Positions 1 through 64,000 of a stretch of DNA of 64,000 nt are shown piece by piece (within the stretch, counting starts at the first letter, position 1; the number at the start of each line of letters is the position of its first letter). The stretch comes from Rhodococcus marinonascens NBRC 14363. Its GTDB lineage: Bacteria > Actinomycetota > Actinomycetes > Mycobacteriales > Mycobacteriaceae. The notes beneath the pieces are model-generated. The model had not been told where the DNA came from, searched no databases, and worked only from the letters and a program-made list of their open reading frames with translations. The DNA lies in contig NZ_BCXB01000003.1 in assembly GCF_001894885.1 (NCBI RefSeq), positions 1 through 64,000 on the forward strand, read 5' to 3'. The position numbers were made by a program, and so were the translations under genes.

Positions 1-37
1 TACGTTTCGGGGGATGCGGGATCGTTGCAGTCGGCAC
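1..37 (-). CDS. 5' end of an unidentified gene, cut by the window edge
   Basis: Only the first 12 codons are visible, on the minus strand, from a GTG at 37 down to the window edge. The evidence is a good ribosome binding site (GGAGAG, plus-strand positions 45-50) seven bases ahead of the GTG, and an open frame. It would follow the 71-397 gene in the same direction with a 33-base gap. No function can be assigned from so few residues. Confidence 0.3.
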   Translation of the reverse strand, partial: MPTATIPHPPKR

Positions 38-70
38 GTTCAGGCTCTCCAATTCAGCTGGCAAGCGGCT

Positions 71-397
71 TCAGCCGCTGCGGTTCAGGGTTGTCCACGC
101 GTCGGCGACGCGCAGAAATTCGTCCTCATCGGTGAGCCACCGCGGAGGTGCCTGTACCCCACCGTGATTCACCGGGTCAGTGGTCAGCCCGTAGCTTTCC
201 AGGGCATCAGCGATCGCGGCTGCCCTCACGGCAGGTGATTCGTCAGGATCGAGACCGGGGGCCGGCAGCCACGGGAGCAAGCGGAGAAGCGCATCTTCAC
301 ACTCGATGCGCATCCGATGCTCACGCTCGTTGCCGGCCAGATCCTCTGTCGACCCGAGCATCACGTCGGGAACGGCCGACGTGAGCACTCGCCACAT
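71..397 (-). CDS. small hypothetical protein (108 aa)
   Basis: I do not recognise this family. The protein is 108 residues from an ATG at 397, acidic, with predicted helical stretches (around residues 32-44 and 56-70) and a C-terminus rich in Asp, Glu and Trp. No signal peptide, membrane segment or cysteine motif is visible. The open frame continues upstream, but the upstream residues look like a shadow reading (Arg-rich, low complexity), so the ATG at 397 is preferred. No clear Shine-Dalgarno sequence precedes it. It is followed closely by the gene entering the window at position 37, so the two may be co-transcribed. Confidence 0.5.
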   Translation of the reverse strand: MWRVLTSAVPDVMLGSTEDLAGNEREHRMRIECEDALLRLLPWLPAPGLDPDESPAVRAAAIADALESYGLTTDPVNHGGVQAPPRWLTDEDEFLRVADAWTTLNRSG

Positions 398-534
398 CGG
401 TTGTAGGCGGAGCGTAACACGCGGAATCGATCCGCAACGCACACAATGCAATTCTCCGTGCGGCGTTCGATTCAGGTCGGCTTCCCGACGAACTTGCTGA
501 TCCTGCGGGCGAGGGTCCGCTGAACCTGGACGAG

Positions 535-663
535 ATGTCTCGAGACGATCAAGCAGGGGAGGGTTTCGGCGATTTTCTTGTTGAGAATGGTCTCGCGCAG
601 TACGTGACCGACTACGGTCAGTCCTACGCCGTTGATCTCGGCGAGCAAGGTGGTCGGGAGTGA
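535..663 (+). CDS. small acidic ORF translationally coupled to the following lipoprotein gene
   Basis: A 42-residue acidic reading frame from an ATG at 535 ends in a TGA that overlaps the GTG start of the next gene (GTGA at 660-663). That overlap is the usual sign of an actinobacterial operon and is the main reason to list it. The same frame stays open and protein-like back to about 418, with balanced Ala, Arg, Asp and Leu, but has no ATG, GTG or TTG there and is closed by a TAA at 415. The true gene may therefore have been longer and lost its start. No family is recognised. Confidence 0.25.
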   Translation: MSRDDQAGEGFGDFLVENGLAQYVTDYGQSYAVDLGEQGGRE

Positions 664-1362
664 GTTGTCGGCCAGGGATGCTGCGGCGACTGCCGATCTT
701 CCTCCTCGTACTGTCGGCAGCCGTGGCGTGTGGGCAGAATGCGCCTGTCGACTCGGCTTCGCCCACCACGACACCGTTGCCGTCGTTTCCTTACCCGCCG
801 CACCAGGATCGCACCGAGTTGGCAGTTTCACCTCGCGGAGCCGCTTCGGTCCGCGGCCGAGTTCGCATTGGACATGTCGGTGGACAATCTGTTGAAGAAT
901 GTTGATGAGAATATCGAGATTCAGAAGCGGTTCCGGTCTCGAATCGCCCGCGAAGAGGACTTCCTCTCCGATCCGGAGATGCCGGCTACCACGGTCGCGA
1001 CAACGGGCGGATCCCTGTTTCGGGTGGTTGGCGCCGTGCAGCTCGATGACGGTCCGGTCGAGTTTTCGATTTGCACCTATGAGACTCCGGGTCTGTATTC
1101 GTTGACCAAGGATGGGCGAACGGTGGGTCCGCAGCCGAGGCAAGTTCCCTACTTTCTCGACAGACCCCGCGTGGAGTGGACGACGCGACCTGCTGCCGAT
1201 GGGTCGACTCCCGAAGAGCCGCGATGGTTTTGGGTGGATGACGGGATCGATCTGCACCTGACGACGGAGGATGTTCCCTCGGTCTGTGAGCCGTTCAAGC
1301 CCGAGCCGTTCATCCAGCAGATTCCTGAGCCGATCACTCCGACTGCCCTACCTCCCAAGTAG
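660..1362 (+). pseudogene. secreted lipoprotein gene interrupted by a +1 frameshift
   Basis: The first part, from the GTG at 660, encodes a lipoprotein signal peptide: basic start, hydrophobic run, and a cysteine after SAAVA, followed by a Ser/Thr/Pro linker. After about 53 codons the frame turns into Arg/Gly-rich shadow sequence. The rest of a soluble domain (with LAEPLRSAAEFALD, then about 165 residues ending in a Pro-rich tail) continues in another frame to the stop at 1362. Removing one T at 819-820 joins the halves as DRTEWQFHLAEPL, which reads naturally and gives about 233 residues. It could be a true pseudogene or a sequencing error. The family is not recognised; an extracytoplasmic lipid-anchored protein is inferred. 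Confidence 0.65.
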
Positions 1363-1402
1363 GGTCGCTGCCCGCCGATGCGGTGGAACTGTCCTCACCA
1401 TG

Positions 1403-1447
1403 CGGATGTTCGACAACCGGATGTTCGACAACCGGATGTTCGACAGC
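1403..1447 (+). repeat. 15-bp tandem repeat, three copies
   Basis: Three direct copies of CGGATGTTCGACAAC lie at 1403-1417, 1418-1432 and 1433-1447; the last differs at one base. They sit in the gap between the broken lipoprotein gene and the response-regulator gene. No protein reading of this stretch looks real. Confidence 0.9.
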
Positions 1448-1502
1448 GAGACACGTACGCGGCGGATTCGAGGTACGCACCGAGTTCCCAGCCGCCTCCG
1501 CC

Positions 1503-1508
1503 TAGGCT
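1503..1508 (+). promoter_or_regulatory. -10 box for the response-regulator gene
   Basis: TAGGCT ends seven bases before the GTG start at 1515, so transcription would begin at or next to the start codon, giving a leaderless mRNA. No Shine-Dalgarno sequence precedes the gene, which fits. The -35 box is not clear. Confidence 0.4.
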
Positions 1509-1514
1509 GGCCGG

Positions 1515-2177
1515 GTGCCCATCACCGTTTTCATTGCCGACGACCAAGCTATGGTCCGGCAGGGCTTCGGGGCCCTCCTCGCCTCACAGTCCGACATCAG
1601 CGTCATCGGTGACGCTTCGAACGGTGCAGTGGCGGTGAGTGAGGTCAAGCGCCTACGCCCTGACGTCGTATTGATGGACGTCCGCATGCCGGAAATGAAC
1701 GGGCTTGACGCCGCCCGCCTCATTCTGTCCGCGGGATTCGATCCACCGGTGCGTGTGCTGATGCTCACGACCTTCGACGTCGACGACTACGTCTACGAGG
1801 CGTTGAGTCTCGGGGCCAGCGGCTTCATGCTCAAGGATGCGCCTGCAGAGGAACTCATTCGCGCGGTTCGAGTGGTCGCGGATGGGGAGGCACTCCTCGC
1901 ACCGACCGTCACCCGGCGGCTGATTGCCGATGTGACCAGTCGCCGGACTACGGCGCGTCGCAAACCGACCGCGATCTCCGCACTGACGCCACGTGAGCGC
2001 GAGGTACTCGAACTCATCGCTCGGGGCATGTCGAACACAGAAATCGCGGAGGCGCTGTTCGTCGCCGAGCAGACCGTCAAGACGCACGTCGGCAAGGTGT
2101 TGTCGAAACTGAACCTCCGAGACCGCGCGCAGGCAGTGGTACTTGCCTACGAAAGTGGTCTCGTCACACCCGGCTGA
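1515..2177 (+). CDS. NarL/FixJ-family response regulator (LuxR-type HTH)
   Basis: A 220-residue two-domain regulator. The receiver domain (about 1-120) has the acidic pair near the N-terminus (IADDQ), the phospho-acceptor Asp55 in [11 protein letters not shown], and the conserved Lys in MLKDAP. The LuxR-type helix-turn-helix (about 153-212) carries [15 protein letters not shown] and the recognition-helix region ending in [13 protein letters not shown]. Such proteins bind promoters after phosphorylation by a sensor kinase. No histidine kinase gene lies next to it in the window, so it appears orphaned or paired with a distant kinase. The GTG start at 1515 is supported by the receiver-domain start and by the close -10 box. 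Its targets cannot be told from sequence. Confidence 0.93.
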
Positions 2178-2185
2178 CGTGTCGT

Positions 2186-2225
2186 CTTGCCGCCCAAGGT
2201 GCCGGAAACGCTGGGGGGCGGCAAG
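2186..2225 (+). terminator. hairpin after the response regulator
   Basis: A perfect 10-bp stem (CTTGCCGCCC at 2186-2195 with its complement at 2216-2225) encloses a 20-base loop, nine bases after the stop codon at 2177. There is no T tract, so it is a terminator-like hairpin rather than a classic intrinsic terminator. Confidence 0.45.
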
Positions 2226-2272
2226 ATGAACAGGACAGCCATCAACATCATCACAAGGCGAGGGGTGTCTGG

Positions 2273-3304
2273 ATGCGGATCGGAATCCTCACTGGCGGCG
2301 GCGACTGCCCGGGACTCAACGCGGTTATCAGGGCGGTGGTGCGCACCGCCGAAGGTCGGTATCGCAGCTCGGTGGTGGGATTTCGAGATGGATGGCGGGG
2401 TCTGCTCGAAGACCGCAAGGTCGTGCTGTCCAACGACGACCGGATCGACCGAATTCTCACTCGCGGCGGTACCATCCTCGGCACCGCGCGGGTGAACCCG
2501 GACAAGCTCCAGGCAGGGCTCGACGACATCCGTCAGACGCTCGACAACAACGGAATCGACGTCCTCATTCCGATCGGGGGCGAGGGCACGCTCACCGCCG
2601 CGAGTTGGCTCGCCGAAAGCGGGGTGCCCGTGATCGGCGTACCGAAGACTATAGACAACGACATCGACTGCACCGACGTAACGTTCGGGTTCGACACCGC
2701 ACTGTCCACCGCCACGGATGCGATAGACCGCCTGCACACCACCGCCGAATCACACCAGCGGGTGATGCTCGTGGAGGTGATGGGCAGGCACGCAGGATGG
2801 ATTGCACTGAACGCGGGCCTCGCGAGCGGCGCGCATCTCACTCTCGTGCCCGAGGTCCCGTTCGATGTCGCCGAGGTGTGCTCTCTCGTGAAGGCGAGAT
2901 TCCAGCGGGGCGATGCGCACTTCATCTGCGTCATTGCGGAAGGCGCTACCCCGACCCCCGAATCGATGACGCTACGCGAAGGTGGCATCGACGAGTTCGG
3001 TCACAAGCGGTTTACCGGCGTCGCGCAGCAGGTCGGCGATGAGATCGAACGCCGCATCGGCAAGGAGGTGCGGACGACGGTCCTCGGGCATGTCCAGCGC
3101 GGTGGCACTCCCACCGCGTTCGACCGAGTACTGGCGACCCGGTTCGGGGTGCATGCCACCGTCGCCGCGCATCGTGGCGACTTCGGTAACATGGTCGCCC
3201 TGCACGGCACCTCGGTCGACCTGGTCCCGCTCGCGGACGCCACTCGGCGGCTGAAGACGGTGCCGAGGGAGCGGTACGACGAAGTATCCGCGTTCTTCGG
3301 CTGA
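2273..3304 (+). CDS. pfkA: 6-phosphofructokinase
   Basis: Phosphorylates fructose 6-phosphate in glycolysis; cytosolic. The 343 residues match the actinobacterial group III length. Visible motifs are the nucleotide loop GGGDCPGLN (8-16), IGGEGT (101-106), PKTIDND (124-130) with the catalytic Asp of TID, and MGRHAGW. The Gly in GGEGT at the donor-selecting position argues for ATP as phosphoryl donor, while Lys in PKTIDND is the residue typical of pyrophosphate-dependent and some actinobacterial ATP enzymes. The donor is therefore likely ATP but not certain. The ATG at 2273 has a GCGAGGGG ribosome site upstream. It precedes gatB, as in M. tuberculosis, but gatC and gatA are not directly upstream here. 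Confidence 0.95.
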
Positions 3305-3333
3305 CCGCGTTTTCGGGGTAGAGTCCGGCCGCA

Positions 3334-3339
3334 TAAACT
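3334..3339 (+). promoter_or_regulatory. -10 box for gatB
   Basis: TAAACT ends seven bases before the ATG at 3347, predicting a leaderless gatB transcript independent of pfkA. No ribosome binding site is visible between the box and the ATG. The -35 region has no strong match. Confidence 0.45.
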
Positions 3340-3346
3340 CTCGGGT

Positions 3347-4858
3347 ATGACTGCTGTCGATGCTCCGGACCTCCTCGAGTACAACGATGTGCTGGCCAAG
3401 TACGAGCCGGTTCTCGGCATGGAAGTGCACGTGGAACTCGGCACCAGTACCAAGATGTTCTGTCCATGCCCCACGGAGTTCGGCGCTGAGCCGAATTCAC
3501 AGGTTTGCCCGGTGTGCCTTGGCCTTCCTGGATCGATGCCGGTCGTGAACGTGGCCGCTGTCGAGTCCGCAATCCGCATCGGACTCGCCTTGAACTGCTC
3601 GATCACGTCCTGGGGCCGGTTCGCGCGGAAGAACTACTTCTACCCGGATCAGCCCAAGAACTATCAGATCTCCCAGTACGACGAGCCGATCGCCACAAAC
3701 GGCTACCTCGATGTCGTCCTCGACGACGGCACCACGTGGCGGGTGGAGATCGAGCGCGCGCACATGGAGGAGGACACCGGCAAGTCGCTGCACGTCGGCG
3801 GTGCGACCGGACGCATCCACGGCGCCAGCCACTCACTGCTCGACTACAACCGTGCCGGTGTGCCGCTGGTCGAAATCGTGACCAAGACGATCAGCGGTGC
3901 CGGTGAGCGCGCTCCCGAGGTGGCTCGCGCCTACGTCACGGCGCTGCGCGATCTGCTGAAGTCGTTGAATGTGTCGGACGTCCGCATGGACCAAGGCTCG
4001 ATGCGCTGCGACTCCAACGTGTCGCTGATGCCGATCGGTGCCTCCGAACTCGGCACTCGCTCCGAGACCAAGAACGTCAACTCGCTCAAGAGCGTCGAGG
4101 TGGCGGTCCGGTATGAGATGCGGCGCCAGGCCGCCGTGCTCGAAGCCGGTGGAGACGTGATTCAGGAGACCCGGCACTTCCAGGAAGCAGACGGCACCAC
4201 GTCGCCGGGTCGCCGCAAGGAGACCGCCGAGGACTACCGCTACTTCCCCGAGCCCGATCTCGAACCGGTTGCTCCCAGTGCCGAGTGGGTCGAAGAACTA
4301 CGGGCCACCCTCCCCGAGTTGCCGTGGGTCCGCCGTGCGCGGATTCAGGCCGATTGGGGCGTCTCCGACGAGGCCATGCGTGACCTGGTCAATGCCGGAG
4401 CCCTCGACCTGGTGATCGCTACGACCGAGTCCGGCGCCGGCCCCGAGGCCGCACGGTCGTGGTGGGTTTCGTACCTTGCGCAGCAAGCGAACACCCGCGG
4501 AGTGGAGTTGGTGGAGCTTCCGATATCGCCTGCTCAGGTTGCACAGGTGATTTCGTTGATCGACAGTGGGAAGCTGAACAACAAGGTTGCTCGACAGGTG
4601 GTGGACTACGTCCTCGCCGGAGAGGGTGATCCGCAGCAGGTCGTTGCGAACCGTCCCGAACTGGTCGTCGAGCGCGACGACACGAAGCTCAAAGCGGCCG
4701 TCGACGAGGCGCTGGCCGCGAACCCCGACATCGCCGAGAAGATTCGCGGCGGCAAGGTCGCGGCCGCAGGCAAGATCGTCGGCGACGTCATGAAGGCCAC
4801 CCGAGGCCAGGCCGACCCGGCCCGCGTCAAGGAACTCGTCGTCGAAGCCTGCAGCTAG
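3347..4858 (+). CDS. gatB: Asp-tRNA(Asn)/Glu-tRNA(Gln) amidotransferase subunit B
   Basis: GatB is the tRNA-binding kinase subunit of the GatCAB complex, which converts Glu-tRNA(Gln) to Gln-tRNA(Gln) (and Asp-tRNA(Asn) to Asn-tRNA(Asn)). The 503 residues are full length. The cradle domain starts with [10 protein letters not shown] (22-31); zinc-ligand cysteines appear as CPC (39-41) and CPVC (54-57). The C-terminal YqeY-like tail ends with the conserved GKIVGDVMK segment. The gene fits the rest of the window: a GluRS gene and a tRNA-Gln gene lie about 16-17 kb downstream, consistent with the indirect Gln-tRNA route. gatA and gatC must lie outside the window. Confidence 0.96.
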
Positions 4859-4877
4859 AAACCCTTCTGGGCCAACG

Positions 4878-4913
4878 GGGCCGTTCGCTCGGATCAACCC
4901 CGGCGAACGGCCC
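4878..4913. terminator. bidirectional terminator between gatB and the LppZ-like gene
   Basis: A perfect 11-bp stem (GGGCCGTTCGC at 4878-4888 with 4903-4913) and a 14-base loop lie between two convergent genes whose stops are at 4858 and 4937. It can serve both strands. Confidence 0.75.
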
Positions 4914-4936
4914 AGTTCGCCAACTTGCCGGTGACG

Positions 4937-6088
4937 TCAGTCGAATCCGCCGCCACCGGAGGGCAGGGGCATCTTGATGACGCGATCATCGTTGGGTCCA
5001 GGCTGGCCGGCGGTCTTGTTGACGGTGCTCACCCAGATGAGGCCGTCGGGTCCGAGAGCGGCGCCCCCGAGTTGGCCGTACCGGTCCTGCGCGATGACGC
5101 TGGGTGCGACGGTCACGGCACCCGTGCCCGGATCCGCAGCGAGCACCGACATGGCCTGCCCCGTACTCAAGGACACGGCGACGACGTCGCCTGCAGCCAC
5201 GCAACCGCCGACGCCGGGGCGTTCGGGCCACGTCCAGGCCGGTGACGGTACCGATCCGTCGGCGCCGACGCGCTGCAACCGGTCTTCGAGTGGGGTGCGG
5301 TCGGTGACCCAGACCGCGACACCCGGGTCGACGCACACACCTCCCGCGGTGCCGATGCCCGACAGCATCACCTGCGGTCGCGGTCGCGCCGAGTTCGATG
5401 CCGGGGACAGTGCGGTGACCTTCAACAGTTTCCCCGCGAGTGACGCGGGGTCGGCGGCCGCGGCGGGATTGCCCGCGTTGCCGGTGAGGACCATCAAATC
5501 GTCTCCCGAGAATTCGAGTGAACCGGCGTTGCCGGTCGCGCCCCGCGGGATCCCGCCGAGTATCTCCTTTGCGGAGTCGCCCGGCGCGACCCGCACGACC
5601 CGGTTGTCGGTCGCCGTCGTGACGTAGGCGTAGATCAGGTTATCCTCGATGAAGGTCGGCGACAGCGCGATGTCGAGCAGACCGCCGTCGGAACTGCCGT
5701 CGACGTTCACACGCGCGATCTCGATGGGGGTCTGCCCCTCGGCGACCTGCATGATGCGCCCGGTGCGGCGCTCAGCGACCAGTGCGGTGGCCCCGTCGGG
5801 GAGGACGACCAGTCCGCCGGTGGTGCCGAGACAGGTGGCAATGACACTGGGGTCCGGATCCTGGCACGGTCCCAGCGGAGTCGGCGGTGGTGTCTGTGTG
5901 GTGGACGGCGGCGGGTTCTTCGGTTCGACCTCGCCGCCCACCGTGCCGGTCGGTTCAGGTGTGAACGGAGAGGAAGCGGAGTCGTCGAATGTCGCGCACC
6001 CCGCTGCGAGGACCGCGGTGACGCACACAGCGGACATCGCCATCACAGATCTGCCGGAGGTCTTCCGGCGCTGTCCACGCACCATCAT
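4937..6088 (-). CDS. lppZ: LppZ-like lipoprotein, sorbosone/glucose dehydrogenase-type beta-propeller
   Basis: A 383-residue exported lipoprotein. The N-terminus has a basic stretch, a hydrophobic segment and the lipobox LAAGC, so it is lipid-anchored outside the cytoplasmic membrane. A Thr/Pro linker follows. The rest reads as a six-bladed propeller of the PQQ-dependent sugar/sorbosone dehydrogenase fold, with repeated blade motifs such as GGLLDIALSPTF and LGPDGLIWVSTV. Many actinobacterial members lack proven enzyme activity, so catalysis is not claimed. The start is one of two adjacent ATGs (6088 or 6085). Convergent with gatB and divergent from the DoxX gene, as for Rv3006 in M. tuberculosis. 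Confidence 0.85.
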   Translation of the reverse strand: MMVRGQRRKTSGRSVMAMSAVCVTAVLAAGCATFDDSASSPFTPEPTGTVGGEVEPKNPPPSTTQTPPPTPLGPCQDPDPSVIATCLGTTGGLVVLPDGATALVAERRTGRIMQVAEGQTPIEIARVNVDGSSDGGLLDIALSPTFIEDNLIYAYVTTATDNRVVRVAPGDSAKEILGGIPRGATGNAGSLEFSGDDLMVLTGNAGNPAAAADPASLAGKLLKVTALSPASNSARPRPQVMLSGIGTAGGVCVDPGVAVWVTDRTPLEDRLQRVGADGSVPSPAWTWPERPGVGGCVAAGDVVAVSLSTGQAMSVLAADPGTGAVTVAPSVIAQDRYGQLGGAALGPDGLIWVSTVNKTAGQPGPNDDRVIKMPLPSGGGGFD

Positions 6089-6164
6089 GATGGAGACGTT
6101 ACGGAAGAGTGCCGCCACGCCGCCACGCCGGTTCCGTTTACCCGCGATCTGGTGTTGACCGACC

Positions 6165-6170
6165 TACGCT
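6165..6170 (+). promoter_or_regulatory. -10 box for the DoxX-family gene
   Basis: TACGCT ends seven bases before the GTG at 6178, again predicting a leaderless message. The 89-base gap to the divergent lipoprotein gene must hold both promoters. Confidence 0.4.
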
Positions 6171-6177
6171 GAACGGC

Positions 6178-7026
6178 GTGACTGACATGCGGAAAGACCC
6201 CAAGGAGTCGTCGGACCACGGTGACACGTCCGGCGACGGCAAGGTCGCGAGCCCTTACGACCTTCCCACCGAGCGCATTCCGTCGCCCGCGCCGCCGCAC
6301 GGGCCTACTGGTCTGGTCATCCCCCGGACTGACGACGAACTCGACCCCGGCGCTTCGTTCGACGCGGACTTCCTCACCGAAGAGATCGCCGCGTACCCAC
6401 CTGCGGGGACATCCGACCGGTCGGACCAGCCGACGCAGGTGATCGCTGCGCCGCCCGTGGCTGCGACTGATGACACGTCGGCCCGGATCGAACAGGGCGA
6501 CGTCGAGATAGGGCGCGGCACCCTCGACCTCGGTCTGCTGGCGCTGCGTCTCGCGGTGGGCGGCACGGTTTTGGTACACGGTCTGCAGAAGCTGACAGGG
6601 GTGTGGGACGGCCCCGGCCTCGGCGGTTTCGAGGAGATGCTCGCGAACGCGGGTTTCCAACAGGCGAAGCTTCTCTCGATCCTGGGCGCTGTCGGTGAGG
6701 TCGCGGGTGGCGCATTGCTGATCCTCGGTTTGGTGACCCCGCTCGCGGCCGCGTCGGTGCTCGCCGTGATGATCAATGCGTGGGCGTTCCGCCAGGTCGG
6801 CGACCCGGGGCTCGAGTATTTCGCGCCAGTGGGCACCGAGTACGAGACACTGCTGGGAGTATGTGCCGGCGTGATCATCCTCACCGGTCCGGGCCGCATC
6901 TCACTAGACGGCCGGCGGGGTTGGGCGACGCGTCCGTTCATTGGTTCGCTCGTCGCTCTGCTCCTGGGTATCGCGGCCGGAGTGTGCGTATGGATCTTCT
7001 TGAACGGTGCCAACCCGCTCATTTGA
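6178..7026 (+). CDS. DoxX-family membrane protein
   Basis: 282 residues from a GTG at 6178. The first ~110 residues are hydrophilic, acidic and Pro/Ser/Thr-rich, with no signal peptide, and are probably a cytoplasmic extension. The rest is a DoxX domain of four transmembrane segments (ALRLAVGGTVLVHGLQKL, the GAVGEVAGGALLILGL segment, a third around AASVLAVMINAWAF, and LLGVCAGVIILTG) followed by one more C-terminal membrane helix. In M. tuberculosis the DoxX protein Rv3005c, in the same position, works with SodA and SseA in a membrane oxidoreductase complex. That role here is inferred from position only, since neither partner gene is nearby. Confidence 0.85.
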   Translation: MTDMRKDPKESSDHGDTSGDGKVASPYDLPTERIPSPAPPHGPTGLVIPRTDDELDPGASFDADFLTEEIAAYPPAGTSDRSDQPTQVIAAPPVAATDDTSARIEQGDVEIGRGTLDLGLLALRLAVGGTVLVHGLQKLTGVWDGPGLGGFEEMLANAGFQQAKLLSILGAVGEVAGGALLILGLVTPLAAASVLAVMINAWAFRQVGDPGLEYFAPVGTEYETLLGVCAGVIILTGPGRISLDGRRGWATRPFIGSLVALLLGIAAGVCVWIFLNGANPLI

Positions 7027-7060
7027 TCGCGTGCAGGCCTCCGCCCACGACTCTGCCCAC

Positions 7061-7099
7061 GACTCCGCCGCACACCTGAAACAGGAGTGCGGCGGAGTC
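7061..7099. terminator. bidirectional terminator between DoxX and permease genes
   Basis: A perfect 13-bp stem (GACTCCGCCGCAC at 7061-7073 with 7087-7099) and a 13-base loop, followed on the plus strand by a pyrimidine-rich TCATTCTCTT. It lies between convergent genes. Confidence 0.8.
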
Positions 7100-7110
7100 T
7101 CATTCTCTTG

Positions 7111-7182
7111 TGCTCAGTGCTGAACGAGTGCTCAGTGCTGAACGAGTGCTCAGTGCTGAACGAGTGCTCAGTGCTGAGCGAG
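7111..7182 (+). repeat. 18-bp tandem repeat, four copies, reaching into the permease gene
   Basis: Four head-to-tail copies of TGCTCAGTGCTGAACGAG occupy 7111-7128, 7129-7146, 7147-7164 and 7165-7182; the last differs at one base. The fourth copy overlaps the 3' end of the minus-strand permease gene and supplies its last codons and its TGA stop (7168-7170). Because 18 is divisible by three, each copy carries a stop in the same frame. Confidence 0.92.
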
Positions 7183-8703
7183 TTCGGGGACATCCTCCTC
7201 TTCGTGCAGTTCGGGCTGAGCGGCCAGCCGCAGGCCGAGGACGGACTTGCGTCGACCGTAGGCGAGGTAGACCACGACACCGAGGGCCATCCAAACCAGG
7301 AATCGGATCCACGTCTCGACCGAGAGGTTCAGCATCAGCCATCCGCAGGCCAGCACGGCGAGGATCGGGACCAACGGGACCAGCGGAACCCGGAACCCTC
7401 GGGGCAGATCGGGACGCGTGCGGCGGAGAATGACAACGCCGATGCAGACCAGGATGAAGGCGAAGAGCGTGCCGATGTTCACCATCTCCTCCAGCGTCCC
7501 CATCGGGAACAGGGCGGCGAGGACGGCAACGACGCCACCGACGATCAGGGTGATGCGGACCGGCGTGCCCTTGTTGCCGGTCTTTGCAAGACCTCGGGGG
7601 AGGAGTCCATCTCGGGACATCGCGAACAGGACGCGGGTCTGACCGAGCATCATCACCATGACGACGGTGGTGAGTCCGGCGAGTCCACCGAAGTTGATCG
7701 CAGTTTGCGCCCAGGTGATGCCGTGGGCCTCGAAGGCGGTGGCAAGAGTCGCGGTGCTGTCACCCACGAGCGGGCTGCCGGATTTCAGGTCGGTGTACTT
7801 CACCATGCCGGTGAGAACGAGCGTCACAGCGACGTACAGAACGGTGACGATGGCAAGTGAGCCGAGAATGCCGCGCGGGAGCGCCTTCTGCGGATTCTTG
7901 GTCTCCTCGGCGGTGGTGGCGACGACGTCGAATCCGATGAAGGCGAAGAAGACGAGACTCGCTGCGGCGAGGAGGCCGTACCAGCCGTAGGTGCTGCCCT
8001 CGGCGCCGGTCAGGAAGGAGAACAGGCTCTGGTGGATGCCGCTCGCGCTGCTTTCGGAGCCCTCGGCCTGCGGAATGTAGGGGGAGTAGTTCTCCTTGTT
8101 GATGTAGAAGGCGCCCACAACGATGACGAGGAGGACGACGGCGATCTTGATGGCTGTGATGACTGCGGACACGCGCGAGGACACCTTGGTTCCGATGGCG
8201 AGCACGATGGTAATGCCGCCGACGAGAATCAGTGAGCCCCAGTCGAAGTCGATCGGCCCGAGATGGGCTGTGGTGGATCCGCTGAAGCCGAGCACGTTGC
8301 CGAGATAGAGGGACCAGCCCTTCGACACCACGGCCGCGGCGAGCGCGAATTCGAGTATGAGGTCCCAGCCGATGATCCAGGCGATGAACTCGCCAAAGGT
8401 GGCGTAGGAGAAAGTGTAAGCACTTCCCGCGACCGGAACGGTGGAGGCGAACTCGGCGTAACAGAGCGCGGCAAGCCCACACGCGATGGCGGCGAGGACG
8501 AATGCGAGGGAGATGGCAGGCCCCGCGACGTCGCCGGCGGTTCGGGCGGTGAGCGTGAAGATTCCGGCGCCAATTACGACGGCGACACCGAAGACTGTGA
8601 GGTCTTTCGCGGTTAGTTCCCTCCGCAGCCGGGTATCAGGATCGTCGGTGTCCGCTATCGATTGCTCAACGGATTTCGTTCGCCAAATGCCGACTCCGGG
8701 CAT
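7168..8703 (-). CDS. APC-superfamily amino acid permease (cationic amino acid transporter type)
   Basis: 511 residues with about twelve to fourteen hydrophobic segments, an integral membrane transporter. The APC signature near the start, VVIGAGIFTLTARTAGDVAG, and YAEFASTVPVAGSAYTFSYA are typical of the CAT/YfnA branch that imports amino acids with cations. The substrate cannot be fixed from sequence; its place after ilvD makes an amino acid plausible. The ATG at 8703 has AGGAG six bases upstream. The C-terminal residues LAQH and the stop codon come from a tandem repeat, so this end differs from what ancestral sequence would give. A promoter and a palindrome lie upstream (8758-8788). Confidence 0.9.
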   Translation of the reverse strand: MPGVGIWRTKSVEQSIADTDDPDTRLRRELTAKDLTVFGVAVVIGAGIFTLTARTAGDVAGPAISLAFVLAAIACGLAALCYAEFASTVPVAGSAYTFSYATFGEFIAWIIGWDLILEFALAAAVVSKGWSLYLGNVLGFSGSTTAHLGPIDFDWGSLILVGGITIVLAIGTKVSSRVSAVITAIKIAVVLLVIVVGAFYINKENYSPYIPQAEGSESSASGIHQSLFSFLTGAEGSTYGWYGLLAAASLVFFAFIGFDVVATTAEETKNPQKALPRGILGSLAIVTVLYVAVTLVLTGMVKYTDLKSGSPLVGDSTATLATAFEAHGITWAQTAINFGGLAGLTTVVMVMMLGQTRVLFAMSRDGLLPRGLAKTGNKGTPVRITLIVGGVVAVLAALFPMGTLEEMVNIGTLFAFILVCIGVVILRRTRPDLPRGFRVPLVPLVPILAVLACGWLMLNLSVETWIRFLVWMALGVVVYLAYGRRKSVLGLRLAAQPELHEEEDVPELAQH

Positions 8704-8760
8704 GTGTCGCTCCTAAGTTGTTTCGCTGTCGGTGGTCTCGCGTGCCGGAGACGCGATTTG

Positions 8761-8788
8761 TTAACAATGATTGTGATGGGAGTCTCAA
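8761..8788 (-). promoter_or_regulatory. promoter of the permease gene with overlapping palindrome
   Basis: On the minus strand TTGAGA (8788-8783) and TGTTAA (8766-8761) are spaced 16 bases apart, about 60 bases before the ATG. The -10 box lies inside the perfect palindrome TTGTTAACAA (8758-8767), which could bind a regulator. Confidence 0.4.
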
Positions 8789-8842
8789 CGGCATGCTGAG
8801 AGAACCACTACCGACCGCCGTGCGCAAGAAGTATTGACTGAA

Positions 8843-8859
8843 CTGATCAATTCGATCAG
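8843..8859. promoter_or_regulatory. 17-bp palindrome, candidate operator
   Basis: CTGATC, five bases, GATCAG: a perfect 6+6 inverted repeat about 55 bases upstream of the permease -35 box. The binding protein is unknown. Confidence 0.35.
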
Positions 8860-8944
8860 CTCGACCTGAACGGAAGCGTTGCCACCTGAGCGAGTTGATC
8901 AGGCTCCTACGGCTTTTGACACGTCTGACTCCGATCCCAGACGT

Positions 8945-9004
8945 GGCAGGCATCTGGACGGCAGGCATCTGAACGGCAAGGGTCTGGACGGCAAGGGTCT
9001 GGAC
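8945..9004 (+). repeat. 15-bp tandem repeat, four copies in two subtypes
   Basis: Two copies of GGCAGGCATCTGGAC type (8945-8959, 8960-8974) are followed by two identical copies of GGCAAGGGTCTGGAC (8975-8989, 8990-9004). The AABB pattern suggests stepwise duplication. Confidence 0.9.
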
Positions 9005-9159
9005 GCAGAGCGACCACCCAACGGCACATACTCGTGCCTGTACCGCTGGGTGGGAGAAGGGAAACCTGGGTTCCGCGCGCGCGAACCCTCGATCAATCAC
9101 CGATACGATCTCGATCGATCACACTCGAGGCGGAATCGGTGTGCGTGTGCGGACGCCGG

Positions 9160-11004
9160 CTACGGGACCTGACGGATCGCGCCCTTGTCGGCGGACGTCG
9201 CCAGCGCGGCGTAGGCGCGCAGTGCTGTGGTGACCGTGCGCTCACGATTGTGCGGCTGCCAAGGGCGCTCGGACGCCTCAATCTTGGCCCGGCGCTCGGC
9301 GAGTACGGCGTCGTCGACGAGGAGTTCGAGCTTGCGGGTCGCGATGTCGATGAGGATCTGGTCACCGTCCTCCACGAGGCCGATCGCGCCGCCGCTCGCG
9401 GCCTCGGGGGAGATATGGCCGATGGACAGGCCTGAGGAACCGCCGGAGAAACGGCCGTCCGTGATCAGTGCGCACTTCTTCCCGAGACCGGAACCCTTCA
9501 GGAATGCGGTGGGGTGCAGCATCTCCTGCATGCCGGGGCCGCCGGCGGGGCCCTCGTAGCGCACGACGAGCACGTCGCCGGGCTGAATCTTCTTGCCGAG
9601 GATGACGGACACCGCCTCCTCCTGCGACTCCACGACGCGCGCGGGTCCCTGGAAGTGGAACAGTTCCTCGTCGATGCCTGCGGTCTTGATGACCGCGCCG
9701 TTGACGGCTATGTTTCCACGGAGCACGGCCAGACCGCCCTCCGCCGTGTGCTTGTGCTCGAAGTCGCGGATGCATCCGTTCGCGGCGTCCGTGTCGAGGG
9801 ACGACCACCGGTTGTTCGTCGAGAACGGCTCGGTGGTCCGGACACCGCCGGGAGCGGCGTGGAAGAGTTCGACGGCCTCGTCGGATGCCTTGCCGGAGCG
9901 AATGTCCCACGTGTCGAGCCACTCGTCCATGCTTTTCGTATGGACGGTGGAGACGTCGCTCTCGAGCAGACCCGCGCGGCGGAGTTCACCGAGGATCGCG
10001 GGAATTCCGCCTGCCCGGTGCACGTCCTCCATGTGGTAATCGGAGTTGGGCGAGACCTTCGACAGGCACGGCACCTTTCGGCTGATCTCGTCGATCTTGG
10101 CGAGATCGAAGTCGTAGACCTCACCCTCCTGCGCTGCGGCGAGGGTGTGTAGCACCGTATTGGTGGAACCGCCCATCGCGACGTCCAAGGCCATCGCGTT
10201 GCGGAACGCGGCAGGGGTGGCGATGTTACGGGGGAGGACCGAGTCGTCGTCGTCCTGGTAATACCGAAGGGCGGCCTCGACGACGGTAGTGCCCGCGCGG
10301 GTGAACAGCGCACGCCGGGCCTCGTGGGTGGCGAGCGTGGACCCGTTGCCGGGCAACGCCAGACCGAGCGCCTCGGTGAGGCAGTTCATCGAGTTGGCGG
10401 TGAACATGCCCGAGCACGACCCGCACGTCGGGCACGCGCTGCGCTCGACCTCGGAAAGCCCGTCCTCGTCGACCTCATCGTTGGCGCTCGCCGAGATCGC
10501 GGTGATGAGGTCGGTCGGTGCCTGCGCGACGCCGCTGACTACGACGGCCTTGCCCGCTTCCATCGGCCCGCCCGAGACGAACACGGTGGGAACATTCAAA
10601 CGCATTGCAGCATTGAGCATTCCGGGCGTGATCTTGTCGCAGTTCGAGATGCACACGAGGGCGTCAGCGGTGTGCGCGTTGACCATGTACTCGACGGAGT
10701 CGGCGATGATCTCGCGGCTGGGAAGGGAATACAGCATGCCCCCGTGTCCCATCGCGATGCCGTCGTCAACCGCGATCGTGTGGAACTCCCGAGGTACACC
10801 ACCAGCGGCGCTCACGGCGTCGGCGACGATGTCGCCGACGTTCTTGAGATGGACGTGCCCGGGAACGAACTGCGTGTACGAGTTCGCGATCGCGACAATC
10901 GGCTTTCCGAAGTCGGAGTCGGTCATTCCGGTGGCGCGCCAAAGTGCGCGGGCGCCTGCGGCATTTCGTCCTACGGTGGTGGTTCGGGACCTCAGCGGGG
11001 GCAT
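9160..11004 (-). CDS. ilvD: dihydroxy-acid dehydratase
   Basis: Removes water from 2,3-dihydroxy-isovalerate and 2,3-dihydroxy-3-methylvalerate, the third shared step of valine and isoleucine synthesis; cytosolic iron-sulfur enzyme. 614 residues, full length. The cluster and metal motifs are clear: [11 protein letters not shown] (118-128) and [11 protein letters not shown] (191-201), plus the C-terminal [14 protein letters not shown] active-site loop. The ATG at 11004 has TAAGGA six to seven bases upstream. It follows the cfp6-like gene by 52 bases on the same strand and lies divergent from ilvBNC, so one locus holds ilvD, ilvB, ilvN and ilvC. In M. tuberculosis ilvD is elsewhere. Confidence 0.97.
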
Positions 11005-11056
11005 GAGTGTGTTCCTTAGTCAGCGTTTGGAAGGCCGGACGAACGCTACTCGTGCG

Positions 11057-11569
11057 CTATTTGCCGTCAGTGTTCGGCTGGTTCCTCGCCGGACGCTCTC
11101 CATTAGATTCGGCATCGTGGGCAGCTTCCTCCGCCGCTGCGGCTGCCGCGTAGGGATCGGTGATGCGTCCGCCGCTAGCGGCGGCGATCTGGGGAAGTCT
11201 ATCGAAGGTAACCACGGGCAGGGAGACTTCGCTGCCGTCGATCAACGTGGCCCGCGCCCAACCGTGTTTGGGGAACCGGAACCCCGTGATCTGAGACCAC
11301 GACAGTGATCGGCCACCGATCAGTCTGCGCACAGCGAGTCCGTCGGGAGTGATGGTGGTGCGCACCCGCGCGACCCAGCCCACGGCAACGATCGGCGCGA
11401 TGACGAGCCAGCCGAAGGCGGCAGGCCAACCGAAGATGGGAAACGACACGGCGAACAGGAGAAACGCGCATCCCAGGTATGCCAGCGGAGAAATTCGGAT
11501 GACCTGACCGGGAGGGTTTGTCGTATGGGATGATGGTTGTGGTGGCACGGGTTGCTGTGAAGTCGACAC
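11057..11569 (-). CDS. cfp6: Cfp6-like membrane protein with PH-like domain
   Basis: 170 residues from a GTG at 11569. A short Pro/Ser/Gln-rich N-terminus is followed by two close hydrophobic segments (LAYLGCAFLLFAVSFPIFGW and a second ending near VAVGWVARV), then a small beta-rich domain (TTITPDGLAVRRLIGG, LSWSQITGFRFP) typical of the bacterial PH domain family that includes M. tuberculosis Cfp6 (Rv3004). The C-terminus is Ala/Glu-rich. Function is unknown. The frame stays open to a GTG at 11641, but the extra residues are Cys-rich and unlike the family. Its position next to ilvB on the opposite strand matches M. tuberculosis. Confidence 0.82.
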   Translation of the reverse strand: MSTSQQPVPPQPSSHTTNPPGQVIRISPLAYLGCAFLLFAVSFPIFGWPAAFGWLVIAPIVAVGWVARVRTTITPDGLAVRRLIGGRSLSWSQITGFRFPKHGWARATLIDGSEVSLPVVTFDRLPQIAAASGGRITDPYAAAAAAEEAAHDAESNGERPARNQPNTDGK

Positions 11570-11629
11570 CTCTACATCTTCGCACTGCAGCCGACATATC
11601 TTACATTCTGGGACGGACGACTCACCAAG

Positions 11630-11659
11630 TTGACTGTTCACGCATCACGCGCCTACCGT
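11630..11659 (+). promoter_or_regulatory. ilvBNC promoter
   Basis: TTGACT (11630-11635) and TACCGT (11654-11659) are 18 bases apart. The predicted transcript start, six to eight bases on, coincides with the GTG of the leader peptide at 11667, so the leader peptide would be read from a leaderless mRNA. Confidence 0.6.
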
Positions 11660-11666
11660 CGAGCGC

Positions 11667-11714
11667 GTGAGACAGAATGAGTTGCTCGTAATCGGCCGGC
11701 GCGTCGTCGCCTGA
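11667..11714 (+). CDS. ilv leader peptide (15 aa) of a transcription attenuator
   Basis: A 15-codon frame, GTG to TGA, whose codons spell Val-Arg-Gln-Asn-Glu-Leu-Leu-Val-Ile-Gly-Arg-Arg-Val-Val-Ala. After the start codon, six of fourteen residues are Leu, Val or Ile, the end products of the pathway controlled. It sits between the ilv promoter and an intrinsic terminator ahead of ilvB. Ribosome stalling at these codons when charged branched-chain tRNAs are scarce would be the sensing step, as established for ilvBNC of Corynebacterium glutamicum. The peptide itself has no expected function. Confidence 0.72.
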   Translation: MRQNELLVIGRRVVA

Positions 11715-11785
11715 GTCGATTTCTTCAACTCGCCAGATTAACGACGCGCCACCCTCGTACAGCATCAGCTGACGGGGGTTTTTTT
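11698..11785 (+). promoter_or_regulatory. ilvBNC attenuator (pause hairpin plus intrinsic terminator)
   Basis: Two structures follow the leader codons. GGCGCGTCGT (11698-11707), which covers the Arg-Val-Val codons, is perfectly complementary to 11741-11750. Directly after it, 11751-11763 pairs with 11768-11779: ACCCTCGT with ACGGGGGT (one G-U pair) and CAGC with GCTG around an ATCA loop, one A bulged, followed by seven Ts (11779-11785). That is a complete intrinsic terminator 31 bases before ilvB. A stalled ribosome would block the first pairing; I could not identify the antiterminator stem with confidence. Confidence 0.72.
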
Positions 11786-11816
11786 GTTGCCCGGAGCCAG
11801 AATCAGAGGATTTCCA

Positions 11817-13760
11817 GTGAGCGCACCAACCGCACGGCCTCAACCCACGCCGCGCAAGTCGGGACCAGCCAACCCGACTGCCGTGGCCGCCGCGACGCAG
11901 ACCGGTAGCCGCCGGCAACTCGCTCCTGAGCGCGTTACCGGCGCACAGTCCGTAGTTCGAGCCCTCGAGGAACTCGAGGTCGAAACCGTGTTCGGCATTC
12001 CGGGTGGGGCAGTTCTTCCTCTTTACGACCCACTCTTCGACTCGACGAGGGTTCGGCACGTCCTCGTTCGTCACGAGCAGGGGGGCGGACACGCTGCCAC
12101 CGGGTACGCCCAGGCGACGGGCAAGGTCGGCGTTTGCATGGCCACCTCCGGTCCGGGCGCTACCAACCTCGTGACGCCGCTCGCCGATGCGCAGATGGAC
12201 TCCGTTCCGGTGGTGGCCATTACCGGTCAGGTCGGGCGCCGCCTGATCGGCACAGATGCGTTCCAGGAAGCTGACATCTCCGGCATCACGATGCCGATCA
12301 CCAAGCACAACTTCCTGATCACCGATGCCATCGACATACCGCGGATCCTTGCGGAGGCTTTCTACCTCGCCTCCAGCGGCCGACCCGGCGCGGTGCTCGT
12401 CGACATCCCGAAGGACGTACTCCAGGCACAGACCACGTTCTCGTGGCCGCCGGAGATGCGGCTGCCCGGATACCGCCCCGTCACGAAGCCGCACGGCAAG
12501 CAGGTCCGCGAGGCCGCTCGCCTGATCGCCGATTCGCAGCACCCTGTGCTCTACGTCGGTGGTGGCGTGATCAAGTCGGGATCGTCCTCTGAGCTGCTGG
12601 AACTGGCTGAGCTCACAGGAATTCCGGTGGTCACCACCCTCATGGCGCGCGGTGCGTTTCCCGACAGCCACACGCTGAACTGCGGGATGCCGGGCATGCA
12701 CGGCACCGTCGCAGCGGTGGCTGCACTGCAGCGCAGCGATCTGCTGATCACGCTGGGCGCGCGCTTCGATGACCGCGTCACCGGGCAGCTCGATTCGTTC
12801 GCGACCGGCGCCAAGGTAATTCACGCCGACATCGACCCCGCGGAGATCGGCAAGAACCGCTATGCGGACGTCCCGATCGTGGGCGACTGCAAAGAGGTCA
12901 TCGTCGAGTTGATCGAGGCGATCAGGGCCGATCAGGCCACCGGGACCACGCTCGATCTCACCGAGTGGTGGGCCTACCTCGACGGGATCCGCCGGACGTA
13001 CCCGCTGAGCTACGACCGTCCCTCGGACGGCACGATGTCGCCGGAGTTCGTGATCCAGTCGGTGGGCAGGCTCGCCGGCCCGGACGCGATCTACTGCGCC
13101 GGCGTCGGTCAGCACCAGATGTGGGCGGCGCAGTTCATCAACTACGAGAAGCCGCGCACGTGGCTGAACTCCGGCGGTCTCGGCACGATGGGCTACGCCG
13201 TGCCCGCCGCCATGGGTGCCAAGATGGGCAAACCAGACATCGAGGTGTGGGCCGTCGACGGCGACGGCTGCTTCCAGATGACCAACCAGGAATTAGCCAC
13301 CTGCGCCGTCGAGGGCATCCCGATCAAGGTCGCCCTCATCAACAACGGCAACCTTGGCATGGTCCGCCAGTGGCAGACCCTGTTTTACGAGAAGCGTTAC
13401 TCCAACACCAACCTAGGCACTCATGGTGCGGTGCGCATCCCAGATTTCGTCAAACTGGCAGAGGCGTTGGGCTGTCACGGCATTCGTGTCGAGCGCGAGG
13501 AGGACGTCGAGGCGGCCATCCTCGAGGCGCAGTCGATCAACGACAAGCCGGTGGTGATCGACTTCATCGTCGGCGCCGACGCGCAGGTGTGGCCGATGGT
13601 CGCCGCGGGCACCAGCAACGACGAGATCATGGCGGCACGGGGCATCCGGCCGCTGTTCGACGACGACGAGGCGGCAGCGGAGCCGGCCGTCATTAACCAA
13701 GCGATGGAGCGCGAGCAGCGTTCGGGCGAGGCCGCAGCGGCCGAGGAGGAAGATCAGTGA
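11817..13760 (+). CDS. ilvB: acetolactate synthase large subunit
   Basis: Condenses two pyruvates, or pyruvate and 2-ketobutyrate, in the first shared step of Val/Leu/Ile synthesis; needs ThDP, FAD and Mg. 647 residues from the GTG at 11817, chosen because AGAGGA lies seven bases upstream. An Ala/Pro/Thr-rich N-terminal extension of about 40 residues precedes the catalytic core. The ThDP-activating Glu is in [16 protein letters not shown]; the ThDP/Mg motif runs from [14 protein letters not shown] to INNGN. The stop overlaps the ilvN start (GTGA), so the two subunits are translationally coupled. Expression is probably set by the attenuator upstream. Confidence 0.97.
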
Positions 13761-14260
13761 GCACCAGCCACACCCTCAGTGTTCTCGTCGAGGACAAGCC
13801 GGGCGTACTGGCCAGGGTTTCCGCGCTGTTTTCCCGTCGCGGGTTCAACATCGAGTCGCTCGCCGTCGGTGGCACCGAGCTTCCCGAGATCTCACGCATG
13901 ACGATTGTGGTGACAGTCGACGAGTTCCCACTCGAGCAGGTGACCAAGCAGCTGAACAAGCTCGTGAACGTCATCAAGATCGTCGAGCAGGACGGTGAGG
14001 CGTCAGTGGCCCGCGAGTTGCTACTCATCAAGGTGCGTGCCGACGCGAGCGTGCGCACTCAGGTGATAGAGGCAGTGAATCTGTTCCGCGCCAAGGTGAT
14101 CGACGTCTCCCCGGAGTCGGTCACGATAGAAGCGACTGGAACGCGATCCAAGTTGGATGCGCTGCTGAGAATGCTCGATCCGTACGGTATCCGGGAGATC
14201 GTGCAGTCTGGAGTCGTGGCGGTCGGGCGAGGACCGAAGTCCATCACCGCCACTCGCTAG
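13757..14260 (+). CDS. ilvN: acetolactate synthase regulatory small subunit
   Basis: Activates IlvB and gives it valine feedback inhibition. 167 residues: an N-terminal ACT domain (about 4-78, starting [20 protein letters not shown] and including [11 protein letters not shown]) and the C-terminal small-subunit domain (about 85-160). The start GTG overlaps the ilvB stop by four bases. ilvC follows after 38 bases in the same direction. Confidence 0.96.
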
Positions 14261-14295
14261 TACTTTGGATGTAGAAGCCCCAAGAAAGAGGTTGA

Positions 14296-15312
<1,017 letters not shown>

Positions 15313-15340
15313 GTTTACCGCTTTACAGTTCCGTCACGCT

Positions 15341-15391
15341 GGCCCAATGTCGCATCGGTCTCTTCGGAGTGTACCGATGCGACGTTGGGCC
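15341..15391 (+). terminator. terminator of ilvBNC
   Basis: A 19-bp stem (15341-15359 with 15373-15391, one G-U pair) and a 13-base loop begin 29 bases after the ilvC stop. Unusually long and stable; only a weak T-rich stretch follows. Confidence 0.8.
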
Positions 15392-15532
15392 GACGTTGTT
15401 TCGTGTCCTATTCCGATGTCGCGGGTGTTCACTATGTGGTATTGCAGACCAGGATGCGGTTTCGCTGTGAGGGCGGACTAAGCTGGGTGCGGTTGAAACA
15501 CCCCCACCCCCACCTATTCAGGGAGTTTGCAC

Positions 15533-17128
15533 GTGAGCCAGCCAGGCCGTCCCGTTGTTCTGATCGCCGACAAGCTTGCGGCGTCCACCGTCGAGGCATT
15601 GGGCGACGGTGTGGAGGTGCGTTGGGTCGACGGACCTGATCGTGCGGCCCTGCTCGCGGCCGTACCCGAGGCCGACGCGATCCTCGTCCGCTCCGCCACC
15701 ACCGTCGATGCCGAGGTTTTGGCCGCCGGTACCAAGTTGAAGATCGTCGCCCGAGCCGGAGTCGGCCTCGACAACGTCGACGTCCCTGCCGCCACCGAAC
15801 GCGGTGTCATGGTCGTCAACGCCCCAACATCCAACATTCACACGGCCGCCGAGCATGCCGTCGCGCTGATGCTCGCCACCGCCCGTCAGATCCCCGCCGC
15901 CGACTCCACCCTGCGTGACCGTGAGTGGAAGCGCAGCAAGTTCAACGGTGTCGAGATCTTCGGCAAGACCGTCGGCGTCGTCGGCCTCGGCCGGATCGGC
16001 CAGTTGTTCGCCCAGCGCCTCGCCGCGTTCGAGACTCACGTCATCGCGTACGACCCCTACGTGTCGGCCGCGCGCGCTGCGCAACTCGGCATCGAGCTGG
16101 TCAGCCTCGACGAACTGCTGGGGCGCGCCGACCTGATCTCGGTCCATCTCCCGAAGACTCCCGAGACCAAGGGGCTGCTCGGTACGGAGAATCTGGCGAA
16201 GACGAAGAAGGGTGTCGTCATCGTCAACGCCGCTCGCGGTGGGCTGATCGACGAGGCCGCGCTGGCCGAGTCGATCAAGGCCGGCCACGTGCGCGCTGCG
16301 GGTCTCGACGTGTTCGAGACAGAGCCCTGCATCGACAGCCCGCTGTTCGACCTGCCCGAGGTCGTCGTGACGCCGCACCTCGGGGCGTCGACCAGTGAGG
16401 CGCAGGACCGCGCCGGAACCGATGTCGCCAAGTCTGTGTTGCTTGCTCTGGCAGGCGATTTCGTTCCCGACGCCGTCAATGTATCCGGCGGCGCCGTGGG
16501 TGAGGAAGTTGCTCCGTGGCTCGGGATCGTCCGCAAGCAAGGCCTGCTCATCGGCGCGCTCTCGGGCGAACTGCCCGTCAGCCTCTCGGTGGACGTGCGC
16601 GGTGAACTCGCGTCCGAGGACGTCGAGGTGCTCGCGCTCTCGGCGCTGCGCGGGGTGTTCTCGGCCGTCATCGAGGACGCGGTGACGTTCGTCAACGCCC
16701 CGGCGCTTGCGGAGGAGCGGGGCATCACTGCCGAGGTTACCAAGGCCGCCGAAAGCCCCAACCATCGGAGTCTGGTCGATCTGCGCGCCGTGTTCGGAGA
16801 CGGCAGTGTCATCAACGTCGCCGGCACGTTGACCGGCCCCCAGCAGGTCGAGAAGATCGTCAACATCAACGGCCGCAACTTCGAACTGCGCGCCGAGGGC
16901 CTCAATCTGGTGGTCAACTACACCGATCAGCCGGGGGCACTGGGCAAGATTGGTACGCAGCTCGGCAACGCCGGTATCGACATCCAGGCAGCACAGCTCA
17001 GCCAGGACGCCGAGGGCGAAGGTGCGACCATCCTCCTCCGCGTCGACCGCGATGTGTCGGGCGACGTGCGCGACGCGATTTCCACTGCAGTCGGCGCCAC
17101 CAAGATCGAACTCGTCAACCTGGCCTAG
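15533..17128 (+). CDS. serA: D-3-phosphoglycerate dehydrogenase
   Basis: Oxidises 3-phosphoglycerate to 3-phosphohydroxypyruvate, the first step of serine synthesis. 531 residues, the long form: substrate/NAD domains (about 1-310) with the NAD motif VGLGRIGQL, catalytic His in VTPHLGAST, an intervening allosteric-substrate-binding domain (about 320-450) and a C-terminal ACT domain (about 455-531, [20 protein letters not shown]). This layout is that of M. tuberculosis SerA1, which serine inhibits through the ACT domain. GTG 15533 is chosen over the TTG at 15527 because AGGGAG lies seven bases upstream. Confidence 0.97.
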
Positions 17129-17134
17129 TCCTCC

Positions 17135-17176
17135 TGTGCGCGTGCCACGACGTCTCGAAATCGTGGCACGCGCACA
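17135..17176 (+). terminator. terminator between serA and leuB
   Basis: A perfect 16-bp GC-rich stem (17135-17150 with 17161-17176) and a 10-base loop start six bases after the serA stop. Only 22 bases remain before the leuB ATG, so leuB lacks room for a normal separate promoter downstream of it. Confidence 0.75.
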
Positions 17177-17198
17177 GCTCTACTTGAAGTGGGATGTC

Positions 17199-18209
17199 AT
17201 GAAACTTGCGGTCATTGCTGGTGACGGCATCGGTGCCGAGGTCACGGCCGAGGCTCTGAAGGTGCTGCGAAAGCTCGTTCCCGATCTCGATACCACCGAG
17301 TACGACCTCGGTGCCCGTCGATACAACGCGACCGGGGAATTGCTCCCGGATGCCGATCTCGCGGCGATCCGCGGGCATGACGCGATCCTGTTGGGCGCCA
17401 TCGGCGACCCGTCGGTCACGCCCGGCGTGCTCGAACGCGGACTGTTGCTGAACATGCGATTTGCGTTGGATCACCATGTGAATCTTCGCCCTTCGCAGCT
17501 CTATCCTGGATCGAAGTCGCCGCTGGCGGCTCGGCCCGACATCGACTTCGTGGTCGTCCGTGAGGGGACCGAAGGTCCGTACACCGGCAACGGTGGTGCG
17601 ATCCGCGTGGGCACCCCGCACGAGATCGCGACCGAGGTGTCGATCAATACTTGGTTCGGGGCCGAACGAGTGGTGCGGTACGCGTTCGCCCTTGCGCAGA
17701 CCAGGCGGCGGCACGTCACCCTCATCCACAAGACGAACGTCCTCTCCAACGCGGGTGCGATCTGGACGCGTGCGGTCGAGACGGTGTCGGCCGACTACCC
17801 CGACGTGGAGACGGCCTACTGCCACATCGACGCTGCCACCATCTACATGGTCACCGACCCTTCGCGTTTCGACGTGATCGTCACCGACAACCTGTTCGGA
17901 GATATCATCACTGATCTCGCGGGCGCGGTCACGGGAGGAATCGGACTCGCAGCTTCAGGAAACATCGATGCCTCGGGCATCAACCCGTCGATGTTCGAAC
18001 CGGTGCACGGTAGCGCCCCGGACATCGCCGGCCAGGGGATCGCGGATCCGACGGCGGCCATTCTGTCTGCGGCGCTGCTCCTGCGCCATCTCGGCCGTGA
18101 CGGCGACGCAGCGCGCGTCGAAGCTGCCGTCGAGGCAGATCTGGCCTCGCGCGGCGAGTCGAAGATCGTCACCTCGGAGGTTGGTGACCGGATCACCGCG
18201 GCTCTCTAG
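17199..18209 (+). CDS. leuB: 3-isopropylmalate dehydrogenase
   Basis: Oxidatively decarboxylates 3-isopropylmalate in leucine synthesis, NAD-dependent. 336 residues from the ATG at 17199 (GTGGGA eight bases upstream), beginning [15 protein letters not shown]. The isocitrate/isopropylmalate dehydrogenase signature is present ([20 protein letters not shown]), along with substrate Args in [14 protein letters not shown] and the NAD pocket [14 protein letters not shown]. The other leucine genes leuCD are about 6 kb downstream; leuA is not in the window. Confidence 0.97.
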
Positions 18210-18369
18210 TGCCACGGTCGCGTTCAGGGGGAGCCGAGTAGGGGACAGGACGACCGTGCTGACTCTACGACTTGAGCGAGAGTGCCGAGATCTGATCGAA
18301 GCCAGCGAGATCCTGAAGTCTCCCTCACGTATGTCGGGAATTTCCGTATGTCCAGTTAGTTACCAAGCA

Positions 18370-18400
18370 CCCGAGGCGTGAATGCGGGAACACGCTCGGG
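18370..18400 (-). terminator. terminator after the serine protease gene
   Basis: CCCGAGGCGTG (18370-18380) pairs with CACGCTCGGG (18391-18400), ten base pairs with one bulged G and a 10-base loop, 33 bases beyond the stop of the minus-strand protease gene. The rest of 18210-18433 shows nothing else I can name. Confidence 0.5.
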
Positions 18401-18433
18401 CGGGTTGCGGGTATCCCGAAGAGGACCGCTGAG

Positions 18434-19219
18434 TCAGGGCTGAATCTGAGAACGAATCCAGTCGACTTGATTGTCGACGCGTGCGGCGGTGTCGAGCTGG
18501 TTGTGCGGGCAGGGCGGCCCATCGTTTTCCACACCGACCAAGACGCCTTCGGACAGGCTCGTCGGAGTGAAGTAGGGGGCGCCGGAGTCGTACGCGCACG
18601 CACTTGTCGTCGACAGTGGGAGTAGGCCAGCTACTTGTATGGTCGTATCCGCAACCTCCGCGATGCGAAATCCCCCGAGACGCACATGTTGTGCTGGCAT
18701 CGGATCGACCGACGTGTTCGCACCCCATCCGTCGATAGCAACCAAGTCCCCGGAGTTGGGCGGGCTGAGAGGTAGCGCGACTGGCGTCAAATCGGTGATC
18801 GGTTCCGACAACTTCGCCAATGCGAGGTCGTTCACTTCCGATTGGCGGACGTCTATAACACTCCTTGTGTGCCCGGGGTTGCCGAACAGTGTGGAAGACC
18901 CCGTGTCTTGCAGAGTGGTTTTCCCGACGGTTGCTTCTGTCTCGTACCGGGGTGGCCCATCGACACGAATGCCTGTTGTGTCGTGAAAGCAGTGCCCGGC
19001 GGTAATGATCCATTGGGGGGCTACGAGAGCGCCCGAGCATGCACTGTCGCGGGTTCCGCCGTCAGGGGTGGGAATTCCCGTCATGGTGAACTGTGTATTG
19101 AACCCGAAGGTTCCAGGGGGTGCATCGATGCCGTTCGCGACCGCACCGGCAATCCCAGACATGCTGAGGAGTGACGTGAGCGTCAGCGCGGATACAGTCA
19201 ATGCCCTGATCGGTTTCAT
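18434..19219 (-). CDS. secreted trypsin-like serine protease (S1 family)
   Basis: 261 residues from the ATG at 19219, with a Sec signal peptide (basic start, hydrophobic segment, likely cleavage near AGA-VA). The catalytic triad can be read in order: His in TAGHCF, Asp in VNDLALAKL, Ser in CAYDSGAPYF. The Ser motif is DSGAP instead of the usual GDSGGP, so the oxyanion region is slightly altered. Cysteines flanking the His and Ser sites could form disulfides. It lies alone between leuB and the FAA-hydrolase gene, on the opposite strand; M. tuberculosis has an unrelated gene (Rv2994) here. Its base composition looks less GC-rich than its neighbours, so lateral acquisition is possible but unmeasured. 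Confidence 0.87.
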   Translation of the reverse strand: MKPIRALTVSALTLTSLLSMSGIAGAVANGIDAPPGTFGFNTQFTMTGIPTPDGGTRDSACSGALVAPQWIITAGHCFHDTTGIRVDGPPRYETEATVGKTTLQDTGSSTLFGNPGHTRSVIDVRQSEVNDLALAKLSEPITDLTPVALPLSPPNSGDLVAIDGWGANTSVDPMPAQHVRLGGFRIAEVADTTIQVAGLLPLSTTSACAYDSGAPYFTPTSLSEGVLVGVENDGPPCPHNQLDTAARVDNQVDWIRSQIQP

Positions 19220-19360
19220 GCTGCGCGAAGTTACCAGAACATTCTGAGTGCACAACTATCGGACAATCCCGGTTTGGTGCTGCTCCTTTTTGCGCACCTA
19301 CCTCGTCTTCTTCGAACCCGCCTCGTCCGGTGTCGCAGTACGTCCAGGGGCCCGGACCGA

Positions 19361-19366
19361 TAGACT
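19361..19366 (+). promoter_or_regulatory. -10 box for the FAA-hydrolase gene
   Basis: TAGACT ends seven bases before the ATG at 19374; a leaderless transcript is predicted. No Shine-Dalgarno sequence is present. Confidence 0.45.
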
Positions 19367-19373
19367 CGGCGGC

Positions 19374-20147
19374 ATGCGTCTTGGTCGAGTGGCAAGTCCC
19401 GATGGTGTTGCGTTCGTGAGTATCGAAGGGGAGGGTGACTCGCGGACGGCGAAAGAGATCGCCGAGCATCCCTTCGGCAATCCCACCTTCACCGGGCGCA
19501 GTTGGCCGCTCGCCGATGTGCGACTCCTCGCCCCGATTCTTGCGAGCAAGGTTGTCTGCGTGGGAAAGAACTACGCCGCCCATGCGGCCGAGATGGGTGG
19601 CGATGCGCCTGTCGATCCGGTGATCTTCATCAAGCCGAACACCTCGATCGTCGGGCCCGATGCCCCGATCGTCCTGCCGAAGTCGTCCGACGAGGTTCAC
19701 TACGAGGGTGAACTGGCAGTGGTCATCGGACGGCCCTGCAAAGACGTTCCTGCAGCGAAGGCGCTCGACGTCGTGCTCGGGTACACGGCGGCCAACGACG
19801 TGTCGGCGCGTGACCAGCAGCGCAAGGATGGGCAGTGGACGCGGGCCAAGGGGCACGACACGTTCTGTCCGCTGGGACCGTGGATCGAAACCCAGCTCGA
19901 CCCGTCCGACATTGACATCACCACAGAGGTTGACGGGGAAGTGAAACAGCGAAGCAACACCTCGCTTCTGTTGCACGACATTCCGAAGATCATCGAATGG
20001 GTGTCCGCCGTCATGACGCTGCTTCCGGGCGATGTCATTCTCACCGGTACCCCCGAAGGAGTCGGTCCAATTGTCGACGGTCAGAGCGTGAGTGTGACCC
20101 TTGGGGGCATCGGCACCCTCACCAATCCGGTGACCGCCAAGCGTTGA
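19374..20147 (+). CDS. fumarylacetoacetate hydrolase-family protein
   Basis: 257 residues from the ATG at 19374. After an ~55-residue N-terminal piece, the FAH-type catalytic fold begins at KVVCVGKNYAAHAAEMG. Metal-ligand and active-site segments are visible: KPNTSIVGPDAPI, VHYEGELAVVIGRPCKD, and the C-terminal LLPGDVILTGTPEGVGP. The family hydrolyses or decarboxylates C-C bonds in acylpyruvate-type compounds; the substrate here is unknown. It precedes gltX by 73 bases on the same strand, the same order as Rv2993c-Rv2992c. Confidence 0.9.
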   Translation: MRLGRVASPDGVAFVSIEGEGDSRTAKEIAEHPFGNPTFTGRSWPLADVRLLAPILASKVVCVGKNYAAHAAEMGGDAPVDPVIFIKPNTSIVGPDAPIVLPKSSDEVHYEGELAVVIGRPCKDVPAAKALDVVLGYTAANDVSARDQQRKDGQWTRAKGHDTFCPLGPWIETQLDPSDIDITTEVDGEVKQRSNTSLLLHDIPKIIEWVSAVMTLLPGDVILTGTPEGVGPIVDGQSVSVTLGGIGTLTNPVTAKR

Positions 20148-20220
20148 CGGCTGTCGTGCTGTCATCGGGAGCGGACTAGCCTGTAAGGAGTCCGTTTCCC
20201 AGCGTCGACCCAAGTGAGCC

Positions 20221-21696
20221 ATGACCACAAGCGAAGTTCGCGTCCGTTTCTGCCCGTCGCCCACCGGAACCCCGCACGTCGGGCTTGTTCGGACGGCCCT
20301 GTTCAACTGGGCGTTTGCCCGACACAACGGCGGGTCGTTCGTATTCCGAATCGAAGACACCGACGCTGCTCGTGACAGTGAGGAGTCGTACCAGGCGATC
20401 CTGGACGCACTCCGCTGGCTCGGTTTGAACTGGGACGAGGGGCCGGAGGTCGGTGGGCCGCACGAGCCTTACCGGCAGTCGCAGCGACGAGACCTGCACC
20501 TGGACGTCGTCGCGAAACTGCTCGCTGCGGACGAGGCGTACGAATCGTTCTCGACGCCAGAGGAGGTCGAGGAACGGCACAAGACGGCTGGCCGCGATCC
20601 CAAGCTGGGGTACGACAACTTCGACCGCAATCTGACTCCTGGGCAGCGGCAGGCGTTCCGCGACGAAGGCCGCAAGCCCGTCGTGCGGTTGCGGATGCCC
20701 GATCACGACCTCACCTGGGTCGATCTCGTACGCGGCGAGACGATCTTCAAGGCGGGCACCGTCCCCGACTTCGTCCTCACACGGGGAAACGGAATTCCGC
20801 TCTACACCTTGGTCAACCCGGTCGACGATGCATTGATGAAGATCACACACGTCCTCCGGGGTGAGGACCTCCTGTCGTCCACGCCGCGGCAACTCGCGCT
20901 CTACGAGGCTATGCAGCGAATCGGAGTGGCGGAGTTCACGCCGCAGTTCGGCCATCTGCCGTTCGTAATGGGGCAGGGCAACAAGAAATTGTCCAAGCGC
21001 GACCCTGAGTCGAACCTTTTCATCCACCGCGACCGCGGGTTCGTCCCAGAGGGATTGTTGAACTACCTGGCACTGCTCGGCTGGGGGATTTCTGACGACC
21101 ACGACGTGTTCTCGCTGGACGAGATGGTGGCGGCCTTCGATATCTCCAAGGTCAATTCCAATCCGGCCCGTTTCGACCAGAAGAAGGCCGACGCTATCAA
21201 CGCCGAGCAGATCCGGATGCTCGAGCCCGCTGATTTCGCGGCGCGCTTGCGCGCCTTCCTGACAGCGCACGGCCATCTCGGGGAGACCTTGGACGAGACC
21301 GTCTTCGCGACTGCGGCCGAACTGGTCCAGACCCGCGTCGTGGTCCTGTCAGACGCGTGGGGCCTGCTGAAGTTCCTGTTCGTCGACGAGGCCGACTTCG
21401 AGATCGATCCGGCCGCTGCGGCCAAGAACCTCGGTCCTGACGCCGCGCCCGTTCTCGACGCCGCAATTGCCTCGCTGGACGCCGTCGACGTGTGGGACGC
21501 AGCCTCGCTGGAGGGGGCTCTCAAGACCGCTCTCGTGGACGTACTGGGCCTCAAGCCGCGTAAGGCATTCGCCCCCGTCCGGGTTGGCATCACGGGCTCG
21601 CACATCAGCCCGCCGCTTTACGAATCGATGGAACTGCTCGGGCGGGACGCATCGCTGTCACGGCTGCGTTCTGCACGCGCCGCCATCACGGCCTAG
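20221..21696 (+). CDS. gltX: glutamyl-tRNA synthetase
   Basis: Charges tRNA(Glu) with glutamate. 491 residues, class I synthetase. The HIGH-type motif is in [15 protein letters not shown] and the KMSKS-type motif is [22 protein letters not shown] and [12 protein letters not shown] are further signatures. The C-terminal anticodon-binding region is all helical (about 330-485). Because gatB is present and no GlnRS gene is seen here, a non-discriminating enzyme that also makes Glu-tRNA(Gln) is likely. Two tRNA genes for Gln and Glu follow directly, a fitting neighbourhood. Confidence 0.97.
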
Positions 21697-21838
21697 ACGC
21701 GTGCCTCGGATCGGAGAAGGTGAAAAAACAGCCGTTGACCACACGATTTGGTGAATCCTGGCAGTAGGCTGGTAATCTCTTCTTCGGCCCGAGGCGGGCC
21801 GCGGAGCCTGAGAAGCTCGGCGGTTCGAGAACGGTCAT

Positions 21839-21910
21839 TGGGGTATGGTGTAATTGGCAACACAGCGGTTTCTGGTACCGCCATTCTAGGTTCGAGTCCT
21901 GGTACCCCAG
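21839..21910 (+). tRNA. tRNA-Gln (anticodon CTG)
   Basis: A 72-base cloverleaf. The acceptor stem TGGGGTA pairs with TACCCCA, the anticodon stem GCGGT/ACCGC carries the loop TTCTGGT, hence anticodon CTG, and the T arm has TTCGAGTCC. The discriminator base is G and CCA is not encoded. Confidence 0.95.
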
Positions 21911-21987
21911 CGGAAGTTCGGTCGATTTTGACTCCGGACTTCGGCAAGCTATGCTTGCCGAGCTTCCATAGCAAAACTAAAGTTCCT

Positions 21988-22060
21988 GGCCCCGTCGTCT
22001 AGCGGCCTAGGACGCCGCCCTCTCAAGGCGGTAGCGCGGGTTCGAATCCCGTCGGGGCTA
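21988..22060 (+). tRNA. tRNA-Glu (anticodon CTC)
   Basis: A 73-base cloverleaf. The anticodon stem CCGCC/GGCGG has the loop CTCTCAA, hence anticodon CTC. The T arm has GGTTCGAATCCC and the acceptor ends in CGGGGCT plus discriminator A. CCA is not encoded. It lies 77 bases after tRNA-Gln. Confidence 0.95.
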
Positions 22061-22064
22061 CAAC

Positions 22065-22102
22065 AAAGAAACACCCTCCAGCAAGTTGGAGGGTGTTTCT
22101 TT
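22065..22102 (+). terminator. strong terminator after the tRNA genes
   Basis: A perfect 16-bp stem (22065-22080 with 22087-22102) with a 6-base loop; the right arm ends in a T-rich run TTTCTTTC. It begins four bases after tRNA-Glu. Confidence 0.92.
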
Positions 22103-22237
22103 CATTGCCAGTTCCTTTGATTATCGGGACATTGATTAGTGGGATATCGTGTCGCTCATTCGCTCTTGCGGGCGCTACGCCGAGGACTCCGGCAATGCTT
22201 CCAGTCTATTTCGAGCCAGGGTCACAACGAGTTCGGG

Positions 22238-22756
22238 TCAGGCCCGTCGGTCTGCCGACGCCAGGAACTCCGCCGTGGTTCCGCCCACCGGCATGGCGGG
22301 CAGGCCGAGCTTCGCGTGATCCCAACTCCTGGTGCGCTGCGGAACGATCCGTACGACCACCCGATTGTGCAGCAACTGATCGATTGCGGGACGGAGATCG
22401 TCGGAGTAGGGGCCGGTATAGCGTTCCCAGACACTGACTCCGGCGGCGAACATTGTGTCCCGGTCTTCCACGATCTCCGCGCGGCCCTCGATCGAGATGC
22501 CGCGCAGGGTGTCGTAAGTGTCACCGTCCTCGATCAGGACGGTGACCCGGTCGTCGCGACGCAGGTTGACAGCCTTCTGCGATTTGGCCTTGGTTTCGAA
22601 CCAGATCTTGCCGTCGATCACGGCGTACCACATGGCGACCAGGTGGGGTCTGCCGTCAGAGCCCACCGTTGCCAGGGTGGCGATCCGACTCCTGTCCACG
22701 AATTCGGTGATCTCCGAATCTGTCATCGTGATCTGTGCCCGCTGGTTCGTCCCCAT
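22238..22756 (-). CDS. PPOX-type flavin/F420-dependent protein
   Basis: 172 residues from the ATG at 22756, which has the strong ribosome site GAGAGGGAGAA upstream. It is a split-barrel protein of the pyridoxamine-phosphate-oxidase-like superfamily: SRIATLATVGSDGRPHLVA, then IWFETKAKSQKAVNLRRDDR, then a IEGRAEIVED strand. Proteins of this type in actinobacteria often use F420 (FDOR-B group); Rv2991 holds the same position. The substrate is unknown, and F420 rather than FMN use is inferred. It follows the IclR gene on the same strand with a 34-base gap. Confidence 0.85.
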   Translation of the reverse strand: MGTNQRAQITMTDSEITEFVDRSRIATLATVGSDGRPHLVAMWYAVIDGKIWFETKAKSQKAVNLRRDDRVTVLIEDGDTYDTLRGISIEGRAEIVEDRDTMFAAGVSVWERYTGPYSDDLRPAIDQLLHNRVVVRIVPQRTRSWDHAKLGLPAMPVGGTTAEFLASADRRA

Positions 22757-22790
22757 CCGATTCTCCCTCTCGCAGTGTGCTGGTCGCGCG

Positions 22791-23492
22791 TCAGAGTCTC
22801 TTGTGTAGCGCTTCTGCCGCGGCGAGGAGATCGGCCGCCCACCGGGAACCAGGTCGTCTTCCCATTCTGTCGATGGGCCCGGATACCGAGATCGCCGCGA
22901 GGACAGCGCCGGCTGCATCGCGGACGGGTGCGGCCACGCTGGCGACACCGGGTTCGCGCTCGGCAGCGCTCTGCGCCCAACCGCGTCGGCGAACCTCGAG
23001 CAGCGCACGTTCGCCGAACGCGGCCTCGGGGAGCACCGCTCGCTGAGTCTGTGGGTCGGCCCAGGCGAGCAGAACCTTGGCGCCCGAACCGGCACTCATG
23101 GTCAGCCGTGCCCCGACGAGGACAGTATCGCGAAGTCCTGTGGGAGGTTCCATCGCGGCCACGCAGACGCGATGGATGCCTTCCCTGCGGTACAACTGCA
23201 CGCTCTCGCCGGTGATTTCGCGCAGTCGTGGCAGTACGAGCGCCGCCGCCGAGACGAGTGGATCGCTGGCTGTCGCTGCGAGTTCGGCGAGTCCGGGGCC
23301 GGGGCACCACAGGCCATCAGGGTCGCGCGTGAGAAGGCGATGGACCTCGAGCCCGACGGCCAGTCGGTGGGCAGTGGCCCGGGGGAGTCCGGTCCGCGAG
23401 CACAGTTCGGCGAGGCTGCAGGGCTTCTCGGCCACGGCCCGTAGCACGCCTACCGCCTTGTCAAGGACGCCGATGCCGCTATGCTGTCTCAT
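22791..23492 (-). CDS. ltbR: IclR-family regulator of leuCD (LtbR/NdgR type)
   Basis: 233 residues: an N-terminal winged helix (about 6-65, with SLAELCSRTGLPRATAHRLA) and a C-terminal IclR effector domain (about 80-230). It is transcribed away from leuCD across a 143-base gap. The same arrangement is established for LtbR of Corynebacterium glutamicum, which represses leuB, leuCD and trp genes, and for NdgR of Streptomyces. A candidate palindromic operator lies in the gap. The gene probably represses leuCD and itself; the effector is not known from sequence. Confidence 0.88.
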   Translation of the reverse strand: MRQHSGIGVLDKAVGVLRAVAEKPCSLAELCSRTGLPRATAHRLAVGLEVHRLLTRDPDGLWCPGPGLAELAATASDPLVSAAALVLPRLREITGESVQLYRREGIHRVCVAAMEPPTGLRDTVLVGARLTMSAGSGAKVLLAWADPQTQRAVLPEAAFGERALLEVRRRGWAQSAAEREPGVASVAAPVRDAAGAVLAAISVSGPIDRMGRRPGSRWAADLLAAAEALHKRL

Positions 23493-23507
23493 GGACCGAT
23501 ATCAGTT

Positions 23508-23522
23508 TCTCGCATCGTGAGA
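23508..23522. promoter_or_regulatory. candidate IclR-type operator between the regulator and leuC
   Basis: TCTCGCATCGTGAGA is a 15-bp near palindrome (five of seven pairs plus one G-T) only 16 bases from the regulator start. A likely leuC -10 box, TAGCAT (23526-23531), follows directly, so binding would affect both directions. Confidence 0.4.
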
Positions 23523-23635
23523 TCATAGCATCTACGTCCAACGTCTAATGCGAGTCCGAAAACAAGGTACCGACGTCGAGCGCACGGCGGCCCGAAGAGC
23601 CCACGGTGCGAGGCTGACACACAGAGGTGGAGAAA

Positions 23636-25048
23636 ATGGCGGAGAAAGCACGCACCTTGGCAGAGAAGGTGTGGGACGACCACGTCGTGGTCCGGGGAGA
23701 GGGAGACAATCCAGACCTCATCTACATCGATCTGCATCTCGTCCACGAAGTGACGAGTCCGCAGGCATTCGACGGACTTCGGCTGGCAGGGCGTGCTCTG
23801 CGCCGTCCGGATCTGACGATCGCCACCGAGGACCACAACGTTCCCACCGTCGACATCGACCAACCGATCGCGGACCCTGTTTCCAGGACCCAGGTGGACA
23901 CGCTGCGGCGCAATTGTGAGGAATTCGGTGTGCGGTTGCACCGGATGGGAAACATAGATCAGGGCATCGTTCACGTCGTGGGTCCGCAGTTGGGGCTCAC
24001 TCAGCCCGGCATGACGGTGGTGTGCGGAGACAGTCACACCTCCACGCACGGTGCCTTCGGTGCGCTTGCGATGGGCATCGGCACGAGTGAGGTCGAGCAC
24101 GTCATGGCGACGCAGACACTTTCGTTGCGTCCGTTCAAGACTATGGCGGTCACGGTCGACGGTGAACTGCCCGAAGGCGTGACGAGCAAGGACCTCATTT
24201 TGGCGGTAATCGCCGAGATCGGTACGGGCGGCGGTCAGGGTTACGTTCTGGAGTACCGCGGCGAGGCGATCCGGAAGATGTCGATGGAAGGGCGGATGAC
24301 TATCTGCAACATGTCCATCGAGGCGGGTGCCCGAGCCGGAATGATCGCTCCCGACGAGATCACCTACCAATTCATCAAGGGGCGTCCCCATGCGCCGAAG
24401 GACACGGACTGGGATGCCGCAGTGGCGGCGTGGGAGCGGTTGCAGACCGATGAATGTGCGGTATTCGACAACGAAGTCCACATCGATGCGAGTGCGCTGA
24501 CGCCATTCGTTACGTGGGGCACGAACCCGGGGCAGGGACTGCCGCTCGGTGGATCGGTACCGAATCCAGTGGATATCGTCGACGAGAGCGAACGGCACAG
24601 CGCGGAGAAGGCGTTGGCCTACATGGGCCTCGAAGCCGGAACTCCGTTGCGTGAGGTGGCTATCGACACGGTCTTCGTGGGTTCGTGCACCAACGGCCGG
24701 ATAGAGGATCTGAGAGCGGTAGCCGACGTGTTGCGCGACCGCCACGTCGCCGACGGGGTACGGATGCTGATTGTCCCGGGCTCGATGCGTGTTCGCGCAG
24801 AGGCCGAAAGGGAGGGCCTGGGAGAGATCTTCACCACTGCCGGTGCCGAATGGCGGCAGGCGGGGTGCTCGATGTGTCTCGGCATGAACCCGGACCAGCT
24901 CGCGCCCGGTGAACGCTCGGCCTCCACGTCCAACCGCAATTTTGAAGGCCGTCAAGGCAAGGGTGGCAGGACTCACCTGGTTTCGCCGCTCGTTGCCGCC
25001 GCGACCGCAGTCCGGGGAACACTGTCCGCACCGACAGATCTGGCCTAG
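23636..25048 (+). CDS. leuC: 3-isopropylmalate dehydratase large subunit
   Basis: With LeuD, isomerises 2- to 3-isopropylmalate in leucine synthesis; carries a [4Fe-4S] cluster. 470 residues from the ATG at 23636, preceded by AGGTGGAG. Cluster cysteines are in [12 protein letters not shown] and CSMCLGMN; substrate motifs [14 protein letters not shown] and [12 protein letters not shown] are present. leuD follows after 27 bases on the same strand, and the pair is closed before hupB. Confidence 0.97.
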
Positions 25049-25075
25049 GAATCAAGGAATTTGGGAGAATTTTCG

Positions 25076-25684
25076 ATGGAATCCTTTAGCACGCACAAAG
25101 GTATCGGCGTTCCGCTGCGGCGGTCCAACGTGGACACGGACCAGATCATTCCGGCGGTGTATCTGAAACGAGTGACCCGCACCGGATTCGAGGACGGTCT
25201 GTTTGCCGCGTGGCGAGGCGATCCGAAATTCGTTCTCAACGCTGCCCCGTACGGCAACGGCAGCGTTCTGGTCGCCGGGCCCGACTTCGGCACCGGTAGT
25301 TCCCGGGAGCACGCGGTATGGGCGCTATCGGACTTCGGTTTTCGGGTCGTGATCGCGTCCCGGTTCGCGGACATCTTTCGGGGCAACGCAGGCAAGGCCG
25401 GTCTGCTGGCCGCTCAGGTTGATCAGCCTGAAGTCGAACTGCTCTGGAAACTGCTCGACGAGCAACCGGGTCTCGAACTGGTTGTCGACCTCCAGAACAA
25501 GACGGTGACGGCTGGAACCACCGTGGTGCCCTTCAACATTGATGACTACACAAGGTGGCGCCTACTCAAGGGTCTCGACGACATTGGATTGACATTGCGC
25601 CAGGTAGAAGCCATTTCCGAGTTCGAAAAGTCAAGGCAGTCTTGGAAACCTGTGACTCTTCCGGAGCCCGTTTCGACCGAGTAA
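25076..25684 (+). CDS. leuD: 3-isopropylmalate dehydratase small subunit
   Basis: Swivel subunit that completes the LeuCD active site. 202 residues from the ATG at 25076; GGGAG lies eight bases upstream, so this is chosen over the TTG at 25061. Family motifs are [20 protein letters not shown] and [17 protein letters not shown]. The 156 bases to hupB contain no gene. Confidence 0.96.
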
Positions 25685-25840
25685 CGGAGGAGTCCGAGCC
25701 CACTCCGCCAGATAACGAGTTCCTGAGAATAGTGCCGCGTTGTTTGAGAATTGGCGTGGCACATAGACTCTTGCGGTATTCAGGTTTACCGTAGTTCTTA
25801 GTCGGTCCGATGGCGGACCATAATCCGCGGAGGAAATTCA

Positions 25841-26560
25841 ATGAATAAGGCAGAGCTCATCGATGTTCTGACCGAGAAACTGGGTTCGGACAGGCGCACG
25901 GCAACAGAAGCTGTCGAGCATGTCGTGGACACGATCGTCCGGGCGGTGTACCGCGGCGACAGCGTGACCATTACCGGTTTCGGTGTCTTCGAGCAGCGTC
26001 GTCGCGCGGCACGTGTCGCACGTAATCCCCGTACCGGCGAGACAGTGAAGGTCAAGCCGACGTCGGTGCCTGCGTTCCGCCCAGGTGCGCAATTCAAGGC
26101 GGTTATCGCTGGTGGCCAGAAGCTTCCGGCCAGCGGTCCCGCAGTCAAGCGGGGTGCTTCGGCCCCGGCCACCAAGGCTGCGGCAAAGAAGGCTGCGGCC
26201 AAGAAGACCGTGGCCAAGAAGGCTGCGGCCAAGAAGGCTCCGGCGAAGACCGTGGCCGCCAAGAAGACCGTGGCCAAGAAGACCGTGGCCAAGAAGACCG
26301 TGGCCAAGAAGGCTCCGGCGAAGACCGTGGCCGCCAAGAAGACCGTGGCCAAGAAGGCTCCGGCGAAGACCGTGGCCGCCAAGAAGACCGTGGCCAAGAA
26401 GGCTCCGGCGAAGACCGTGGCCGCCAAGAAGACCGTGGCCAAGAAGGCTCCGGCGAAGACCGTGGCCGCAAAGAAGACCGTGGCCAAGAAGGCTCCGGCG
26501 AAGACCGTGGCCGCAAAGAAGACCGTGGCCAAGAAGGCTCCGGCGAAGCGCGGCAAGTAA
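25841..26560 (+). CDS. hupB: histone-like DNA-binding protein HU with lysine-rich tail
   Basis: 239 residues. The first ~90 form an HU domain ([16 protein letters not shown] start; DNA-arm region [19 protein letters not shown]), which bends and compacts DNA. The remainder is a basic tail of Ala-Lys-rich repeats ([13 protein letters not shown]), like the tails of mycobacterial HupB and of histone H1; these are known to add DNA binding and to be acetylated or methylated. The tail is encoded by a tandem repeat and its length may vary between strains. GGAGG lies upstream. The gene is monocistronic, closed by a very strong hairpin. Confidence 0.96.
26236..26548 (+). repeat. 45-bp tandem repeat inside hupB
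   Basis: One 45-bp copy (26236-26280), two extra 15-bp sub-units (26281-26310), then five 45-bp copies (26311-26535) and a partial sixth (to 26548). Each unit encodes 15 residues of the [15 protein letters not shown] type. Copies are nearly identical at the DNA level, the last two sharing one A for C change (GCC to GCA). Confidence 0.95.
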
Positions 26561-26585
26561 TACCAGCGCAAGCGGGTCTGCTCGA

Positions 26586-26627
26586 ATACGGAGGGGTGCC
26601 GACCTAGAGGTCGGCACCCCTCCGTAT
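26586..26627. terminator. bidirectional terminator between hupB and mutT1
   Basis: A perfect 20-bp inverted repeat (26586-26605 with 26608-26627) separated by two bases, between the convergent hupB (stop 26560) and mutT1 (stop 26659) genes. Confidence 0.88.
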
Positions 26628-26658
26628 GTCGATCCGGGCGAATTCGGTCCGAGTCCTC

Positions 26659-27594
26659 TCAGCCCTTGCGAGTGGGAGGTAGCGGACTGTCGATGTGATC
26701 GGCTTGCACGAGTTTGCCTCCCGACAGAGACAGTACCCACATGCTCGCTTTTCTGTTTCGCGCCGCCGGCAGTGGTATTCCGTCGCTATCGGCCCACAAC
26801 TGGAGCAAGTCGGGAATGACGCCGCCCTGACTGCAGACCACCTGGACTCCACCGAGAGCGGCGATCTTGCGGGCTCGGGTACGGGTGCCTACGGGATCGG
26901 CTTTGTAGCTCTCTTCGGACATCAAGGGTTCTAACCGGATGTCCGTGTCCATTGCGAGCGCCAGTGGTTCGACAGTCTGCGTGCACCGTGTTCGATCGGC
27001 CGACGAAACCTCGGTAGCCCCGAACGCTTCGAGTTGCGCGACCAGTGCGTCCGCCTGTAGTCGACCGTTCGCGTCGAGTGGGCGGGTGTTGTCCTCGCCC
27101 GGGTAGCGTTTCCTGCTTCCAGCCTTTGCGTGGCGAACCAACAGCACCGTGGCGGTGTCAGGTGGTAGTGCGGTGAAGCGCCGGAGGATTCTGCGGTCCA
27201 TCGGATACGACAGTTGATCAGCCACTTGGGGCACAGGCAGCCACAACAATTCGTCCACCTCATTGTTCGAGACGAATTTCCCGGTGCAGACCTCCGCGGC
27301 CCAGTATTCGACCCGTTTCAACCGTCGATGACCTGGAATGGGGTACGTCAATGCGCCGAGGTGCCGACCGAGGCGCCCTCGAAAGCCGGTCTCCTCCTCT
27401 ACCTCGCGCAACGCGGCGACGACGGCGGTCTCGCCTGGGTCGAGTTTTCCTTTCGGGAATGACCAGTCCTCGTACTTGGGTCGGTGAATGAGCGCAATCT
27501 CGATCTCATCGGGATTGCGGGGAGACTTTCGCCATAGGAGTGCGCCCGCCGCAAAAATATTGGCTTTGACCGGCTTATCGGTTGAAGTGTTCAA
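26659..27594 (-). CDS. mutT1: MutT1-type Nudix hydrolase with histidine phosphatase domain
   Basis: 311 residues, two domains. The Nudix domain (about 1-140) has the complete box from Gly49 to Phe71 (GKLDPGETAVVAA, then LREVEEETGF). The histidine phosphatase domain (about 148-311) has the catalytic RHAKAG (His155). In mycobacteria MutT1 hydrolyses 8-oxo-dGTP and diadenosine polyphosphates, protecting DNA from oxidised nucleotides. It lies 34 bases after ppk on the same strand, in the fbiD-ppk-mutT1 group. Confidence 0.93.
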   Translation of the reverse strand: MNTSTDKPVKANIFAAGALLWRKSPRNPDEIEIALIHRPKYEDWSFPKGKLDPGETAVVAALREVEEETGFRGRLGRHLGALTYPIPGHRRLKRVEYWAAEVCTGKFVSNNEVDELLWLPVPQVADQLSYPMDRRILRRFTALPPDTATVLLVRHAKAGSRKRYPGEDNTRPLDANGRLQADALVAQLEAFGATEVSSADRTRCTQTVEPLALAMDTDIRLEPLMSEESYKADPVGTRTRARKIAALGGVQVVCSQGGVIPDLLQLWADSDGIPLPAARNRKASMWVLSLSGGKLVQADHIDSPLPPTRKG

Positions 27595-27628
27595 CGAGTT
27601 CCTTCCGTCTGCCGCGTATTCGCCGCGT

Positions 27629-29836
27629 TCAGGATCCGTTGCCCATTCGAGTTCGCATCATTGCCTCCTGGTGCTCGCGAACGTCTTCGCCGTGCGCCGG
27701 CGCGGCGGCCCATCGGCCGTCGGGTTGGAGCATCCAGCACCGTGTGGTCGGATCGAGCGCCGAATCCAGGATGTCGCTCATCTGGCCGGTGAGTCGCGGG
27801 TCCTTGACCTGCGCCATGACCTCCACGCGGCGGTCGAGATTGCGGTGCATCATGTCGGCGCTGCCGATCCAGTATTCGTCGGCACCGCGGAAGTGGAACA
27901 CACGCGAATGTTCGAGGAACCGTCCGAGAATCGATCGCACAGCGATGTTCTCGCTCAGACCGGGCACACCCGGCTTCAGCGCGCAGATCCCGCGAACGAC
28001 GATCTCGATGGAGACACCGGCCTTGGATGCGCGGTACAGGGCGTCGATCACCTGTTCGTCCACCAAGGCGTTGGCCTTCAAGCGGATCCCGGCATCGTGG
28101 CCCCGCAGGTGATGTGCCATCTCTGCGTCGATGCGCTCGATTATTCCCCTGCGAACCCCGTGCGGGGCCACGAGAAGGTTGCGGTAGTGCGTTTTCCGCG
28201 AGTAGCCGGTGAGGGAATTGAACAGATCCGTGAGGTCGGCGCCGATCTCGGGGGCAGCGGTCAGCAAGCCGATGTCTTCGTACAGCCGGGCCGTTTTCGG
28301 ATTGTAGTTGCCGGTGCCGATATGGCAGTAGCGCCTGATCGTGGATCCTTCGCGGCGGACGACGAGGCAGGTCTTGCAGTGTGTCTTGAGACCGACGAGT
28401 CCGTAAACAACGTGGACGCCTGCATGTTCGAGTTTGCGGGCCCATTTGATGTTGGCCTGCTCGTCGAACCGGGCTTTGATCTCGACCAGGGCGACGACCT
28501 GCTTGCCTGCCTCGGCAGCGGCAATCAGTGCGTTGACTATGGGCGAGTCGCCCGAAGTGCGGTAGAGGGTTTGCTTGATCGCGAGAACCTGGGGATCGGC
28601 AGCGGCTTGTTCGATGAAACGCTGAACGCTGGTCGAGAACGAATCGTAGGGATGGTGGACGAGGATGTCGCCGTCGCGGAGAGTGGAGAAGACACTCTTG
28701 GGTGTTTCCCTCTCGCCGAACGCGGGGTGCGTTGCAGGAACGAATGGTGCGTCTTTGAGTGAGGGTCGGTCGACGGTGTACACCTGCCAGAGGCAGGACA
28801 GATCCAGAAGTCCCGGCACCTGGATGACGTCACTGGGATCGACGTCCATTTCGCGCAGGAGAAGTTCGAGCATGTGATCGGTCATGTCGTCCGCGACCTC
28901 GAGACGAACCGGGGAACCGAAGCGGCGGCGCGCGAGTTCCCGTTCCAACGCCTGCAGGAGATCCTCGTCGCGGTCTTCCTCGACCTCGAAATCGGCGTTG
29001 CGCGTGATCCGGAACGCGTGGTGCTCGACGATCTCCATGCCGGGGAACAACACGTCGAGGTGAGCGGAGATCAGGTCTTCCATCGGCAGAAACGCGTCGA
29101 TCGAGAGCGGAGTCTCGTCGCGGCGGACGCGGACGAACCGTCCGACGTTGTCCGGAACCTTGACCCGCGCGAAGTGTTCTCCGCCAGTAGCCGCATCTTT
29201 GACCGTGACCGCGAGATTGAGGCTGAGGCCACTGATATACGGGAACGGATGCGCGTGGTCGACAGCGAGGGGAGTGAGAACCGGAAAGACCTGTTCCTGG
29301 AAGTGAACCGACAGTCGCGCGCGGTCCTCGTCGCTGAGATCGGACCATCCGATGATGGAGATACCTTCGGCGGCAAGAGCAGGGTGCACCGCGTCGAGGA
29401 ACACACGAGCGTGCTTGTCCGAGATCTCCTGGGTGCGGGTCGCGATGAGTGCGAGTTGTTCACGAGGCGAGAGGCCGTCGGCAGACCGTACAGACAGTCC
29501 GGTCTCGTCGCGACGCTTGAGGCCCGCAACTCGGACCATGAAGAACTCGTCGAGGTTGGAGGCGAAGATCGCAAGGAACTTGGCCCGCTCGAGCAGTGGC
29601 AGCGACGGATCCTCGGCGAGCGCGAGGACACGCGAATTGAAATCCAGCCAACTGAGTTCGCGGTTGAGGTAGCGGTCGTCGGCCAGCCCGTCGGTGAGTG
29701 CCTTCGCGAAAGCACTCGTTGCGGCGGGCGGTGCCATCGGAATGGTCGTCGGACTCCGCGCTACATTGCCATCGCGCGCTCCGTTCCCGCCGTCGACGTC
29801 GGTCTGCTGATCGAGTGCTTCACCTTGGCTCACCAC
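27629..29836 (-). CDS. ppk: polyphosphate kinase
   Basis: PPK1 makes inorganic polyphosphate from ATP. About 735 residues. The phospho-histidine region [18 protein letters not shown] and the C-terminal [16 protein letters not shown] are present, and [18 protein letters not shown] marks the N domain. The start at 29836 (GTG) is chosen because GAGGGA lies seven bases upstream; the frame is open to 29890, but those residues look untranslated. The N-terminal ~45 residues are low-complexity and probably disordered. It lies between fbiD and mutT1. Confidence 0.95.
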
Positions 29837-29901
29837 ACGATCATCCCTCGAGAATTCCGTCGCAGACAATTGATGGGAAAAATTTCGCATTCCCGGATCG
29901 C

Positions 29902-30624
29902 CTAGCCGTTTCCGTAATGTGAGTGGGGAGTGGGTGTGAGGGCCTCGAGCGCTGCTCGAGTGGCCGGTCCGACACCGAGAGAGCGCGCCGCATCGAGGTC
30001 GTCGGCTGTGTCGACATCGGTCCGAAGCCCCGGCCAGTGCCCGTCGAGAGGGCGTGCCCCCGATTCGAGATGTCGCCTCGCCGAACCGGGTCCGAACCTC
30101 GGATCGAGTGGAATCGCCGGGTCGCAGGAGAACAACGCCGCAGTTCCGGTGCCGTGATGATCGATGACAACGGATCTGCCGCCCGATCGCGCAGCGGCGA
30201 GTGCCTCGTCGAATTCGACTCCGCGCAGCGAGGGGAGGTCGGCTTGCAAGGCGACGACGTCCACTCCCCGCTCTGCCCGACGGACGTATTCTGCTGCGGC
30301 CGACAGCGCCGTGTTCAGGCTCTCCTCGGCCTCGGTGACCTCAGGTCTGCGACCCACGAACTCCCGTGCTGGGTCGGCGTAGACGTCCGCGCCCACACTG
30401 CGTGCGAGGCGGGCCACCGCAAGATCCGGAGTGACTACCGTGACGCCGACAACTGTGTCCACGTTTCTCACCACGGCCAGGGTGTCGCGCAGCATCGACA
30501 GCACTAGATCGCTTCGGTCGGCGGCGTCGAAGACCCCGGACAGGCGAGTCTTGGCTGCATGGAGTTCCTTCACGGCGACCAGAATGTGTGCGCGCGATGC
30601 CCGGGAACGGATCGCTGTGCTCAT
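29902..30624 (-). CDS. fbiD: F420 biosynthesis nucleotidyltransferase (FbiD/CofC)
   Basis: 240 residues from the ATG at 30624. Nucleotidyltransferase fold: [17 protein letters not shown] near the start, [13 protein letters not shown] in the middle with the metal-binding Asp, and a [11 protein letters not shown] motif near the end. In mycobacteria the orthologue (Rv2983) joins GTP to phosphoenolpyruvate to start coenzyme F420 side-chain assembly. It starts divergently from gpsA. The presence of this gene and of a PPOX-type protein in the same window agrees with an F420-using organism. Confidence 0.9.
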
Positions 30625-30780
30625 GAGGACATCTTGCCAGTCCGCTCGTGACAGTGCCGCGATCGCCATTGCAGGGTGGACTGTCGCGCCGCCGCACGGC
30701 GCTTTGCCTCGGTGTCGACAAGCCTTTGGTGTCGATAATACTGTGGGGCGACTGTTGGGTGATGAACATGAGGGGGCTGT

Positions 30781-31779
30781 GTGAGTAAGGCTGCGGTATT
30801 GGGAGCGGGTTCGTGGGGGACGGCATTTGCGAAGGTTCTGGCGGATGCCGGGACCGATGTCACCGTGTGGGCGCGCCGCGCTGAAGTCGCCGAGTCCATC
30901 GGGTTGCGACACGAGAACGCCGACTACCTCCGTGGCATTACTCTGCCGCCGTCGTTGACGGCTACCGACGATGCCCGGGTTGCTCTCGACGGCGCCGGAA
31001 TCGTCGTCCTGGCGATTCCGTCCCAGTCGCTGCGCGACAACCTCCAGGTGTGGAGCCCGATGATCTCCGAGGATGCGACGATGCTCAGCCTCGCGAAGGG
31101 AATCGAGACCGGCACCCTGATGCGGATGAGTCAGGTGATCGGTCAGGTCACAGGTGCCGACCCGGGCCGTGTAGCTGCCCTGTCGGGGCCCAATCTCGCC
31201 CGGGAGATCGCCCTCGGTCAGCCGGCGGCTACGGTCATTGCCTGCACGGATTCGACGCGAGCACTCGAACTGCAGAAGGCTTCGGCCACCGGGTACTTCC
31301 GTCCGTACACCAATTCGGACGTCATAGGCTGCGAAATCGGCGGCGCCTGCAAGAACGTGATCGCACTCGCGTGCGGGATGGCGTCGGGAACAGGATTGGG
31401 CGAGAACACTATTGCGAGCATAATCACCCGCGGGCTCGCCGAGATCATCCGTCTGGGAGTGGCACTGGGAGCCAATCCGGCCACTCTCTCAGGCCTCGCC
31501 GGAGTGGGTGATCTCGTGGCCACCTGCACGTCGCCCCTCTCGCGTAATCGATCGTTCGGTGAACGTCTCGGTCAGGGCGGTTCGATCGAGAGCGCTCAGG
31601 CAGCTGCCAACGGCCAGGTCGCCGAGGGCGTCAAGTCCTGCTCCTCGGTCCGGGCCCTCGCAGCCAGTTACGATGTCGAGATGCCACTGACCGACGCTGT
31701 GCACCGCGTGTGCCACGAAGGTCTTGCGGTGCAAGACGCAATCGGTCAGCTACTCGGCCGCCGCACGAAGCCGGAGTGA
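30781..31779 (+). CDS. gpsA: glycerol-3-phosphate dehydrogenase [NAD(P)+]
   Basis: Makes sn-glycerol 3-phosphate from dihydroxyacetone phosphate for phospholipid synthesis. 332 residues from a GTG. The Rossmann motif is [17 protein letters not shown]; catalytic Lys lies in [15 protein letters not shown]; substrate motifs [16 protein letters not shown] and [11 protein letters not shown] are present. The downstream gene starts four bases after its stop with GGAG in the gpsA 3' end, so the two are coupled. Confidence 0.96.
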
Positions 31780-31783
31780 GATC

Positions 31784-32908
31784 GTGAATGGTGATTCGAC
31801 TCGCTGTGTAAGAGCGGTTGCGGCAGAAAAGATTCCCGGTTCTCCGATGCAGAGGGGCCCGGTCTTCGCTGCGCCCTACCAGTTGAGTGCAGAAGAGGGG
31901 ACAGAGACCGACACGTATGCGCGGGCCTCGAATCCGGGTTGGCGAGACCTCGAATCGGCGCTGGCGTCGCTCGAAGGCGCCTCGGGTGCGCTCGCGGTCG
32001 GCTCCGGGATGTCGGCCGTCACCGTGGCATTGCGGAGCCTGCTTACCGCAGGGGACACCGTGGTGGTGCCCTCGGACGGTTATTACCAGGTGCGCGCCTA
32101 CGCGCGCGAACGTCTTGAGCCGATGGGCATCACCGTGCACGAACTGAAGACCACGGAAATGGCGAGTGAGGTGGCCGCCGGATTGCTGGCCACCGCAGCA
32201 GGTACCACCGTCGTCGTGGCAGAAACGCCGGCCAACCCCTCGCTCGACGTGGTGGATTTGCGCGCCGTGTCGGAGCGGTGCCGGAGCGTGGGCGCCGTTC
32301 TGGTGGTGGACAACACCACGGCCACGCCGCTCGGGCAGCAGCCGCTCGAATTGGGCGCGGACGTGGTAGTAGCAAGTGGAACAAAGACTTTGAGTGGTCA
32401 CAGTGACCTCCTCATGGGATACATCGCCGCGTCGGACGCTGACCTCCTGGCCAGAATGGGGCGGGAGAGGGCGTTGTCCGGGACGGTCTTGGGTCCGTTC
32501 GAGACATGGCTGGCGCATCGGAGCCTCGGCACGGCGGGTCTCCGATTCGAGCGCCAGTGCGCCAACGCCCTGGCCCTGGCGGCCCTGCTCGAGTCGCATC
32601 CGGCCGCGGAACATGTGCGGTATCCGGGTCTGCCCGGTGATCCTGCGCACGATGTCGCCTCCGCTCAGATGCGCAGTTTCGGCGGTCTGGTGAGCTTCGA
32701 GTTCGGCTCGGCCGACCGGTTCCATCGATTCGTCGCGGGGAGTGAACTGCTTGTATCCGCGACCAGTTTCGGCGGTATCCACACCACGGCCGACCGCCGG
32801 GCGCGGTGGGGCGACCCGGTTCCCGACGGGTTCGTGCGGATCTCGTGCGGAATCGAGGACACCGACGACCTGATCGTCGATGTCGAACGGGCGCTGTCGG
32901 CGTTGTGA
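31784..32908 (+). CDS. cystathionine gamma-lyase/synthase-like PLP enzyme
   Basis: 374 residues from the GTG at 31784, with GGAG seven bases upstream. Member of the Cys/Met-metabolism PLP family: TYARASNPGWRDLESALASL near the N-terminus, VVDNTTATPLGQQPLELGAD with the cofactor Asp, and the PLP-binding Lys in ASGTKTLSGHSDLLMG. These enzymes act on cystathionine, homocysteine or related thiols; gamma-lyase is the best guess, but the exact reaction cannot be told. It is inserted between gpsA and ddl, which are adjacent in M. tuberculosis. Confidence 0.88.
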   Translation: MNGDSTRCVRAVAAEKIPGSPMQRGPVFAAPYQLSAEEGTETDTYARASNPGWRDLESALASLEGASGALAVGSGMSAVTVALRSLLTAGDTVVVPSDGYYQVRAYARERLEPMGITVHELKTTEMASEVAAGLLATAAGTTVVVAETPANPSLDVVDLRAVSERCRSVGAVLVVDNTTATPLGQQPLELGADVVVASGTKTLSGHSDLLMGYIAASDADLLARMGRERALSGTVLGPFETWLAHRSLGTAGLRFERQCANALALAALLESHPAAEHVRYPGLPGDPAHDVASAQMRSFGGLVSFEFGSADRFHRFVAGSELLVSATSFGGIHTTADRRARWGDPVPDGFVRISCGIEDTDDLIVDVERALSAL

Positions 32909-33017
32909 GGGCCGCGGATTGTGAGGGGTGCAGGGCTGTGAAAGGCCACGACGCAACCTGTGGCGCGGCGAGGTAGCCCGCGATGAGGCGGATGCGGTGA
33001 GAAGATCGCGGCGGCGG

Positions 33018-33023
33018 TACGGT
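33018..33023 (+). promoter_or_regulatory. -10 box for ddl
   Basis: TACGGT ends seven bases before the GTG at 33031, predicting a leaderless ddl transcript. No -35 box stands out. Confidence 0.4.
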
Positions 33024-33030
33024 TGGTCTC

Positions 33031-34137
33031 GTGAATAGACCACGCACCCGAGTGGCCGTCATTTTCGGCGGCCGCAGCAGCGAACACTCCGTGTCATGTG
33101 TGTCGGCGGGAAGTGTATTGCGGCACCTCGATCCGGAGAGGTACGAGGTGGTGCCGGTCGGCATCACCACCGAAGGCTCATGGGTACTCGGCTCGACCGA
33201 TCTGGAGGCGCTGTCCATCCGTGGCCGTGTGCTGCCCAGCGTCGACCCGCATGGGTCCCGGCTGGCCCTCACGGCTGATCCGATGCGGTCCGGCGACCTC
33301 GTCGCCCTCGACAACGACATGGCAGGCAAGGTCCTGGCCTCGGTCGACGTTGTCTTTCCCGCCCTCCACGGCCCATATGGTGAGGACGGCACGATACAGG
33401 GCCTACTCGAACTCGCCGAAATTCCGTACGTCGGGTCCTCCGTGTTCGCGAGCGCGGCGAGTATGGACAAGGAATTCACCAAGAAGCTGCTCGCCGCGGA
33501 AGGCCTGCCCATCGGGTTCCAGGTGGTCCTGCGTCCGGGAACCGACACACTCACTGAGGAGCAGAGGTCGCAGCTGCGGTTACCAGTGTTCGTGAAGCCG
33601 GCTCGCGGCGGATCGTCGATCGGCATCACCCGGGTTGCCGATTGGGATGGCCTCGACGACGCCATCGCACAGGCCCGTCTGCATGATCCGAAGGTAATCG
33701 TCGAATCGGGGATCGCCGGGCGCGAAGCCGAATGCGGGGTCCTCGAGTTCCCGGACGGCGAGGTGCGAGCCAGCGTCATCGGCGAGATCCTCATGCCGAA
33801 AGCATCCGCCGACGACGAGGCATTCTTCGATTTCGAAAGCAAATACCTCGACGATGGGTGCGAATTCGACGTCCCCGCGAAACTTGACGATTCGGTCAGC
33901 GAGGAGATCCGCGCCCTCGCAGTGCGCACGTTCGCCGCTCTCGGCTGCCAGGGCCTCGCACGCGTCGACTTCTTCGTGACGGACGACGGCCCGGTCATAA
34001 ATGAGATCAACACGATGCCGGGGTTCACGTCGGTCTCGATGTACCCGCTCCTGTGGAGAGAGTCGGGCCTTGGTTACGGCACGCTCCTGTCGACCCTGGT
34101 CGACACGGCCCTCGCGCGCGGTACGGGCCTCCGCTAG
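33031..34137 (+). CDS. ddl: D-alanine--D-alanine ligase
   Basis: Joins two D-alanines for peptidoglycan precursor synthesis; the target of D-cycloserine. 368 residues, ATP-grasp fold: [16 protein letters not shown] near the N-terminus, [37 protein letters not shown], and the metal-binding [18 protein letters not shown]. Convergent with the DUF3515 gene, 19 bases apart. Confidence 0.97.
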
Positions 34138-34156
34138 AGAACTGGCTGTTCCGCGC

Positions 34157-34753
34157 TCAGGGAACTGCCACCGGCGCCGGATCCAGAGGTTGCTCGGGTA
34201 GCGCCGCCGCCACCGCGTCGGATATGTCTTGGAGCGGCGTGGGGCCCACCCCGGTGGGCACCGTGAGGGCCACGTACACGCCGCGGTCGACGGCGAACCA
34301 ACTGCTCGCTTCGATTCCGGCGCTCTCACCGGAGATCTCGAACCACTGCACTCCATTGATCACCTGCAGCGCCGCCGCCTGATCGAATTCCGCGGGGCGG
34401 TCCAGACCGCACCGCAGGACGAGCGGTTCCCCCTCAGCGGGTTGCCAGGCTGCCGTGGCTTCGGGTGCGGGCTCGGTGAGCTCGGCTCTGGTGTAGTCGC
34501 CCAGTGCGTCGGGCAGCCCTGCCATCAAGGTGGCGCAGTCCGCTGAGCCGGCAGACGGGGCGGGCACCGGGCCCAGCGACACCGATTCCTTCGCCGGACT
34601 CCGCCCGGCGATCATCGCGGCAACGATGATGCCGATCACCAGGGCCACGGGAAGTGCCACGGCGGTCGCGATGAGTGCCGGATTCTTACGTTCCGCAGGT
34701 GTCGTGTCGGACATCTCGGCGGACGTGTTCTGTTCGGGTTCGAAGTCGGGCAT
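34157..34753 (-). CDS. DUF3515 membrane-anchored protein
   Basis: 198 residues with a short acidic N-terminus, one transmembrane segment (about 25-50, LIATAVALPVALVIGIIVAAM) and an extracytoplasmic domain with two cysteines (DCATLMAGLP and LRCGLDRP) that may pair. This is the DUF3515 family, conserved next to ddl and thiL in actinobacteria (Rv2980); function unknown. It starts two bases after the small Lrp-like gene on the same strand. Confidence 0.88.
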   Translation of the reverse strand: MPDFEPEQNTSAEMSDTTPAERKNPALIATAVALPVALVIGIIVAAMIAGRSPAKESVSLGPVPAPSAGSADCATLMAGLPDALGDYTRAELTEPAPEATAAWQPAEGEPLVLRCGLDRPAEFDQAAALQVINGVQWFEISGESAGIEASSWFAVDRGVYVALTVPTGVGPTPLQDISDAVAAALPEQPLDPAPVAVP

Positions 34754-34755
34754 GC

Positions 34756-34992
34756 TCAGTTCTTGTTCGCAGACTCTTCGGGGATGTCACAGGTGAGGGT
34801 TCGGGTGATGCCGGAGACTCGGCGGATCCCCTGGACTACAGGATGAACCTCGCCGGCGGAGACCCGCACGACGACGACGTCGTACGGTCCGACAACGTCT
34901 TCCGCGGTGCGGACTCCGGCGATCGTCATGATCTCGGATGCGATCGCCGCAGCCTTGCCGACTTCGGTCTGGATCAGGATGAACGCTTGCAC
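34756..34992 (-). CDS. stand-alone Lrp/AsnC ligand-binding (RAM) domain protein
   Basis: 78 residues from a GTG at 34992: only the alpha/beta RAM domain (MQAFILIQTEVGKAAAIAS, VVGPYDVVVVRVSAG) with no DNA-binding helix-turn-helix. Such small proteins bind amino acids or heteromerise with full Lrp regulators. It is followed by the DUF3515 gene and is divergent from thiL. Confidence 0.88.
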   Translation of the reverse strand: MQAFILIQTEVGKAAAIASEIMTIAGVRTAEDVVGPYDVVVVRVSAGEVHPVVQGIRRVSGITRTLTCDIPEESANKN

Positions 34993-35035
34993 TCTCGTTC
35001 CGGCCCTTCCCTGCTCCGCGCAGCCCGGACCTCGG

Positions 35036-35041
35036 TAGAAT
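35036..35041 (+). promoter_or_regulatory. -10 box for the thiL operon
   Basis: TAGAAT lies in the divergent gap, about 140 bases before the probable thiL start. It is the best -10 match there; the -35 region is weak. The leader does not resemble a TPP riboswitch. Confidence 0.35.
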
Positions 35042-35183
35042 TGCGGGTGCTCCGGCGTGCTGAACTCTCACGTGCCGGGCAGTCCCGGCAACAGCTAGAA
35101 GGTACCGCAGTCGCAGATTCCGTCGACCGGGCCCACAGGCGCTGTGCGGGTGACCCGACACTACGGCCCCGTGGAGGCACACC

Positions 35184-36161
35184 ATCACACCGACGGATTC
35201 CCCGGACCCGAACGTCCCCGCCACGGTCGCCGAGGTCGGCGAATTTGCGATGATCGACCGGGCCGTGGCGGGTCGCGTGCAGCCGGAGACCACCGTGATC
35301 GGCCCAGGCGACGACGCGGCGCTTGTCCGGACCGTCGATGGCCGGGTTGCGGTATCGACCGACATGCTCGTGCAAGGCAGGCACTTTCGGCTCGACTGGT
35401 CGTCGCCCCGGGACGTGGGCCGAAAGGCGGTGGCGCAGAATACGGCCGACATCGCTGCGATGGGAGCGTGGCCCACGGCTTTTCTGGTATCCGTCGGTCT
35501 GCCGCCGGACACGCCGGCCGAGGTGGCGGACGGTATTTCCGCGGGGATCTGGGAGGCAGCCGAGGAACTAGGGGCCGGTGTGGTCGGCGGGGATCTGGTA
35601 CAGGCCGGGCAGATCGTGATTTCCGTCACTGTCCTCGGGGATCTGGGCGGCAGGAATCCGATTCGGCGTTCGGGGGCACGGCCGGGTGACGTCGTCGCTG
35701 TGGCAGGTGCCCTCGGTCGATCGGCCGCCGGTCTCGCTCTACTGCTTGCCGGATCCTCGGACTTCCCGGACCTTCTCGCCGCTCATCGGGTCCCGGGCCC
35801 GCCGTATCATGCCGCGCGGGCTGCCGCCGACGGAGGTGCCCACTCGATGATCGACATTTCCGACGGACTCCTCGCCGATCTCGGTCACATCTGTGAGAGT
35901 TCCGGAGTCGGAATGTCCCTCGCCAGAGCCGACCTGACCGTTCCACCCGACCTCGTGGCTGCGGCGGCCGCAATCGGTGCAGACCACTGGGACTGGGTGC
36001 TCACCGGGGGTGAGGATCACAGCTTCGCCGCGACGTTCCCCGCCGGAGAGACGCTCCCGGCGGGGTGGACGGAGATCGGAACGGTTGACGACGGGTCAGG
36101 CGTTTCGGTCGACGGTGAGACCTGGCCGGGCGCCGGAGGCTGGCAGAGTTTCTCGGTATAG
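35184..36161 (+). CDS. thiL: thiamine-monophosphate kinase
   Basis: Phosphorylates thiamine phosphate to thiamine diphosphate. Motifs: VIGPGDDAALV, STDMLVQGRHFRLDW, QNTADIAAMGAWPTAF, DISDGLLADLGHI and LTGGEDHSF. The first ATG is at 35250, but that would cut off the conserved TVAEVGEFAMIDR segment of the ThiL N-terminus. The frame is open to 35154 with no ATG, GTG or TTG. A perfect GGAGG (35173-35177) lies six bases before an ATC at 35184, so translation may begin there, giving 325 residues. A conservative annotation would use 35250 (303 residues). Downstream genes follow closely on the same strand. Confidence 0.9.
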   Translation: MTPTDSPDPNVPATVAEVGEFAMIDRAVAGRVQPETTVIGPGDDAALVRTVDGRVAVSTDMLVQGRHFRLDWSSPRDVGRKAVAQNTADIAAMGAWPTAFLVSVGLPPDTPAEVADGISAGIWEAAEELGAGVVGGDLVQAGQIVISVTVLGDLGGRNPIRRSGARPGDVVAVAGALGRSAAGLALLLAGSSDFPDLLAAHRVPGPPYHAARAAADGGAHSMIDISDGLLADLGHICESSGVGMSLARADLTVPPDLVAAAAAIGADHWDWVLTGGEDHSFAATFPAGETLPAGWTEIGTVDDGSGVSVDGETWPGAGGWQSFSV

Positions 36162-36170
36162 GTTGCAGGC

Positions 36171-36695
36171 ATGGCCATCTACGCGCTCGGTGACCGCGAG
36201 CCTGACATTCATCCGGACGCCTACGTCCATCCCGACGCAGTGGTGATCGGCAGCGTCATACTGGCGGCAGGCGCCTCGGTGTGGCCTCAAGCCGTGCTTC
36301 GCGCCGACTACGGCACCATCACTATCGGCGCCGATACGAACATCCAAGACGGCACCGTGATCCATTGCACGCCGCTGGATCCGACGGTGATCGGCTCGGG
36401 TTGCGTGGTGGGGCACGCCGCGCACGTCGAGGGTGCCACGATCGGCGACCACTGCCTGATTGCCTCTGGTTCGGTCGTGCTCAACGGTTCGGTCGTCGGC
36501 GCGGGCTCGGTGGTCGGGGCGGGCGCCGTCGTGCCGTTCAAGTTTCAGGTGCCGCCGCGCAGAATGGCGCTCGGCGTTCCTGCCAAGATCAGGGAAGGCT
36601 ACGAGGTCCCCGAGGGACATATCGAGATGAATGTGAAAATGTACGCGGCGAACGCGGGCTACTACCGCGAGGCTCTGCGCAGGCTCGACCGATGA
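36171..36695 (+). CDS. gamma-carbonic anhydrase-like hexapeptide-repeat protein
   Basis: 174 residues forming a left-handed beta-helix of hexapeptide repeats ([29 protein letters not shown], and so on) and a C-terminal helix. Three His-type metal-ligand positions of the gamma-carbonic anhydrase family can be placed around TVIHC and [10 protein letters not shown]. Activity is not guaranteed, since many relatives bind metal but lack carbonic anhydrase function. The stop overlaps the ung start (ATGA). Confidence 0.86.
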
Positions 36696-37366
36696 AGGCG
36701 CCGTTGCAGGATCTTGTTGAAACAGGATGGGCCGACGCGCTCGCGCCGGTGTCCGGACATATCACGGAAATGGGTGCCTTCCTGCGCGCCGAAATCGCGG
36801 ACGGGCGCGATTATCTGCCTGCCGGTGACAACATTCTGCGGGCGTTCACCCAGCCGTTCTCTGAGGTCAAGGTCCTGATCGTTGGGCAAGACCCGTATCC
36901 GACGTCGGGGCATGCCGTTGGTCTCAGTTTCTCGGTGGCTCCCCAAGTGCGTCCGGTGCCGCGCAGCCTGGGCAACATTTTCACCGAGTACAGCAAGGAC
37001 CTCGGCTACCAGACGCCGTCCACCGGAGATCTCACAGCCTGGTCGCGGCAGGGTGTGTTGCTGTTGAACAGAGTCCTCACGGTGCAGCCGGGGCTCCCGG
37101 CTTCGCATCGGAAGAAGGGGTGGGAGGCGGTGACCGAGCAGGCTATTCGCGCGCTCGTGGCGCGCCCCGAACCCCTCGTCGCAATTCTGTGGGGCCGGGA
37201 CGCGTCCACGTTGAAGCCGATGCTCGGCGATGTGCCGACTATCGAGTCGGCGCATCCGTCGCCACTGTCCGCCGGCCGGGGCTTTTTCGGTTCTCGCCCG
37301 TTCAGTCGAGCGAACGAACTCCTCGGCACCTTGGGCGCAGAACCGGTGAACTGGCAGTTACCGTAG
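36692..37366 (+). CDS. ung: uracil-DNA glycosylase
   Basis: Removes uracil from DNA, the first step of base-excision repair. 224 residues, family 1: the catalytic water-activating loop [11 protein letters not shown] (65-75, Asp67), and the HPSPLS motif (His188). The ATG at 36692 overlaps the preceding stop by four bases. Convergent with echA, with only three bases between the stops. Confidence 0.97.
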
Positions 37367-37369
37367 CGC

Positions 37370-38170
37370 TTACGCCCCGGTTCCCTTCGTGAAAGAGAAA
37401 TCGGCTCGCCGCTTCTCGACAAACGCGTTGACGCCTTCCCTGCCGGCCGGACTGTCGGCGGCGGCGGCGATCGACGCGGCCTCCGCGTCCAGTTGTTCGG
37501 TGAGCGTGCGCGACCTCGACGCGCGCAACAGCGACTTGGTCCGTGAGTACGGCGCCGTCGGTCCTGCTGCGAGGATTCGGGCAAGTCGAAAAGCCTCGTC
37601 TTGAATTACGTCGTCGCCGACGAGGCGACTGAGGATGCCCAACCGCACTGCCTCGTCGCCGCTCAGAACGGAATCGGTGAGCAGGATCTCGCGGGCACGG
37701 GCGTCGCCGACGATGCGGGGGAGGGTCCAGGAGATGCCGCCGTCCGGAGTGAAGCCGATGGACGGGTATGCCGGGCGCATCTTGGTGCCGGGGCCACCTA
37801 GCGCCACGTCTGCCAGGCAGACGAGGCTCATGCCTGCGCCCGCCGCCCACCCCTGCACACCGGCTATCACCGGAAGGTTGACGGCGTCGAGCGCACGGAC
37901 GAAGCCGTGTAACACGCGGGCCACTCCGGCGACGTACTCACTGCGCACCGGGGCGGACGCGAAGGCGTGCACGTTGCCGCCTGCGCAGAAGTTCGGGCCG
38001 TCGCCGACGAGTAGCACACTGCCGATTCGATCCCCCACCGCCGCGAGTGCATGCGTGCCCTGCTCCAGGCCCTCGTCGTCGAGGGAGCTTCCATTCTCCG
38101 CAGTGGCGATCGTGACGCGGAGAACGTTGTCTTCTATCCGTACTTTGCTGAGTTGTTCGAGAGAGGTCAC
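37370..38170 (-). CDS. echA: enoyl-CoA hydratase/isomerase-family protein
   Basis: 266 residues, crotonase fold. The oxyanion-hole segments are FCAGGNVHAF and VQGWAAGAGMSLVCLADVAL. In the catalytic stretch the usual Glu144 position appears to be Ala (RPAYPSIG), and PDGGISWTLPR carries an Asp where hydratases have the second Glu region. This pattern resembles PaaG-type isomerases rather than classical hydratases, so Delta3-Delta2 isomerase activity is plausible. The GTG at 38170 has a -10 box close upstream. Next to ung and rpmB by position only. Confidence 0.87.
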   Translation of the reverse strand: MTSLEQLSKVRIEDNVLRVTIATAENGSSLDDEGLEQGTHALAAVGDRIGSVLLVGDGPNFCAGGNVHAFASAPVRSEYVAGVARVLHGFVRALDAVNLPVIAGVQGWAAGAGMSLVCLADVALGGPGTKMRPAYPSIGFTPDGGISWTLPRIVGDARAREILLTDSVLSGDEAVRLGILSRLVGDDVIQDEAFRLARILAAGPTAPYSRTKSLLRASRSRTLTEQLDAEAASIAAAADSPAGREGVNAFVEKRRADFSFTKGTGA

Positions 38171-38176
38171 CGTTGC

Positions 38177-38182
38177 ACCTTA
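38177..38182 (-). promoter_or_regulatory. -10 box for echA
   Basis: On the minus strand TAAGGT ends seven bases before the GTG at 38170; a leaderless transcript is predicted. Confidence 0.4.
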
Positions 38183-38256
38183 CGCGGGCCTGTCCGCAGC
38201 GATCGCACCCTGATGCGCTGCACTTGTGCCGACTCGGATGTGGTCGGTGAGACAAG

Positions 38257-38292
38257 ACCAGGCCCCCGACACCGAAGTGTCGGGGGCCTGGT
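38257..38292 (-). terminator. terminator of rpmB
   Basis: A perfect 16-bp stem (38257-38272 with 38277-38292) closed by a CGAA tetraloop, 21 bases beyond the rpmB stop on the minus strand. Confidence 0.88.
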
Positions 38293-38313
38293 GACATCGC
38301 ACGCAGCGTCGGG

Positions 38314-38505
38314 TCAGCCCCGAGCAACCTTTCCAGCTTTCAGGCAGGAGGTGCAGACGTTGACCTTCCGGGTGTTTCCGGGGGCAACCTCGGCACGAAC
38401 AGACTGAATGTTCGGGTTCCAGCGACGGTTGGTACGCCGGTGCGAGTGCGAGACCGACTTACCGAAACCGGGCCCCTTGGCGCATACGTCGCAGACGGCA
38501 GCCAT
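38314..38505 (-). CDS. rpmB: 50S ribosomal protein L28
   Basis: 63 residues, from an ATG at 38505 with AAGGAG upstream. Contains two cysteine pairs, CDVC (5-8) and CTSC (51-54), that form a zinc ribbon, so this is the zinc-containing (C+) form. The central [20 protein letters not shown] segment binds rRNA. A single-gene unit with its own terminator. Confidence 0.96.
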
Positions 38506-38728
38506 AGTCGCGAACTCCTTCAAAATAGTGACTTCAAGATAGTGAACTGTGAAATTTGCTGGCCTCGTGAAGACAGGACACAACAACCGCGCCCTGTAGG
38601 AGGCAACCGTGCAAGAGTAACCGCTCGAATGCGGATTGGCCAAACCCGGCCGCGAAAGGTCCGGAGGGCGGGTCCCGTCAGCCCCCCGACTATTCTGGCG
38701 ACACCTTCACATTCCGCGGGCGGAGAGG

Positions 38729-40438
38729 ATGACAGTGGCCACTGAGCTCCTGATGGACGGTCGAGTTCTCGAGTCGTGGGCGCGGACAGCTGTCGCGGGA
38801 CTCGAAGCGCGCTGCGAGGAGATCAACAGCCTCAACGTGTTTCCGATTCCGGACGCCGACACGGGCACCAATCTGTTGTTCACGATGCGCGAGGCGCTGG
38901 CCGCGATCGACCAGTATGCGGGTCACGACCGCGGCACTCGGGAAGTTCGGCAGGTGGCGGTGGCGCTGGCGCGGGGCGCGGTCGTCGGCGCGCGCGGGAA
39001 TTCCGGCGCGATCCTGTCCCAGGTCCTGCGTGGAGTCGCCGACGCGGCCGTCACCGGTGCGGTTGACACCCGGACCGTCCGCACCGGGTTGCTGATGGCC
39101 ATCAACCTGGTGACCGATGCAATGAGCTGTGTGGTGGAGGGGACCATTGTCACTGTGCTGCGCTGCGCGGCGGTCGCGGTTGCGGAGTTCCCGGACGACG
39201 CCCCGATCGCGGATACGGCTCGCGCTGCGGCCGACGCTGCGGCCGCAGCGCTTGCCCGGACACCGTCGCAACTCGATGCGCTGGGCGCCGCCGGGGTCGT
39301 GGACGCCGGCGGCCTCGGTCTCGTGGTGATCCTCGACGCTTTCGTCACAGCCGTGACCGGTTCGCCGCCGGATCGTGCCCCGATCGCCCTGCACGTTCCG
39401 CGGCGGACACCGCCCGTACATGGAGGGGAACTCGTCGGCGTCGTCCGGCAGCGGCCTGCAGCTTGGGACGTGAGCATGCATCAGCCGAACGGAGCCCACT
39501 CCGACCAGGACTTCGAGGTGATGTACCTGGTGACCGATTCCGACGAGTCTCGACTATCGGTACTGCGTTCCAGCCTCGACGAGTTGGGCGATTCCGTCGT
39601 GATCGTCGGTGACGGCGACGGGGGCTGGTCGGTGCACGTGCACTGCATGAATGCCGGGGCCGCCGTGGAGGCCGGTCTCGCGGCGGGCGGCATCCACGGA
39701 ATCAGGATCAGTAGCTTCCTGGTGGACGCTCGGGATCAGAGACTGCGCGCTTCGCGGGTCAGCATTCTGCCGGATCAAGTGAAGCGTGGAATCGTCGCAG
39801 TCGTGGCCGGCGACGGAGCCGCAGAACTGTTCGCGAGTGAGGGCGCCACCGTTCTGCGATGTGACGACGCCCCCGTGACCCGCGCCCAGTTGCTCGGCGT
39901 CATCAGACAGATGGGGCGAAGGGAGGTTCTCGTCCTCCCCAACGGCGCGCTGTCGGCGCAGGAACTCGTCGCTGTCAGTGCCGCTGCGAGGGACGCTGAG
40001 CACGAGGTTCTTTTGCTGGCAACATCCACGATGGTCCAGGGACTTGCGTCCCTGGCCGTGCACGATCCCGACCGCGAAGCGGCAGACGATGCGTTCGCGA
40101 TGTCGGAGGCGGCCGCTGCCACCAGGTGGGGATCCCTGCGGATCGCTCACGAGCGCGCGCTCACGTACGTGGGTACCTGTGAACCGGGAGACGGCATCGG
40201 ACTCATGGGCCATGAGGTGATCGTGATCGAACCGGACGTTGGAGCGGCCGGACGAAGACTCGCCGACCTGGTCCTCGGTACAGGCGGAGATCTGGTGACT
40301 CTCCTGATGGGTGCGGAGGCGCCGGCGGGGTTCGACACCGACCTGACCGATCACATCTCGCGGCGGCACCCCGGCGTCGAAGTGATGATCTACCAGGGCG
40401 GACAGCCTGGAGACCTGTTGCAACTCGGGGTGGAATGA
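38729..40438 (+). CDS. DAK2/FakA-like protein (YloV family)
   Basis: 569 residues. The N-terminal DhaL (DAK2) domain (about 1-205) has the Mg-nucleotide motif FPIPDADTGTNL and ARGNSGAILSQVL. The rest (about 260-569) is the conserved C-terminal FakA domain. In Firmicutes FakA phosphorylates fatty acids bound to FakB (DegV) proteins; that role is inferred here, and no degV gene is in the window. The start may instead be GTG 38735, six bases after GGAGAGG. A -10 box TATTCT (38689-38694) lies upstream. The stop overlaps the recG ATG at 40435, so the two may be coupled. Confidence 0.88.
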   Translation: MTVATELLMDGRVLESWARTAVAGLEARCEEINSLNVFPIPDADTGTNLLFTMREALAAIDQYAGHDRGTREVRQVAVALARGAVVGARGNSGAILSQVLRGVADAAVTGAVDTRTVRTGLLMAINLVTDAMSCVVEGTIVTVLRCAAVAVAEFPDDAPIADTARAAADAAAAALARTPSQLDALGAAGVVDAGGLGLVVILDAFVTAVTGSPPDRAPIALHVPRRTPPVHGGELVGVVRQRPAAWDVSMHQPNGAHSDQDFEVMYLVTDSDESRLSVLRSSLDELGDSVVIVGDGDGGWSVHVHCMNAGAAVEAGLAAGGIHGIRISSFLVDARDQRLRASRVSILPDQVKRGIVAVVAGDGAAELFASEGATVLRCDDAPVTRAQLLGVIRQMGRREVLVLPNGALSAQELVAVSAAARDAEHEVLLLATSTMVQGLASLAVHDPDREAADDAFAMSEAAAATRWGSLRIAHERALTYVGTCEPGDGIGLMGHEVIVIEPDVGAAGRRLADLVLGTGGDLVTLLMGAEAPAGFDTDLTDHISRRHPGVEVMIYQGGQPGDLLQLGVE

Positions 40439-40446
40439 GGGATTCG

Positions 40447-42705
40447 ATGGCCATACTCACGGACCGGCTCGACCATCTGCTGGGGCGCAAGACTGCCGAC
40501 GCGCTCGAGGCGGCGTTCGGCATCCGCACCGCCGAGGATCTGCTGCGGCACTACCCGCACCGGTACGCCTCACAGGGTCGCGAGCTGGCGGAGAAGGACC
40601 CGCCGGAGGGTGAGCACATCACGATCGTCGCCCGCGTAGCGTCCGCGGCAGTCGTGAAGATGAAGAACCGGCCGGGCAGCATGCTCAAAGTCGTTCTCTC
40701 GACCGACACTCAGAACGTCGACGTCACATTTTTCACTCCGCACAAGGTCAAGCACGCGATCAAGCCCGGTGTGCGCGCGATGTTCTCGGGGACGGTCAAG
40801 TACTTCCGGGGCAAGTGGAGTCTCACCCATCCCAGCTACCTGATCCTCCCCGCGCCGAGCGCGGGCAGCGAGGACCCCGTAGTGAACGTCGGTCGGATTC
40901 AAGGAGCCGGTGATCTCGCGGGCATCGCCCGGGCTTCGCAGGAAGGCGGTGACGGAGTCGACATGTCCGTCTTCGACCGCGCCCTGATCCCTCTGTATCC
41001 CGCCACTCGCGAGGTCGAAAGTTGGACGATCATGAGGTGCGTCCGCCAGGTTCTGGACCAACTCGGCCACGTCGACGACCCACTGCCTGAGAACATCCGT
41101 CGCGAACGGGCACTGATCGGTCTCGACGAAGCACTCCGGTCGGTCCATCTGCCCGACACTCGCGACGACGTCGAGAGCGCCCGAGACCGTCTGCGGTTCG
41201 ACGAGGCGACGGCGCTGCAACTGGTGCTCGCTTGCCGCCGCCGCGACAACGCCGAGCGAGTTGCGCCGCAATGCCCGCCGGTGCCGGGTGGAATCGCGGA
41301 CGTCTTCGAAAGCATGCTCCCGTTCCAGTTGACCGACGGCCAGCGCGCCGTCGCCGGCGAGATCTCCGCAGATCTCGCCCAGCCGCATCCGATGAGCAGG
41401 CTTCTGCAGGGTGAGGTGGGTTCGGGCAAGACGATCGTGGCCCTGCGAGCCATGCTCCAGGTGGTCGACGCGGGTTATCAGTGCGTGCTGCTCGCTCCGA
41501 CCGAGGTGCTTGCGACGCAGCACGCACGGTCGCTGCGGGCGATGCTCGGCCCGCTCGCGACCGCGGGCGAACTCGGCGCGCACGAGAAGGCGACGCGGGT
41601 GGCCCTGCTGACGGGGTCGATGCCGGTCGCCGCGAAGCGGACGGCCCTGAACGAGGCGATCACCGGAGATGCCGGCATCGTCATCGGTACGCACGCGCTC
41701 ATCCAGGACAACGTCGAATTCTTCAACCTCGGGATGGTGGTCGTCGACGAACAGCACCGCTTCGGTGTCGAGCAGCGCGACCGGTTGCGGTCAAGGGCGC
41801 GGGAGGGTCTGAGCCCGCATCTGCTTGTGATGACAGCGACGCCGATTCCCCGCACCATCGCGATGACCGTGCTCGGCGACCTCGAGGTGTCGACCCTGCG
41901 CCAGCTGCCCGACGGTCGCTCACCGATCAAGAGCAGTGTGGTGCCTGCGTCCCAGAAACCGCAATGGGTGAGGCGTGCGTGGGATCGGATTCGGGAGGAC
42001 GTGGCCGAGGGGAGGCAGGCCTTCGTCGTGTGCTCACGCATCGGTGACGGCGATAACGGGGACGGTCAGGGCGCCTTCGACGAGAAACAGCCCGAGACGA
42101 AGTCTGCCGTCGAGGTGTTCGAGGAACTGAGCGGCAGCATCATGCCCGACCTTCGCGTCGGACTGCTGCACGGCAGGCTTCCTGCGGACGAGAAGGATGC
42201 GGTGATGCGCGACTTCACGGCGGGAGACGTCGACGTCCTCGTGTGCACCACCGTCGTGGAGGTCGGTGTCGATGTGCCGAACGCGACGATCATGGTGATC
42301 GTCGACGCGGATCGCTTCGGCGTGAGTCAACTGCACCAGTTGCGCGGCCGCGTCGGCCGCGGCAAGCACCAGGGACTGTGCATTCTGGTCACCGAGATGA
42401 ATCCGGGCAGCCCTGCCCACGAAAGACTGTCGAATGTGGCCTCGACCAACGACGGCTTCGAACTCGCGCTACTCGACCTGGCCACCCGGCGAGAGGGTGA
42501 CATCCTCGGGGCGGCGCAGTCGGGCACGACGTCCACGCTGCGGCTTTTGTCGCTTCTCGGTCACGAGGACGTCATCGCTTCGGCATCCGAGTTCGCTCGC
42601 TGCGTGATTGCGGACGATCCGTCTCTCGAGAACCACCCGGGACTTTCGGCCCTGATGACGTCGGCTCTGGACGCCGACCGCATCGAGTACCTGGAGAAGA
42701 CGTGA
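40447..42705 (+). CDS. recG: ATP-dependent DNA helicase RecG
   Basis: Remodels stalled replication forks and recombination intermediates. About 752 residues. An N-terminal wedge/OB domain (about 1-260) is followed by helicase motifs: Walker A LLQGEVGSGKTIVAL, the DEQHRFG box, VMTATPIPRTIAMT, and the C-terminal QLRGRVGRGKHQG. ATG 40447 has GAGGG five bases upstream and is preferred; an in-frame ATG at 40435 overlaps the previous stop and is possible. The gene ends just before a tandem repeat. Confidence 0.96.
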   Translation: MAILTDRLDHLLGRKTADALEAAFGIRTAEDLLRHYPHRYASQGRELAEKDPPEGEHITIVARVASAAVVKMKNRPGSMLKVVLSTDTQNVDVTFFTPHKVKHAIKPGVRAMFSGTVKYFRGKWSLTHPSYLILPAPSAGSEDPVVNVGRIQGAGDLAGIARASQEGGDGVDMSVFDRALIPLYPATREVESWTIMRCVRQVLDQLGHVDDPLPENIRRERALIGLDEALRSVHLPDTRDDVESARDRLRFDEATALQLVLACRRRDNAERVAPQCPPVPGGIADVFESMLPFQLTDGQRAVAGEISADLAQPHPMSRLLQGEVGSGKTIVALRAMLQVVDAGYQCVLLAPTEVLATQHARSLRAMLGPLATAGELGAHEKATRVALLTGSMPVAAKRTALNEAITGDAGIVIGTHALIQDNVEFFNLGMVVVDEQHRFGVEQRDRLRSRAREGLSPHLLVMTATPIPRTIAMTVLGDLEVSTLRQLPDGRSPIKSSVVPASQKPQWVRRAWDRIREDVAEGRQAFVVCSRIGDGDNGDGQGAFDEKQPETKSAVEVFEELSGSIMPDLRVGLLHGRLPADEKDAVMRDFTAGDVDVLVCTTVVEVGVDVPNATIMVIVDADRFGVSQLHQLRGRVGRGKHQGLCILVTEMNPGSPAHERLSNVASTNDGFELALLDLATRREGDILGAAQSGTTSTLRLLSLLGHEDVIASASEFARCVIADDPSLENHPGLSALMTSALDADRIEYLEKT

Positions 42706-42720
42706 CGGTCGCGGATCCGA

Positions 42721-42778
42721 ATGGAATTCGGCCATGTCGGCCAAATGGAATTCGGCCATGTCGGCCAAATGGAATTCG
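42721..42778 (+). repeat. 24-bp tandem repeat, two and a half copies
   Basis: Two identical 24-base units beginning ATGGAATTCGGCCATG (42721-42744, 42745-42768) and the first ten bases of a third (42769-42778). Each unit contains GAATTC and a GGCC-five-GGCC inverted repeat. It lies between recG and the pyc promoter. Confidence 0.9.
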
Positions 42779-42861
42779 CACATTTCATTGACTGCTTCGT
42801 GACGGTTGCGGAAGTTCTTGAATCGTGGGATTCCATTTTTCCGTGGCCCTTTGAGACGGGG

Positions 42862-42867
42862 TAGTTT
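42862..42867 (+). promoter_or_regulatory. -10 box for pyc
   Basis: TAGTTT ends six bases before the ATG at 42874; the predicted transcript starts at the ATG. No ribosome binding site is present. Confidence 0.5.
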
Positions 42868-42873
42868 GCTTCA

Positions 42874-45800
42874 ATGTTCTCCAAAGTTCTGGTCGCCAAC
42901 CGTGGCGAAATTGCGATCCGCGCTTTCCGAGCCGCGTATGAACTGGGCGCTGGCACGGTCGCGGTGTTTCCGTACGAGGATCGGAACTCGGTCCACCGAC
43001 TGAAGGCCGACGAGAGCTATCAGATTGGGGAGGAGGGGCACCCGGTTCGGGCTTATCTCTCCATCGACGAGATCGTTTCCGCGGCGCAGCAGTCCGGTGC
43101 CGACGCTATTTACCCCGGTTACGGCTTCCTCTCGGAAAACCCGGACCTGTCCGCGGCGTGTGCCGCGGCCGGCATCACCTTCGTGGGCCCGTCCCCCGAG
43201 GTGCTCGAGCTCACAGGCAACAAGGCGCGCGCGATTGCTGCTGCGAAAGCTGCCGGTCTTCCGGTACTGGCGTCGTCGCAGCCGTCCGCCGATGTGGGCG
43301 AATTGCTCGCGTCGGCCGAGGACATGGAGTTCCCGCTCTTCGTCAAGGCCGTCGCCGGCGGTGGTGGTCGGGGCATGCGCCGCGTCGCTGAGCGGGCTCA
43401 ACTCGAGGAATCCATCCAGGCTGCTGCCCGCGAGGCGGAGTCGGCGTTCGGTGATCCGACGGTGTTCCTCGAGCAGGCCGTCGTCGATCCGCGTCACATC
43501 GAGGTACAGATCCTGGCAGACGGCCAGGGCAACGTCATCCACCTGTTCGAACGTGACTGCTCCCTGCAGCGCCGACACCAGAAGGTCATCGAACTCGCGC
43601 CGGCGCCGAACCTTCCGGAAGAGTTGCGAGCCAGGATCTGCGCCGATGCGGTGGCGTTCGCGAAGAAGATCAAATACTCCTGCGCCGGCACGGTCGAGTT
43701 TCTGCTCGACGCGGGCGGGAACCACGTCTTCATCGAGATGAACCCGCGCATCCAGGTCGAGCACACCGTGACCGAAGAGGTCACTGATGTCGACCTGGTG
43801 CAGTCCCAGCTGCGAATCGCGTCGGGGGAAAGCCTCGAAGATCTCGGCCTGAGCCAGGAGAAGATCACCCTGCGCGGGGCGGCTCTGCAGTGCCGCATCA
43901 CCACTGAGGACGCGGCCAACGGGTTCCGTCCGGACACCGGTCGTATTACGGCGTACCGCTCCCCGGGTGGTGCCGGAATCCGCCTCGACGGGGGTGCCAC
44001 CCTGGGGGCCGAGGTAGGTGCGTACTTCGACTCGATGCTGGTCAAACTCACCTGCCGTGGCCACGACCTCGAGACGGCCATCGGGAGGGCGCGCCGCGCG
44101 GTCACCGAGTTCCGTATCCGCGGCGTGTCGACGAACATCCCGTTCCTGCAAGCGGTACTCGACGACCCGGACTTCCGGGCAGGCCGCGTCACCACCTCGT
44201 TCATCGAGGAACGTCCCCAGCTGCTCACGCTGCGCAGTTCCGCAGACCGTGGCACGAAGATCTTGAACTACCTCGCCGATGTCACGATCAACAAGCCCCA
44301 CGGTGAGCGGCCGTCCGCGGTGTACCCGCAGGACAAGCTGCCCCAGATCGACCTGTCCAACCCCCCGCCAGACGGCAGCCGTCAGAAACTCCTCGCTCTC
44401 GGACCGGAAGGATTTGCCGCGGCACTTCGTGGGCAGAAAGCCGTTGCGGTCACCGATACGACCTTCCGCGACGCCCACCAGTCGCTGCTCGCGACGCGGG
44501 TGCGTACCAGCGGACTGCTTGCGGTCGCCGGACACGTCGCGCGGATGACTCCCGAACTGCTCTCGATCGAGGCGTGGGGCGGTGCCACCTATGACGTCGC
44601 CCTGCGATTCCTACACGAGGACCCGTGGTACCGCTTGGACGCTCTGCGGGAGGCCGTGCCGAACATCTGCCTGCAGATGCTGCTGCGCGGACGCAACACC
44701 GTCGGGTACACGCCCTACCCGGAGAAGGTGACGCGGGCGTTCGTCGAGGAGGCCACGAACAGTGGTGTCGACATATTCCGCATCTTCGACGCCCTCAACA
44801 ACGTCGACCAGATGCGGCCGGCCATCGACGCCGTCCGCGAGACCGGCACCGCCCTGGCCGAGGTCGCGCTGTCCTACACCGGTGACCTGTCGAACCCGAA
44901 GGAAGACCTCTACACCCTCGACTACTACCTGCGCCTGGCAGAGGAGATCGTGGAGGCGGGTGCGCACATCATCGCGATCAAGGACATGGCCGGGCTGCTG
45001 CGAGCCCCGGCCGCGACCACCCTGGTGACCGCGCTTCGGCAAAACTTCGACCTGCCGGTGCACGTGCACACCCACGACACACCTGGCGGACAGTTGGCGA
45101 CGTACCTGGCTGCGTGGCAGGCCGGTGCGGACGCCGTCGACGGTGCCTCCGCTGCATTGGCCGGCACCACCAGCCAACCGGCTTTGTCGGCGATCGTGGC
45201 AGCGACCGCCCATTCTCCCCACGACACCGGGCTCGATCTGCAAGCGGTCTGCGACCTCGAGCCGTACTGGGAAGCGTTGCGCAAGGTCTACAAGCCGTTC
45301 GAGTCCGGGTTGCCCGCCCCAACCGGTCGCGTCTACACCCACGAAATTCCGGGCGGTCAGCTGTCGAACTTGCGCACCCAGGCCGTCGCTCTCGGACTGG
45401 GCGACCGTTTCGAGGACGTCGAGGCCAAGTACGCCGCCGCCGATCGCATGCTCGGCCGGTTGGTCAAGGTCACGCCGTCGTCGAAGGTGGTCGGCGACCT
45501 CGCCCTGCACCTCGTCGGATCCGGGGTGTCCGCCGAAGAGTTCGCCGAGGACCCGTCGACGTTCGACATCCCCGATTCGGTGGTCGGATTCCTGCGCGGC
45601 GAACTCGGCACCCCGCCCGGCGGCTGGCCGGAGCCGTTCCGCTCCAAGGCACTCGAAGGTCGAGGCGCCGCGAAGCCCGAGGTGCCGCTGTCGGGAACGG
45701 ACGACAGTGCACTGTCCGGAGCGTCGGCGGAACGTCGCGCGACGTTGAACCGGCTGCTGTTCCCCGGACCGACGAGGGAGTATCTCGGGCACAGGAACAA

Positions 45801-46278
45801 GTTCGGCGACACCTCGCAACTCTCCGCCAACCAGTTCTTCTATGGCCTGCGCCGCGGCGACGAGCACCGCGTTCGGCTGGCACCGGGCGTCGAGTTGATC
45901 ATCGGGCTCGAGGCCATCTCCGAAGCCGACGAGCGCGGATACCGCACTGTCATGTGCATTCTCAACGGACAGTTGCGTCCGGTGTCGGTGCGCGACCGGT
46001 CCGTGTCCAGTGAGGTACCCGCCGCTGAGAAGGCCGATAAGAACAACCCTGGCCACGTGCCGGCGCCATTCGCCGGCGTGGTGACGCTCGCCGTCGCCGA
46101 GGGCCAGAAAATCGATGCGGGTGACACTCTCGCCACGATCGAAGCCATGAAGATGGAAGCGGCGATTACGGCACCCCGTGGGGGTACCGTTTCCCGCCTG
46201 GCCATCGGGAACGTCGAGCAGGTCGAAGGCGGCGATCTCCTCGCCGTCGTATCCACCGGCGAATCAGCGGGCGAGTGA
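42874..46278 (+). CDS. pyc: pyruvate carboxylase
   Basis: Carboxylates pyruvate to oxaloacetate, refilling the TCA cycle. 1134 residues, single-chain form: biotin carboxylase (about 1-450, KAVAGGGGRGMRRV, ATP-grasp, FIEMNPRIQVEHTVTEE), carboxyltransferase (about 520-800, VTDTTFRDAHQSLLATRVR, metal site HTHDTPGGQLATY), the PC tetramerisation region, and the biotinyl domain at the end with biotin Lys in IEAMKMEAAI. It overlaps rsmD by four bases (GTGA), beginning the pyc-rsmD-coaD operon. Confidence 0.97.
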   Translation: MFSKVLVANRGEIAIRAFRAAYELGAGTVAVFPYEDRNSVHRLKADESYQIGEEGHPVRAYLSIDEIVSAAQQSGADAIYPGYGFLSENPDLSAACAAAGITFVGPSPEVLELTGNKARAIAAAKAAGLPVLASSQPSADVGELLASAEDMEFPLFVKAVAGGGGRGMRRVAERAQLEESIQAAAREAESAFGDPTVFLEQAVVDPRHIEVQILADGQGNVIHLFERDCSLQRRHQKVIELAPAPNLPEELRARICADAVAFAKKIKYSCAGTVEFLLDAGGNHVFIEMNPRIQVEHTVTEEVTDVDLVQSQLRIASGESLEDLGLSQEKITLRGAALQCRITTEDAANGFRPDTGRITAYRSPGGAGIRLDGGATLGAEVGAYFDSMLVKLTCRGHDLETAIGRARRAVTEFRIRGVSTNIPFLQAVLDDPDFRAGRVTTSFIEERPQLLTLRSSADRGTKILNYLADVTINKPHGERPSAVYPQDKLPQIDLSNPPPDGSRQKLLALGPEGFAAALRGQKAVAVTDTTFRDAHQSLLATRVRTSGLLAVAGHVARMTPELLSIEAWGGATYDVALRFLHEDPWYRLDALREAVPNICLQMLLRGRNTVGYTPYPEKVTRAFVEEATNSGVDIFRIFDALNNVDQMRPAIDAVRETGTALAEVALSYTGDLSNPKEDLYTLDYYLRLAEEIVEAGAHIIAIKDMAGLLRAPAATTLVTALRQNFDLPVHVHTHDTPGGQLATYLAAWQAGADAVDGASAALAGTTSQPALSAIVAATAHSPHDTGLDLQAVCDLEPYWEALRKVYKPFESGLPAPTGRVYTHEIPGGQLSNLRTQAVALGLGDRFEDVEAKYAAADRMLGRLVKVTPSSKVVGDLALHLVGSGVSAEEFAEDPSTFDIPDSVVGFLRGELGTPPGGWPEPFRSKALEGRGAAKPEVPLSGTDDSALSGASAERRATLNRLLFPGPTREYLGHRNKFGDTSQLSANQFFYGLRRGDEHRVRLAPGVELIIGLEAISEADERGYRTVMCILNGQLRPVSVRDRSVSSEVPAAEKADKNNPGHVPAPFAGVVTLAVAEGQKIDAGDTLATIEAMKMEAAITAPRGGTVSRLAIGNVEQVEGGDLLAVVSTGESAGE

Positions 46279-46841
46279 CCCGGATCATTGCGGGACTGGC
46301 CGGCGGCCGGCGTCTGGCAGTCCCGCCGAGCGGGACCAGACCCACTTCGGACCGGGTTCGTGAGGCGTTGTTCAGTGCGCTCGGTAGCCGGATGGACCTC
46401 GACGGCGCTGCCGTACTCGATCTGTACGCGGGATCGGGTGCCCTGGGGCTCGAGGCGCTCTCACGCGGTGCCGACCGCGTCGTGCTCGTCGAGTCCGATT
46501 CCAAGGCCGCAGGCATCATCAGACACAACGTGACAACGGTCGGCCTGCCGGGTGCCCAGGTGCGGAGCGCCCCGGTCGCCGCAGTACTGGCCGCCGCCGC
46601 CGACCGTCCGTACGACTTGGTGATGGCGGATCCGCCGTACGAGGTAGGCGACGAAGCGGTGCAGATGGTGCTCGAGCACCTGAGGGCGCACGGTTGGGTC
46701 GCGGACGGCTCGATTGTGGTGCTCGAGCGCTCGTCCCGGTCGCCGGAGACATCGTGGCCCGAGGGCTTTGCACCCGTCAAGGCCAAGAAGTACGGTGAGG
46801 CCCGGATCGAGCTGGCAACCTGCTACGGTCTCAACTCATGA
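46275..46841 (+). CDS. rsmD: 16S rRNA (guanine-N2)-methyltransferase RsmD
   Basis: 188 residues, SAM-dependent. The SAM motif is [15 protein letters not shown], and the catalytic DPPY motif is in [11 protein letters not shown]. RsmD methylates G966 (E. coli numbering) of 16S rRNA. The start GTG overlaps the pyc stop and its own stop overlaps the coaD start (ATGA). Confidence 0.94.
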
Positions 46842-47332
46842 CTGGTGCCGTCTGCCCCGGATCCTTCGACCCCGTGACCAACGGTCACCTCGACGTGATC
46901 GGCAGGGCTGCCGCACAGTTCGACGAGGTCGTCGTGACCGTCATGGTGAACCCGGGCAAGCGCGGCCTGTTCACCGTCGACGAACGCATCGAGATGCTCG
47001 AAGACTCGGTCAGCGAACTGCCGAACGTGCGGGTCTCCTCGTGGTACGGCCTGTTGGTGGATTACGCCAAGCAGCAGGGAATCACGGCGATCGTCAAGGG
47101 CCTGCGCGGTGCGAACGACTTCGACTACGAACTGCAGATGGCGCAGATGAACCAGAAGCTCAGTGGCGTCGACACACTCTTCATTCCCACCAACCCCGTC
47201 TACAGCTACCTGTCGAGTTCGCTCGTCAAGGAAGTGGCAACGTTCGGGGGAGATGTCTCGGACATGCTGCCCGGCAAGGTGCACTCGCGGCTTCTCGCCA
47301 GGATTGCCGAGCACGCTGCGGAAAGTAGCTGA
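46838..47332 (+). CDS. coaD: phosphopantetheine adenylyltransferase
   Basis: Penultimate step of coenzyme A synthesis. 164 residues. The nucleotidyltransferase motif is [14 protein letters not shown] (His17), with substrate residues in [19 protein letters not shown] and a [13 protein letters not shown] motif near the end. Last gene of the pyc-rsmD-coaD unit; a 29-bp repeat array follows its stop. Confidence 0.97.
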
Positions 47333-47390
47333 TCGCCGACACACCGGCCGCCGCGACACACCCGCGGCGTCCGATCCGGCAGACTTGAAC

Positions 47391-47506
47391 GGGAGGCTGC
47401 GCCGACCCACCGAGGGTCGGGGAGGCTGCGCCGACCCACCGAGGGTCGGGGAGGCTGCGCCGACCCACCGAGGGTCGGGGAGGCTGCGCCGACCCACCGA
47501 GGGTCA
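47391..47506 (+). repeat. 29-bp tandem repeat, four copies, each able to form a hairpin
   Basis: Four copies, starting GGGAGGCTGCGCCGACC, at 47391-47419, 47420-47448, 47449-47477 and 47478-47506. Each contains CCGACCC-five bases-GGGTCGG (the last copy incomplete on the right), so the array folds into three or four 7-bp hairpins. The array stays open in several frames but none looks coding. Confidence 0.93.
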
Positions 47507-47525
47507 TGGATGATTGGGGTTGCGT

Positions 47526-48299
47526 GTGTACCGGGTATTCGAGGCGCTCGACGAACTTGTCGCAATTGTCGAAGAGGCACGCGGCGTACCGATGACCGCC
47601 GGCTGTGTGGTTCCACGCGGTGACGTTCTGGAACTGCTCGACGACGTGCGCGATGCGATCCCCGGTGAACTCGACGATGCCCAAGACGTCCTGGACCACA
47701 GGGACAAACTGGTGGGGGATGCGCGCTCCAATGCGGAGCAGACAGTCACCAGTGCGAACGCCGAGGCGAACTCCACGATCGAGAACGCCCGCGACGACGC
47801 GGACCGTATTCTCGCGGACGCGAAGGCCCAGGCCGATCGGATGGTCTCCGAAGCACGTGCACACGCCGGGCAGTTGGTGACCGAAGCCAGCGCGGAGGCG
47901 GAGTCCTCCATCTCGGAGGGGCAGCGCGAGTACGACTCGCTGACCGGCCGTGCCCGGTCGGAGGCCGATCGTATGATCGAGTCGGGTAAGACGTCCTACG
48001 AGCGGTCGGTAGCAGAGGGGGTCGCAGAGCAGGAACGACTCGTCTCCCAGACCGAGGTCGTCCAGACCGCGCATTCCGAATCGGCCCGGGTGATCGACTC
48101 GGCGCATGCCGAATCGGACCGTCTCCGCTCGGACTGCGACCTGTACGTCGACACCAAACTCGGGGAGTTCGAGGACTTCCTCAACGGCACCATCCGGTCA
48201 GTGGGACGGGGACGTCAGCAATTGCGGACGGGCTCGGGCATACCCGACTACGCCTCCGGCTACGGCGCGGACGATCACCGTGCCGAGCGTCGCCGCTGA
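47526..48299 (+). CDS. sepIVA: DivIVA-domain cell-division protein (SepIVA)
   Basis: 257 residues from the GTG at 47526, giving VYRVFEALDELVAIVEEA at the N-terminus, as in mycobacteria. The protein is almost all coiled coil (about 45-215, heptads rich in Ala, Glu, Asp), of the DivIVA superfamily. The mycobacterial orthologue (Rv2927c) is needed for septation. It is followed by yceD-rpmF-rnc after 123 bases, which hold a separate promoter. Confidence 0.88.
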   Translation: MYRVFEALDELVAIVEEARGVPMTAGCVVPRGDVLELLDDVRDAIPGELDDAQDVLDHRDKLVGDARSNAEQTVTSANAEANSTIENARDDADRILADAKAQADRMVSEARAHAGQLVTEASAEAESSISEGQREYDSLTGRARSEADRMIESGKTSYERSVAEGVAEQERLVSQTEVVQTAHSESARVIDSAHAESDRLRSDCDLYVDTKLGEFEDFLNGTIRSVGRGRQQLRTGSGIPDYASGYGADDHRAERRR

Positions 48300-48339
48300 G
48301 AGATCAGCCCGACGAGCATCCACCCCACCGGGCGCAGCT

Positions 48340-48376
48340 GATCCAATTTGGATCGGTCGCGCAGATTGCGTACCGT
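48340..48376 (+). promoter_or_regulatory. yceD-rpmF-rnc promoter with overlapping palindrome
   Basis: TTGGAT (48348-48353) and TACCGT (48371-48376) are 17 bases apart. The perfect 15-bp palindrome GATCCAATTTGGATC (48340-48354) covers the whole -35 box, so a bound protein would block the promoter. The predicted transcript has a leader of about 40 bases. Confidence 0.5.
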
Positions 48377-48422
48377 TGAGTGGTTGCCCCTTGTCGTTCC
48401 CTTTTCTCGAGAGTGAAGCCTG

Positions 48423-49049
48423 TTGTCTTCCCATCGCCACCGCTCATCGCGTTCCCGTCGGGACACGGATTTCGTGCTGGATACGGTCAAGCTCGGTCGT
48501 CGCCCCGGTTCGATGCGCACGGTGGAACGGGTGCTGAAGGCGCCACAGCGTCTCGGCCTCGACCTGATCGCCATCGAGGAAGGATCGGAGATCGACCTCG
48601 ATCTCCGATTGGAGGCCGTATCCGAGGGGGTCCTGGTCACCGGTTCGCTACGAGCCGACACCGTCGGGGAGTGCTCGAGATGTCTCGAGCCGTTCTCCGA
48701 CTCGGTGGAACTCACGCTCACGGAGCTGTTCGCCTACCCGGACAGCGCTACGGAGGAGACCACTGAGGAGGGCGAGGTGTATCACGTCGTGGACGACGAG
48801 ATCGACCTCGAACCCGTCGTGATCGACGCGGTCGGCCTTGCCCTGCCGCTGCGGCCGCTCTGTAGTGACGACTGCCAAGGATTGTGCCCAGAATGCGGCG
48901 TTCGCCTGGCGATTGCTGAATCTGGCCATGGGCATGACATACTTGATCCTCGCTGGGCTGGTCTTGCGGCCAAATTTGCCGTGGATTCAGAGCCCCGCAA
49001 GAATCTTGTGAACACCAATCTTGTGAACACCGAAGCCGAGGAGAAGTAG
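48423..49049 (+). CDS. yceD: YceD (DUF177) family protein
   Basis: 208 residues from a TTG at 48423. The family is linked to 23S rRNA or ribosome metabolism and is nearly always next to rpmF, as here. The second half has a zinc-type cluster: CSRCLEPF, and later [13 protein letters not shown]. The C-terminal tail includes a duplicated NLVNT from a 15-bp DNA repeat. rpmF follows two bases after the stop. Confidence 0.92.
49002..49031 (+). repeat. 15-bp tandem duplication at the end of yceD
   Basis: AATCTTGTGAACACC occurs twice in tandem (49002-49016, 49017-49031), duplicating five residues in frame close to the C-terminus. Confidence 0.93.
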
Positions 49050-49051
49050 AA

Positions 49052-49234
49052 GTGGCTGTCCCCAAGCGCAAAATGTCGCGATCCAACACGAGGTCGCGTC
49101 GCAGCCAGTGGAAGACCACTGTGCCCACCCTCGTGACCTGCCCCAACCGTGGCTGCGGTGAGAAGACGCTGCCCCACATCGCGTGCCCGTCGTGCGGCAC
49201 GTACAAGGGCCGCCAGGTCACTGCCGCCGTCTAG
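49052..49234 (+). CDS. rpmF: 50S ribosomal protein L32
   Basis: 60 residues from a GTG. Starts [20 protein letters not shown], with a four-cysteine zinc ribbon ([20 protein letters not shown]). The GAGGAGAAG ribosome site is in the end of yceD. rnc follows after 19 bases. Confidence 0.97.
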
Positions 49235-49253
49235 TTCTCCGTAGAGAGACGTG

Positions 49254-50012
49254 ATGACGAGCGACATCAGTAATACACCCGCCGGCGGCGGGGAGGATCA
49301 TGCTTCCCTCCTCGCCGCTCTCGGCGTTGATATGGAGCCTTCGCTGTTGACTCTGGCGCTGACTCACCGCTCGTATGCATACGAGAACGGTGGTCTGCCG
49401 ACCAACGAGCGCCTCGAGTTCCTCGGCGACTCGGTGCTCGGAGTCACCATTACCGAGACGCTCTACCTCGCGCACCCCGACAGACCGGAGGGTGACCTCG
49501 CGAAGATTCGGGCCAGCATCGTCAATATGCATGCGCTTGCAGGGGTGGCCCGCACACTCGGTGAGGGCGGCCTCGGTGCCCATCTCCTGCTCGGCAAGGG
49601 CGAGGAGATGACCGGTGGTCGCGACAAGTCGAGCATCCTGGCCGACGGTATGGAGTCGATTCTCGGCGCCATCCATGTGGAGCACGGCATCGAGACCGCG
49701 CGTCGCGTCGTGCTCGACCTCTTCAGCGACCTCCTCCACCGCGCGCCGAGCCTCGGTGCGGGTCTGGATTGGAAGACGAGCCTGCAGGAGTTGACCGCCG
49801 AGCGTGGCATCGGCGTCCCGGCGTACCAGATCACCGCGACCGGGCCGGACCACGACAAAGAGTTCACCGCCACCGTCATCGTGGCAGGAAAGCCTCTCGG
49901 CGTCGGCGTCGGCCGGTCCAAGAAAGATGCGGAGCAGAAGGCCGCGAGCACGGCGTGGACCGCGCTGTCCGATTCCGGACCAGACGTGGCCGACGACGAC
50001 GTCAGTGCCTGA
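49254..50012 (+). CDS. rnc: ribonuclease III
   Basis: Cuts double-stranded RNA in rRNA maturation. 252 residues. The catalytic helix [13 protein letters not shown] (51-63; Glu55, Asp59) and the second site [17 protein letters not shown] are present, and the C-terminal dsRNA-binding domain (about 165-238) starts at [17 protein letters not shown] 49254 is preferred over the adjacent GTG 49251 by spacing to AGAGAG. It overlaps mutM by eight bases. Confidence 0.96.
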
Positions 50013-50874
50013 ACTACCAGAAGTCGAGGTGGTCCGGCGCGGACTCGAACGCCACATCGTGGGGGCTTCGATCGATTCCGTCGAAATCTTGCACCCGCGC
50101 GCGATCCGGCGCCATCTGTCCGGCGCGGCCGATCTCAGCGGTCAGGTCACCGGTGAACGCATCACGAGAGCGGACCGTCGGGGGAAATACTTGTGGCTGG
50201 TTCTCGAACCCAGCACGGTGGCCCTCGTCGTGCATCTCGGAATGAGCGGGCAGATGCTGGTGCAGCAACCGGAAATCCCGACGGAGAAGCACCTGCGCAT
50301 CCGGGCCCGACTTGATTCCGGGCTCGACCTACGGTTCGTCGACCAACGCACCTTCGGCGGTTGGGCGGTGGCGCCTCTCGTCGAGATTGACGGTTCGCTC
50401 GTCCCGGACTCCATAGCCCACATCGCGCTGGATCCGCTGGATCCGCGCTTCGACCTCCCGGCGACCGCCAAGGTGATGCGCGGCAAGCACACCGAGATCA
50501 AGCGCGCGCTCTTGGATCAGACCGTTGTCTCCGGGATCGGCAACATCTACGCAGACGAGGCGCTGTGGCGCGCACGAATACACGGAAACCGCAGGACCGA
50601 CCGGGTCGGTGGCCCCAAGATTCGTGAATTGCTCACGTCTGCAGAGCATGTCATGCGAGAGGCGCTGACTCAGGGCGGCACGTCGTTCGATGCGCTGTAC
50701 GTGAACGTTAACGGCGAATCAGGCTACTTCGATCGTTCGCTGTCCGCCTATGGGCAGGAGGATCGTCCGTGCCCACGGTGTGGCACCGCGATCCGACGGG
50801 AGAAGTTCATGAACCGATCGTCGTTCAGTTGCCCGAAATGCCAACCGGCCCAGCGGCGAGGTCCGGCGAACTGA
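50005..50874 (+). CDS. mutM: formamidopyrimidine-DNA glycosylase
   Basis: Removes 8-oxoguanine and formamidopyrimidine from DNA. 289 residues from the GTG at 50005, placing the catalytic Pro directly after the initiator ([14 protein letters not shown], with Glu3). A helix-two-turn-helix core ([20 protein letters not shown]) and a four-cysteine zinc finger (CPRCGT and CPKCQ) follow. Its start lies inside the rnc end. Its last 50 bases overlap the convergent PNPOx gene. Confidence 0.97.
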
Positions 50875-51529
50875 TCCGTGCGCGCTCGGCTGCCGCGGTC
50901 TCTTCGGTGAGCGGATTCTCTGGGGTGGCGGCATGGCGCGCTGTCGTCTTGGCGTCGAAGTAGTCGCCGCCCTTACGCTTGACGTCGTCGGTGCCCCATT
51001 CGCGATCCAGCGGCGCCGGCACCATCCTCGGAATATGTTTGCGGCAGTGAATGTATGCTTCCTCCACCTCGACGACCACCCACCGTTCCGGGGTTCGGCC
51101 TTTCGCGTGATTCGCCGGGAGATCCGGGACATCGGAGCGCATGACGTCGTCCTCCACGATCCGGGCGGAGCCATTGATGTGCAGTCCGATGAGGTCTTGG
51201 ACGAAATCCACCAGAATGATGCCGACGTGCGGGTTCTCCAGGATGTTGCCGAGACTCGCCATGACACCGTTGCCGCGGTACTCCGGGTAGGCGAGGGTCT
51301 TCGAATCGATGACGTAAATGAATCCAGGCACTCCGGCGCGCAGACTGTTGTCGCACTCGCCGGACGAGTCGGAGGTGGCGATGAAGGCGATCTCTTGGAG
51401 GCCGACGAACTTGATCATTGCCGGATTGAGGTGGTCCAGCATTTGATCCGAGTAGAACTTTTCGGCGCGATCCGCGGTGCCGCGCTCGAGTTGAAGTCGA
51501 CGCTCTCCCTCGCTACCCATCTGGCCCAT
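50825..51529 (-). CDS. pyridoxamine 5'-phosphate oxidase-family flavoprotein
   Basis: 234 residues from an ATG at 51529, with GGGGA upstream. A split-barrel flavin protein: [40 protein letters not shown] and [10 protein letters not shown] are typical. The C-terminal ~40 residues are Ala/Glu-rich and probably disordered. The substrate is unknown. Its 3' end overlaps mutM on the opposite strand by 50 bases, an unusually deep tail-to-tail overlap. It is the only minus-strand gene between 38.6 kb and the right edge. Confidence 0.87.
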
Positions 51530-51681
51530 CTACATTCCCCGCTATGTCTCGGCGTTATTGGTCGGTTCACCCTACGGCCCATCTCTGCCCGAAGCGAGAA
51601 TCGGCGTGCACCATTCGACGGAGGTCGCTGCCGCCAACCCACCTGCCTGGCGTCGCGCTGTCCGGTGGCAGGATTGCGCTC

Positions 51682-52122
51682 ATGGCGGAACAAGCTTCTG
51701 ATGCGACGGCGGCCACCTCACTATGGGTCGAGCGAACGGGAACCCGGCTCTATACCGGCCGAAGTTCACGAGGTGCCGAGGTCCTGATCGGTTCCGAAGG
51801 GGTGGCAGGGGTGTTCACACCCGGGGAGCTCCTGAAGATCGCGCTCGCCGCCTGCAGTGGGATGAGTTCGGACTTCCCGCTGTCTCGGCGCCTCGGCGAC
51901 AACTACGAGGCCACGATCCGGGTATCGGGTGCCGCGGACCGCGAGGAGGAGGTATACCCGCAGTTGGACGAGGTGCTGTCGCTGGATCTGAGCGAGTTGG
52001 ACGCGGACGCGCGGGAGCGTCTGGTGGCGCTGGTGGAACGGTCGGTGGACAAGGTCTGCACGGTGGGACGAACTTTGAAGGCGGGCACGAAGGTGACGTT
52101 GACCGTGGAGGCGGACGTATGA
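51682..52122 (+). CDS. OsmC-family peroxidase-like protein
   Basis: 146 residues from the ATG at 51682. The OsmC/Ohr fold has two active cysteines, here in ALAACSGM and DKVCTVGRTLKAG, and the LYTGRSSRGAEVLIG start. Family members reduce organic hydroperoxides. Equivalent to Rv2923c by position. Its stop overlaps the start of the next gene (ATGA). Confidence 0.92.
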   Translation: MAEQASDATAATSLWVERTGTRLYTGRSSRGAEVLIGSEGVAGVFTPGELLKIALAACSGMSSDFPLSRRLGDNYEATIRVSGAADREEEVYPQLDEVLSLDLSELDADARERLVALVERSVDKVCTVGRTLKAGTKVTLTVEADV

Positions 52123-53075
52123 TGCGGCGTGAGCTTGCCGTGCTCGTCATAAGTGTGGCGCTCGGCGGGGGTTTGCTGGTGGCCGCGCCCGCGGTGGCGG
52201 TGCCGCCATTCCCGCAAGCGGCGGTGCCGCCATTCCCGCAAGCGGCCGGTTCGTGCACGCCCTGGGCGGTGTCGGAGGTGACATCTGGGGTGGGGGTTCT
52301 CGAGAACCTGGCGTTCGACGGCATGGGCACCATGCTGGTCGCACGGACGGACCTGGTGGGGGGTGGAGCGCTCGACGGAGTCAGCCCCGACGGAACCGTG
52401 ACCCCGATCGTCCCTGAGGTCGTGGCACCGGGCGGAATCGCCGTGGACGGCGACGACGTCTACTTCGCGACGGGCAACTCGTTCACCGCCGGCATCATGG
52501 GTACGGACAACGGGACGGTGGAGGTGGTGAGTCTCGGCACGGGTGATGCACGCACTGTGGCAGAGGGGCTGGTCATGCCGAACGGTCTCGTCCGGCTGAC
52601 AAACGGCGACATCCTTACCTCCCGAAATCTGGGCTCGGGGGCGGGAATCACCCGGCTCCCGGCGGCGGAACCCCACACCCCCGAGGTCGTGCGTACCGAT
52701 CTGGGCACGGTCGACGGATTGGCCGTCCACGACGGGAACGTCTACACGGTGACGACTTTCGACGCAACGACCACGCTGCACATCCTGCGCGAGGACGACC
52801 TGGGCGGCACCGTCGTGTCGATCGAGTTGCCCGGCTTCGGCCCCCTCAACGCAGCCGACGACCTCACCGTCGGACCGGACGGGATCGTCTACGTCGCGTA
52901 CAACGGCGCCGGCAAGGTGGTGCGCGTCGATCCCACGACGGGGGAGAGTTGCGACATCGCGTGGGGTCTGCCCCTGGTGTCCTCGGTAAGGTTCGGCGCC
53001 GGTCCGGGCTGGAACCCGGACGCGCTCTACGCCACGAGTTTCACCGGCACGATTTATCAGCTCGAACGGTCGTGA
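52119..53075 (+). CDS. secreted ScyD/ScyE-like beta-propeller protein
   Basis: 318 residues with a signal peptide (basic start, hydrophobic segment, likely cleavage after AVA near residue 27). The mature protein is a six-bladed NHL/SMP-30-like propeller: GVLENLAFDGMGTMLVART, GIAVDGDDVYFATGN, LTVGPDGIVYVAYNGAGKVV. Two cysteines (SCTPW, ESCDIAW) may form a disulfide. Function is unknown. Just after the signal peptide, VPPFPQAA is duplicated by a DNA repeat. It overlaps OsmC upstream and acyP downstream, so the three form one unit. Confidence 0.85.
   Translation: MMRRELAVLVISVALGGGLLVAAPAVAVPPFPQAAVPPFPQAAGSCTPWAVSEVTSGVGVLENLAFDGMGTMLVARTDLVGGGALDGVSPDGTVTPIVPEVVAPGGIAVDGDDVYFATGNSFTAGIMGTDNGTVEVVSLGTGDARTVAEGLVMPNGLVRLTNGDILTSRNLGSGAGITRLPAAEPHTPEVVRTDLGTVDGLAVHDGNVYTVTTFDATTTLHILREDDLGGTVVSIELPGFGPLNAADDLTVGPDGIVYVAYNGAGKVVRVDPTTGESCDIAWGLPLVSSVRFGAGPGWNPDALYATSFTGTIYQLERS
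52197..52244 (+). repeat. 24-bp tandem duplication behind a signal peptide
   Basis: A 24-base unit starting GCGGTGCCGCCATTCC occurs twice (52197-52220, 52221-52244), duplicating AVPPFPQA in frame in the exported protein. Confidence 0.95.
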
Positions 53076-53350
53076 CGGACCCGGAAAGAATGACCGCATG
53101 GGTGCACGGGTTCGTGCAGGGTGTGGGATTCCGGTGGTGGACTCGTGCGCGCGCACTCGAACTCGGACTCGTCGGGTACGCGGCCAACCAAAGGGACGGC
53201 CGGGTGCTGGTGATCGCAGAGGGACCGCGCGACAAGCTGGACACCTTGCTGGCGCTCTTGCGTTCCGGCGACACGCCGGGGGCTGTCGATCTCGTCGTCG
53301 AGCAGTGGGATCCGGCGCGCGGGGGCTTGTCTGGGTTCGTCGAACGGTGA
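53072..53350 (+). CDS. acyP: acylphosphatase
   Basis: Hydrolyses acyl phosphates. 92 residues. Catalytic Arg21 in [13 protein letters not shown] and Asn39 in [11 protein letters not shown]. Start GTG overlaps the previous stop (GTGA). It precedes smc by 22 bases, as in mycobacteria. Confidence 0.95.
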
Positions 53351-53358
53351 ACCGACGG

Positions 53359-53364
53359 TAAGGT
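53359..53364 (+). promoter_or_regulatory. -10 box for smc
   Basis: TAAGGT ends eight bases before the ATG at 53373, right after the acyP stop, so smc may also be transcribed on its own with almost no leader. Confidence 0.35.
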
Positions 53365-53372
53365 CGTTCTTC

Positions 53373-56300
53373 ATGCATCTGAAGAGTCTGACGCTGAAGG
53401 GATTCAAATCTTTTGCGTCGGCAACGACTCTACGATTCGAACCGGGGATCACCTGTGTGGTCGGGCCGAACGGGTCGGGCAAGTCCAACGTGGTCGACGC
53501 GCTCACCTGGGTCATGGGTGAGCAGGGTGCGAAGGCGCTACGCGGGGGCAAGATGGAGGACGTCATCTTCGCCGGCACCGCGGGACGGGCGCCCCTCGGC
53601 CGCGCCGAGGTGACGCTGACTATCGACAATTCCGACGGCGCCCTGCCGATCGACTATTCCGAGGTGTCCATCACCCGGCGGATGTTCCGTGACGGCGCCG
53701 GTGAATACGAGATCAACGGCAGTTCGTGTCGACTGATGGACGTGCAGGAGTTGCTCAGCGATTCCGGCATAGGTCGGGAGATGCACGTGATCGTGGGGCA
53801 GGGCCGATTGGCTGCCATTCTCGAATCGCGGCCGGAGGATCGGCGTGCGTTCATCGAGGAAGCCGCGGGTGTCCTCAAACATCGCAAACGCAAGGAAAAG
53901 GCGGTCCGCAAACTTGACGCGATGCAGGCCAACCTGGCACGCCTGAACGATCTGACTGCTGAACTGCGACGCCAGCTCAAACCGCTCGGTCGTCAGGCCG
54001 AGGTGGCGCGTCGCGCCCAGACCGTGCAGGCCGACCTCCGCGATGCGAAACTGCGGCTCGCCGCGGACGACCTGGTCACCCGGCGCGAGGAGTTCGCGAC
54101 CCAGGCGCAGGACGAGAAGCTGGCCCGCGAGCAACACGATTACGTGACCGAGGCACTCGACGAGGCCAATCTCGAACTCGGCCGTCACGAGCAGGAACTG
54201 TCGAGGCTCACTCCGGGAGCCGAGGCCGCCGCGCAGACGTGGTTCCAGTTGTCCGCACTTGCGGAACGCGTCAACGCGACGATCCGCATCGCCCGCGAAC
54301 GGGCACGCCATCTCGACTCCGAGCCCGCCGCGAACCGCGGTCAAGACCCTGACGAGATGGAGGCTCGCGCCGACCGGATAGCGGCGGAGGAAAGCGAACT
54401 CGTCGAAGCCGTCGAGATTGCGCGTGCGGCACTCGACGCAGCCAAGGAAGAGTTGGTGCAGGGAGAGCAGACCGCAGCAGAGGCGGAGCGGGCTCACATG
54501 GCGGCCGTGCGGGCGATCGCCGACCGCAGAGAGGGCCTCGCTCGATTGTCGGGACAGGTCGACACCTTGCGGAGCCGTGGCGATTCGGTTGACGCCGAGG
54601 TCGCCCGGTTGACCGCGGCGATCGAAGAGGCGCGCCATCGCGGCAACGCGGCCCAGTCCGAATTCGAGGTGGTCCAGGAAGAGATCGGTGACCTCGATGC
54701 CGGAGAACTCGGACTCGACTCCCACCATGAGCGCGCTGTCGAGGCACTGCGCCTGATCACCGAACGGGTGACCGAACTCCAGACCGACGAGCGGGCAGCC
54801 GGCCAGGAGGTGGCGTCGCTGCGAGCTCGAATCGACGCCCTGTCCATGGGACTCGAACGCAGGGACGGCGCAGGTTGGCTCGTCGAGAACCGCAGCGCGG
54901 ACGGGATCCGAGGACCGATCGGTGGACTCATCACTGTCGAAAAGGGTTACGAGGCCGCCGTCGCGGCAGCCATGGGACCTGCCGCCGAGGCCGTCGTCGC
55001 GGAATCACTCGACGCCGCCCGCGGGGCGGTCAGTGCGTTGAAGGAGACCGACAGTGGCCGGGCGTCTCTGGTCATCGGGACCGATCAGCTACCGCCCGCC
55101 ACGGGGCACCTGGACCCCGGCGCCCGGTGGGTCGTCGACGTGATCGACTGCTCGCCCGAACTACGGACCGGGCTGTCCGCACTTCTCGGCGGTGTCGTCG
55201 TGGTCGACTCCCTCGACGACGCCGTGGAGGCGGTCCGGCGCAGGCCGGACGTGCGCGCAGTCACCCGCGCCGGAGACCTTCTCGGTGCGGGCTGGATGAG
55301 TGGTGGCTCGGACCGTCAGCCCAGCACCCTCGAAGTCCAGGCGGCGGTCGACAATTCGGTGCAAGACCTGGCCCGTGCCGAACGCCGTGCCGAAGAGTTG
55401 TCTGCGGCATTGTCCGGCGCCGTAGCGGAACAGGCTGCCCGGCAGGAGAACGCCGAGCAGGCACTGGCCGCGCTGAACGAGTCGGACGCCGCGATGTCAG
55501 CCATCTACGAGCGACTGGGCCGCCTCGGCCAGGCAGCGCGGGCCGCACATGCCGAGTCGGAGCGTCTCATGGCCCAACGGGAGAGGGCCGAGAGTGGTCG
55601 CGAGGAGACGCTGACCGCGCTGGCCGAACTCGAAGAGCGGCTTCGCGTCGCAGAACAGGACGGGTCGTCGACCGGCGCCGAATCGGGTGGCTCCGATTCG
55701 ACGAGTATCGATCGTGAAGTGGCCGCGGCAGCGCTTGCGGAAGTCCGTGCCGTGGAGATGGAAGCCCGACTGTCCGTACGCACGGCGGAGGAACGAGCCG
55801 AGTCGGTTCGCGGCAAGGCCGACTCGCTGCGCCGCGCCGCTCAGGTGGAACGCGATGCCCGCGTCCGGGCGGAGCGTGCGATGGCGGCCCGCCAGAACGC
55901 GGCCGCGGTCGGGGCGGCTGTGGCCGAATCAGGACAGCGGGTGGCCGAGCACCTCGGCGAGGTCGTCGATGCCGCAATGACCCACCGTGACGAACTCGCT
56001 CGCACCCGTACTGAACGGACGACCCAACTCGACCAAGTCAAGGAGCGGGTGCGTCAGCTGACCGGACAACTGGCATCGCTCACCGACGCCGTGCACCGCG
56101 ACGAGTTGGTCCGAGCCCAGGCCGCGTTGCGCATCGAACAGCTCGAAGAGTCGATTCTCGGGCAGCACGGGATCGGCCTGGACGACCTCATCGCCGAATA
56201 CGGTCCGGATGTTGCGCTGCCACCGTCTCCGCTGGAACTGGAGGAATACGAGCAGGCCAAGGAACGCGGTGAACAGGTCACAATGCCCGCGCCGATTCCC

Positions 56301-56978
56301 TACGACCGCGCAACCCAGGAACGTCGCGCGAAGCGCGCCGAGAAGGACTTGGCGACGCTCGGCAGGGTCAACCCGCTCGCTCTCGAGGAGTTTGCCGCAC
56401 TCGAGGAACGCTACAACTTCCTCTCGACCCAACTCGAGGACGTGAAGACGGCACGCAAGGACCTACTCGGCGTCGTGGCGGACGTCGATGCCCGCATCCT
56501 GCAGGTATTCGCCGAGGCGTACTCCGACGTCGAACGCGAATTCGTGCAGGTGTTCGCGAAACTGTTTCCCGGCGGCGAGGGCAGACTGGTGCTGACCGAC
56601 CCGTCCGACATGCTCACGACCGGCATCGAGGTGGAGGCCCGGCCACCGGGAAAGAAGATCAAACGATTGTCGCTGCTTTCCGGCGGCGAGAAGTCGCTGA
56701 CGGCGGTGGCGATGCTGGTCGCGATCTTCCGCGCCAGGCCTTCCCCGTTCTATGTGATGGACGAGGTGGAGGCCGCACTCGACGACACGAACCTGCGGCG
56801 TCTCATCGGCTTGTTCGAGCAGTTGCGGGAGAAGTCGCAGCTGATCGTCATCACCCACCAGAAGCCGACGATGGAGGTCGCTGACGCCTTGTACGGCGTC
56901 AGCATGCGCGGTGATGGCATCACGACAGTCATTTCGCAGCGGCTTCGTGGTCAGGACATGGCGGCCGCGGAAGCCTGA
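53373..56978 (+). CDS. smc: chromosome segregation protein SMC
   Basis: Condensin ATPase that organises the chromosome. 1201 residues. N-terminal ATPase head with Walker [16 protein letters not shown] (30-44), a first long coiled coil (about 165-490), a flexible hinge (about 505-650, [20 protein letters not shown]), a second coiled coil (about 670-1010), and the C-terminal head with [14 protein letters not shown] and Walker [14 protein letters not shown]. Full length and intact. scpA and scpB are not in the window. Confidence 0.97.
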
Positions 56979-57077
56979 GAGGCCGCCACTTCCAGGCGGT
57001 TGCCGGCCGCGTGTAACTTCCTCTGTCCGAGTGGTCGTTCTCAACACCTGGCCGAGTGAGCAGTTCATGATCGACTA

Positions 57078-58520
57078 ATGGATGTGGCTGTCGATGCTGT
57101 AGCGAAGGTCAACGACATCTACTGGTACGGCGTCATCGTGCTGCTCGTAGGTTTGGGCCTGTATATCACCGTGTGGTCAGGGTTCGTGCAGATCCGGTTG
57201 CTGCCCGACATGCTGCGCTCGATCACCGAGCGCGCGGAGACACTCCCAGACGGCACCAAGGGGATCTCGGCGTTCCGGGCCTTCTCCATCTCGGCCGGCT
57301 CGCGTGTCGGTACCGGAAACATCGTCGGGGTCGGCATCGCCATCAGTATGGGCGGGCCGGGTGCCGTGTTCTGGATGTGGGCGATGGCAATCATCGGTGC
57401 GGCAACCGCGTTTGTGGAGTCCACCCTCGCGCAGGTGTACAAGGTGCGTGACCGGGACGGATTCCGCGGTGGCCCCGCGTACTACATGCAGTACGGATTG
57501 CGGCGACGCTGGATGGGTGTGATCTTCGCTGTCGTCATCACGCTCACCTACGGGTTCGTTTTCAACGCGGTGCAGACCAACTCGATCGTCGACGCGGCGT
57601 CGACGTCGATCGGGTTCGAGGGGCCCGGCCCGGCGGCACTCGTCGGGGTTGTGGTCGCGGTGCTGACCGCCGCCGTGATCTTCGGCGGTGTGCGCCGGAT
57701 CTCGGGGGTCTCACAGATCGTCGTTCCAGTGGTCGCTGTTGCGTACCTCGTCCTCGGGTTGCTGGTCGTGGCGCTCAACCTTGGTGAGGTGCCGCATATG
57801 TTCGAGTTGATCGTCCAGAACGCGTTTGGCATTGAGGAGATCGTCGGCGGTGGTTTCGCCGCGGCGTTCATGAACGGTATCCGCCGGGGCCTGTTCTCCA
57901 ACGAAGCCGGCATGGGTTCCGCGCCGAATGCTGCCGCCACCGCAGCAGTTTCGCATCCCGTCAAGCAGGGATTGGTGCAGAGCCTGGGCGTCTACTTCGA
58001 CACACTGCTGGTCTGCTCGATCACGGCGTTCATCATCCTGCTGTCGAAGCCCGAATACGGCACCACAGCCGGCGCCTCGCTCACTCAGAACGCACTGGCC
58101 GCCCAACTCGGTGGCTGGACAGTACACTTCCTCGCGATCGCAATCTTCTTCCTGGCCTTCACCTCGGTTATCGGCAACTACTACTACGGCGAGGCCAACA
58201 TCGAGTTCCTCACAGGTTCCCGGGGTGCACTGCAAGTGTTCCGCGCGCTGGTCGTGGTGTGCGTGTTCGCGGGCGCCGTCGGGTCACTTCCGCTCGTGTG
58301 GGGTCTGGCCGATCTCTTCATGGGTGTGATGGCGACGATCAACCTCATTGCACTGGTTCCGCTGTCGGGTGTCGCGTTCGCGTTGTTCGTGCACTACACG
58401 CGCCAGCGGATCCGGGGAATCGATCCGGTATTCCATCGCGCCGACCTGCCCGGGATACGCGGTGTGCAGGTATGGGAGGAGACGGACGCCGCGCACGGCG
58501 GGATGTCCGATCGTGGCTGA
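57078..58520 (+). CDS. alanine/glycine:cation symporter (AGCS family)
   Basis: 480 residues with about ten to eleven membrane segments, importing alanine or glycine with sodium or protons. AGCS signatures are AFSISAGSRVGTGNIVGVG and RRGLFSNEAGMGSAPNAAA. The ion and substrate are inferred from the family. It starts 99 bases after smc and ends 56 before ftsY, on the same strand. Confidence 0.93.
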   Translation: MDVAVDAVAKVNDIYWYGVIVLLVGLGLYITVWSGFVQIRLLPDMLRSITERAETLPDGTKGISAFRAFSISAGSRVGTGNIVGVGIAISMGGPGAVFWMWAMAIIGAATAFVESTLAQVYKVRDRDGFRGGPAYYMQYGLRRRWMGVIFAVVITLTYGFVFNAVQTNSIVDAASTSIGFEGPGPAALVGVVVAVLTAAVIFGGVRRISGVSQIVVPVVAVAYLVLGLLVVALNLGEVPHMFELIVQNAFGIEEIVGGGFAAAFMNGIRRGLFSNEAGMGSAPNAAATAAVSHPVKQGLVQSLGVYFDTLLVCSITAFIILLSKPEYGTTAGASLTQNALAAQLGGWTVHFLAIAIFFLAFTSVIGNYYYGEANIEFLTGSRGALQVFRALVVVCVFAGAVGSLPLVWGLADLFMGVMATINLIALVPLSGVAFALFVHYTRQRIRGIDPVFHRADLPGIRGVQVWEETDAAHGGMSDRG

Positions 58521-58576
58521 GCAGCTCGCGCAAGCCTGACAGGTCGCCGCGTCCCGTGGCCTGAAACAATGGCGTC

Positions 58577-59977
58577 GTGACTACCGGAGCCTGGATTGCC
58601 CTAGCGGCCATATTGGCCGTACTGCTCGTCGTCCTCGTCGTCGGCTCGGTGCTGTATCGGCGTCGGCGGATCTCGCTGAAAGCACCCGCGAAGCCGGAGC
58701 TCGGGACTCCCGAGAAGGACCGGTCGGGCGGCTATCAGGCCGGCGGAGGGTTCAACTTCAGCCAGGGGTCGACCGCCACGGCTCCGCCGCGTGAACCGGT
58801 GCTGCCGAAGCCGGTACCGGAACCCGAGCCACCAATCGAGCCCGAGCGTGAGGTCGAGGCACCGGAACCCCAGCGTGAGGTCGAGGCCCCCGAACCGGAG
58901 CCTGAGGTCGAGGCCCCCGAAGCTGAGCGTGAGGTGCCCGCGGGCCCACCCGAACCGGTGGTTACCTATGAACCCGTCGTCGCACCCGAGGTCGAGCCGG
59001 TACCTGAACCGGCTCCCGCCACCCCTGTACTGGACAAACCTGTACTGGACGAGATCGCTCCCACGGAGGGGCGTCTCGACCGCCTGCGTGGGCGCCTGTC
59101 TCGTTCACAGTCCGCGGTCGGTAAGAGCCTGCTCGGATTGTTGGGCGGAGGCGACCTCGACGAGGACTCCTGGGAAGAGGTGGAGGACACTCTCCTCATC
59201 GCCGATCTCGGCACAGCTACCACCACGAAGATTGTCACGTCACTCCGAGAGTTGATGGTATCGCGGAGCGTCCGGACCGAAGCCGACGCTCGCGCACTGC
59301 TGCGTGAGGTTCTGATCGCCGAGCTGCGACCCGAACTCGACCGTTCGATCCGGGCTGTCCCGCACGAGGATCACCCTGCGGTCCTGCTGGTCGTCGGTGT
59401 GAACGGCACGGGCAAGACCACTACCACCGGCAAGCTTGCCCGCGTTCTCGTAGCGGATGGCAGGCGTGTGCTGCTCGGCGCTGCAGACACGTTCCGCGCC
59501 GCCGCGGCGGACCAACTCCAGACGTGGGCCGAGCGGGTGGGCGCTGAAGTGGTCCGGGGTAAGGACGCGGCGGACCCGGCGGCCGTCGCGTTCGACGCGG
59601 TGGCGAAGGGAATCGAGAACGGCGTCGACGTCGTACTGATCGACACCGCAGGTCGCCTGCACACCAAGACGGGGCTGATGGACGAACTCGGCAAGGTCAA
59701 GCGGGTCGTCGAGAAGAAGGCGTCGGTCGACGACGTCCTCCTCGTCCTCGACGCGACCATCGGCCAGAACGGCCTGGCTCAGGCGCGGGTGTTCGCGGAG
59801 GTCGTCGACATCACCGGTGTCGTGCTGACCAAGTTGGACGGCACCGCGAAGGGCGGCATCGTCTTCCAGGTGCAGCACGAACTGGGGGTTCCGGTGAAGC
59901 TCGTCGGCCTCGGCGAGGGCGCTGACGATCTCGCGCCGTTCGAGCCGGAAGCCTTCATCGACGCGCTGCTTGGATAA
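58577..59977 (+). CDS. ftsY: signal recognition particle receptor FtsY
   Basis: Docks SRP-bound ribosomes at the membrane. 466 residues from a GTG. It starts with a true transmembrane helix (about 6-28), as in other actinobacteria. Next comes a ~130-residue Pro/Glu-rich linker with repeated EVEAPEP motifs, then the N domain and the GTPase G domain with GVNGTGKTTTTGKLA, DTFRAAAADQLQ, DTAGRL and TKLDGTAKGG. ffh would be expected further right, outside the window. Confidence 0.96.
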   Translation: MTTGAWIALAAILAVLLVVLVVGSVLYRRRRISLKAPAKPELGTPEKDRSGGYQAGGGFNFSQGSTATAPPREPVLPKPVPEPEPPIEPEREVEAPEPQREVEAPEPEPEVEAPEAEREVPAGPPEPVVTYEPVVAPEVEPVPEPAPATPVLDKPVLDEIAPTEGRLDRLRGRLSRSQSAVGKSLLGLLGGGDLDEDSWEEVEDTLLIADLGTATTTKIVTSLRELMVSRSVRTEADARALLREVLIAELRPELDRSIRAVPHEDHPAVLLVVGVNGTGKTTTTGKLARVLVADGRRVLLGAADTFRAAAADQLQTWAERVGAEVVRGKDAADPAAVAFDAVAKGIENGVDVVLIDTAGRLHTKTGLMDELGKVKRVVEKKASVDDVLLVLDATIGQNGLAQARVFAEVVDITGVVLTKLDGTAKGGIVFQVQHELGVPVKLVGLGEGADDLAPFEPEAFIDALLG

Positions 59978-60020
59978 CCGGGCCACCGCTAGCCGGAACC
60001 GGGCTGACCAACCCCCTGGC

Positions 60021-60096
60021 GAAACCTGTACGAAACACAATTGGCCCCTGCGTTCACCTACGCGCAACAGTGGGGTGGCAAATCCGAAACACCGAG
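60021..60096 (+). promoter_or_regulatory. two candidate GlnR boxes ahead of amtB
   Basis: The actinobacterial GlnR site is GTNAC-n6-GAAAC-n6. At 60021-60042 there is GAAAC-n6-GAAAC-n6, and at 60075-60096 GTGGC-n6-GAAAC-n6. Both fall in the 173-base gap before amtB. Two half-site pairs in the right spacing ahead of the ammonium transporter operon make GlnR control likely. Confidence 0.6.
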
Positions 60097-60150
60097 AATC
60101 CAAGCTACTCCCAACGGCGTGCAGACCAGCGCGCGACTAGGAGGTAGTAA

Positions 60151-61455
60151 GTGAGTCCCGAGGAAGTGTTGGCAAACTCCGGCAATGCCGCATGGATGCT
60201 GATGTCCGCATCCCTGGTCCTACTGATGACGCCAGGTGTGGCGTTCTTCTACGGCGGCATGTCCCGGTCCAAGTCCGTGCTGAACATGATGATGATGTCG
60301 TTCGGTGCGATGGCCGTCATCGCCACCGTGTATGTCCTGTGGGGTTGGTCGATGTCCTACGGCACCCAGGACATCGGCGGCATCTTCGCGAACCCCTTCG
60401 AATTCTTCGGACTGAAGGACACCATCACCGATGCGGACGGCAACTTCATCGCCGGCGCCTTCGGGTACCCCAACGTGATCGATGTGGCCTTCCAGGTGAC
60501 GTTCGCGATCATCACCACCGCGCTGATCAGTGGTGCGCTCGCCGAGCGTGTGAAGTTCGGTACGTGGATGCTGTTCTCCGGCGTCTGGGTCACGATCGTG
60601 TACTTCCCGCTCGCCCACATGGTCTGGGGCGGTGGGTTACTGTCGGGATCGGAGGATGGCCTGGCGGCCAAGATATTCGGTACCACGGACGACGGTGACG
60701 GTGGTTTGGTTGCTTCGGTCGCCCCGATCGATTTCGCCGGCGGCACCGTGGTGCACATCAATGCCGGTATCGCTGCCTTCGTTCTCGCCGTGATCATCGG
60801 GAAGCGCGCCGGATTCGGTAAGACCGCGTACCGCCCGCACAACCTGCCCTTCGTGATGCTCGGTGCGGCCCTGCTGTGGTTCGGCTGGTTCGGCTTCAAT
60901 GCTGGTTCGGCTTTCGCCGCCGACGGCAACGCCGGCCTGGCCTGGGTCAACACGACCTCTGCGACCGCCGCGGCGATCCTGGGCTGGCTGTTGACGGAGC
61001 GGATCCGGGACGGTCGCGCCACCAGCCTCGGTGCTGCTTCGGGCGCGGTGGCCGGTCTCGTCGCCATCACTCCTGCGGCCGGCGCCCTCAGTCCGGTCGG
61101 ATCGCTCGCACTCGGCGCGGTCGCCGGCATTCTCTCGGCCCTCGCCGTAGGACTGAAGTTCAAGTTCGGCTACGACGATTCCCTCGACGTCGTGGGTGTG
61201 CACCTGGTGTCCGGACTGTGGGGCACCGTGGCCATCGGGTTCTTCGGAACGTCGACTGGTTTGTTCTACGGTGGTGACTACAAGCAGTTGGTCGTTCAGT
61301 TCGTCATCGCAGCGTTTGCGCTGGTCTTCACCGGAATCCTGACTGCGATCATTGCGTTCGCCCTGAAACCGATGGGCTGGAGGGTGTCCGCCGAAACGGA
61401 GGCCCAGGGCATCGACGAGGGCGAACATGCGGAGACCGCGTACGACCTCGTGTGA
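60151..61455 (+). CDS. amtB: ammonium transporter
   Basis: 434 residues, eleven membrane segments, forming a trimeric ammonium channel. The conserved LMTPGVAFFYGGMSRSKSVL, twin-His sites (VVHINAGI and DVVGVHLVSGLWGT) and LLWFGWFGFNAGSAF are all present. GTG start at 60151 with AGGAGG upstream. The cytoplasmic tail ends EHAETAYDLV. GlnB follows after 55 bases and would block the channel when nitrogen is plentiful. Confidence 0.97.
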   Translation: MSPEEVLANSGNAAWMLMSASLVLLMTPGVAFFYGGMSRSKSVLNMMMMSFGAMAVIATVYVLWGWSMSYGTQDIGGIFANPFEFFGLKDTITDADGNFIAGAFGYPNVIDVAFQVTFAIITTALISGALAERVKFGTWMLFSGVWVTIVYFPLAHMVWGGGLLSGSEDGLAAKIFGTTDDGDGGLVASVAPIDFAGGTVVHINAGIAAFVLAVIIGKRAGFGKTAYRPHNLPFVMLGAALLWFGWFGFNAGSAFAADGNAGLAWVNTTSATAAAILGWLLTERIRDGRATSLGAASGAVAGLVAITPAAGALSPVGSLALGAVAGILSALAVGLKFKFGYDDSLDVVGVHLVSGLWGTVAIGFFGTSTGLFYGGDYKQLVVQFVIAAFALVFTGILTAIIAFALKPMGWRVSAETEAQGIDEGEHAETAYDLV

Positions 61456-61465
61456 TCCGCAGTGA

Positions 61466-64000
<2,535 letters not shown>

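Follow-up and report, generated by a model that had tools for sequence, protein, structure and literature searches.

The window, the whole stretch of 64,000 nucleotides of Rhodococcus marinonascens NBRC 14363 DNA that was analysed, carries ilvB, ilvN and ilvC behind a short leader (Table 1). The three products pass their NCBIfam cut-offs, and the best named relatives of IlvB, in a comparison that may have omitted the record of the window itself, are Rhodococcus proteins (87% in the best segment). Promoter boxes, a GTG at the predicted transcript start, a 10-bp pairing and a terminator with seven Ts, all named in the original prediction, are read in the sequence ahead of ilvBNC, and the attenuator that it proposed there is supported by the leader frame, by covarying hairpins and by the NCBIfam-confirmed IlvB, IlvN and IlvC. 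The leader frame reads GTG AGA CAG AAT GAG TTG CTC GTA ATC GGC CGG CGC GTC GTC GCC TGA, and the terminator ACCCTCGT-A-CAGC-ATCA-GCTG-ACGGGGGT. Arms B and B' of the 10-bp pairing are perfectly complementary, and arm A of a further stem begins with the third base of the Val codon and takes in the Ile and Gly codons. The transcript is numbered with +1 at 11667.

The leader folds more stably than its dinucleotide shuffles (z = -3.25; 2 of 200 shuffles equally stable). Simple promoter and terminator scans of the leader region found neither a promoter nor a terminator; the -10 box matches TATAAT at three of six positions, and the terminator stem has a one-base bulge, which a simple terminator scan may not allow. 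On the minus strand a divergent ORF (11057-11641), whose longest reading begins within the ilvB promoter region, had no NCBIfam match at E 1e-10, and ilvD (9160-11004) is the next gene after it. Two tRNA genes identified by Rfam lie on the plus strand at 21839-21910 and 21988-22060.

Apart from tRNAs elsewhere in the window, an Rfam 15 search gave no family, and none at the leader at gathering level; one weak match near it (E 3.9) is on the opposite strand. Given this result, and since the leader ORF and the hairpins account for the elements seen, it is extremely improbable that a metabolite-binding riboswitch of the ppGpp class or a T-box stands here instead of a leader-peptide attenuator, even though the accessible text of PMC10272879 describes ppGpp riboswitches that control ilvB in some bacteria. 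The available part of Narunsky 2023 reports no structural response to ppGpp for the Corynebacterium ulcerans homologue.

Table 1. Features of the ilvBNC leader region and operon in the window
Feature	Position	Strand	Remarks
-35 box TTGACT	11630..11635	+	read in sequence
-10 box TACCGT	11654..11659	+	read in sequence; 18-nt spacer after -35, 7 nt before GTG
Leader ORF VRQNELLVIGRRVVA + stop TGA (11712-11714)	11667..11714	+	15 codons; predicted leaderless; GTG is predicted +1
Likely control codons TTG CTC GTA ATC (Leu-Leu-Val-Ile)	11682..11693 (+16 to +27)	+	
Anti-antiterminator outer stem, 5' arm GAGTTG	11679..11684 (+13..18)	+	pairs with 11726-11731
Anti-antiterminator outer stem, 3' arm CAACTC	11726..11731 (+60..65)	+	
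Anti-antiterminator inner stem, 5' arm A, AATCGGC	11690..11696 (+24..30)	+	covariation with 11715-11721
Anti-antiterminator inner stem, 3' arm A', GTCGATT	11715..11721 (+49..55)	+	directly after stop codon
Antiterminator 5' arm B, GGCGCGTCGT	11698..11707 (+32..41)	+	within Arg-Arg-Val-Val codons
Antiterminator 3' arm B', ACGACGCGCC	11741..11750 (+75..84)	+	ends directly before terminator
Intrinsic terminator stem-loop	11751..11779	+	8 bp + bulged A + 4 bp, loop ATCA; RNAfold
Seven-T tract	11779..11785	+	first T also closes terminator stem
Shine-Dalgarno-like AGAGGA of ilvB	11805..11810	+	by eye
ilvB, acetolactate synthase large subunit	11817..13760	+	NCBIfam NF005860, 1149.6 bits
ilvN, acetolactate synthase small subunit	13757..14260	+	NCBIfam NF008864
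ilvC, ketol-acid reductoisomerase	14299..15312	+	NCBIfam NF004017

Conservation of the leader and its control codons

An IlvB protein similarity search found a match in all 61 genomes, and in the 30 loci fetched from it the leader frame, which the prediction expected to persist in close relatives, is kept without exception (19 distinct leaders, aligned). The -35 element of these loci is TTGAC in 20 and TTTGCC at the same position in 10, and a TANNNT box lies 6-7 nt upstream of the leader start in every one. R1, a covariance model built from the leaders of these loci, has a match at E 0.01 in 351 of 401 family genomes. Eighteen of the 20 listed among its 50 misses come from one genus, presumed to be Corynebacterium because of the leader that its matching members carry, in which there are four listed matches (one false by eye) and at least 18 misses. 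A search by protein similarity gave 80 named loci, and the leader is matched at 79 of them, which include Nocardia, Gordonia, Williamsia, Tsukamurella, Mycobacterium, Amycolatopsis, Prauserella, Saccharothrix and Streptomyces; the sole exception is the second ilvB-like locus of R. koreensis. Although no Rfam 15 family covers the leader, a broader model, R2, built from 39 diverse leaders, matches 230 of 393 class genomes sampled at 90% completeness or more, in 81 of 123 genera; R1 alone matches 36 of 296 in a different class sample with no completeness filter. Both models have a linker of zero between the last two hairpins built in, so that their matches are biased. Second, weak R1 matches in three genomes, G179, G189 and G379 (E 3e-4 to 6e-3), may be additional module copies or may have arisen by chance.

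A wider family set comprised 145 loci, of which 142 had the control motif, L138, L181 and L187 being dropped as lacking it by pattern. The leader frame is kept in 141 of these 142, beginning with GTG in 116 and ATG in 25. From the end of the TANNNT box to the start codon there are 6 nt in 16 leaders, 7 nt in 105 and 8 nt in 20, and within 0 to 17 nt of the start no other spacing occurs in the 141. This measurement was not blind, as starts with TANNNT 4-10 nt upstream were accepted and the one nearest to 7 taken; within the accepted range only 6-8 nt occurred. The family-wide spacing, together with mapped starts in Corynebacterium and Streptomyces lividans, indicates that the Rhodococcus leader is very probably leaderless, so that the predicted leader peptide made without a ribosome binding site gains support, from promoter spacing and relatives rather than from a Rhodococcus transcript. 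Such a peptide is not new in kind, having been published for Corynebacterium and S. lividans. Morbach and colleagues, by the title of their paper of 2000, reportedly described how a leader peptide forms at the ilvBNC operon of C. glutamicum in the absence of a ribosome binding site. In the sections available of the respective papers, a single nucleotide separates the C. glutamicum ilvBNC +1 from the start codon position (PMC11857589), the C. diphtheriae transcript starts at the leader's start position (PMC5784534) and IlvL of S. lividans is termed leaderless from RNA-seq (PMC8079986).

A Leu-Leu-Val-Ile-like block is kept in relatives, and the control codons are likely to be the Leu-Leu-Val-Ile codons of Table 1, with the rare GTA as Val codon. 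Among the Val codons of long GC3-rich ORFs in the window, GTA accounts for 5.6%; of 142 leaders, 141 have it at the control site, a count favoured by the search pattern, which allowed CTCGTA, CTTGTA, CTAGTA or CTCGTG. In three genomes from two families of the class the module lies upstream of a relative of citramalate synthase (L291, L312 and L338), and there the control codons are Ile-Ile (ATT ATT) in place of GTA, in keeping with the product of the citramalate synthase pathway. The best NCBIfam for all three downstream proteins is TIGR00977, which they match below the whole-protein cut-off, having been scored as partial proteins of 310, 122 and 119 aa. One genome, G425, has both the citramalate synthase copy (L312) and an ilvB copy with GTA (L311). 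A literature search for a citramalate synthase attenuator found none by title.

Alternative pairings in the leader RNA

The original prediction drew the 10-bp pairing over the Val-Val codons, saw no evident antiterminator and allowed that the leader might depart from the three-hairpin scheme. The terminal Val-Val codons do lie inside that stem, the probable antiterminator stem, the likely control codons being instead Leu-Leu-Val-Ile. The doubt about the scheme is not upheld, because B:B' is most likely itself the antiterminator, a homologue of that of C. glutamicum, and because a separate, covarying anti-antiterminator pairs the control codons with bases just past the stop codon; with these two, the three-hairpin scheme applies. 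Its inner stem, A:A', crosses B:B'. We folded seven transcript prefixes from +65 to +83, and in all of them the anti-antiterminator is the minimum-energy fold (-21.7 kcal/mol at +65, -23.2 kcal/mol from +68), with B buried inside; the B:B' antiterminator takes over from +86. A weak stem extension between leader bases +7 to +29 and the 5' arm of the terminator is present in prefixes +89 to +110 and gone at +113.

The A:A' pairing is better between cognate arms than between permuted ones at every level examined. Across the family the cognate mean is -8.38 kcal/mol against -7.52 for permuted arms (sd 0.15; 117 distinct pairs; none of 1000 permutations as good), between 41 classes of A it is -6.88 against -5.94 (sd 0.31; 0/1000), and class-wide, over 57 distinct pairs, -6.14 against -4.95 (sd 0.26; 0/2000). 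The outer stem behaves likewise (86 distinct pairs; 0/500). Arms that differ in sequence remain matched, as in L023 (AATCGGC/GCCGGTT), L137 (GTACTCGG/CCGAGTAC), Amycolatopsis L238 (TACTTCC/GGAAGTA), L290 (CTTCCG/CGGAAG) and L139, with a run of about 10 pairs. When A:A' is counted strictly, at seven positions in the 15-codon leaders, the excess is small, 71.4% of cells pairing against 68.9% when permuted (sd 0.6; 0/2000), which suggests that the element drifts in register and that some leaders retain little of it; in some it barely pairs, and in Streptomyces L256 it reaches only -4.2.

For B:B' and the terminator, 95.2% of cells are paired, and 12 of 22 pairs are changed on both sides (6 of 10 in B:B', 6 of 12 in the terminator stem), a level reached in none of 500 shuffles; these counts were made on an alignment, A5, that had been fitted to the model. 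The 19 near relatives alone give a weak result, 101 of 500 shuffles being as high; it is the diverse set that carries the signal. In seven of 61 class loci (L317, L320, L321, L323, L329, L330 and L340) the stop codon falls at or before B, and B:B' is still kept, which argues that B is an RNA element and not a by-product of the Arg-Arg-Val codons. Ten class rows had been flagged for this arrangement, of which L306, L324 and L338 were excluded by eye as wrong frames; L336, which looks like an eighth case, was left out of the count.

These results weigh against the view that the terminator is fixed and constitutive, that the conserved leader encodes a self-acting peptide and that the pairing merely follows from conserved codons. 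The peptide LVIGRRV is indeed well conserved among family leaders, the antiterminator and the terminator mostly have no bases in common, and codon substitutions before S. coelicolor ilvB were reportedly without effect (Seliverstov 2005, from its accessible text), an observation that also counts against our mechanism. Against this, both B:B' and A:A' covary, B is not peptide-coding at the seven loci just named, and codon swaps abolish regulation in relatives (PMC11857589 and PMC13236596, available portions); we therefore regard a constitutive terminator as highly unlikely.

The 10-bp stem was at first taken for a protector, and an antiterminator overlapping the terminator was sought by eye instead. 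The candidates joined the loop to the 3' arm, the stop-codon region to the terminator, or leader CTCGTA to the 3' arm of the terminator; none looked strong or kept in relatives, and none occurs in the printed folds. It is nevertheless conceivable, if unlikely, that a base-overlapping antiterminator was missed, for example between the loop of the 10-bp hairpin and the terminator's 3' arm, the kind of pairing drawn for C. ulcerans, where Narunsky 2023, in the part available, joins the right shoulder of the terminator to the P1 loop. By eye, CAACTCGCC can pair with GGGGGTT with one bulge. In relatives, L023 for instance, this pairing appears weak by eye, it is absent from all printed folds, and the loop stretch should fall outside the footprint of a ribosome at the stop codon, so that it would pair when amino acids are plentiful.

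Junction between antiterminator and terminator

Mutual exclusion of antiterminator and terminator through shared bases was not found in the window. Position 11750 is the last of B' and 11751 the first of the terminator, with 0 nt between the two elements and no shared base, and because no base is common to both, RNAfold holds the two helices together in one structure (-47.2 kcal/mol). Base pairing alone therefore does not make them mutually exclusive. In joint folds of the 142 family leaders, 123 have a linker of 0 nt and 12 one of 1 nt; four have 2 or 3 nt, one has 21 nt, and two show no separate helix; the hairpin upstream of the terminator spans 39 to 70 nt in 136 leaders and 14-34 nt in four atypical folds. 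With each helix found separately, so that negative values denote overlap, the linker is 0 in 101, -1 in 20 and +1 in 13, which puts 134 of 142 within 1 nt; four leaders have -2 or -3 and another four have 3 to 10. On this measure 24 of 142 leaders overlap by 1-3 nt. The junction is likewise within 1 nt at 71 of the 79 named protein-found loci with a leader and at 51 of 61 class loci, or 45 of 58 with other terminator windows, figures that depend on how the base of the terminator is called. In Streptomyces and Amycolatopsis it is within 1 nt too, despite a differing sequence. At several of the larger gaps, L309 and L316 among them, the base of the terminator was, by eye, missing from the local fold. 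The boundary shifts with sequence, and a gap rarely opens.

One family locus, L182 (genome G073, genus g44), is of a different make: its leader frame and -10 box seem lost, so that it was dropped from the spacing count for want of a start with a -10 box, and its B:B' is lengthened to 16 bp (GGCCCGTCCAACATCG / TGATGTTGGACGGGCT), 5 nt from the terminator. It may be an attenuator that has given up its leader peptide.

At termination, the RNA at the base of a terminator sits inside the exit channel of RNA polymerase. Since that RNA lies within the channel, a closed B:B' helix immediately upstream should hinder zipping of the terminator base there, and antitermination may work in this way. We tentatively extend this idea to a general proposal, which we regard as possible though rather doubtful: across Actinomycetes the ilvB attenuator would switch by abutment, a closed helix that has no linker to the terminator, and usually no base in common with it, being unable to enter the exit channel, and the module would be portable, as the Ile-Ile version before citramalate synthase suggests. 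A literature search for antitermination by abutting helices returned nothing of the kind by title among the matches listed. If abutment and not strand competition switches the terminator, the shared-strand logic of the textbooks is not the sole route, and terminator predictors would need to examine what lies directly upstream.

Proposed mechanism and comparison with known attenuators

The leader combines codons for the products of the operon, an intrinsic terminator before the first gene and alternative pairings, B:B' and A:A', whose availability could depend on where the ribosome stands. We propose, with considerable confidence, that transcription of ilvBNC is attenuated here in a translation-dependent way, by means of a leaderless leader peptide and three hairpins. 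RNA polymerase would start at or next to the GTG, and a ribosome would load on the bare 5' end of the transcript. When the leader is not translated, the anti-antiterminator (+13 to +65), being the first long hairpin, would bury B, and the terminator would form (OFF). When branched-chain amino acids are scarce, the ribosome would wait at the Leu-Leu-GTA-Ile codons and cover the 5' arms of the anti-antiterminator, leaving B, or at least the larger part of it, free for B' so that the antiterminator forms (ON). When they are plentiful, the ribosome would reach the stop codon and cover B, neither alternative would form, and the terminator would again prevail (OFF). B:B' fits the ON state because B must be free, which holds for a ribosome at the control codons and not for one on the stop codon. 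The transcript start and the ribosome positions in this scheme are predicted, and the ON and OFF states are assigned by analogy with tested relatives. In the ordinary reading, the sensor would be elongation over the control codons; the original prediction suggested that initiation itself could depend on 70S or charged-tRNA state.

ilvB attenuation has been tested in C. glutamicum and in M. tuberculosis, according to the available text of two papers. In C. glutamicum, a change of the start codon lowers expression by 80%, and Val-to-Ala codons abolish the response to valine (PMC11857589). Combined with the predicted anti-antiterminator, that drop suggests that loss of translation should be an OFF state in Rhodococcus too. 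In M. tuberculosis ilvB1, changing LVVI to AAAA abolishes induction, and read-through needs the LVVI codons (PMC13236596).

The closest counterpart is the ilvBNC attenuator of C. glutamicum (ilvL; the ilvB-II motif of Narunsky 2023, available part), which likewise has a leaderless 15-codon leader rich in Val, Leu and Ile, a GTA control codon and three hairpins (anti-antiterminator, antiterminator and terminator) with ilvBNC downstream, and to which the model of Ryabchenko et al. 2025 (PMC11857589), in its accessible sections, assigns the same roles. Its leader sequence is distant from that of Rhodococcus, and its antiterminator and terminator share a GCC trinucleotide, whereas in Rhodococcus they abut and share no base. 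Against the ilvB-II motif, in which P1 is formed from leader codons and P2 is the terminator, the Rhodococcus layout is the same and the sequence and junction differ. The ilvB1 uORF of M. tuberculosis has the same kind of leader with branched-chain amino acid codons, intrinsic terminator, codon-dependent read-through and operon; its control codons are LVVI, and the accessible portion of PMC13236596 describes two exclusive folds and no anti-antiterminator. S. lividans IlvL is likewise a leaderless leader, MRTRILVLGKRVG, ahead of ilvBHC (PMC8079986, available part). By eye, all four named Streptomyces loci encode the MRTRILVLGKRVG peptide, and B' abuts the terminator there (0 nt); Streptomyces differs in its shorter leader, in its -10 sequence (by eye) and in the weak A:A' of L256, the only one tested.

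In mycobacteria, polycysteine leaderless uORF attenuators are said, by Canestrari and colleagues in 2020, to sense an amino acid with a short leaderless ORF through the speed of the ribosome. They concern other operons and another amino acid, and the review passage available names translation of downstream genes, not an intrinsic terminator. The accessible texts of PMC3388012, PMC4974804 and PMC11133741 do not describe an ilvB attenuator in Rhodococcus. Our results place Rhodococcus among the leaderless ilvB attenuators and provide a three-hairpin map outside Corynebacterium, where the available parts of the literature cited here draw none.
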